Below, in pieces: positions 1 to 26,324 of a stretch of 26,324 bases of DNA. Position 1 is the first letter of the stretch. The number at the start of each line of letters is the position of its first letter. The notes below the pieces were generated by a model. The model saw nothing but the letters and a program-made list of their open reading frames with translations. It was not told the DNA's origin and did not search any database. Source of the stretch: a virus; IMG/VR virus record IMGVR_UViG_3300046804_000297, positions 1 through 26,324 of that record, one strand, 5' to 3'. The translations under genes were made by a program, and so were the position numbers.

Positions 1-356
1 GATACATTGATTGTCACATGACCCGAAACAACAGCGCTAACACTTGTAGCCTCTATCGCATTACCGCTAAAACTTTGACCATTGATTGAAACGCTCCAAC
101 TATCAGCAATCGGAGTACAACTACCAATACAGTTGGCAATGGTGTTATTGATTGAGACGGTGACAGTTGAGCCGTCGGCGACATTGATTCGATTATTAGC
201 GCTACCGCCTCGATAGTCGAATTGGATTGAGTCGCCCGAGATATTGCCATTTACAACCTGTTGCCAAGTATCGTCGGCGCTCGCCGAATCGGACATAGGG
301 AGCAAAGCCCACCAAAAGACCAAGGAACAGACAATTAGGACGCGCCAAACCCGCAC
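1..356 (-). CDS. Secreted protein, N-terminal part (runs off left edge)
   Basis: Reading the minus strand from a GTG at 356 gives an open frame to the window edge without a stop. The start MRVWRVLIVCSLVFWWALLP is a classic signal peptide: two arginines, a hydrophobic core, then a polar stretch ending SASA before DDTWQQ, a plausible signal peptidase I site. The mature part is rich in Ser, Thr, Asn and Gly with alternating hydrophobics (for example TVTVSINNTIANC), as in secreted beta-rich proteins. Two Cys four residues apart (CIGSC) may form a disulfide. The GTG was chosen because it yields a complete signal peptide and has AAAGGG about eight bases upstream; the ATG at 296 would remove the signal. 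It is divergent from the rest of the window. I do not recognise the family. Confidence 0.6.
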   Translation of the reverse strand, partial: MRVWRVLIVCSLVFWWALLPMSDSASADDTWQQVVNGNISGDSIQFDYRGGSANNRINVADGSTVTVSINNTIANCIGSCTPIADSWSVSINGQSFSGNAIEATSVSAVVSGHVTINV

Positions 357-401
357 TCGAGAACCCTTTGTTCGGGGTCACGCAGGACACGATTGGGGTA
401 A

Positions 402-431
402 TTGTACTTGACGGGGGTTTGATGCTAAACT
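402..431 (+). promoter_or_regulatory. Putative promoter for the rightward gene set
   Basis: TTGTAC at 402-407 and TAAACT at 426-431 are separated by 18 bases, and TGC stands directly before TAAACT as an extended -10 element. GGGGTTG follows, then GAGAGGAG before the ATG at 459. It lies in the short divergent gap between the secreted-protein gene and the first rightward gene. Confidence 0.45.
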
Positions 432-458
432 GGGGTTGTAAATAAGAGAGGAGTCAAG

Positions 459-1265
459 ATGGCGGTCACGAAGCAATTCGCGGTTGAGATTGATACCGAA
501 CTATCGAATCTTTACAACGACGAATGGACTATCAACCAAAAGATTCTTGGCTACAAAGATTCTTTAGAGTTCTATGTCAAGAATCCAAGATATGCCAGCG
601 ACAATGTTGAGCATTACCAAAAGCAGATTGAGATTCTCAAGCAGAAATTAGTTCCAATCAAAAAGCGTCAAAGAGAACTAAACGAGATTTACAACCAAGA
701 CCCATGGACTCGCGCTTACTTAGTTGTATCGAGCGACGGTCATGTTCACAAAGATATGTATTGCTCGACCTGCTTTCCGCAGACTCGTTACCAATGGTTA
801 GTTCAGTACAGCAACGACGATGAGAAAACTATCGTCGAGGATGCTGGTCAAGATGCTTGTACGGTTTGTTATCCAAGCGCTCCAGCGGAAGTCTTGAATC
901 GACCAAGCAGAATCGTTACGGCTGACAAGATTGCCAAGGCTAAAGCCAAGGAAGAGCGCGAAGCCAAGAAGATTGCTCGAATCGCTAAGGAAAAAGCAAA
1001 CGCTCCAACTGCCAGCGGTGAGCCTTTGAAGATTGTCCGTTCAATTTACAAAGACGGAAAGATTTCTTACGAATGGATAAAGACCGAGAGAACAGCGGTC
1101 ACCTACTGGTTGAACACTCAATCTTGGGCGAAGTTCTCGCCAAGAGAGCAGTACGAGTTAGATAACTTGGATTTGATTGTCAGAAACCTTGCCGAGAAGA
1201 ACGGCGTGTCATTTGAACAACAGTTGAAAATACTGAATAATAAGTTGAAGAAGAGGGGGGACTAA
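459..1265 (+). CDS. Conserved phage protein with Cys pairs
   Basis: 268 residues from ATG 459, preceded by GAGAGGAG. Residues 1-80 are helical and charged. A central segment (about 82-145) has DGHVHKDMYCSTCFP and then DACTVCYPSAP: two CxxC pairs with nearby His, as in a zinc-binding ribbon. A Lys/Ala/Glu-rich helix (about 155-185) and a helical C-terminus follow. Proteins with this CxTCFP...CxVCYPSAP arrangement are, to my recollection, widespread hypothetical proteins of actinobacterial phages; no function is known to me. It opens the rightward gene set and its stop overlaps the next start (TAATG). A nucleic-acid-binding role is possible but not shown. Confidence 0.85.
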   Translation: MAVTKQFAVEIDTELSNLYNDEWTINQKILGYKDSLEFYVKNPRYASDNVEHYQKQIEILKQKLVPIKKRQRELNEIYNQDPWTRAYLVVSSDGHVHKDMYCSTCFPQTRYQWLVQYSNDDEKTIVEDAGQDACTVCYPSAPAEVLNRPSRIVTADKIAKAKAKEEREAKKIARIAKEKANAPTASGEPLKIVRSIYKDGKISYEWIKTERTAVTYWLNTQSWAKFSPREQYELDNLDLIVRNLAEKNGVSFEQQLKILNNKLKKRGD

Positions 1266-1891
1266 TGGATTTACCAAACTTTCAAGAGTTGATAGGTCAG
1301 GAACTTCATGATGACCTCAAGCCTTATGTTGAAGAAGGCTCATTCGGCTTGATGCTTAGACACCCATTGGTTTATCAAGTGCCGTTGGGAATTACTGGTT
1401 ATGCCAACTTGTATTACGAACAGAAACTCAAAGATGTTCAGAGCGCACTTGATGGCAAAAAGTATCAAAGTTATGTGTGGCTACATGAGCGCCCATATCG
1501 ACTAGAAGCATTTAGCAATATCCAGCACTTGCTTGATGACAAAGAGTATTGGAAATTGCTCGGTGAGATTTGGGTCGATACAGAAAACGCATGGGCGAAT
1601 CTTGCGGAATGGAAAAAATACTTCCGCTCCGATAGACCTTATCGAAACTATCTGATGGATTGGGATGAGCAGTTAGCGCATCAATCTCTTGGCGATACGG
1701 TCACGGTTTATCGCGGATGTCAAAAGGGAATCAATGAGGATGGAATCTCATGGACTCTCAAGCGCGATAAGGCTGAATGGTTTGCGACACGATTTGGCAA
1801 TGAGGGCAAGGTGCTTGAAATGTCAATCAGTAAAGAGAAAATTGTCGCTGTGTTTACGGGACGGAATGAATTCGAGGCGGTGATTGTATGA
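1265..1891 (+). CDS. ADP-ribosyltransferase-like protein
   Basis: 208 residues. The C-terminal 65 residues carry the three signatures of the R-S-E class of mono-ADP-ribosyltransferases in order: VTVYRG with R150, SWT at 162-164, and ExE at 202-204 (RNEFEAV). In this class Arg contacts NAD, the Ser-Thr motif shapes the pocket and the ExE glutamate is catalytic. The segment between, AEWFATRF, fits the helix after the STS strand. The N-terminal 140 residues are helical, Trp/Tyr-rich and unrecognised. Phage enzymes of this fold, such as T4 Alt and Mod, modify host proteins such as RNA polymerase; the target here is unknown. It starts by TAATG coupling and its stop overlaps the next ATG. Unlike the second such protein at 7950 it has no HGDHDQ-type tag. 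Confidence 0.7.
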   Translation: MDLPNFQELIGQELHDDLKPYVEEGSFGLMLRHPLVYQVPLGITGYANLYYEQKLKDVQSALDGKKYQSYVWLHERPYRLEAFSNIQHLLDDKEYWKLLGEIWVDTENAWANLAEWKKYFRSDRPYRNYLMDWDEQLAHQSLGDTVTVYRGCQKGINEDGISWTLKRDKAEWFATRFGNEGKVLEMSISKEKIVAVFTGRNEFEAVIV

Positions 1892-2025
1892 AGTGTTCAA
1901 GTTGCGGAAGTCAATATCGAATTACCTTTGTCAAAGGTAGACCGTATTGCTTTCAATGCGAAGTCGATGCGTCTTTCGAGGCGTATGGATTAGTTCGACC
2001 AATTAGGAAAGAGAGGGCATCATGA
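1888..2025 (+). CDS. Small zinc-ribbon protein
   Basis: 45 residues, starting MKCSSCGSQYRI. Two CxxC knuckles (CSSC at 3-6 and CFQC at 21-24), spaced by 14 residues with the usual turn before the second, make a minimal zinc ribbon. The ATG overlaps the upstream stop as ATGA and the stop overlaps the next start, so it is translationally coupled on both sides. Such small ribbons usually bind nucleic acid or support protein contacts; the specific role is unknown. Confidence 0.65.
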   Translation: MKCSSCGSQYRITFVKGRPYCFQCEVDASFEAYGLVRPIRKERAS

Positions 2026-2189
2026 ATGAAGAGATGGGATGGATTGAATCCAGCCTTTACAAGCGCGGAGTCAAACTAACCAAGAAGGGACGCCGATGGG
2101 CTGACAATACTGAAGTGATTTTGTTCTACACGATTGTATTGCTCGCTTTCGGGGTTGTGGGGTCGATAGAGAGCGGTAGGTGGTTCTGA
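2022..2189 (+). CDS. Small single-pass membrane protein
   Basis: 55 residues: a charged N-terminus (MNEEMGWIESSLYKRGVKL and a KKGRRW patch), then one hydrophobic helix (about residues 31-48, EVILFYTIVLLAFGVVGSI) and a short tail ending ESGRWF. The basic patch before the helix predicts a cytoplasmic N-terminus. It is embedded in a chain of four overlapping small genes. A holin or other membrane-active role is possible, because a membrane-anchored lysozyme-like gene lies about 1 kb downstream, but nothing in the sequence proves it. Confidence 0.6.
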   Translation: MNEEMGWIESSLYKRGVKLTKKGRRWADNTEVILFYTIVLLAFGVVGSIESGRWF

Positions 2190-2326
2190 TGACTCTCCTA
2201 TCACGGCTACGCCTAAAAAAGCCCCTACGGGTCTCTGAAGCCTCGCTACGGGCTATAAAAAGAGCCGAGCGTGAGAAGGCGCTGGCACTTGAATCCGACA
2301 CGCTCAGGGCTAAGTTGAATAACTAA
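2189..2326 (+). CDS. Small basic hypothetical protein
   Basis: 45 residues, beginning MTLLSRLRLKKPLRVSEASL, with many Arg, Lys, Ala and Leu and no Cys; it is likely a single amphipathic helix. Its ATG overlaps the previous stop (TGATG), which is the main support for it being a gene. A promoter-like pair overlaps its 3' end and serves the next gene. No family recognised. Confidence 0.5.
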   Translation: MTLLSRLRLKKPLRVSEASLRAIKRAEREKALALESDTLRAKLNN

Positions 2327-2343
2327 CCAAGGTTTGATATACT
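2315..2343 (+). promoter_or_regulatory. Putative promoter before 2369 gene
   Basis: TTGAAT at 2315-2320 and TATACT at 2338-2343 are spaced by 17 bases, with TGA as an extended -10. GGGATTG follows, then the strong ribosome site GAGAGGAGG at 2356-2364. It overlaps the end of the preceding small gene. Confidence 0.55.
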
Positions 2344-2368
2344 GGGATTGTTCTTGAGAGGAGGACAC

Positions 2369-2782
2369 ATGACTCAGGTGGTCGAAAAGAAAAAGACTCT
2401 TGGTAAGCGTGAGTGCGCTCGCATTTACAAAGAGGCTTATGAGGCTGGCATCAAGGCTGGCAAAGAAGCAATTCCGACTCCAATGATTGTCGGACAACCA
2501 ACCACTCCACTTGGTAACGATATAGATTTCAAAAAGCAAACCTATTTCGTTTCTGAAGGTGCTTGTGGTTTTGCGTGGGTAACAATTTCTCCCGCGAGAG
2601 GTGCTTTCGTAACTTATTTGAAAAGCATCGACGCTGGTAGCAAGGGTTACTATGGTGGTTATCAGATTTGGGTTCGAGAATTCGGACAGTCGATAACTAG
2701 AAAAGAGGCGTTCGCTGGAGCGTTTGCGAAGGTTCTAAATAATTACGGAATCAGCGCGTTCGCCGAAAGTCGCCTTGACTAA
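2369..2782 (+). CDS. Conserved hypothetical phage protein
   Basis: 137 residues from ATG 2369, which follows GAGAGGAGG and a promoter. An earlier in-frame TTG at 2348 lies in the leader before the ribosome site, so I did not use it. Residues 1-40 form a Lys/Glu/Ala helix (KKKTLGKRECARIYKEAYEAG). The rest is a compact alpha/beta domain with CGFAWVTI, RGAFVTYLK and GGYQIWV, ending in a helix and SRLD. The pattern is familiar from actinobacterial phage genomes as an unnamed protein; its abundance of Tyr, Trp and Gly suggests a small binding protein. It directly precedes the structured non-coding region. Confidence 0.8.
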   Translation: MTQVVEKKKTLGKRECARIYKEAYEAGIKAGKEAIPTPMIVGQPTTPLGNDIDFKKQTYFVSEGACGFAWVTISPARGAFVTYLKSIDAGSKGYYGGYQIWVREFGQSITRKEAFAGAFAKVLNNYGISAFAESRLD

Positions 2783-3138
2783 ATAGAATCTCACCCGCTG
2801 GCAACGACTCTCTTCCGAACGGACATGAGACCCGTCAGCGGGTGAGTGCCATATCCGTCTTTCCAACCTTTCACGGATATGTGTGTGCGGTATCCTTCCT
2901 TTCGGGTACCCATAGTTGGTGGCGTTGAGCGCTGTTGCGCGTCCGTCCTCTCTCTAGCGTGATTGTTGTTCCGCCACCAACGCTCAACCCTTGACAGCAA
3001 TTCATCTTGATGATGTACCCTAATTTCCAAGGTTCGCAAAACACCTTACCTGTAAAAGTGGGGTCAGTCCGATACTGACAACATTGAAGTTCCGAAGCCA
3101 TCGGTACAAGAGATGACCGCTCCGACCATCGGAGGAAT
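2783..3138 (+). ncRNA. Non-coding stretch with nested hairpins; candidate structured RNA
   Basis: No convincing gene is present on either strand over about 350 bp. It has at least four tandem stems. CTCACCCGCTG 2790-2800 pairs perfectly with 2836-2846 (11 bp). CATATCCGT 2850-2858 pairs with 2873-2881 (9 bp). GGTATCC 2889-2895 pairs with GGGTACC 2904-2910 (7 bp, one G-U). GTTGGTGGCG 2915-2924 pairs with 2972-2981 (10 bp) and encloses GCGC-tgtt-GCGC. GTTGAGCG 2924-2931 can alternatively pair with CGCTCAAC 2981-2988. A smaller stem, GTCAGT/ACTGAC, is at 3063-3079. None has a U-run, so they are not simple terminators. Strand is assumed from the neighbours. It could be a phage small RNA, a leader of the lysozyme-like gene or a packaging/replication site; I cannot tell which. 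Confidence 0.45.
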
Positions 3139-3594
3139 ATGCGATTCTATGAAAAACTCAAAAATCCCGTTCCACACATTTACTTCATACTGGGAATAAT
3201 TCTTTTCAATCCGCTACATATTCCACCTGATACTCCCGCAGTCGCGGAAGAACCAGTAATTATGAAGCCCGTGCTTATTGAGCGCGACCCTGATATTGCT
3301 CGAGCGTATGCTAAAAAACAGATGCCAGCATGGGGTTGGAAAACAGATGCTCAATGGCAATGCCTCGATTCGCTATGGACTAAAGAATCAAACTGGCGAC
3401 CCGATGCCTATAACAAAAAAGCCGTTTATCAAGATGGCGAAAAACTTCACGCTGGTGGTATCCCACAGATTCTCGGATTAGACCCGAGCATTTCAGTTGA
3501 GGAGCAGATTCAACGCGGATTCATTTATATCGAGTCTCGTTATTCCGACCCTTGCTCGGCGTGGCGCTTTTGGAGTCGCAATTTTTGGTACTAG
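3139..3594 (+). CDS. Membrane-anchored lysozyme/transglycosylase-like protein
   Basis: 151 residues. Residues 12-27 (PHIYFILGIILFNPL) are a short hydrophobic signal-anchor; a Pro/Glu linker follows to about residue 50. The C-terminal 95 residues resemble SLT-type lysozyme domains of actinobacterial and phage proteins: ARAYAKKQMPAWGW, then LWTKESNWRPDA with E83 at the place of the catalytic glutamate, then GIPQILG and a C-terminal Trp/Tyr helix. The likely activity is cleavage of peptidoglycan glycan strands at the outer face of the membrane, for lysis or wall opening. The domain is near the minimum length for this fold. GGAGG is only three bases before the ATG. The long structured leader upstream may control it. 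Confidence 0.72.
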   Translation: MRFYEKLKNPVPHIYFILGIILFNPLHIPPDTPAVAEEPVIMKPVLIERDPDIARAYAKKQMPAWGWKTDAQWQCLDSLWTKESNWRPDAYNKKAVYQDGEKLHAGGIPQILGLDPSISVEEQIQRGFIYIESRYSDPCSAWRFWSRNFWY

Positions 3595-3603
3595 CCTTCC
3601 CGA

Positions 3604-3870
3604 ATGGCTAACCAAGATAACCACAGCAAACCTTCCGTCATAGACGATGCGCTCGCCGAAATCGGGCGCATCGCCTTTGTCGAACCCGCTATTTGTACAG
3701 GTTGGGTTCTTGTATCTGAATGGATGGGCGAGGGCGATAAGGATTACTGGACATTGACTTTAGCCGACGACCAAAATCCTGATTGGCGTCATCAAGGTTT
3801 GATTCATCATGCGATAAAAACTTGGGAGGATAACGATGATGTCGGACTCGCAGACAAACCGACCAACTAA
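3604..3870 (+). CDS. Small acidic hypothetical protein
   Basis: 88 residues, beginning MANQDNHSKP. The core ICTGWVLVSEWMGEGDKDYWTLTLADDQNPDWRH is Trp- and Asp-rich and probably a small beta-domain; a helix GLIHHAIKTW follows. It has no Cys pair or transmembrane segment. It starts nine bases after the lysozyme-like gene stops and its 3' end overlaps the next small gene by 35 bp. I recall similar unnamed proteins in actinophage genomes but know no function. Confidence 0.7.
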   Translation: MANQDNHSKPSVIDDALAEIGRIAFVEPAICTGWVLVSEWMGEGDKDYWTLTLADDQNPDWRHQGLIHHAIKTWEDNDDVGLADKPTN

Positions 3871-3973
3871 TGAAGAAGAAAGATTGAAACTTCTCAAACA
3901 ACTTATTCTTGAAAGATACGGTGAATGGGCGACACGCCCTGATGCGCGAATCAATGAATCTAAAGAATCATAA
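3836..3973 (+). CDS. Small hypothetical protein overlapping its upstream neighbour
   Basis: 45 residues from ATG 3836, or 44 from the adjacent ATG at 3839. GGAGGA at 3826-3831 gives good spacing for both. The product is charged and helical (NEEERLKLLKQLILERYGEWA). The N-terminal third overlaps the end of the preceding gene in another frame. It ends just before the -10-like element of the first WhiB gene. No family recognised. Confidence 0.55.
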   Translation: MMSDSQTNRPTNEEERLKLLKQLILERYGEWATRPDARINESKES

Positions 3974-3976
3974 AGA

Positions 3977-3982
3977 TAAAAT
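3977..3982 (+). promoter_or_regulatory. -10-like element six bases before first WhiB ATG
   Basis: TAAAAT is followed by exactly six bases and then the ATG at 3989. There is no Shine-Dalgarno sequence in between, which fits a leaderless transcript. No good -35 is visible. Confidence 0.35.
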
Positions 3983-3988
3983 TTCAAC

Positions 3989-4369
3989 ATGGGTTCATTT
4001 ATATCTCAAGCGCCATGCCGTGATGCTGACCCATGGCTCTTTGACCAATTCAATCTTGACTTGGCGCAACCCGCTCTCAATTATTGTGCGAGGTGTCCCT
4101 TTTGGAATGAGTGTGAATCTCTAGTACAGCCTAAGCCTCATTTCTATGACGGAATTGTTGGCGGAAAAGTATGGCGTAATGGACGCATAATCGCTAAGTT
4201 AGATGCCACTTCCCCTAATCGCCTTATCGTTGGAGAGGAATTGGAAATTGAAAATCATGATGCCTTGGATGTTCGAGGGAGCGAGTTGTTGGGGCTTGGA
4301 GACGGATTATTTTTTTCCCGAGAAGAATTTGATAACGGAGGAGAACAAACAAGTAAAGAGAATTTGTAA
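3989..4369 (+). CDS. WhiB-like Fe-S protein, first copy
   Basis: 126 residues. The four cysteines of a WhiB cluster-binding domain are C10 (PCRDADPWLFD), C33, C36 and C42 (YCARCPFWNEC), giving CxxCx5C. The later segment YDGIVGGKVWRNGR takes the place of the G[VI]WGG turn and basic tail. WhiB proteins carry a [4Fe-4S] cluster and bind the principal sigma factor to change promoter use; phage versions can dominate host WhiB regulation. The last 38 residues overlap the second WhiB gene in another frame and are simply its out-of-frame reading, so only residues 1 to about 75 look like the family. There is no ribosome site; TAAAAT six bases upstream suggests leaderless expression. Confidence 0.72.
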   Translation: MGSFISQAPCRDADPWLFDQFNLDLAQPALNYCARCPFWNECESLVQPKPHFYDGIVGGKVWRNGRIIAKLDATSPNRLIVGEELEIENHDALDVRGSELLGLGDGLFFSREEFDNGGEQTSKENL

Positions 4370-4523
4370 TGGATGCTATTGGAAATCAGAATGTCTGACC
4401 TATGCGTTACATTACAAAGTAGTCGGTATTTGGGGTGGAACATCAACTAAAGAACGCGACAGACTAAGAAAACAACTAAACATAATCGCCAAACCAATAA
4501 CTAACGAGAGGTATGTAGCATGA
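4257..4523 (+). CDS. WhiB-like Fe-S protein, second copy
   Basis: 88 residues from ATG 4257. It is a textbook WhiB domain: C11 (ASCWGLETDYFFPEK), C37, C40 and C46 (ICNGCYWKSEC), then GIWGG at 57-61 and a basic tail TKERDRLRKQL. It should bind a [4Fe-4S] cluster and the sigma factor region 4. The frame is open back to 4203, but the family match begins near 4257 and no good ribosome site decides the start; GGAA lies about ten bases upstream. It overlaps the first WhiB gene by about 113 bp in a +1-related frame and its stop overlaps the ssb start, so translation may depend on the upstream gene. Confidence 0.8.
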   Translation: MMPWMFEGASCWGLETDYFFPEKNLITEENKQVKRICNGCYWKSECLTYALHYKVVGIWGGTSTKERDRLRKQLNIIAKPITNERYVA

Positions 4524-4963
4524 CAGCAATAGCAATAGCAGGAAACTTAGCCAATGACCCTGAACTTCGCTTTACTCCAAACGGTAAAGCAATGGCAACA
4601 TTCACAATCATTTCATCTAAGTCAGTAAAGAAACCCGATGGCACTTGGGAAAATACCGATGTCACTCCTTGGTCAATCAAGTGTTGGAATAAACTCGCAG
4701 AGAATGTCACCGAGTCTTTGAAGAAGGGCATGGGAGTCATCATCCAAGGAACCGCAGTTTGGGAATCTTGGGACGATAAAACCACGGGAGAGAAGAAGGG
4801 TCGCATGACCGTGACCGCTTTCAATGTCGGCGTCGATTTGAAGCGCCACATAGTCAATGTAGTTGAGATACGGCGTAATGCTGAGGGCGATTCTGAGATA
4901 GACCCTTGGAGCGCCCCGACATGGAAGAAGGAACCTGAAGTTCCTGAATCATTTCCTTTCTAA
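4520..4963 (+). CDS. ssb: Single-stranded DNA-binding protein
   Basis: 147 residues. It has an OB-fold of the bacterial SSB type: AIAGNLANDPELRFTPNGKAMATFTI at the start (beta 1-2), then WENTDVTPWSIKCWNKLAENVTESLKKGMGVIIQG (beta 3, helix, beta 4), then an RMTVTAFNVGVDL strand. The Trp and Phe residues that stack on bases are kept. The C-terminal tail is acidic/proline-rich and ends ESFPF, close to the DDIPF tip that contacts partner proteins. It protects ssDNA during phage replication and repair. GAGAGG lies about nine bases before the ATG, which overlaps the stop of the second WhiB gene. Confidence 0.93.
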   Translation: MTAIAIAGNLANDPELRFTPNGKAMATFTIISSKSVKKPDGTWENTDVTPWSIKCWNKLAENVTESLKKGMGVIIQGTAVWESWDDKTTGEKKGRMTVTAFNVGVDLKRHIVNVVEIRRNAEGDSEIDPWSAPTWKKEPEVPESFPF

Positions 4964-5012
4964 CCCGCATAGGGTATTATTGGGGTTGAAAAACTCTCGA
5001 AAGGAGTTGAAA

Positions 5013-5312
5013 ATGGCTTGGACAGATTTTTTTGTAAAGGAACTTCCTAACGCAAAAACTGTGGTCTCTCCGAGTGGTCGCCCATATATTTCTATGGAGA
5101 TTGCTCCGAAAGAATATGTAGAAGTCCACATGACAACGAGCGCTCTTGAACTTCCGTTCAAAGTTATCTTCAAGCGTTTTGACCAACTAGGCGCATTACT
5201 TGAGGAACGCGAATACGCACAAGCAGGTACAAAAGATTTAGCACGGAAGTTTGCTATTGAAACAGCAAGTTTCCGTCTCAACTCTATTGAACTTGTTTTA
5301 GACGGAGAATAA
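5013..5312 (+). CDS. Hypothetical protein
   Basis: 99 residues from ATG 5013, preceded by AAAGGAG at a good distance; the upstream in-frame TTG at 4980 lies before the ribosome site and was not used. The product begins MAWTDFFVKELPNAKTV and reads like a small beta-rich domain (PYISMEIAPKEYVEVHM, FKVIFKRFDQLGALLEE) ending in a helix and a strand ELVLDGE. It lies between ssb and the portal region, so a DNA-metabolism or regulatory role is possible, but no family is recognised. Confidence 0.7.
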   Translation: MAWTDFFVKELPNAKTVVSPSGRPYISMEIAPKEYVEVHMTTSALELPFKVIFKRFDQLGALLEEREYAQAGTKDLARKFAIETASFRLNSIELVLDGE

Positions 5313-5333
5313 AAGGCAAAATTCACCTAACGC

Positions 5334-5339
5334 TATAAT
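5334..5339 (+). promoter_or_regulatory. -10 element TATAAT six bases before a GTG start
   Basis: A perfect TATAAT is followed by six bases and then GTG at 5346. No ribosome site lies between. The expected transcription start would fall on the GTG, so a leaderless mRNA is likely. No -35 consensus is visible. Confidence 0.45.
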
Positions 5340-5345
5340 CGTGAG

Positions 5346-5501
5346 GTGTACGACAACCTTTCGCCCAATCGTGAGGGAGTCGTGTCTGTCCTAGGGGCTT
5401 TTGCCATTCAGACTCATGAATTGTTTTCTGAGTTGCTGAAAGCGGGTTTCAATCAGGAACAGGCAATCGCAATCGTCGTAGGATTAGCAACCAAAGAGTA
5501 G
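5346..5501 (+). CDS. Small hypothetical protein, likely leaderless
   Basis: 51 residues from GTG 5346. The product has a helical core (SVLGAFAIQTHELFSELLKAGFNQEQAIAIVVGLATKE) that looks like two amphipathic helices joined by a turn at GFNQEQA. A second in-frame GTG at 5382 has GAGGGAG too close upstream. Nine bases separate its stop from the portal start, so it heads the head-gene transcript. No family is recognised. The regular helix pattern and the TATAAT position support it being a real gene. Confidence 0.5.
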   Translation: MYDNLSPNREGVVSVLGAFAIQTHELFSELLKAGFNQEQAIAIVVGLATKE

Positions 5502-5509
5502 AGGGTTAG

Positions 5510-6943
5510 ATGGCTGAGAAGATAACGCCCGATTTATCGGAGTTCGGCTCTACTGGTCTGCGTCGCTCAGGCGGAACGGTCTTTGAAGAGTTTCTTACCA
5601 ATCTGCGTGGACAGCGCGGAGCAAAGACTTATCGAGAGATGTCGGATAATGACCCGACGATTGGCTCAATGCTTTTTGCGATTGAGAAAGTTATTACTCG
5701 TCTTGAATGGCGAATCGACCCATATTCAGATAATTCTCATGACGGAGATATAACTCCCGAAGATAAAGAAGTTGCGGCGTTCATCGAATCCTGCCTTCAT
5801 GACATGAGCGAATCATGGGACGCAACTTTGTCTCAGATGCTTTCGATGTTGATTTTCGGTTATTCATATCATGAAATTGTTTACAAGGTTCGTACAGGCG
5901 ATAACGCTGACCCACGAAAGAAATCTAAATTCAACGATGGTCGTATTGGTTGGCGCAAGATGCCTATTCGCGCTCAAGAGACTTTGTTCCGTTGGATGAT
6001 TGATGATGATGGCGGTATTCAAGGAATGGTTCAAGTAGACCCATCCTCGGGCGGTATCCACCACATTCCGATTGAGAAGGCTTTATTGTTCCGTACCACC
6101 ACACAAAAGAATAACCCTGAAGGTCGTTCTATTCTGCGTAACGCTTACCGCTCTTGGTATTTCAAGCGTCGCATTGAAGAGATTGAAGCAATCGGTATTG
6201 AGCGTGACCTAGCAGGACTTCCTGTTGCTTATGTTCCACCTGAGTTCTTATCTTCAACCGCTACCGCTGAACAAGCATCAGTTCTTACCACTATCAAAGA
6301 TATTGTTACTTCAATCAAGCGCAATGAGCAAGAAGGCGTCATCATGCCTTCGATGTATGACGACCAAGGACACAAGGTATTTGATTTAGTTCTTCTATCG
6401 TCAGGCGGAAGCCGTCAGTTCGACACAGACAAAATTATTCAGCGCTACGACCAAAGAATTGCGATGTCGATTCTTTCTGACTTTATTCTTCTTGGCTCTG
6501 ACCGTGTTGGCTCTTATGCCCTCGGAACTTCCAAGATGGATTTGTGGTCAATGGCAGTCGATTCAATCGCCAAGAACATTGCTGAAGTTATGAACCAACA
6601 CGCTATCCCGCGCCTATTGAAACTCAATGGCATGGATGTATCCCGCGCTCCTTATCTAACTTATGGTGAAGTAAGCCATGTTGATTTGAATGAGATTGCT
6701 GGATTTGTTGGTGGCTTAGTACAAACTGGCGCAATCGTTCCTGACCCTAAGTTGGAAGAGTATCTACGCGACTTGGCTGGTCTACCACCTGCCGAGCATG
6801 ATGGACAAAATTTTGGTATGCCTCCAATGCCTGAAGCGGGAGCAATGCCACCTGCGGAACCAGCAACATCAGGAGAAGAAGAATTACCAGTTGCTCCACC
6901 GACTCCCGAGGAATTGACTACACCACAACCTGAAGTTGGCTAG
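5510..6943 (+). CDS. Portal protein (Mu gp29/DUF935-like)
   Basis: 477 residues. The portal forms the dodecameric ring at the capsid vertex through which DNA is packaged and ejected. Diagnostic features: the N-terminal segment YREMSDNDPTIGSMLFAIEKVI with LEWRI, typical of this portal family; the WDATLSQMLSMLIFGYSYHEIVYK helix-strand; RAQETLFRW; HHIPIEKALLFRTTTQKNNPEGRSILRNAYRSWYFK, the clip/stem region; and a crown region QRYDQRIAMSILSDFILLG...GSYALGTSKMDLW. The last 60 residues are Pro/Glu-rich and probably disordered. GAGGG precedes the ATG. The next gene, MuF-like, follows after two bases, which is the standard portal-MuF order. Confidence 0.88.
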   Translation: MAEKITPDLSEFGSTGLRRSGGTVFEEFLTNLRGQRGAKTYREMSDNDPTIGSMLFAIEKVITRLEWRIDPYSDNSHDGDITPEDKEVAAFIESCLHDMSESWDATLSQMLSMLIFGYSYHEIVYKVRTGDNADPRKKSKFNDGRIGWRKMPIRAQETLFRWMIDDDGGIQGMVQVDPSSGGIHHIPIEKALLFRTTTQKNNPEGRSILRNAYRSWYFKRRIEEIEAIGIERDLAGLPVAYVPPEFLSSTATAEQASVLTTIKDIVTSIKRNEQEGVIMPSMYDDQGHKVFDLVLLSSGGSRQFDTDKIIQRYDQRIAMSILSDFILLGSDRVGSYALGTSKMDLWSMAVDSIAKNIAEVMNQHAIPRLLKLNGMDVSRAPYLTYGEVSHVDLNEIAGFVGGLVQTGAIVPDPKLEEYLRDLAGLPPAEHDGQNFGMPPMPEAGAMPPAEPATSGEEELPVAPPTPEELTTPQPEVG

Positions 6944-6945
6944 AG

Positions 6946-7950
6946 ATGATTCATTTTGCGAAAGCAGAGCGTCCTCGTCGAGTACCACTTACACCCGAAG
7001 AGCAAGTTCTTGCCCGCACCTTATTTGATGCTATTCAAAGAGCAACAGATAAAATCAGCGTAAAGGATTTAGAGCGTTTAGTTCGGCGCCTCGACCCTGA
7101 GACTTTGAATCGGTTATTAGCCTCTATCACTATTGCTAATCAAAAGAAGATTGAACAAGCGCTCATTTCTGCGATTGATATTGGTGGCAATGAAGCCATC
7201 CAACAGATTTCAAACATTGCTCCTAAGTTAGCCTTACCAGCCTTCTTGCCTAGCAAAGTTCAAATTACAAATAAAAAGCCAATGGCTAACATGACATTCA
7301 CACAAGTACCAATGTGGGCGCAACCAAAACCACCCAAGGTTGAATTCACGATGTCATTCAATAAAACTAATCCAAACTCTTTAGCCTTTGCTGAACGCCG
7401 TGCTGGAGAACTTGTTACTGCGATTGATGAGATGACTCGCAACGCAATCAGACAAACAATCATTGAAGCCTTCAACGACCAAATTGATTACAGAGCAACA
7501 GCGCGACGAATCAAGAATGTTGTTGGACTTCATCCTCAATGGGCTAAGGCAGTTACAACTTTCGAGAAGAAAGAGTATGCCCGCCTTATTCGTATGGGAC
7601 TCAAAGAAGAATCAGCAAGAGCAAAAGCCATGGAGCGAGCATCTCGTTATTCAGATTCACTCAAGAGCAAAAGAGCAACCATGATTGCTCGTACAGAGAT
7701 TCAGATTGCTCAGAACGAGGGACGCCAAGAGGGATGGAATCAAGCGGCAAAAGAAGGTTATGTAGATGCTGAAGCACAAAAGATGTGGGTTATTGCTCAA
7801 GATGAACGCACTTGCCCTATCTGTGTGGATTTAGATGGAGAGGTAGTTCCTTGGAATGGAACTTTTTCCAATGGTGATGAAACCCCAGGCAGAGTACATC
7901 CTCATTGCCGTTGTACCATGGTGATTCTTCCACCCGATAGGCGGCGATAA
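6946..7950 (+). CDS. MuF-like minor head (head morphogenesis) protein
   Basis: 334 residues. The C-terminal third has the phage Mu F-like head morphogenesis domain: ARTEIQIAQNEGRQEGW with R249 and E251, DERTCPICVDLDGEVVP with C290 and C293, and GRVHPHCRCTMVILPP with H318, H320, C321 and C323. These Cys/His pairs probably hold a zinc. The N-terminal part is helical, with a mobile Pro/Lys segment around 120-145. MuF proteins are minor capsid components next to the portal and are sometimes carried into the cell; in many phages they are fused to toxin domains. Here it has no extra domain; instead separate tagged cargo proteins follow. Its stop overlaps the next ATG (TAATG). Confidence 0.88.
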   Translation: MIHFAKAERPRRVPLTPEEQVLARTLFDAIQRATDKISVKDLERLVRRLDPETLNRLLASITIANQKKIEQALISAIDIGGNEAIQQISNIAPKLALPAFLPSKVQITNKKPMANMTFTQVPMWAQPKPPKVEFTMSFNKTNPNSLAFAERRAGELVTAIDEMTRNAIRQTIIEAFNDQIDYRATARRIKNVVGLHPQWAKAVTTFEKKEYARLIRMGLKEESARAKAMERASRYSDSLKSKRATMIARTEIQIAQNEGRQEGWNQAAKEGYVDAEAQKMWVIAQDERTCPICVDLDGEVVPWNGTFSNGDETPGRVHPHCRCTMVILPPDRRR

Positions 7951-8777
7951 TGAGTATCACTATTTCATTACCAGTTGGGTATAAACCAGTTTTCAAACAC
8001 GGAGACCACGACCAGTCTACACATGGTTCTTGGGCTACGGGCAAAGCCGAAGAAGCAAAGCGTTTGGCTCCCGATAAAACAGAAGAATTGTCGTCTTATT
8101 TTGGCAAAGATATAACTACTTACAAAAATTCTGAGGCATATAAAGAAATTCAAAAAAGAGAAGAAAAAGGTAGAAGCGAGAAACGAGCATGGGAAAACTA
8201 TGTTTTAGAAATTGTTGCTGAAAAGCAAGGTTTTGCTGAAACACCAAAAGTCGTTACTGCTGATGAAATGGACAAATTACAAGCGGACGGATGGACCATT
8301 GCTTATCGTGGAATTCAAGACTACAGCCATGGCGGAGATAACAATATAAATTATACTTCTGAACAATTAGCAGAAGAGTTTAGAACAGGTAATTATCATG
8401 CTGGTTCAGGAGTAGACGGTGATGGAATTTATCTTACAACGGATTATGAAGTTGCTCGAAGTTATGCCGACGATTGGAAAACTGGGAAACAAGGAACCGT
8501 TTTGAAGGTAGCAATACCGCCAAACAGCACAATGGACGCAAATGAATTCAATGAGATTTTGAAAGAGAATAGAGAAATGGTACGCTCAGGTAAACAACCT
8601 TTTTGGGGTGCCGATGATTTAGGTGTATTAGCCGCATCACAAGGACACCGAGGGGCTGAACATCTACGAAATATGCGTGTGATAAAAAATGGTGGAAGAA
8701 CTGATTTCAATAGAATTGCTCCTGTTTTTGTAATTTGGGATAGGTCAATGCTGGCTGTACAAGAGGCAGATAAATGA
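7950..8777 (+). CDS. HGDHDQ-tagged ADP-ribosyltransferase-like cargo protein
   Basis: 275 residues. A short N-terminus (GYKPVF) leads directly into the 16-residue tag at residues 16-31. Residues about 105-270 look like an ADP-ribosyltransferase fold: TIAYRG with R120, then GDGIYLTT at 157-164 as the Ser/Thr strand motif followed by a helix AVARSYA-like (YEVARSYADDW), VLKVAIPP, and a late LGVLAASQGHRGAEHL helix-strand with a possible catalytic Glu. The exact catalytic glutamate is unsure, so activity is inferred from the fold only. It lies directly behind the MuF gene, coupled by TAATG, and its stop overlaps the next gene (ATGA). A protein packaged in the head and acting early in infection, like T4 Alt, is the natural comparison. 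Confidence 0.65.
   Translation: MSITISLPVGYKPVFKHGDHDQSTHGSWATGKAEEAKRLAPDKTEELSSYFGKDITTYKNSEAYKEIQKREEKGRSEKRAWENYVLEIVAEKQGFAETPKVVTADEMDKLQADGWTIAYRGIQDYSHGGDNNINYTSEQLAEEFRTGNYHAGSGVDGDGIYLTTDYEVARSYADDWKTGKQGTVLKVAIPPNSTMDANEFNEILKENREMVRSGKQPFWGADDLGVLAASQGHRGAEHLRNMRVIKNGGRTDFNRIAPVFVIWDRSMLAVQEADK
7995..8042 (+). repeat. HGDHDQ tag, copy 1
   Basis: Encodes KHGDHDQSTHGSWATG, residues 16-31 of the ADP-ribosyltransferase-like protein. It is preceded by GYKPVF, which recurs as GLKPVL before copy 3. Codons differ from the other copies at most third positions, so the peptide rather than the DNA is what is kept. Confidence 0.9.
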
Positions 8778-10714
8778 AAGCATTGACCGCTGATGAATCA
8801 CGCCAATTAGCAAAAAAATTACGAGGATTATCGCCAATTCAAAAAGCAGATTTTTACTTTTTCACACTTATAGAAGAACAAGACCCTTTCGAATTTTTAC
8901 AAAAATTAGATATGAAAAAACATGGTGACCATGACCAGTCAAGCCACGGTAATTGGGCGCATGGCATTGAAGTAGCCCCTGAAGTAGTCCGCTCGACGCT
9001 GGATAAGGTCAAGGAGAATGGCGGTCTCTCGGTCAATCTCAAGGATGGCTCTGAGCCTACAAAGGGCTTTATGGTTGCCAAGGGCAAGAAGTTCGCGGCG
9101 ATAGTCAAGGCTGACGAATTTTTCGATGAGGCTAAGGGCGCTGAGATTCTCTCCTCCTACATGAAACAGCATAAGGCAGAGTTCAATAATTCGAATAACT
9201 ACCTCGGTTTATGGCACAATACCGAGGATGGACAGGTTTATCTTGATGTCTCCGAAAACATCCAAGATGAAGCGGAGGCTACAAGCCGTGGGCGCGAGCG
9301 CGACCAAATCTCAATTTGGGATGTAGCAAACTTCAAAGAAATTCCGACAGGAGGAACAGGTGGCATCGAAAAAACTCGAGGCGGTTCAACTTCCCGATAT
9401 ATCGAAGATGACCGACGAAGAGATAGAGAACTACGCCAAAGAGATTTGGGCGAAGTTAGCAAAGCCTTCTCAGCAACAAAAGTAATTTATTTTGATTATG
9501 GGTTGAAGCCCGTACTCAAACACGGCGAACACGACCAATCCGAACACGGAAACTGGGCGCGTGGTTACACAGACGAGGAAAGAACTCGCATGGAAGCCAT
9601 GAAAGACCGCGGACCATCTATTGATGATTTGAATAATGTCATGTCTGAACCAAGAGAAATTGATAAAGATGAAATAAAACTTTTGATTGAAAACGATAGT
9701 GATTTATATTCTCAAGCAACTGAAGATATTGATTCGAGAGTCGCAGAACGCCTTGCGGCGCTTCAAGCAGAGTTTCCAAATCATGAATATAGTGAACAAG
9801 AAAAAGCAACAATCTATGAAGATGTTCAAAGAGAAATGATTGAAGGCTACGCTGAACTTTATCAAGGTGATTTAGAAGAACGAATTCGTATTGAAGAGGG
9901 CAGTTATTCTGAAAATGACCCTCAAGAATTACAACCATATTTTGATGAGGTTTATGGAATTTCACACACGGGTAAAAATCCTGATGGTGATGAACATACT
10001 TTGACTTCAACAATCCATGATGTTTCTCGAGACGGTAACAATCTTTATATCAGAGGAACTATTACGAACGAAGATGGCGAAGAAGTAGGCGAAATTGCCC
10101 GCCGATTCTTTCAGAAAAATGGCGTTTGGAATGTTGAGCATGAAGTCCTTGCGATTATGGATGATGACTACAAAGGCACGGGTTTTGGTCAAGAACTAAT
10201 CAAACAATCTGAGGCTTGGTATACGGCTAAAGGATTTGGCTTTATTGAAGTTGGAACGGCTTGGGATGGCGCTCGCCATTGGGCTAGAGCAGGTTATGAT
10301 TTCCGTCCCGATAAATTAGAACAAAACATTTCTGAGATAGCAACAAACGCTGGAATGTTTTCCAATATGTTCAATCCTGATACACCCGCGGGAAAGCAAT
10401 TTGATTCTTTGATGGGTCGCGCAACAAATGATTACAAACGCGATGAATATGGCAGACCAACTTGGACTTCTATCAAAGATATAAAATCAGACGACTTTCC
10501 AATTCCTGCTGATTTCGCCAATATCGGATACACAAAGGGGGCAAGGGATTGGGCTGGAAAACAACTGATGGACGGATTACGAATGAAATATGTCAAGGTT
10601 CTCACGGCTGAAGGACAGAAACTTCTTGAGGGACCAATCGACCTTGACGGAGACGGATTGGTTTATGACGGTACAGCCCGTGAGAAACCAGCGCCGAGTC
10701 GCGGAAATAAATAA
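8774..10714 (+). CDS. Double-tagged two-module cargo protein with GNAT-like domain
   Basis: 646 residues in two tag-plus-domain modules. Module 1: tag at residues 49-64, then a domain at about 75-185 (NGGLSVNLKDG, GFMVAKGKKFAAIV, NNYLGLWHNTEDGQVYLDVS, RDQISIWDV). I recall that domain from other phage proteins but know no function. Module 2: a new start-like segment YFDYGLKPVL, tag at 249-264, a long acidic helical region (about 270-390), then a GNAT-like acetyltransferase region (about 400-510) with LYIRGTI, VLAIMDDDYKGTGFGQELIKQSEAWYTAKGFGFIEVG and WARAGYDF. YKGTGFG at 466-472 fits the acetyl-CoA pyrophosphate loop. The C-terminus ends with DLDGDGLVYDG, an EF-hand-like Asp/Gly loop. It looks like a fusion of two former separate genes. 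The acceptor substrate is unknown. Confidence 0.7.
   Translation: MKALTADESRQLAKKLRGLSPIQKADFYFFTLIEEQDPFEFLQKLDMKKHGDHDQSSHGNWAHGIEVAPEVVRSTLDKVKENGGLSVNLKDGSEPTKGFMVAKGKKFAAIVKADEFFDEAKGAEILSSYMKQHKAEFNNSNNYLGLWHNTEDGQVYLDVSENIQDEAEATSRGRERDQISIWDVANFKEIPTGGTGGIEKTRGGSTSRYIEDDRRRDRELRQRDLGEVSKAFSATKVIYFDYGLKPVLKHGEHDQSEHGNWARGYTDEERTRMEAMKDRGPSIDDLNNVMSEPREIDKDEIKLLIENDSDLYSQATEDIDSRVAERLAALQAEFPNHEYSEQEKATIYEDVQREMIEGYAELYQGDLEERIRIEEGSYSENDPQELQPYFDEVYGISHTGKNPDGDEHTLTSTIHDVSRDGNNLYIRGTITNEDGEEVGEIARRFFQKNGVWNVEHEVLAIMDDDYKGTGFGQELIKQSEAWYTAKGFGFIEVGTAWDGARHWARAGYDFRPDKLEQNISEIATNAGMFSNMFNPDTPAGKQFDSLMGRATNDYKRDEYGRPTWTSIKDIKSDDFPIPADFANIGYTKGARDWAGKQLMDGLRMKYVKVLTAEGQKLLEGPIDLDGDGLVYDGTAREKPAPSRGNK
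8918..8965 (+). repeat. HGDHDQ tag, copy 2
   Basis: Encodes KHGDHDQSSHGNWAHG, residues 49-64 of the two-module protein, before the domain of unknown function. Confidence 0.9.
9518..9565 (+). repeat. HGDHDQ tag, copy 3
   Basis: Encodes KHGEHDQSEHGNWARG, residues 249-264 of the two-module protein, before the acidic helical region and GNAT-like domain. GLKPVL stands in front, as GYKPVF does before copy 1. Confidence 0.9.
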
Positions 10715-10721
10715 ACTGGGG

Positions 10722-10727
10722 TATAAT
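10722..10727 (+). promoter_or_regulatory. -10 element TATAAT six bases before an ATG start
   Basis: TATAAT is followed by six bases and then ATG 10734, with no ribosome site between. TAAACT at 10712-10717, followed by GGGG, is a second -10-like candidate in the same place. No clear -35. Confidence 0.45.
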
Positions 10728-10733
10728 TAGATT

Positions 10734-10898
10734 ATGACAAAGAGACGAGAGAGACTCAAAGCCATCCAAGAGGCTTATGCTAATTGGGAGCAAGGGGTCA
10801 GATTTACTTCCGAGACTGGCGCATCCGATGAGGATGAATCACGAATTATGGACGAAGTTTCAACCATCCTTGAGGGAAATAAACCCCAGTCAGAATAA
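10734..10898 (+). CDS. Small charged hypothetical protein, likely leaderless
   Basis: 54 residues, beginning MTKRRERLKAIQEAYANWEQ. A basic helical first half is followed by an acidic second half (SDEDESRIMDEVSTILEGN). It fills the gap between two large cargo genes. There is no Shine-Dalgarno; a perfect TATAAT lies six bases before the ATG. Size, charge layout and the helix pattern would suit a small regulator or adaptor, but no family is recognised. Confidence 0.55.
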   Translation: MTKRRERLKAIQEAYANWEQGVRFTSETGASDEDESRIMDEVSTILEGNKPQSE

Positions 10899-10905
10899 CA
10901 TCCGC

Positions 10906-10911
10906 TATTCT
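10906..10911 (+). promoter_or_regulatory. -10-like element six bases before the 10918 start
   Basis: TATTCT is followed by six bases and then ATG 10918; there is no ribosome site between. The spacing equals that at 3977, 5334 and 10722. Confidence 0.35.
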
Positions 10912-10917
10912 TAGTTC

Positions 10918-12555
10918 ATGGCGGATATTGCTCCTAAACTCATTCATCTAAGCGCTGAGAAACTCCTAGCGCTACACGATAATGTCCATAAGTCCACAAA
11001 CCCAACGCCCGCTGAGATTGAAGTCCACCACACAGTTCTCAATGAGATGGCTCGTCGAAAGATGGAGCGTCCAAGCGATGATTGGGATAAATACGAGATT
11101 CTAATTGATTCAATCGACAATGTAGACCTGACCTCTATTGGCGGATTACCAGCCGAGGCAGTCTTGGAAGTTATCAAATCAACAGGCGAGACCGAAGCCA
11201 ATATCAAAACATTCTTGACCGTAGACGGTTATCAAATGCGGATTGAACCAGTTGAAAAACGGATTCAAGAAGAAGATGGAAAATGGGTTGTTTACAACGA
11301 AGAGGGAACTCGTCGTTTTGGAAGTTACGATACAAAAGATGAGGCAGAGGCACGGCTTCGTCAGATACACGCTTTTAGAAAAGCCGAGGATGGATACACG
11401 CCTCCTCAAGCAGTTCGCACAGCGGCGCAACGAGCGATTGAATGGATTGATGCTGGCATGGCTGGCGGAGGATTTACAAGAACAGGAAGAACAAGAGCGG
11501 GTCAATTAGCCCGAGGCGAAAGCGTTTCAATAGAAACTTTGAAGCGTATGAAATCTTTTTTTTCTCGACACGAAGTAGACAAAAGAGCAGTTGGATTTAG
11601 CAGAGGAGAAAAAGGTTTTCCTTCCGCTGGTCGTGTTGCTTGGGATGCTTGGGGTGGAGATGCTGGATTCGCTTGGGCGGAAGCGATGGTGGAGCGATAT
11701 GAAAACGAAGTCAAAAAGCATGGCGACCATGACCAATCAGAGCATGGAAATTGGGCTACTGGAGGTGGTGGCGGAAAAGATGGCTCGTCGTCTCGTCCCC
11801 GTATGGCAGATGATGTCAAACCTGAACCTGATAGAACACCCGCCGCGGTCAAACAAGCAGAACGACTCCGTAGAGACGCTGAAGCAGTTGAACCAGCGGT
11901 AACAAGTTTGATGGAAGGTATTGCGAAAACCATTGGAGCAGATTTCGCAGTTCTTGATGGCAAGAGTTCTCTTGAACAAAGATTGAAGTCCACAGATTCA
12001 CTTGCTCGCAAAATTGATGCCGATGCTGAAAAAGACCACGGTGGAGATAGAGAGAAAGCGGCTAACGCAATTTCTGATGCTGTTCGATATACACTCAATA
12101 TCGATGATAACAGTTACGCAGATGGTGTAGAAAAAACTGTTGGCGCTTTAGAAAAAACAGGTTGGAAAGTTGAATCAGTCAAAAACTTTTGGCAACAAGG
12201 CGACCCTTACGATGGAACTAATATCAAGTTGAGCAAAGATGGTGTCAAGGTTGAATTACAACTTCACACACCTCAATCCCACAAAGTCAAAGAAGTAGAC
12301 CTTCATGATGATTACGAGAAATATCGTGTTTCAACAGATAACGCCGAGCGTCGAAGATTATGGGATGGCATGGTTGAAAAGGCTAAGGCAATTCCACGCC
12401 CTGCCAATATGGGCAAACTTTTGACCCTTGGAACCCTCGTAGTTCAAACTTTCGAGACGGCTCAACAGGCTGGATTGACTAAATCAACTGGGGTTGATAT
12501 TATGTGGACAATAACGAGAGGAGGCGTAGCCGTATGCGGTATTTCGCTAAATTAG
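10918..12555 (+). CDS. HGDHDQ-tagged multidomain cargo protein with RelA/SpoT-like domain
   Basis: 545 residues. In order: a helical N-terminal region (1-105); a small domain with GKWVVYNEEGTRRFGSYDTKDEAEARLRQI (about 121-150), a form common in phage head-region proteins; a third domain (about 160-262) with YTPPQAVRTAAQRAIEWI, RGESVSIETLKRMKSFFSRHEVDK and AWDAWGGDAGFAWA, also known to me only as a phage domain; the tag (267-282) with a Gly-rich linker; then about 310-515 a RelA/SpoT-like nucleotidyltransferase region. The last has LEQRLKSTDSLARKI from 352, SDAVRYTLNI, YDGTNIKL from 431 and VKVELQLHTPQS from 443, matching the order of the synthetase core (basic helix, strand with DxxR-like site, Y-G-N turn, E-x-Q-x-H/R-T strand). 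(p)ppGpp synthesis or RNA/nucleotide pyrophosphorylation is possible; activity is not proven. The 3' end holds the next promoter. Confidence 0.68.
   Translation: MADIAPKLIHLSAEKLLALHDNVHKSTNPTPAEIEVHHTVLNEMARRKMERPSDDWDKYEILIDSIDNVDLTSIGGLPAEAVLEVIKSTGETEANIKTFLTVDGYQMRIEPVEKRIQEEDGKWVVYNEEGTRRFGSYDTKDEAEARLRQIHAFRKAEDGYTPPQAVRTAAQRAIEWIDAGMAGGGFTRTGRTRAGQLARGESVSIETLKRMKSFFSRHEVDKRAVGFSRGEKGFPSAGRVAWDAWGGDAGFAWAEAMVERYENEVKKHGDHDQSEHGNWATGGGGGKDGSSSRPRMADDVKPEPDRTPAAVKQAERLRRDAEAVEPAVTSLMEGIAKTIGADFAVLDGKSSLEQRLKSTDSLARKIDADAEKDHGGDREKAANAISDAVRYTLNIDDNSYADGVEKTVGALEKTGWKVESVKNFWQQGDPYDGTNIKLSKDGVKVELQLHTPQSHKVKEVDLHDDYEKYRVSTDNAERRRLWDGMVEKAKAIPRPANMGKLLTLGTLVVQTFETAQQAGLTKSTGVDIMWTITRGGVAVCGISLN
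11716..11763 (+). repeat. HGDHDQ tag, copy 4
   Basis: Encodes KHGDHDQSEHGNWATG, residues 267-282 of the multidomain protein, followed by a Gly-rich linker and the RelA/SpoT-like region. Confidence 0.9.
12475..12503 (+). promoter_or_regulatory. Putative promoter for protease-scaffold-capsid genes
   Basis: TTGACT at 12475-12480 and TATTAT at 12498-12503 are spaced by 17 bases with TGA as an extended -10. It lies inside the 3' end of the cargo gene, and the strong ribosome site GAGAGGAGG at 12516-12524 follows. Confidence 0.5.
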
Positions 12556-13262
12556 GCGCAAACAACGAAGCGATAAATATTTATCGTTTCAATGTAGGCG
12601 AGACGGATATAACCGAACAGCGTTGGGACTCTCGCTCAAGTTCATGGGTAGATAACCCCGATGCCGATGTAGTTCGATACCTGACTCAAGGAGAAGGCGA
12701 CTTTCAAGAAGTTGTCGAGGATGTTGCGGTCAAGATATTTCCTGAAGCGTTCAAAGACATCACTAAGGCTCTCGGCAAGTTCAATCTACAAAAAGCCGAG
12801 GGCGAAAAGCGTTACACACTTGGGGCTATGTACATCCCCGATATGGAAGATGCTCATGGTGAGTGGACAGATTCAGATGAATTACAAAGAGCAGTTTGGG
12901 ATTATGTTCGAACCAATGACCGACGCATCAGACTTCAGCACAATCGTGATGTAGTTGCTGGCGAATGGGTAGAAGTTATGTCATTCCCATATTCATTGAC
13001 AGTTCCAATCAAAACTCCCGAAGGAACAGAATCAGAACATACATATCCGCCAAACACAGTTTTCTTAGGTGTTGTTTGGGAACCTTGGGCTTGGCAATTA
13101 GTAACCGAAGGAAAGATTCGAGGCTACTCAATCGGTGGTAAAGCCGAGCGTTTATATGTAGATATTGATGTAGAAAAAGGCGAACCATCAGTCTCAGATG
13201 TCCATGTTGATACAATTATGAACCCGCAAAAGAAGAAGCCCAAGAAAGAAGAGACTGTATGA
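12534..13262 (+). CDS. XkdF-like putative prohead serine protease
   Basis: 242 residues from ATG 12534, which has GAGAGGAGG nine bases upstream; the in-frame GTG at 12504 lies within the promoter/leader and was not used. The core matches the XkdF/S78-type phage protease family: YTLGAMYIPDMEDAHGEWTDSDELQRAVWDYV, then RIRLQHNRD with H136, VEVMSFPYSL, TVFLGVVWEPWAWQLVTEGKIRGYSIGGKAERL with S199. In this family a His and a Ser separated in this way form the catalytic pair that processes scaffold and other prohead proteins. The start overlaps the cargo gene by 22 bp and the stop overlaps the next ATG (ATGA). If it is the prohead protease, the tagged cargo proteins are candidate substrates. Confidence 0.8.
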   Translation: MRYFAKLGANNEAINIYRFNVGETDITEQRWDSRSSSWVDNPDADVVRYLTQGEGDFQEVVEDVAVKIFPEAFKDITKALGKFNLQKAEGEKRYTLGAMYIPDMEDAHGEWTDSDELQRAVWDYVRTNDRRIRLQHNRDVVAGEWVEVMSFPYSLTVPIKTPEGTESEHTYPPNTVFLGVVWEPWAWQLVTEGKIRGYSIGGKAERLYVDIDVEKGEPSVSDVHVDTIMNPQKKKPKKEETV

Positions 13263-13666
13263 AAAAAGACCTCAGAATGTTAGGCGAACTTCGCAAGGGT
13301 CCGCTTCGTTTTATGGACGAAGATGAATACAAAATGATTGAAGAGGATGTCAAAAAGTTCGGTTTCAAAGGTCTTAGCGGATACGCAAAATCACAGGTTC
13401 AAGAGGCAATGCGCCGTATGGCAGTTGTTATCGAAAAGGCTATTTCCGTCAAAGTTGGCGACATGGTTTCTTGGGATGCTTCAGGCGGTAAGGCAGAGGG
13501 AAAAGTTTTACGGATTGAAAATAGCGGACGCATCAATGTCCCTGATTCATCATTCAACATTCAGGGGACAGAAGATGACCCCGCAGTTTTGATTTCTTTA
13601 TATCGTGATGGAAAACCAACCGATACCAAAGTTGGACACAAGATGTCCACGCTAAAAAAAAAGTAG
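13259..13666 (+). CDS. HVA1-family TUDOR-like protein (zero-frame product)
   Basis: 135 residues. The N-terminal half is charged and helical. Residues from about 77 onward match the hypervirulence-associated TUDOR (HVA1) family: VKVGDMVSWDASGGKAEGKVLRI, then DDPAVLISLYRDGKPTDTKVGHKMSTLKK. The family is a small SH3-like barrel common in phage head regions and in bacterial hypotheticals; its ligand is unknown. The start overlaps the protease stop. The gene ends on CTA-AAA-AAA-AAG-TAG: the stop stands directly after a run of nine A. Slipping back one base in this run adds 73 residues with the fifth tag. The zero-frame product is complete for the family, so both products may be made. Confidence 0.82.
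   Translation: MKKDLRMLGELRKGPLRFMDEDEYKMIEEDVKKFGFKGLSGYAKSQVQEAMRRMAVVIEKAISVKVGDMVSWDASGGKAEGKVLRIENSGRINVPDSSFNIQGTEDDPAVLISLYRDGKPTDTKVGHKMSTLKKK
13654..13663 (+). other. A9-G slippery run, candidate -1 programmed frameshift site
   Basis: In the zero frame the codons are CTA AAA AAA AAG TAG. The run contains A-AAA-AAG at 13657-13663, the same heptamer used by E. coli dnaX, and also A-AAA-AAA just before it. An inverted repeat ACCATGA/TCATGGT (13685-13691 with 13701-13707) lies 21 bases further, longer than the usual spacing. The stop right after the heptamer can favour slippage. An indel in the homopolymer during sequencing is the main alternative. Confidence 0.6.
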
Positions 13667-13884
13667 TTCTATCTAAACACGGAGACCATGACCAATCGGC
13701 TCATGGTAATTGGCGTCAAGGTGATGATTCTGAAGGCGAAAATGATTCAGAACCAAAAAACTATTTATCAAGCAATCATTCCATTCCCAATAAAGATGAT
13801 TCTGAAGGTGAATTCGGTGATGGGGACTACGATAATCCTAAGCACATGGATACCATGGATTATCCAAGAAAGAAAAAAGGCTAA
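13663..13884 (+). CDS. -1 frame extension of the HVA1 protein with tag copy 5
   Basis: After a -1 slip, reading continues VVLSKHGDHDQSAHGNWRQG and 53 more residues to TAA at 13882, giving a product of about 208 residues. The part after the tag is acidic and probably disordered: it has two similar stretches, GDDSEGEND and KDDSEGEFGDGD, and ends PRKKKG. This frame has no ATG, GTG or TTG between the end of the HVA1 domain and the tag, and its first ATG is near the 3' end, so it cannot be expressed as a tagged protein by itself. The tag gives strong evidence that the frame is coding. No catalytic domain follows the tag here, unlike in the other copies. Confidence 0.65.
   Translation, partial: VVLSKHGDHDQSAHGNWRQGDDSEGENDSEPKNYLSSNHSIPNKDDSEGEFGDGDYDNPKHMDTMDYPRKKKG
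13675..13722 (+). repeat. HGDHDQ tag, copy 5 (in -1 frame)
   Basis: Encodes KHGDHDQSAHGNWRQG. It is out of frame with the upstream HVA1 gene and can be reached only by slippage on the A run at 13654-13662. Confidence 0.85.
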
Positions 13885-13886
13885 TT

Positions 13887-14153
13887 GTGGCTAACATAAT
13901 TGATGACACGCTTCAGATTCTCAAGTCAATGAATCTCAATGCTTATCGAGTTTCAACCCCGCCTGGGTATGCTGGCATCCAAGTTGAGTTACCTAATGAC
14001 TCTCAAGCCTTTTTTGTTTGGACAAAGATTGATGCGACAGATTTTCACTTCAGGTTGGCTCGCTTTTGGGCTAATGAAAATCCTTTCTCGATGTGGATTT
14101 CTCCTGATTTGATTGAAGCCTTGGCTAGAACGCGGGTCATGACCAATCAGTAA
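13887..14153 (+). CDS. Hypothetical protein
   Basis: 88 residues from GTG 13887, two bases after the stop of the frameshift extension; AAAAGG six bases upstream supports this start. It reads MANIIDDTLQILKSMNLNAYRV, then alternating strands (GIQVELPNDSQAFFVWTKI, FHFRLARFW) and a C-terminal helix: a small alpha/beta domain. No family recognised. The last codons contain, in the other (-1) frame, GHDQS, see findings. Confidence 0.65.
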   Translation: MANIIDDTLQILKSMNLNAYRVSTPPGYAGIQVELPNDSQAFFVWTKIDATDFHFRLARFWANENPFSMWISPDLIEALARTRVMTNQ

Positions 14154-14258
14154 AAAAGGGGTCGAATTACACTTATGTTATTATTTGTTGGTCAAGACCC
14201 GAGGTTAGTTTTATTAGCCCAATGCTAAAAATCTGCCTCTAGTTGTAAGGAGCAAACT

Positions 14259-15059
14259 TTGGCAAAGCCCCGTACTCGTAAAATGGTGAATCTAGCCATT
14301 GAAGAGACCAGCGGTGTAGACCATCCCGCTCACCTACATGAAGGCTGGCTCGTAATGAAGTCAGCGTCCGAATCTGAAGTTCAGAGGGTACTCGACAAAT
14401 CGCTGACCGAGGAGGACTCCAATATGGAGGAAACAACTACCACGGCACCTGAAGAGCAGGTTGAAAAAACCGTAGAGGAAGAACTAGCGGCGGCTAAAGC
14501 CCGTATCGCAGAACTCGAAGCCAAACTCGCCGAAAAGGAACAAAAGCCTGAGATGGAAGTTGAAATGGCGATGGGTCAAGACTCTATGGAACCAAAGAAG
14601 GAAGAGGACTACATGAAGTCCGCTCCTGCTCCAGTTGTCAAAATGATTGAGGACTTGAGAAAGCAAGCAGAAACAGCAACCGCTGAACTTCGCAAAGAAC
14701 GCGAAGCCCGTGCTGACGCTCAAGCCATTGAAAAAGCAAAGGGATGGAGCAATCTAAATCTCAATGCTGAAAAAGTTGGACCAGCGCTTCGTCGCTTGTC
14801 TGAAACAGATTCAGAACTCGCAAAGAGCATCGAAGAAGTTCTTTCTTCAGTAAACGCTCAGGCTGAATCAGCATCTATTTTTGCGGAAATCGGCAAGTCC
14901 GCGGACATCAAACAGGGCAATGCTTATGAGCGTATGACCGCTATGGCAAAGTCGGCTGTTGATGAGGGTGTAGCAAAGTCATTCGCGCAAGCAATGGCTG
15001 ATATTGCTACAAAGAACCCTGACCTTTACAGCCAATACCTCTCCGAGAAAGGTGCCTAA
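14259..15059 (+). CDS. Scaffold-like protein
   Basis: 266 residues from TTG 14259, with AAGGAG six bases before it; no other start fits. The N-terminus MAKPRTRKMVNLAIEETSGVDHPAHLHEGWLVMKS is a segment found at the start of many actinophage scaffold/protease partners. A Thr/Glu linker and a long coiled coil follow (about 70-170: EELAAAKARIAELEAKLAEKEQK, LRKQAETATAELRKEREARA). The C-terminal 80 residues are helical with repeated KS sites. High charge, the coiled coil and the place just before cement and capsid genes fit an internal scaffold that is removed by the prohead protease. It follows a 105-base gap that holds no clear promoter or terminator. Confidence 0.72.
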   Translation: MAKPRTRKMVNLAIEETSGVDHPAHLHEGWLVMKSASESEVQRVLDKSLTEEDSNMEETTTTAPEEQVEKTVEEELAAAKARIAELEAKLAEKEQKPEMEVEMAMGQDSMEPKKEEDYMKSAPAPVVKMIEDLRKQAETATAELRKEREARADAQAIEKAKGWSNLNLNAEKVGPALRRLSETDSELAKSIEEVLSSVNAQAESASIFAEIGKSADIKQGNAYERMTAMAKSAVDEGVAKSFAQAMADIATKNPDLYSQYLSEKGA

Positions 15060-15062
15060 AAC

Positions 15063-15455
15063 ATGGCATACGAAATCTCTAATTACTCGGTAAAGGTCAC
15101 CCTCGTCGCAGGTGCCGACCTTTCCAGTAAGCAGTACAACTTCGTCAAGTTGAATTCATCAGGTGAAGCAATCGCAATCGCGGCAATCACCGATGTTCCA
15201 GTTGGCGTTTTACAAAATGCTCCGACTTCAGGACAAGAAGCAGAAGTTCTTGTCTCAGGTGGAACTAAACTCGTTGCGGGAGAAGCAATTACTCTTCCAG
15301 CGTTCCTTAGTGTTACTTCAGCAGGTAAAGCAGACAAAATTGCTGTGACAGATACAACCCAATATGTTGTCGGTCAAGCACTAACCGCGGCTGGCGCTGG
15401 AGATGAAATCATCACCGCTGTCGTGAACTGTGCTAACCCAACGAGAGCGAACTAG
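15063..15455 (+). CDS. Capsid cement protein (DUF2190-like)
   Basis: 130 residues. It is a beta-rich small protein of the DUF2190/capsid cement type: VTLVAGADLSSKQYNFVKLNSSGEAIAIAAITDVPVGVLQNAPTSGQEAEVLVSGGTKLVAGEAI. The pattern of Ala/Gly/Val strands with a GVLQN turn and a G-x-x-x-V-x-x-G-G-x-x-K run is typical. These proteins bind the outer capsid surface at three-fold or quasi-three-fold positions and stabilise the head after DNA entry. It starts four bases after the scaffold-like gene and comes 15 bases before the major capsid gene. Confidence 0.8.
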   Translation: MAYEISNYSVKVTLVAGADLSSKQYNFVKLNSSGEAIAIAAITDVPVGVLQNAPTSGQEAEVLVSGGTKLVAGEAITLPAFLSVTSAGKADKIAVTDTTQYVVGQALTAAGAGDEIITAVVNCANPTRAN

Positions 15456-15470
15456 GGGGGCTAACTAAAA

Positions 15471-16448
15471 ATGCCACAGCCACATATCAATTCCGTCCAT
15501 GTGGACGCAATTCTTACCAACATCTCTGTTGCGTATCTACAAAATCAGGATAACTTCATTGCCGACAAGGTATTCCCAGTAATTCCAGTCGATAAGAAGT
15601 CTGATAAATACTTCACCTACACCAAGAACGATTGGTTCCGCGATGAGGCTCAACGCCGTGCGCCTGGAACTGAATCCGCTGGTGGCGGTTATGGTCTCTC
15701 AACTGCTACATACTCATGCGATGTATGGGCGTTCCACAAAGATGTAGATGACCAAACTGTTGCTAACGCAGATGCTCCTTTGAATCCACTCCGCGAAGCG
15801 GCAGAGTTTGTAACTCGTCGCCTCATGCTTCGTCGTGAACTTCAATGGGTTTCTGATTTCTTTGGAACTGGCGTATGGGCTGACGACATCACAGGTGTCG
15901 CAGGTTCACCATCTTCAGGACAGACAAAGCAATGGTCTGACTACACTTCATCTGACCCAATCTCAGATATTGAAGCAGGTAAGGCAGAAATTCTTGCTAA
16001 CACAGGAATGGAAGCAAACACTCTTGTTCTTGGATACGATGTATTCAAGTCACTCAAGAATCACCCTGACCTTGTAGACCGTATCAAGTACACATCTTCA
16101 CAGACAATCACAACCGATATGTTGGGCGCAATGTTCGACATTCCTCGCGTTATGGTTGCTAAGGCAGTCAAGGCAACAAACAACGAAGGTGCGGCAGAAG
16201 CCTATGGTTTCGCACACGGCAAGAAGGCTCTTCTTTGCCATGTCGCTCCTCAGCCTGGACTCCTAACCCCTTCCGCTGGATACACATTCTCATGGACTGG
16301 TGTATCAGGCGGACTCGGCGCAACAATCGGAACTTCACAGTTCCGTATGGAATCCATCAAGTCAGACCGTGTTGAAGCAGAAATGGCTTTCGATAACAAA
16401 GTCATCTCTTCTGACCTCGGCTACTTCTGGAACACAATCGTCGCTTAG
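15471..16448 (+). CDS. Major capsid protein
   Basis: 325 residues. It fits the HK97-fold major capsid proteins of the Mu-/actinophage type. Features: HINSVHVDAILTNISVAYLQNQDNFIADKVFPVIPVDKKSDKYFTYTKNDWFRDEAQRRAPG at the N-terminus, an AEFVTRRLMLRRELQWVSDFF spine helix, SDPISDIEAGKAEILANTGMEANTLVLGYDVFKSLKNHPDLVDRIKY as the peripheral-domain helix, and a C-terminal LGATIGTSQFRMESIKSDRVEAEMAFDNKVISSDLGYFW. There is no separate N-terminal delta domain, which agrees with a scaffold encoded as its own gene. The strongest terminator of the window follows directly. The upstream GGGGGG stands in the usual ribosome-site place. Confidence 0.92.
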   Translation: MPQPHINSVHVDAILTNISVAYLQNQDNFIADKVFPVIPVDKKSDKYFTYTKNDWFRDEAQRRAPGTESAGGGYGLSTATYSCDVWAFHKDVDDQTVANADAPLNPLREAAEFVTRRLMLRRELQWVSDFFGTGVWADDITGVAGSPSSGQTKQWSDYTSSDPISDIEAGKAEILANTGMEANTLVLGYDVFKSLKNHPDLVDRIKYTSSQTITTDMLGAMFDIPRVMVAKAVKATNNEGAAEAYGFAHGKKALLCHVAPQPGLLTPSAGYTFSWTGVSGGLGATIGTSQFRMESIKSDRVEAEMAFDNKVISSDLGYFWNTIVA

Positions 16449-16457
16449 TTCACGAAA

Positions 16458-16500
16458 GAAGGGGGTGGGACTTTTGAAGGTCTCATCCCCTTCCTTTATT
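16458..16500 (+). terminator. Rho-independent terminator after major capsid gene
   Basis: GAAGGGGGTGGGAC at 16458-16471 pairs with GTCTCATCCCCTTC at 16480-16493: 14 bp with two G-U pairs and an eight-base loop, followed by CTTTATT. Partial read-through would lower expression of the genes downstream relative to the capsid protein. Confidence 0.85.
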
Positions 16501-16513
16501 TAGGAGAAAATCA

Positions 16514-16858
16514 ATGCCAAATGTAAACAGACTTTCCAAGGGCGAAGTAGCAGTTGGAGCATTACAGGTCGGAACCAACGACACCGTATACGGAATTGAA
16601 TTCGGTACAGTTGAAATTGACCCAGCCGCTATCAACGCAACAACCCGTGGTGGAACAACATTTACTTTGACAGGTGCGGCAACAACCGACATCATCATCG
16701 TAAACCCACCATCAACTTTGAATGATGACTTGATTTTCTGTGGCGCCGCAGTTACAGCCGCAGATACAGTCACCGTTTATCTTTACAACCCAACCGCAGG
16801 TTCAATCAACCAAGCGGCCGCAACATTCTCATACTGCTGGATTGATACCACCGCGTAA
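16514..16858 (+). CDS. Head decoration-like protein
   Basis: 114 residues with ribosome site AGGAG. A beta-rich protein: VAVGALQVGTNDTVYGIEFGTVEIDPAAINATTRGGTTFTLTGAATTDIIIVNPPSTLNDDLIFCGAAVTAADTVTVYLYNPTAGSINQAAATFSYCWIDTTA. The pattern I-D-P-A...T-F-T-L-T-G...V-N-P-P...A-D-T-V...N-P-T-A is found in many small phage structural proteins, usually placed next to the capsid gene. A capsid decoration or head-fibre base role is likely. Two Cys (CGA, YCW) are present. Confidence 0.7.
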   Translation: MPNVNRLSKGEVAVGALQVGTNDTVYGIEFGTVEIDPAAINATTRGGTTFTLTGAATTDIIIVNPPSTLNDDLIFCGAAVTAADTVTVYLYNPTAGSINQAAATFSYCWIDTTA

Positions 16859-16859
16859 C

Positions 16860-17057
16860 ATGAAAGCAGAAATCCTCAAATCAATGCTTGTCGATGGTCG
16901 CAAACTTGTGGCTGGAGACATTGTAGAAGTAAAAGGTTGGCGCCATGCTAAATCATTGGCTAATAACCGATACATCAGATTCATTGAAGATAAGGAAGAA
17001 GTAGCCGAAGTTGAAAAACCAAAGGCTACAAAAAAGAAAAAAGAAGTCGCTGAATAG
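16860..17057 (+). CDS. Small basic head-region protein
   Basis: 65 residues from ATG 16860. It begins MKAEILKSMLVDGRKLVAGDIVEVKGWRHAK, a small SH3-like or strand-rich piece with the sequence L-V-A-G-D-I-V-E-V, and ends in a Lys/Glu-rich tail (KPKATKKKKEVAE). Such short proteins are common between capsid and connector genes; the role is unknown. The frame extends upstream to 16740 within the previous gene but only this start, one base after the previous stop, is credible. A terminator follows. Confidence 0.7.
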   Translation: MKAEILKSMLVDGRKLVAGDIVEVKGWRHAKSLANNRYIRFIEDKEEVAEVEKPKATKKKKEVAE

Positions 17058-17060
17058 CGT

Positions 17061-17100
17061 AAGGGGCGATTCGGTAAAATGAATTGCCCCTTTCTTTCTT
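17061..17100 (+). terminator. Rho-independent terminator
   Basis: AAGGGGCGATTC at 17061-17072 pairs with GAATTGCCCCTT at 17081-17092 (12 bp, one G-T), with an eight-base loop and the T-rich tail TTTCTTTCTT. It separates the head genes from the fibre-like block. Confidence 0.85.
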
Positions 17101-17110
17101 AGGAGTTTAT

Positions 17111-17383
17111 ATGGCTGTAACACATCAAAGAGTTTCCGTAGGAACCACGGCTACCCAACTAACATCGGATGCTGATGGTAGAGACGGACAAACTATTAGT
17201 ATTCAAGTTCCCTCTGCGGGAGCAACCGTTTATCTAGGTGGCACAGGTGTAACAACGACCAGTTATGGTTATGAGTTATTGGGCGGAACCAGTTTTTCTG
17301 TCGAACTACAACAGGGAGAAAAAGTTTTTGGTGTTGTAGCATCTAGCACACAGACTGTGAATGTATTTAGACAAGGCGCCTGA
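17111..17383 (+). CDS. Small beta-rich structural protein
   Basis: 90 residues from ATG 17111 with AGGAG just upstream; the in-frame TTG at 17084 lies in the terminator stem. The sequence is strand-rich and poor in charge: HQRVSVGTTATQLTSDADGRDGQTISIQVPSAGATVYLGGTGVTTTSYGYELLGGTSFSVELQQGEKVFGVVASSTQTVNVFRQGA. This is the make-up of small jelly-roll-like phage decoration or fibre-base proteins (VYLGG, then L-x-x-G-x-x-x-x-V-x-L-x-x-G-E). It is the first gene after the terminator. Confidence 0.65.
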   Translation: MAVTHQRVSVGTTATQLTSDADGRDGQTISIQVPSAGATVYLGGTGVTTTSYGYELLGGTSFSVELQQGEKVFGVVASSTQTVNVFRQGA

Positions 17384-17386
17384 TAA

Positions 17387-17932
17387 ATGGCTTTACCAGC
17401 ATCTTTATCAACTTGTACGGTTGTTGGCACCTATGTTGATTTGGCGGGCAATCCTGTCCGTGGTTCACTCAATATAACACCACAAACGATTCTAAAAGAA
17501 GTTACAGCCAATGTAATTATTATTCCAGTTGTTATTCAGAAAACTTTTGATGCGACTGGTTCATTTTCTGTTGTTTTGCCCGTAACAAGTGATACCGATG
17601 TGACCCCGCAACCTTTTATTTATACTTTTGAAGAAAACTTTACTGGTGGTCGAACAATCGAATTGGCTTTGCCTTTATCTGTCGCGGGAACTACACAAAA
17701 CCTTGCTGACCTATTGCCAGCACTTAGTTCGGCAGACGCGGCCGCTTATGTATCCGTAGACGCTTATCAGGCTCTTCTTACTCGATATAACAACGCAGAA
17801 AGTATCCGCGTTCTTGTAGTTGATGCTGATGACGAAGCAACTACGGCATCAGGGTATGCCACGGATGCTTCTGTGGCGGCTGGTGCGCTTTCAAACTATA
17901 ACTCAAATCAGTTGATGATGATGGGAGTGTGA
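17387..17932 (+). CDS. Fibre-base-like structural protein, paralogue A
   Basis: 181 residues. The N-terminal 115 residues are an immunoglobulin-like or carboxypeptidase-regulatory-like beta domain with VGTYVDLAGNPVRGSLNITPQ, ending in FIYTFEENFTGGRTIELALP and NLADLLP; the final 65 residues are helical and Ala/Asp-rich. The same plan recurs in the gene at 18131, so the two are paralogues. Such domains (first line V-x-G-x-Y-V-D-x-x-G-x-P-x-x-G) sit at the base of phage fibres. It likely forms part of a fibre or adhesin complex with its neighbours. Confidence 0.65.
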   Translation: MALPASLSTCTVVGTYVDLAGNPVRGSLNITPQTILKEVTANVIIIPVVIQKTFDATGSFSVVLPVTSDTDVTPQPFIYTFEENFTGGRTIELALPLSVAGTTQNLADLLPALSSADAAAYVSVDAYQALLTRYNNAESIRVLVVDADDEATTASGYATDASVAAGALSNYNSNQLMMMGV

Positions 17933-17933
17933 C

Positions 17934-18131
17934 ATGGCTGAACCGTATGTACCCATAGCCTCCTACAATACTTACAATACTTTGCTGACTGAGTTAGAAG
18001 TAGCAACTAACGACGCGGAAACTTATACAGATGATTTAGCAACCGCAGTTGCTAATACATTGACCCATAAACAAACAGCAGAAAATCTTGTTGCTTCTAA
18101 ATTTGATTTATTCTTTTTGGTTGGTGCCTGA
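17934..18131 (+). CDS. Small helical protein between the fibre paralogues
   Basis: 65 residues; the product is helical, rich in Thr, Asn, Ala and Asp (YNTYNTLLTELEVATNDAETYTDDLATAVANTLTHKQTAENLV) and ends with the hydrophobic FDLFFLVGA. It begins one base after the stop of paralogue A and its stop overlaps the start of paralogue B (TGATG). Its pattern resembles the helical tails of both paralogues, so it may be a detached copy of that tail, acting as a trimerising or linker piece. Confidence 0.55.
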   Translation: MAEPYVPIASYNTYNTLLTELEVATNDAETYTDDLATAVANTLTHKQTAENLVASKFDLFFLVGA

Positions 18132-18808
18132 TGGCTCTCGCACCTAGTCTTTCAACAGTAACAATTACTGGTAATTATGTAAATTATGAAGGAACCGCTA
18201 TTCAAGGGCAGGTTCGCTTTACACTTGGCGATGTTCTTCGTAATGGTACAGATGACCAAATGGTTGCTCCATCTAGCATTGTTGTAGCCCTTAGTTCAGG
18301 TGCTTTTAGCGTTTCTCTTCCAGCCACCAATGACCCCGACATCATCCCAAATCCATTTACTTATACGGTAGAAGAATCATTTCCTGGGGGTCGTACTTAT
18401 ACAATTTCAATCCCGTATAACACCGTTGGTTCGCTTGATTTAGCCGACCTCAGCCCGACCCCAACTTTGAGCGAGACCTATACACAGGCTATCGACCAAA
18501 CAAGTTGGAGCGCACTTGAAGATGATATTGATGCGCTTGATATTTTGATAAATCAAACAACAGATAAAATTCTTGCTTCAGGAAAGTATTGGTACATAGG
18601 TAGTACCTATGCGACCTATACAGCCCTTGATACGGCTTTTGCTACTTATACGGCGCTGACTTCAGCGACTTATCAATTAGATGGAGCCGATATTTCAACC
18701 TTTGTTACATCCGCTGAGGCTTCGGAAGCAAGTGCCTCAGCAAGCGCCACCACAGCCACAAATAACGCGACTGGTACAATCAGTCCATTACTTCTAATCG
18801 GAGGATAA
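18131..18808 (+). CDS. Fibre-base-like structural protein, paralogue B
   Basis: 225 residues. The N-terminal domain matches paralogue A: MALAPSLSTVTITGNYVNYEGTAIQGQVRFTLGDVL compared with MALPASLSTCTVVGTYVD of A, and FTYTVEESFPGGRTYTISIP compared with FIYTFEENFTGGRTIELALP. The C-terminal 100 residues are helical, with ALDTAFATYTALTSATYQLDGAD and an Ala/Ser-rich stretch (SAEASEASASASATTATNNATG) as often seen in fibre stalks. The duplication A-small protein-B suggests a two-part fibre base. Confidence 0.65.
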   Translation: MALAPSLSTVTITGNYVNYEGTAIQGQVRFTLGDVLRNGTDDQMVAPSSIVVALSSGAFSVSLPATNDPDIIPNPFTYTVEESFPGGRTYTISIPYNTVGSLDLADLSPTPTLSETYTQAIDQTSWSALEDDIDALDILINQTTDKILASGKYWYIGSTYATYTALDTAFATYTALTSATYQLDGADISTFVTSAEASEASASASATTATNNATGTISPLLLIGG

Positions 18809-18812
18809 CCGC

Positions 18813-19142
18813 ATGGCAACAACTTACAAAGTGTTGGGTCAAGTAAACCCATCAGCCACGACGAACACAACTCTGTATACCTGCCCTGCTTCTACTCAAA
18901 CGGTTATCTCAACCATAACAATTTGTAATCAGGCTGGTACTTCAGGAACTTATAGAATCGCTATCCGTCCAAACGGAGCCACAATTTCAGCCGAGCATTA
19001 TATTGTTTATGATGCTTCGGTTCCTGCCAATTCAACCACCGCCTATACCCTTGGTATGACAATAGACGCATCAGATGTTGTGACTGTTTATGCCTCTAGC
19101 GCTAATATGTCCTTCAATGCGTTTGGAAGTGAGATAGCCTAA
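18813..19142 (+). CDS. Beta-rich structural protein
   Basis: 109 residues, GGAGG upstream. The sequence reads YKVLGQVNPSATTNTTLYTCPASTQTVISTITICNQAGTSGTYRIAIRPNGATISAEHYIVYDASVPANSTTAYTLGMTIDASDVVTVYASSANMSFNAFGSEIA, a pattern known to me from many marine and freshwater phages: G-x-x-x-P-x-x-x-x-x-x-x-L-Y-T-x-P, then A-x-R-P-x-G, and a V-T-V-Y-A-S end. It is a beta-sandwich, likely a trimeric fibre or decoration piece. Its stop overlaps the next ATG (TAATG). Confidence 0.7.
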   Translation: MATTYKVLGQVNPSATTNTTLYTCPASTQTVISTITICNQAGTSGTYRIAIRPNGATISAEHYIVYDASVPANSTTAYTLGMTIDASDVVTVYASSANMSFNAFGSEIA

Positions 19143-20332
19143 TGGCAATTACAACAAACGGTAAAGTTTCAATCACCAACCTTCAGGTTGGTAGTTCTGC
19201 TGATTTAGCGAGCATTATCAGCGATGAGTCAGGAACAGGCGTCCTTGCCTTTACAAATAGTCCATCTTTCACAACTCCAGCGCTAGGCACTCCTTCAGCC
19301 GTAACTCTTACAAATGGAACGGGATTACCCGTAAGTGGAATCACCGCTTCTACATCCGCGGCTCTTGGCGTAGGAACGATTGAACTTGGTCACGCAACCG
19401 ACACCACTATTGCTCGCGGTTCTGCTGGCGTAGTAACAATCGAAGGTGTGAATGTTGTTACAACATCTTCTACTGACACTTTGACAAATAAAACAATCAA
19501 CGGTTCTAATAACACAATTACAAATGTTGCTATTTCAACAGCAGTTAGCGGTTTAGGAACAGGTGTCGCAACATTTCTAGCAACGCCATCAAGCACGAAT
19601 CTCATTTCGGCTATTACGGACGAAACTGGAACTGGCGCTCTAGTCTTTGCTAATACTCCAACACTTGTTACACCAGTTTTAGGAACACCAACTTCAGGAA
19701 CTCTTACAAACTGTACGGGACTTCCAGTAAGCGGTATCAGCGCCTCTACAACCACAGCACTAGGCGTTGGTTCTATTGAATTAGGTCATGCTTCAGATAC
19801 AACTCTTGCTCGCGTATCGGCAGGTGTGGTGTCTATTGAGGGCGTAAATGTTGTTACAACATCCTCAACAGATACCCTCACAAATAAAACCCTTACAAGC
19901 CCGTCCATCAACGGCGCCCATACAAACCTTACAAAAGAACTTATTGTTCAAGGTTTGGAAGAGCGCGTAAATGTTGTTGCTTCCGCGGCTACTGGAACAA
20001 TCAACATTGATGTTGCTACATCTTCAATTTGGTATTACACATCTAACGCAACAGCCAACCACACTTTGAATTTCAGATATAACTCAGGAACTTCTCTTTC
20101 ATCAAAATTAGCAGTAGGCGATGCCATCACTCTTGTTTGGATGAATACAAATGGAACTACTGCGTATTATCCAAACACAATTCAAATTGATGGCTCTGCG
20201 GTAACCCCAAAAGTTCCAGCGGCAATATCGGCTGGTAACGCATCGGCTATCGATGTTTATACTTTTACAATTATCAAAACCGCCGCGACTCCTACATATA
20301 CAGTATTAGAAACTCAACAAAAGTTCGCATAA
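19142..20332 (+). CDS. Fibre-like protein with internal duplication
   Basis: 396 residues, low in charge and rich in Thr, Ser, Gly and Val. Residues 24-119 and 156-251 are two copies of one unit (SDESGTGVLAFTNSP, LGTP, LTNGTGLPVSGI, LGVGTIELGHATDTT, GVNVVTTSSTDTLTNKTI), 132 residues apart. TDTLTNKT-type motifs are hallmarks of phage tail/head fibre stalks and also occur in the gene at 22640. The last 130 residues are a separate beta domain (LNFRYNSG, DAITLVWMNTNGTTAYYPNTIQIDGSAV), probably a globular tip. It most likely takes part in host attachment. Confidence 0.72.
   Translation: MAITTNGKVSITNLQVGSSADLASIISDESGTGVLAFTNSPSFTTPALGTPSAVTLTNGTGLPVSGITASTSAALGVGTIELGHATDTTIARGSAGVVTIEGVNVVTTSSTDTLTNKTINGSNNTITNVAISTAVSGLGTGVATFLATPSSTNLISAITDETGTGALVFANTPTLVTPVLGTPTSGTLTNCTGLPVSGISASTTTALGVGSIELGHASDTTLARVSAGVVSIEGVNVVTTSSTDTLTNKTLTSPSINGAHTNLTKELIVQGLEERVNVVASAATGTINIDVATSSIWYYTSNATANHTLNFRYNSGTSLSSKLAVGDAITLVWMNTNGTTAYYPNTIQIDGSAVTPKVPAAISAGNASAIDVYTFTIIKTAATPTYTVLETQQKFA
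19211..19894 (+). repeat. Two imperfect copies of a fibre unit, 396 nt apart
   Basis: 19211-19498 and 19607-19894 encode two similar 96-residue units. Identity is highest at the end (GVNVVTTSSTDTLTNKT in both), and codons differ, so the duplication is not recent. Confidence 0.75.
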
Positions 20333-20350
20333 TCTAAAGGGGATTCAGAT

Positions 20351-22114
20351 ATGCCAATTTTAGGCGCTACGGGTGGTGGTTCCATTCGCGGATTTGGTCG
20401 CGGTGCCTCCGCAGGTCGCGCCGCCGCGCCTGAAACACCAATTACAGCAGGAGAATTTCTTGTTGTTGCTGGTGGTGGCTCAGGTGGTGGTGGCTACGGT
20501 GCTGGCGGCGGCGCTGGTGGTTTAGTTTATGAAAGCGGAAAAACACTTACAAAAAATGTCAATTACACCGTAACGGTTGGCGCTGGTGGTAGAAGTACAG
20601 GCGATACAAGCGCTGGTGGTAACGGTGGTAATTCAAGTGTAAGCGGAACTGGTTATACATCTACAACTGCTATTGGTGGCGGCGGCGGCGGTGGTTCAAA
20701 CGGTCAAGTTGGTCAAAACGGTGGTTCGGGCGGTGGTGCTAACGGACAAAGTAATACTGGTTCTTACGGCACAGGTACATCAGGTCAAGGAAATAACGGC
20801 GGTACTGGTTCAGGTTCAGGCGGCGGCGGTGGCGGTGCTTCCCAAGCGGGAAATACTAATGGGCAAGGTCGCGGTGGTGATGGCTCTTCGTCTTACTCAG
20901 CATGGGGTTCTGCTACTGGAACTGGCGATAATCAAAGTGGTACATATTGGTACGCTGGTGGCGGTTCAGGTTCGGGACCAGGTGGTAAAGGCGGTGGTGC
21001 GCCGACTGATACACAGGCACAAGCAAATACGGGCGGCGGTGGTTCCGCTAATCAAAATAGCGCAGGTTCAGGAATAGTCATTGCTCGTTATCCTGATACA
21101 AATGGACAACTTTGTGTGGGTGGAGAAGTCGTTCAATCGGGTGGTTATTATTACCATACTTTCAAAAAATCAGGAACTCTACGCACAGGTGCTTTTATTG
21201 TAAACACAGCAAAAGCAGAAGGCGGATGTATTCTTTATGATGGAACTTATTATTTCCATGTATTTCAAAACTCAGGAACATTTACTCCATACGAGTCACT
21301 TAGCGTAGACATTTTAGTTATCGCTGGTGGCGGTGGAGGAGGAGCGTATAACGGCGCAGGAGGCGGCGGCGCTGGTGGTATTAGAGATTTGACTGGACAA
21401 TCTGTAACTGCCAATACTGCTTATACAGTAACGATTGGTGCGGGCGGTGCTAAAGGAACAACAGCAAGTCCAAGTTCCGTCGCTAATGGTTCTACTTCTT
21501 CAGTTAGTGGTTCAGGTTTCACAACCATTAGTACAACTGGTGGCGGTAAAGCCGCTTGGTTAGCAGATGGCGCGACTAAAGGCTCTGCTTCATCAGGTGG
21601 CTCGGGTGGTGGCGGTGGTCGCGGTACGGATACTGTCGGTACAGGCGGAAGCGGTAATGCTGGCGGTTATTCACCAGTTGAAGGTTATGCTGGTGGTAGT
21701 AGTAATCAAGGTTCGCCTAATTATCCAGGCGCAGGTGGTGGTGGCGGTGGTGCGGTTGGTACTTCTCCCGCAAGCGGTAGCGCAACTGGTGGCATTGGTG
21801 GAGATGGCAAAACATCGACTTTTATCAACACGATTGGTTCAGTATCAGGTTTAGGCGAACTTTATTCAAGCAATTATTATTTTGCTGGTGGAGGAACGGG
21901 AAGTGATAATAGTAATAGCAGTAGAGGTATAGAGCAACGAGGCGGATACGGCGGTGGAGGAGGAACAGAAGGTCCTCCTTTTATCAACTCTTCGGCAATC
22001 GGCGGAGTCAAAGGTCAAGCAGGTAAACCAAGTACAGGCGGAGGCGGAGGCGGCGGCGCTGGAGATGGTGGCGCTGGCGGTTCAGGTCTTGTAGTCTTTA
22101 GATATACTGCGTAA
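20351..22114 (+). CDS. Glycine-rich adhesin-like protein
   Basis: 587 residues, about one-third Gly, with long poly-Gly stretches interrupted by short beta segments. It consists of two related modules. Each starts with a FLVVAGGGSGGG / ILVIAGGGGGG strand, goes on with TLTKNVNYTVTVGAGG / SVTANTAYTVTIGAGG, and ends SGIVIARYP (about residue 250) or SGLVVFRYTA (C-terminus). The linker holds two short repeats, GGYYYHTFKKSGTL and GTYYFHVFQNSGTF. This layout is that of the Gly-rich domain of phage fibre adhesins, where packed polyglycine II helices display variable loops (as in the S16 gp38 type). It is the probable receptor-binding protein of this cluster. Confidence 0.75.
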   Translation: MPILGATGGGSIRGFGRGASAGRAAAPETPITAGEFLVVAGGGSGGGGYGAGGGAGGLVYESGKTLTKNVNYTVTVGAGGRSTGDTSAGGNGGNSSVSGTGYTSTTAIGGGGGGGSNGQVGQNGGSGGGANGQSNTGSYGTGTSGQGNNGGTGSGSGGGGGGASQAGNTNGQGRGGDGSSSYSAWGSATGTGDNQSGTYWYAGGGSGSGPGGKGGGAPTDTQAQANTGGGGSANQNSAGSGIVIARYPDTNGQLCVGGEVVQSGGYYYHTFKKSGTLRTGAFIVNTAKAEGGCILYDGTYYFHVFQNSGTFTPYESLSVDILVIAGGGGGGAYNGAGGGGAGGIRDLTGQSVTANTAYTVTIGAGGAKGTTASPSSVANGSTSSVSGSGFTTISTTGGGKAAWLADGATKGSASSGGSGGGGGRGTDTVGTGGSGNAGGYSPVEGYAGGSSNQGSPNYPGAGGGGGGAVGTSPASGSATGGIGGDGKTSTFINTIGSVSGLGELYSSNYYFAGGGTGSDNSNSSRGIEQRGGYGGGGGTEGPPFINSSAIGGVKGQAGKPSTGGGGGGGAGDGGAGGSGLVVFRYTA

Positions 22115-22127
22115 AAAGGAGAAATAA

Positions 22128-22466
22128 ATGGCGCACTTTGCTGAGATAGACGATAACAACACAGTTGTTCGCGTTATAGTTGCTGATTCACAAGAATGGT
22201 GTGAAACTCATTTAGGTGGAACTTGGGTTCAAACTTCATACAATACATACGGCGGAGTTCATAAAACAGGGGGTACTCCACTACGCAAAAATTATGCGGG
22301 TATTGGATTCACATACGATGGTATTGGTTTTGCCCCTCCAAAACCTTTTGAGTCATGGACATTGAACACCGATACTTATTGTTGGGAACCACCAACACCG
22401 CGCCCAACAGAAGGTCTTTGGATTTGGGATGAACCAACACTTTCTTGGGTGGAAATGAATGGCTAA
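22128..22466 (+). CDS. Conserved fibre-associated phage protein
   Basis: 112 residues with AAGGAG. The sequence MAHFAEIDDNNTVVRVIVAD, then GGTWVQTSYNTYGGVHKTGGTPLRKNYAGIGFTYD, FAPPKPFESWTLNTDTYCWEPPTPRPT and WIWDEPTLSWVE is a very widespread phage protein, especially in cyanophage and other aquatic phage structural regions. It is usually encoded next to fibre genes and rich in Trp and Pro. The structural role is known only by association. Its end overlaps the next gene. Confidence 0.8.
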   Translation: MAHFAEIDDNNTVVRVIVADSQEWCETHLGGTWVQTSYNTYGGVHKTGGTPLRKNYAGIGFTYDGIGFAPPKPFESWTLNTDTYCWEPPTPRPTEGLWIWDEPTLSWVEMNG

Positions 22467-22629
22467 AGAACAAAACAAAGAAACAAAAGTATTCACATAC
22501 GAAGTAAAAATGATTGTTTCTATTTTTGATACTGATGAAAAATCAGCAAAAGAAAAACTTGACCGAGATGGTGGTTATGTTTCTAAGCGGGATGTTGTCC
22601 TCTTGGATGCTCAACCAATAATAAAGTAA
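22459..22629 (+). CDS. Small charged hypothetical protein
   Basis: 56 residues, beginning [20 protein letters not shown] and ending [12 protein letters not shown]. Strand-helix-strand pattern: [13 protein letters not shown], a helix with [13 protein letters not shown], then a strand VVLLDAQPI. It overlaps the end of the preceding gene by eight bases and fills the gap up to the gene at 22640, which has GGGG upstream. Similar short proteins accompany the MAHFAEI-type gene in other phages, as far as I recall. Confidence 0.6.
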
Positions 22630-22639
22630 GGGGAAAAAT

Positions 22640-23167
22640 ATGGCAGGAACTACAAGTAAAGGGTTGCGATACCCTACCGCTGGAGATAACCCTGCCGTCC
22701 ATACCGACATTGCTAATTTAGCAAGCGATGTAGATACTCTTTTAGATACATATATTGGTCAAACTAATTTAGTAAGTATCACTTTTGAAGGTGCTACCGC
22801 TGACTCGGCTGAAACGACCTTGACGGTTGTAGACCCATCGGTAGATAGAACCATCACTTTACCTGACGCAACAGGTACCGTAGTTCTTGATTCAGCAACA
22901 CAAACACTCAGTAACAAGACACTTACATCTCCTACAATAAATACTCCGACTATAAGTAACCCAACTTTTACAGGACAAGCATCAGGTCTTGAAATTGCCT
23001 TCAACCAATCAATCGTTTTTGAGGGTACAACAGCCGATGCTTATGAACTTACTCTTTCGGCTGGAGAACCAACCGCTGATGTAACCGTGACCTTGCCAAA
23101 TGAAACAGACAAACTAGCCAATGAGAACTTTGTTCGAACATCTGTTCTAATGCTTGGTGGAATGTAA
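22640..23167 (+). CDS. Fibre-stalk-like protein
   Basis: 175 residues. The N-terminus [36 protein letters not shown] is a common start of phage fibre proteins. Next come two copies of a short strand block ([35 protein letters not shown] and [35 protein letters not shown]) around the motif [26 protein letters not shown]. This [10 protein letters not shown] segment is a hallmark of phage fibre stalks. Its stop overlaps the start of the head-tail connector gene (TAATG), so the fibre block and the connector block are one transcription unit. Confidence 0.72.
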
Positions 23168-23613
23168 TGACATTCACCTATTCAGGAGACCCAAGCACAT
23201 CAACTAGAAATTATGTGCGCTTTCTTATCAATGATACTGATTCAACCGATGCGCTATTCAGCGATGAGGAATTGAATTATGTAATCAGCGAATGGAGCGG
23301 GGATGCCTATAACGCGGCGCGTGAATGTGCTGAAATCCTTATTGCTCGTTTTAGCCGTTTAGCCGATAGCAGTTCTAAGAGCGTTGGCGATATTTCAGTA
23401 TCCGAGTCTTATTCATCCAAGATAACGCATTACAAGGAATTGGCTGAGAGTTTGATTCGTCGTCAGATGCGTAAGTCTCCACCAAGACCGTTTGTAAATG
23501 CTCAGGCTCTCAAGTCTACAAATGACAGAATTGTGGATGATTTCAATACCGACTTTTATGCTGGTATTCACGATAATCCAAACAATATCCAAGACAAACG
23601 CATAGTTGAGTAG
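23167..23613 (+). CDS. Head-tail connector/adaptor protein
   Basis: 148 residues, all-helical: FTYSGDPSTSTRNYVRFLINDTDSTDALFSDEELNYVISEWSGDAYNAARECAEILIARFSRLADSSSKSVGDISVSESYSSKITHYKELAESLIRR. The pattern V-R-x-L-I-x-D-T-D...L-F-S-D-E-E-L...A-A-x-x-x-A-E-x-L-A-x-x-x-x fits the gp6/gp15-like connector family, which forms a ring under the portal. The following three genes have the sizes and order of the usual connector series. Confidence 0.75.
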   Translation: MTFTYSGDPSTSTRNYVRFLINDTDSTDALFSDEELNYVISEWSGDAYNAARECAEILIARFSRLADSSSKSVGDISVSESYSSKITHYKELAESLIRRQMRKSPPRPFVNAQALKSTNDRIVDDFNTDFYAGIHDNPNNIQDKRIVE

Positions 23614-23621
23614 GGATAGCC

Positions 23622-23951
23622 ATGGACGCTATCTATAACAAAGTCGCAGAGTTTATGACCGATACGGTCAGTTTCTACGCTAAGTCCACCGTTGATAAGT
23701 ACAATAAGACCACCTTTTCAAATAACGCCTCATCCGTAGTCGGACGATTGATTTATGACACTTTGAAATCTCGAGATGTTCAGGGAACAGAGGTCGTCGA
23801 TGTTGGTCGATTCATAACCAAAGGACCACAGACGAGCATCACCGTCAATCATAAGATGGTGATAGGGGCGGACACTTTTACAATCAACTCTATCGACAAT
23901 ATCAAAGACGAAAATGGAGACCATCACACCGTCATCAGATTTGGCAGATAA
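23622..23951 (+). CDS. Head-tail joining/stopper-like protein
   Basis: 109 residues, beta-rich: DTVSFYAKSTVDKYNKTTFSNNASSVVGRLIYDTLKSRDVQGTEVVDVGRFITKGPQTSITVNHKMVIGADTFTINSIDNIKDENGDHHTVIRFGR. The ending I-x-x-I-x-x-x-x-D-E-x-G-x-H-H-x-V-I-x-F and the position after the connector fit the SPP1 gp16/HK97 gp9-like stoppers that close the DNA channel. Identification is mostly by order, size and strand pattern. Confidence 0.62.
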   Translation: MDAIYNKVAEFMTDTVSFYAKSTVDKYNKTTFSNNASSVVGRLIYDTLKSRDVQGTEVVDVGRFITKGPQTSITVNHKMVIGADTFTINSIDNIKDENGDHHTVIRFGR

Positions 23952-23953
23952 CC

Positions 23954-24367
23954 ATGGCATCTAAAATGGGTATCCGTTTTGATTTGAACGGGGATGAGCA
24001 ACTTGTAAAAGCGCTCAAAAGCGGTAAAGAAAAATCACCTCAAGCCATAGCCCAAGCAATATGGGAAGAGGCTAATATGATTTTTGCTAAATCACAGATA
24101 TTGGTGCCAGTTGATACAGGCGTTCTTCGTGGCTCAGGTGGAGTATCTGCTCCACAATTAGGTAGCCAAGGTTATTTTGTAGATATTTTCTATGGTGGTC
24201 CCGCCGCGCCTTACGCTTTATATGTCCATGAAATTATTGGCAACTATCACAATCCTCCAACACAAGCCAAGTATCTTGAGCAACCACTCATGGAAGCAAT
24301 GGACGGGCTACAAAGTAGACTCAAGGGTAGAATTGTGGACATTATCGAGAAAGGTAAACAAGGGTAA
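23954..24367 (+). CDS. HK97 gp10-like tail completion protein
   Basis: 137 residues. The motif LVPVDTGVLRGSGGVSAPQLGSQGYFVDIFYGGPAAPYALYVHEI is the signature of the HK97 gp10-like family (V-D-T-G-x-L-R-x-S, then Y-A-x-Y-V-H-E). The helical N-terminus (EKSPQAIAQAIWEEANMIFAKSQ) and C-terminus (KYLEQPLMEAMDGLQSRLKGRIVDII) are usual. It helps to join or finish the tail end at the neck. Confidence 0.85.
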   Translation: MASKMGIRFDLNGDEQLVKALKSGKEKSPQAIAQAIWEEANMIFAKSQILVPVDTGVLRGSGGVSAPQLGSQGYFVDIFYGGPAAPYALYVHEIIGNYHNPPTQAKYLEQPLMEAMDGLQSRLKGRIVDIIEKGKQG

Positions 24368-24768
24368 TGGCAACTATTCTTGAATCCATTGGTGACTATT
24401 TAGTGACCAATAATCACGGCACCCTTGGAACTAACCTATTTCTAGGCACCCTTCCCGAGTCTCCCGATGCGTGTGTAGCCATCTATGAGAACGCTGGTTC
24501 ATCCCCTACCTTCACGATGGGTAGCGGAGGTATCCGTATTGATTATCCGATGCTTCAGATTATCTGCCGAGCAGGTCGAGAGGATTATCCGACTGCTAGA
24601 GACAAGGCAGAAAATATCCGAGTTTTACTCGCGTCGGTGCTTGAAACTTCAATCTCAGGGGTACATATTATGCGTATTGAACCAATGGGTTCAGTAAACC
24701 AGTTAGGAGTAGACCCTAAATACCGTCCACTAATATCGGTGAACTTTCGATGTCTAGTGAGAATGTAA
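24367..24768 (+). CDS. Minor capsid/tail terminator-like protein
   Basis: 133 residues. TLGTNLFLGTLPESPDACVAIYENAGSSPTFTMGSGGIRIDYPMLQIICRAGREDYPTARDKAENIRVLLASV is typical of the tail-terminator/minor capsid family placed after gp10-like genes (L-P-x-x-P-D-x-x-V-x-I-Y-E; P-x-x-Q-I-x-x-R). It caps the tail tube at the head side. The start overlaps the previous stop (TAATG). Confidence 0.78.
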   Translation: MATILESIGDYLVTNNHGTLGTNLFLGTLPESPDACVAIYENAGSSPTFTMGSGGIRIDYPMLQIICRAGREDYPTARDKAENIRVLLASVLETSISGVHIMRIEPMGSVNQLGVDPKYRPLISVNFRCLVRM

Positions 24769-24938
24769 ATCAGGAGCCAAAGGCTCCGCAAGAGAGAGTG
24801 GCAGACCCTTATGGCAGAAACGCAACAACCGACGAATTCCAGCGTTGTTGGAAATGCGACAGGCTCCTCTTCGAAAGCGCAACGCGCCCGTGGAGTATCC
24901 GATGTCCAAGATGTAAGTCCAAAAATAAGTCAGGATGA
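24750..24938 (+). CDS. Com-like small zinc-finger protein
   Basis: 62 residues. The C-terminal 30 have CWKCDRLLFESATRPWSIRCPRCKSKNKSG: two CxxC knuckles, the second in the form I-R-C-P-R-C-K, as in Mu Com-type zinc fingers. Mu Com is a small RNA-binding protein that activates translation of mom; whether this copy binds RNA is unknown. It starts inside the end of the previous gene and shares its last 128 bp with the next gene in another frame. The zinc finger is encoded in that shared part, so the match is unlikely to be chance. Confidence 0.62.
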   Translation: MSSENVNQEPKAPQERVADPYGRNATTDEFQRCWKCDRLLFESATRPWSIRCPRCKSKNKSG

Positions 24939-25197
24939 ATTCTTTGCTCGACTAGATAAATTAGTTGGAGCAGGACGCGACCAAGGCGGTTGTTCTATCG
25001 GCGTACTTGTCAATAACTTAGAAGAACCAGTTCGTTCAAAACTTATTGAAATTATGAAGAATGAAAAAGTGAATTCTGCTCGACTTTCTGAGGTTATGTT
25101 AGCCTTTGGACTTCAAGTTTCTTCAAGTGATGTCTTACGCAGACATCGACGAAGGCTCCTAGGAAAAGATGGGTGTAAGTGTCCGCGTGAATCTTGA
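24811..25197 (+). CDS. Helix-turn-helix protein before the phosphoesterase
   Basis: 128 residues. The first 45 are Ser/Gln/Asp-rich without clear structure and overlap the Com-like gene. The rest (SQDEFFARLDKLVGAGRDQGGCSIGVLVNNLEEPVRSKLIEIMKNEKVNSARLSEVMLAFGLQVSSSDVLRRHRRRLLGKDGCKCPRES) reads as a helical domain with a helix-turn-helix: S-A-R-L-S-E-V-M-L-A-F-G, S-S-S-D-V-L-R-R-H-R-R-R. Small proteins with this RRHRRG..C.C ending come before terminase-linked genes in many actinophages, and could be a small terminase or a regulator. The ATG at 24811 has only a weak ribosome site. It ends with a Cys pair. Confidence 0.65.
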   Translation: MAETQQPTNSSVVGNATGSSSKAQRARGVSDVQDVSPKISQDEFFARLDKLVGAGRDQGGCSIGVLVNNLEEPVRSKLIEIMKNEKVNSARLSEVMLAFGLQVSSSDVLRRHRRRLLGKDGCKCPRES

Positions 25198-26324
25198 TGA
25201 TGCTTTAGACAATCTTCTCAAGACTTCTGAGATGAATTCGGTTCAAAAGACCGAACCTAGACAAAGACAAGCCGATTGGTTGCCTGGGGTTACTTGGCAA
25301 GGCGAAGAAGGAACAGTTACCACCGCTCCAATGGAGGGCGATAACGCGCCCGATTGGTCGGGAGTTCTTCGAATGTGGGGTTTAGACCCTGAACATTTTC
25401 AAGTAGTAGAACCAGTTCTTTTCAATGTGTGGGGCGATACTTTAGGTATTCTCAATCGCCAATGGAAGGGCAAAGTAGTCCGCAAGGGCAAACAAGAAAA
25501 CGCAGACATTGAATCTCTTATCCAAGAAATCAAGAAACATAAACCCCGCGAGCGCAAGCCAATAGTCGGTGGGGCGAGCCTTGTTGTTTGTGCCTCAGAT
25601 TGGCAAACAGGTAAAAGAGATGGAGATGGTCTCAAAGGTTTAGTTGGTCGATGGCTTCAGGCTATCGATGATGTTGAATTTAGAATCAAAGAATTGAAAA
25701 AAATTGGGCGCCCTATTGATTCAATCACCGTCCTCTGCCTTGGTGATTTAGTTGAAGGATGCGACGGACATTACGACATTCAGACTTTTACAGTTGAGGT
25801 TGATAGACGAGACCAAGTAAAGATTGCTCGTCGCCTTTTGCGTGATGCTCTTATCCGCTGGTCAAAGGTAGTTCCATCCATAACTGTTGCGGCGATTGGT
25901 GGAAACCATGGAGAGAATCGTAAGAACGGCAAAGCCTTCACAACTCTCAATGACAATGATGATGTAGCCCTTGTTGAATCAGTAGCCGAAATCTTCCAAG
26001 CCAATCCCGAGGCATACGGTCATATCAAGTTCGCAATTCCTAAAGATGAATTGAGTTTGACCCTTGAGGTACATGGAAAAATTATTGGAATCTCTCACGG
26101 TCATCTTGCTCGTAGTTCAGGAAGCCCTGAATCGAAACTTCGTCGCTGGATTGCTGACCAAACTTTAGGTCGTCAATCAATCGGTGATTGTGACATCTTG
26201 GTTACTGGACATTATCATTCGTTTCGTCTAGCAGATTGGGGAGGAGTCAAATGGCTACAAGCACCAGCCCTCGACGGGGGAAGCGTGTGGTGGAGACAAT
26301 CAACGGGGGAGATTGCGGATGTGG
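25169..26324 (+). CDS. Calcineurin-like metallophosphoesterase (runs off right edge)
   Basis: At least 385 residues from ATG 25169, with no stop before the window end; GGAAAAG stands just before the ATG. Residues after about 130 have the metallophosphoesterase motifs in order: SDWQTGK (in the D-x-H place), LGDLVEG (GDxxE), GGNHGENR (GNHGE), SHGHLA and TGHYHSF (GHxH). The GNHGE and GHxH parts place it with Mre11/SbcD-type and phage DNA-repair phosphoesterases, which cleave phosphodiester bonds with two metal ions. Residue Q stands where the first motif normally has H. The first 130 residues, with Trp-rich segments DWLPGVTWQGEEG and PDWSGVLRMWGL, are a separate domain. It overlaps the previous gene by 29 bp. 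Confidence 0.82.
   Translation, partial: MGVSVRVNLDDALDNLLKTSEMNSVQKTEPRQRQADWLPGVTWQGEEGTVTTAPMEGDNAPDWSGVLRMWGLDPEHFQVVEPVLFNVWGDTLGILNRQWKGKVVRKGKQENADIESLIQEIKKHKPRERKPIVGGASLVVCASDWQTGKRDGDGLKGLVGRWLQAIDDVEFRIKELKKIGRPIDSITVLCLGDLVEGCDGHYDIQTFTVEVDRRDQVKIARRLLRDALIRWSKVVPSITVAAIGGNHGENRKNGKAFTTLNDNDDVALVESVAEIFQANPEAYGHIKFAIPKDELSLTLEVHGKIIGISHGHLARSSGSPESKLRRWIADQTLGRQSIGDCDILVTGHYHSFRLADWGGVKWLQAPALDGGSVWWRQSTGEIADV

Follow-up and report, generated by a model that had tools for sequence, protein, structure and literature searches.

Two conserved structured RNA elements ahead of an endolysin gene in uncultured viruses, and their possible roles in translational control

Introduction

Translational riboswitches and protein-binding leaders sequester the Shine-Dalgarno (SD) sequence within the 5' UTR, where a junction closed by its P1 helix competes with a hairpin that hides the SD. 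The 6C RNA and the C-rich-loop small RNAs of Actinobacteria expose pyrimidine-rich hairpin loops. In the icaR message of Staphylococcus aureus, a UCCCCUG motif in the 3' UTR pairs with the message's own SD (PMC3868564). Structured RNAs are also carried by phages: the manA and wcaG motifs are leader candidates associated with metabolic genes in cyanophages and marine metagenomes (PMC2864571), and RNA-based control has been proposed for PAK_P4as15, an antisense RNA at the endolysin gene of Pseudomonas phage PAK_P4 (PMC12197685, a review).

Here we describe a 356-base stretch (positions 2783-3138) of a 26,324-base virus record, the whole of which we call the window. The stretch bears two RNA elements, E1 (2889-2981) and E2 (about 3028-3138), whose structures are well supported and which, within the literature searched and Rfam, are undescribed; that search returned no paper describing the E2 leader or the E1 hairpin. 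We propose that the stretch is a boundary of two transcription units, with E1 serving the upstream unit and E2 leading the downstream one, and we judge this whole explanation, both mechanisms included, as probable as its opposite.

Results

The locus and its genome

The gene preceding the stretch (2369-2782, + strand) matches phrog_22149. Among GenBank phages only Caulobacter phage Seuss matches this gene, and only partially (52%); its host is odd given the otherwise actinobacterial-looking phage. A promoter-like TTGAAT-17-TATACT lies 5' of it (2315-2343, + strand), found by a promoter scan that yielded 10 such sites against 7.3 expected in shuffles. The gene that follows the stretch (3139-3594, + strand), which a first-pass annotation had called lysozyme-like, is endolysin/transglycosylase-like by PHROG, domain and phage matches: it matches phrog_15428 together with transglycosylase PHROGs, its product stands at about 33% to Streptomyces phage endolysins, and an aggregation-promoting-factor C-terminal domain is present in all 14 aligned members of its family. 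Further along the genome, an HGDHDQS-HG-WA motif recurs in three adjacent proteins (ORFs 7950, 8774 and 10918; window 7950-12555), twice in the product of 8774.

The portal and major head proteins are closest to those of Arthrobacter phages (58% and 57% identity), and a WhiB-family transcription factor gene (PF02467, 4203-4523) adjoins the gene for the single-strand-binding protein. From these matches the host is likely actinobacterial, and the carriers of E1 and E2 are probably a group of uncultured viruses that infect actinobacteria.

In agreement with the first-pass annotation, the stretch is non-coding, with no plausible gene spanning 2783-3138, and it contains no tRNA or tmRNA. Nor does it belong to a recognised RNA family: Rfam 15 gave 0 matches in the window at the gathering threshold, and at E <= 5 only a sub-threshold STnc390 on the opposite strand (20.4 bits vs 50 required); five relatives were likewise free of Rfam matches. 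The suspicion that its stems exceed chance is borne out by the RNA fold: its energy is -121.1 kcal/mol, shuffles average -99.7 (sd 5.4, z -3.9), and 0 of 100 go as low.

Conservation of E1 and E2 in relatives

Scans with the flanking proteins gave 15 and 36 loci, most of which retain two conserved blocks, E1 and E2, in the intergenic stretch; the most distant upstream-gene relatives (L047-L051) do not, and two loci (L014 and L044) are cut. The E1-loop pattern found 91 stretches, and among the distinct ones listed the second block follows 125-203 bases on in all but two, of which one is unrelated (L138) and the other lies where the contig ends (L067). The E2 pattern found at least 119 stretches, some of them by chance (e.g. 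L180, L183 and L196). An E1 match is present at 175 of 181 scored E2 places, among which loci overlap. Of the remaining six, three start too near the contig end (L150, L168 and L197), two are the same contig without E1 (L038/L167) and one has a truncated E1 (L178). In L038/L167 E1 is deleted together with the promoter-like element that precedes E2, and here as in L178 E2 is kept; these losses may be real or may be assembly errors.

Loci picked by the endolysin gene alone, the best 80 of at least 568 relatives and overlapping the contigs used for building the models, carry E2 in 80/80 cases and E1 in 78/80; in the other two (L215 and L269) the contig edge lies 41 and 69 bases from the start of E2. 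Both elements are single-copy in 15/15 long records (36-71 kb), in which no other gene was found behind the same leader, a second E1 row in one of them (G003) being no further copy but a weak match to the opposite strand at that very position. In one contig (L060, shared with L027 and L268) the E1 hairpin is partly duplicated in tandem, the incomplete second copy (2159-2244) lying 68 bases past the first. Outside phages, neither the E1-loop pattern nor the E2 pattern is matched exactly in the genome contigs. INPHARED DNA contains no match to the region, nor did either covariance model give a hit around two distant endolysins of Streptomyces phages or near the SSB and portal genes of Arthrobacter phage Ottawa.

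Three alignments were used: A1, all 83 distinct E2 extractions; A2, 71 of the 88 distinct E1 extractions, the 17 excluded being near-copies and the mis-cut L027 and L152; and A3, 25 chosen E1 rows, which exclude the L144-type lineage, whose P3 was misaligned by MAFFT. Model R2 still recovers four records that lie outside the A3 training set, G009, G013, G014 and G015, with scores of 67-72 bits. Since the rows are related, the counts drawn from them are not independent.

Structure and strand of the two elements

E1 forms a hairpin in whose loop the sequence GUCCGUCCUCUCUC hardly varies. Its main hairpin (2915-2981, + strand) is built of P1 (2915-2924/2972-2981) and P3 (2934-2940/2957-2963), with compensatory changes, and carries the apical loop GTCCGTCCTCTCTCTA (2941-2956), the most conserved part of the element (conservation 0.95 for the loop, 0.86 for the stems and 0.72 for internal parts). 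A further stem, S3, precedes it: GGTATCC (2889-2895) with GGGTACC (2904-2910), 7 bp on the + strand with one G-U. In the 25 chosen rows, S3, P1 and P3 together are paired in 96.5% of cells, with 10 pairs doubly changed, against 36-46% when the partner is slid; S3 by itself (GGTAYC.../GGGTACC) is paired in 93% of cells and has one-sided changes only. A candidate promoter within S3 (TAYNNT) was dropped because L156, L186 and L193 have another stem there and the hexamer is absent.

E2, a part of the stretch that the first-pass annotation had not marked, lies directly 5' of the endolysin start codon (+ strand) and forms a conserved, covarying three-way junction. Common to the 83 distinct sequences are the helices P1 (3057-3061/3117-3121), P2 (3063-3068/3074-3079) and P3 (3089-3095/3101-3107) around the junction, and a 5'-terminal hairpin, H0 (AAGGT.../ACCTT, arms 3029-3033 and 3043-3047). 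Pairing holds in 94.2% of 1833 cells (87.1 in shuffles) and falls to 24-43% when the partner is slid; 14 of 23 pairs are doubly changed, with 147 doubly changed cells vs 41 in shuffles. H0 is weaker than P1-P3, with 78% of cells paired and its outermost pair in 20/83. The central P1 pair is C-G in 48 sequences, U-A in 33 and U-G in 2. When the pairs are mapped on an 82-row tree of the endolysin gene, the two sides of this pair (35/100) must have changed at least 8 and 6 times, those of the P2 pair 42/52 at least 13 and 13 times, and those of the P3 pair 71/81 at least 8 and 8 times. Such repeated changes argue that the covariation is not one inherited event; recombination could inflate the change counts. 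RNAalifold offers an alternative, a CCU/AGG pairing of the 5' hairpin with the SD; none of its pairs is doubly changed, and we did not take it up. Kissing of the P2 and P3 loops, searched by eye only, was unsupported.

The reverse strand of the stretch also folds well (z -3.6), and the strand was therefore settled from the asymmetry of G-U and A-C cells in relatives. E1 has 46 G-U vs 1 A-C cells. In E2 the counts are 31 and 12, all 12 A-C cells falling at the terminal P1 pair, without which they are 31 vs 0. This excess of G-U places both RNAs on the + strand.

The E1 loop and the Shine-Dalgarno sequences of upstream genes

The E1 loop is complementary to GAGAGAGGA(C)-type SDs of upstream genes. 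Its best complement among the 37 gene starts of the window is the SD of the adjacent upstream gene, GAGAGGAGGAC (2356-2366): calculated energies are -19.7 kcal/mol for start 2369, -18.7 for 1265, -18.0 for 24811 and -13.4 for 459, against -9.2 for the endolysin site and -16.3 at the 1% level of random window 30-mers. Start 24811 (window 24787-24816) is distant from E1.

Across the loci, with genes called by a crude longest-ORF method, energies of -14 or lower occur at 59% of first upstream genes (n=63), 39% of second (59), 37% of third (54) and 28% of fourth (40), falling to 6% further up (34). The corresponding downstream values are 0% (n=36), 0% (56), 5% (59) and 3% (61), and 9% for later genes (177); on the minus strand the value is 10% (n=225). 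Three loop-complementary 8-mers at the position of the ribosome-binding site were counted 39, 53 and 21 times upstream, 3, 0 and 3 times downstream and 11, 11 and 0 times on the minus strand (39, 3 and 11 being the counts of GAGAGAGG); AAGGAGGA, GAAGGAGG and AAAGGAGG are rarer before upstream starts, at 7, 5 and 5. In the phages of the loci counted, GAGAGAGG(A)-form SDs outnumber the AAGGAGG type. The loop pairs with GAGAGAGGAC at a calculated -17.6, compared with -10.2 for the anti-SD tail; for AAGGAGGA the order is reversed (loop -8.1, tail -10.7). Not all of the 50 distinct pairs of loop and upstream ribosome-binding site are strong: 9 fall short of -11 kcal/mol, and 2 fall short of -7.

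This pattern suggests a role for E1 as an anti-SD repressor of upstream genes, a proposal to which we give an even chance. Mechanistically, the message of the upstream gene would carry E1 at its 3' end or release it by cleavage, and the E1 hairpin would present the nearly invariant pyrimidine loop, which resembles the 16S anti-SD tail. As a perfect complement of GAGAGAGGA-type SDs, the loop would pair with upstream sites and lower their translation. E1 and the upstream gene are on the same strand, with no U-tract terminator listed between them.

The strongest competitor, which we hold to be only somewhat less probable, reads the complementarity as a by-product of purine-rich SDs meeting a pyrimidine loop that is kept for another reason, such as a protein or Rho. 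Loop and target show no co-variation among lineages: real pairs average -14.60 and swapped ones -14.42, with 279 of 2000 swaps as good (40 of the 50 pairs used), in a test of low power given that the loops are nearly identical. Upstream genes generally carry stronger SDs than downstream ones, and minus-strand genes share the motif, so that a phage-wide SD preference may explain part of the complementarity. At matched SD strength, however, the gap narrows yet upstream genes still lead among strong sites, with 58% vs 27% downstream and 47% on the minus strand, and with 49% vs 17% and 23%; in the weaker class from -9 to -7 the minus strand (27%) equals upstream (23%), with downstream at 7%. Composition-matched permuted loops, too, fare worse on upstream genes, where 3/200 are as good as the real one, and less clearly so elsewhere (23/200 downstream, 15/200 minus).

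E2 as a candidate translational switch

Ahead of E2 lies a promoter-like element kept in relatives, TTGACA-19-TACCCT (2991-3021, + strand), which the promoter scan did not list because its spacing exceeds the 16-18 scanned. The hexamer reads TACCNT in 81/83 rows and TATCCT in 1/83. TTGACA stands at exactly 19 nt in 58 of 82 scored rows and a TG one base 5' of the hexamer in 39 of 82, and both are missing only from L038 (1/82), in which this part has been deleted; where either the TTGACA box or the extended -10 is lacking, the other is thus nearly always present. A distance of 6-12 nt (7 nt in 58 rows) separates the end of the hexamer from GGTTCGC, which predicts a message start at H0. The promoter-like element thereby points to E2 being transcribed as the 5' UTR of the endolysin gene.

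The 3' arm of P1 runs into a second hairpin, CTCCG/CGGAG (3120-3124/3130-3134, + strand), which overlaps P1 by two bases and sequesters the SD. In it GGAGG pairs with CUCC, and the P1 3' arm ends on the first two bases of this CUCC. The two C that lie outside P1 and pair with the SD are unused by P1, and are kept in 165/166 cells. GGAGG is fixed, which puts the SD hairpin beyond a covariation test. Calculated energies favour P2 and P3 together with the SD hairpin over a closed P1 with a free SD in 83/83 sequences, by a mean of 4.8 kcal/mol, and P1 has a mean probability of 0.03 in single-sequence folds. The three inner P1 pairs next to the end pair are nonetheless kept in 247/249 cells, and in 12 of the 83 sequences one pair is lost in both P1 and the SD hairpin.

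A helix that is kept by compensation, is unstable alone and rivals a hairpin hiding the SD resembles a triggered ON-switch, and we infer from the calculated competition that E2 is a likely translational ON-switch, at a confidence that we put midway between belief and doubt. E2 would be transcribed from its own promoter just past E1 as the endolysin 5' UTR and, in its default fold, CUCC would hide GGAGG. A putative trigger (a ligand, a protein or an RNA) would stabilise the three-way junction so that P1 closes, taking two bases off the hiding hairpin and exposing the SD, and the lysis protein would be made late.

A structured leader with no switch, which would bind a phage or host protein, or set a constant low endolysin translation and protect the message through its 5'-terminal hairpin, is the less probable reading, at perhaps one chance in three. 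In its favour, the loci chosen by gene alone (the best 80 of at least 568) all show E2 ahead of the same class of gene, each genome has a single copy, and E2 resembles no known riboswitch class in Rfam; a static structure, however, hardly accounts for a covarying closing helix that is unstable alone and overlaps an SD hairpin.

A possible upstream boundary and the remaining stems

A different function for E1 is also conceivable but rather unlikely: it could terminate transcription of the upstream unit or mark the unit's boundary, its loop being a processing or protein-binding site. E1 does lie directly 5' of the promoter-like element, and the two stems ahead of it resemble post-stop-codon hairpins with pyrimidine loops. 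Against this, the scan lists no U-tract terminator (a G+C-rich hairpin followed by a T-tract) anywhere in 2783-3138, and a nearly invariant 14-nt loop is unneeded for termination, whereas the stems vary freely.

The first-pass annotation had described four tandem stems, of 11, 9, 10 and 7 bp, and direct reading and a program place all of them in the sequence. Stem 1 pairs CTCACCCGCTG (2790-2800) with CAGCGGGTGAG (2836-2846) in a hairpin without a U-tract; stem 2 pairs CATATCCGT (2850-2858) with ACGGATATG (2873-2881) around the loop CTTTCCAACCTTTC; the 7-bp stem is S3 of E1 and the 10-bp stem, GTTGGTGGCG/CGCCACCAAC (2915-2924/2972-2981), is P1 of E1, all on the + strand. The covariance that it proposed to look for in relatives is found in the 10-bp stem, whose ninth pair is C-G in 37, G-C in 22, A-U in 7 and G-U in 5 of 71 aligned relatives. 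The sequences of stems 1 and 2 are not kept. Unrelated hairpins take their place in relatives, often with pyrimidine loops (e.g. ACCTTTC, CTTCTT), and stems 1 and 2 are hence not part of one conserved fold; 93 of 94 distinct regions have at least one hairpin under a script rule that reports only stem 2 in the window. Three loci (L043, L045 and L046) have an extra insert of about 95 bases between the upstream gene and stem 1, closed by TTTGATGG/CCATCAAA, which is absent from the other relatives read and, in L046, has no Rfam match.

The same annotation had read the 10-bp stem and an 8-bp pairing, GTTGAGCG/CGCTCAAC (2924-2931/2981-2988, + strand), as the two states of a possible switch. The two do overlap by one base on each side (2924 and 2981), and both are perfect in the window. 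In the 71 relatives, however, GTTGGTGGCG/CGCCACCAAC is paired in 708/710 cells, with compensatory changes, against 247/537 for GTTGAGCG/CGCTCAAC, of which three of the eight pairs are present in at most 17% of rows; the 8-bp pairing is a peculiarity of the window sequence, and a functional two-state pairing or pseudoknot of these arms, refuted as a conserved feature, is very improbable. What stands of that interpretation is a structured RNA region with compensatory changes, and the conserved pair of exclusive helices sits elsewhere, in the leader, between P1 (3057-3061/3117-3121) and the SD hairpin (3120-3124/3130-3134).

Discussion

Lysis-protein timing sets phage burst size; control of this step by a leader that many phages keep ahead of one endolysin family would offer a direct and testable case. 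E1, if our reading of its loop is true, would add a phage-borne, conserved case of anti-SD control from the 3' end, for which icaR is the precedent we found, and E1 and E2, with their covariance models, would be new RNA families even if their mechanisms differ from those proposed. Going further, the two could form an RNA-only timer, in which E1, released once the upstream block has been read, mimics the anti-SD with perfect rather than G-U pairing and shuts the block off, and E2, a new riboswitch class, holds endolysin translation off until a late-infection signal; we regard this combined scheme as speculative and improbable.

E2 is like the SD-sequestering leaders in its predicted 5' UTR position, its three-way junction and a closing P1 set, by calculation, against a hairpin that hides the SD, and differs from known riboswitch leaders in matching no Rfam class and in having been found only before one phage endolysin family. 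E1 shares pyrimidine-rich loops with 6C RNA but has a different fold and CU rather than C6 loops, is phage-borne and has no Rfam match. No sequence relative was found among icaR, manA/wcaG and PAK_P4as15.

The likeness of E1 to icaR lies in a pyrimidine motif, in the 3' UTR, that pairs with the SD of the gene upstream (PMC3868564). Complementarity to an upstream SD is found here as well (-19.7 kcal/mol for the window gene; 59% of 63 distinct nearest upstream sites at -14 or lower), and a concerted change of loop and target, which we added to the comparison, is not seen (279/2000 swaps as good, at low power with nearly identical loops). In contrast to icaR, the E1 motif sits in the loop of a conserved, covarying phage hairpin with several possible upstream targets and is proposed from sequence; we claim no sequence relation between the two. 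With manA and wcaG, E1 and E2 have in common that they are phage-borne structured RNAs, and they differ in matching no Rfam family (PMC2864571). PAK_P4as15, finally, is an antisense transcript (PMC12197685), whereas E2 would be a cis leader on the sense strand; both are proposed to control an endolysin.
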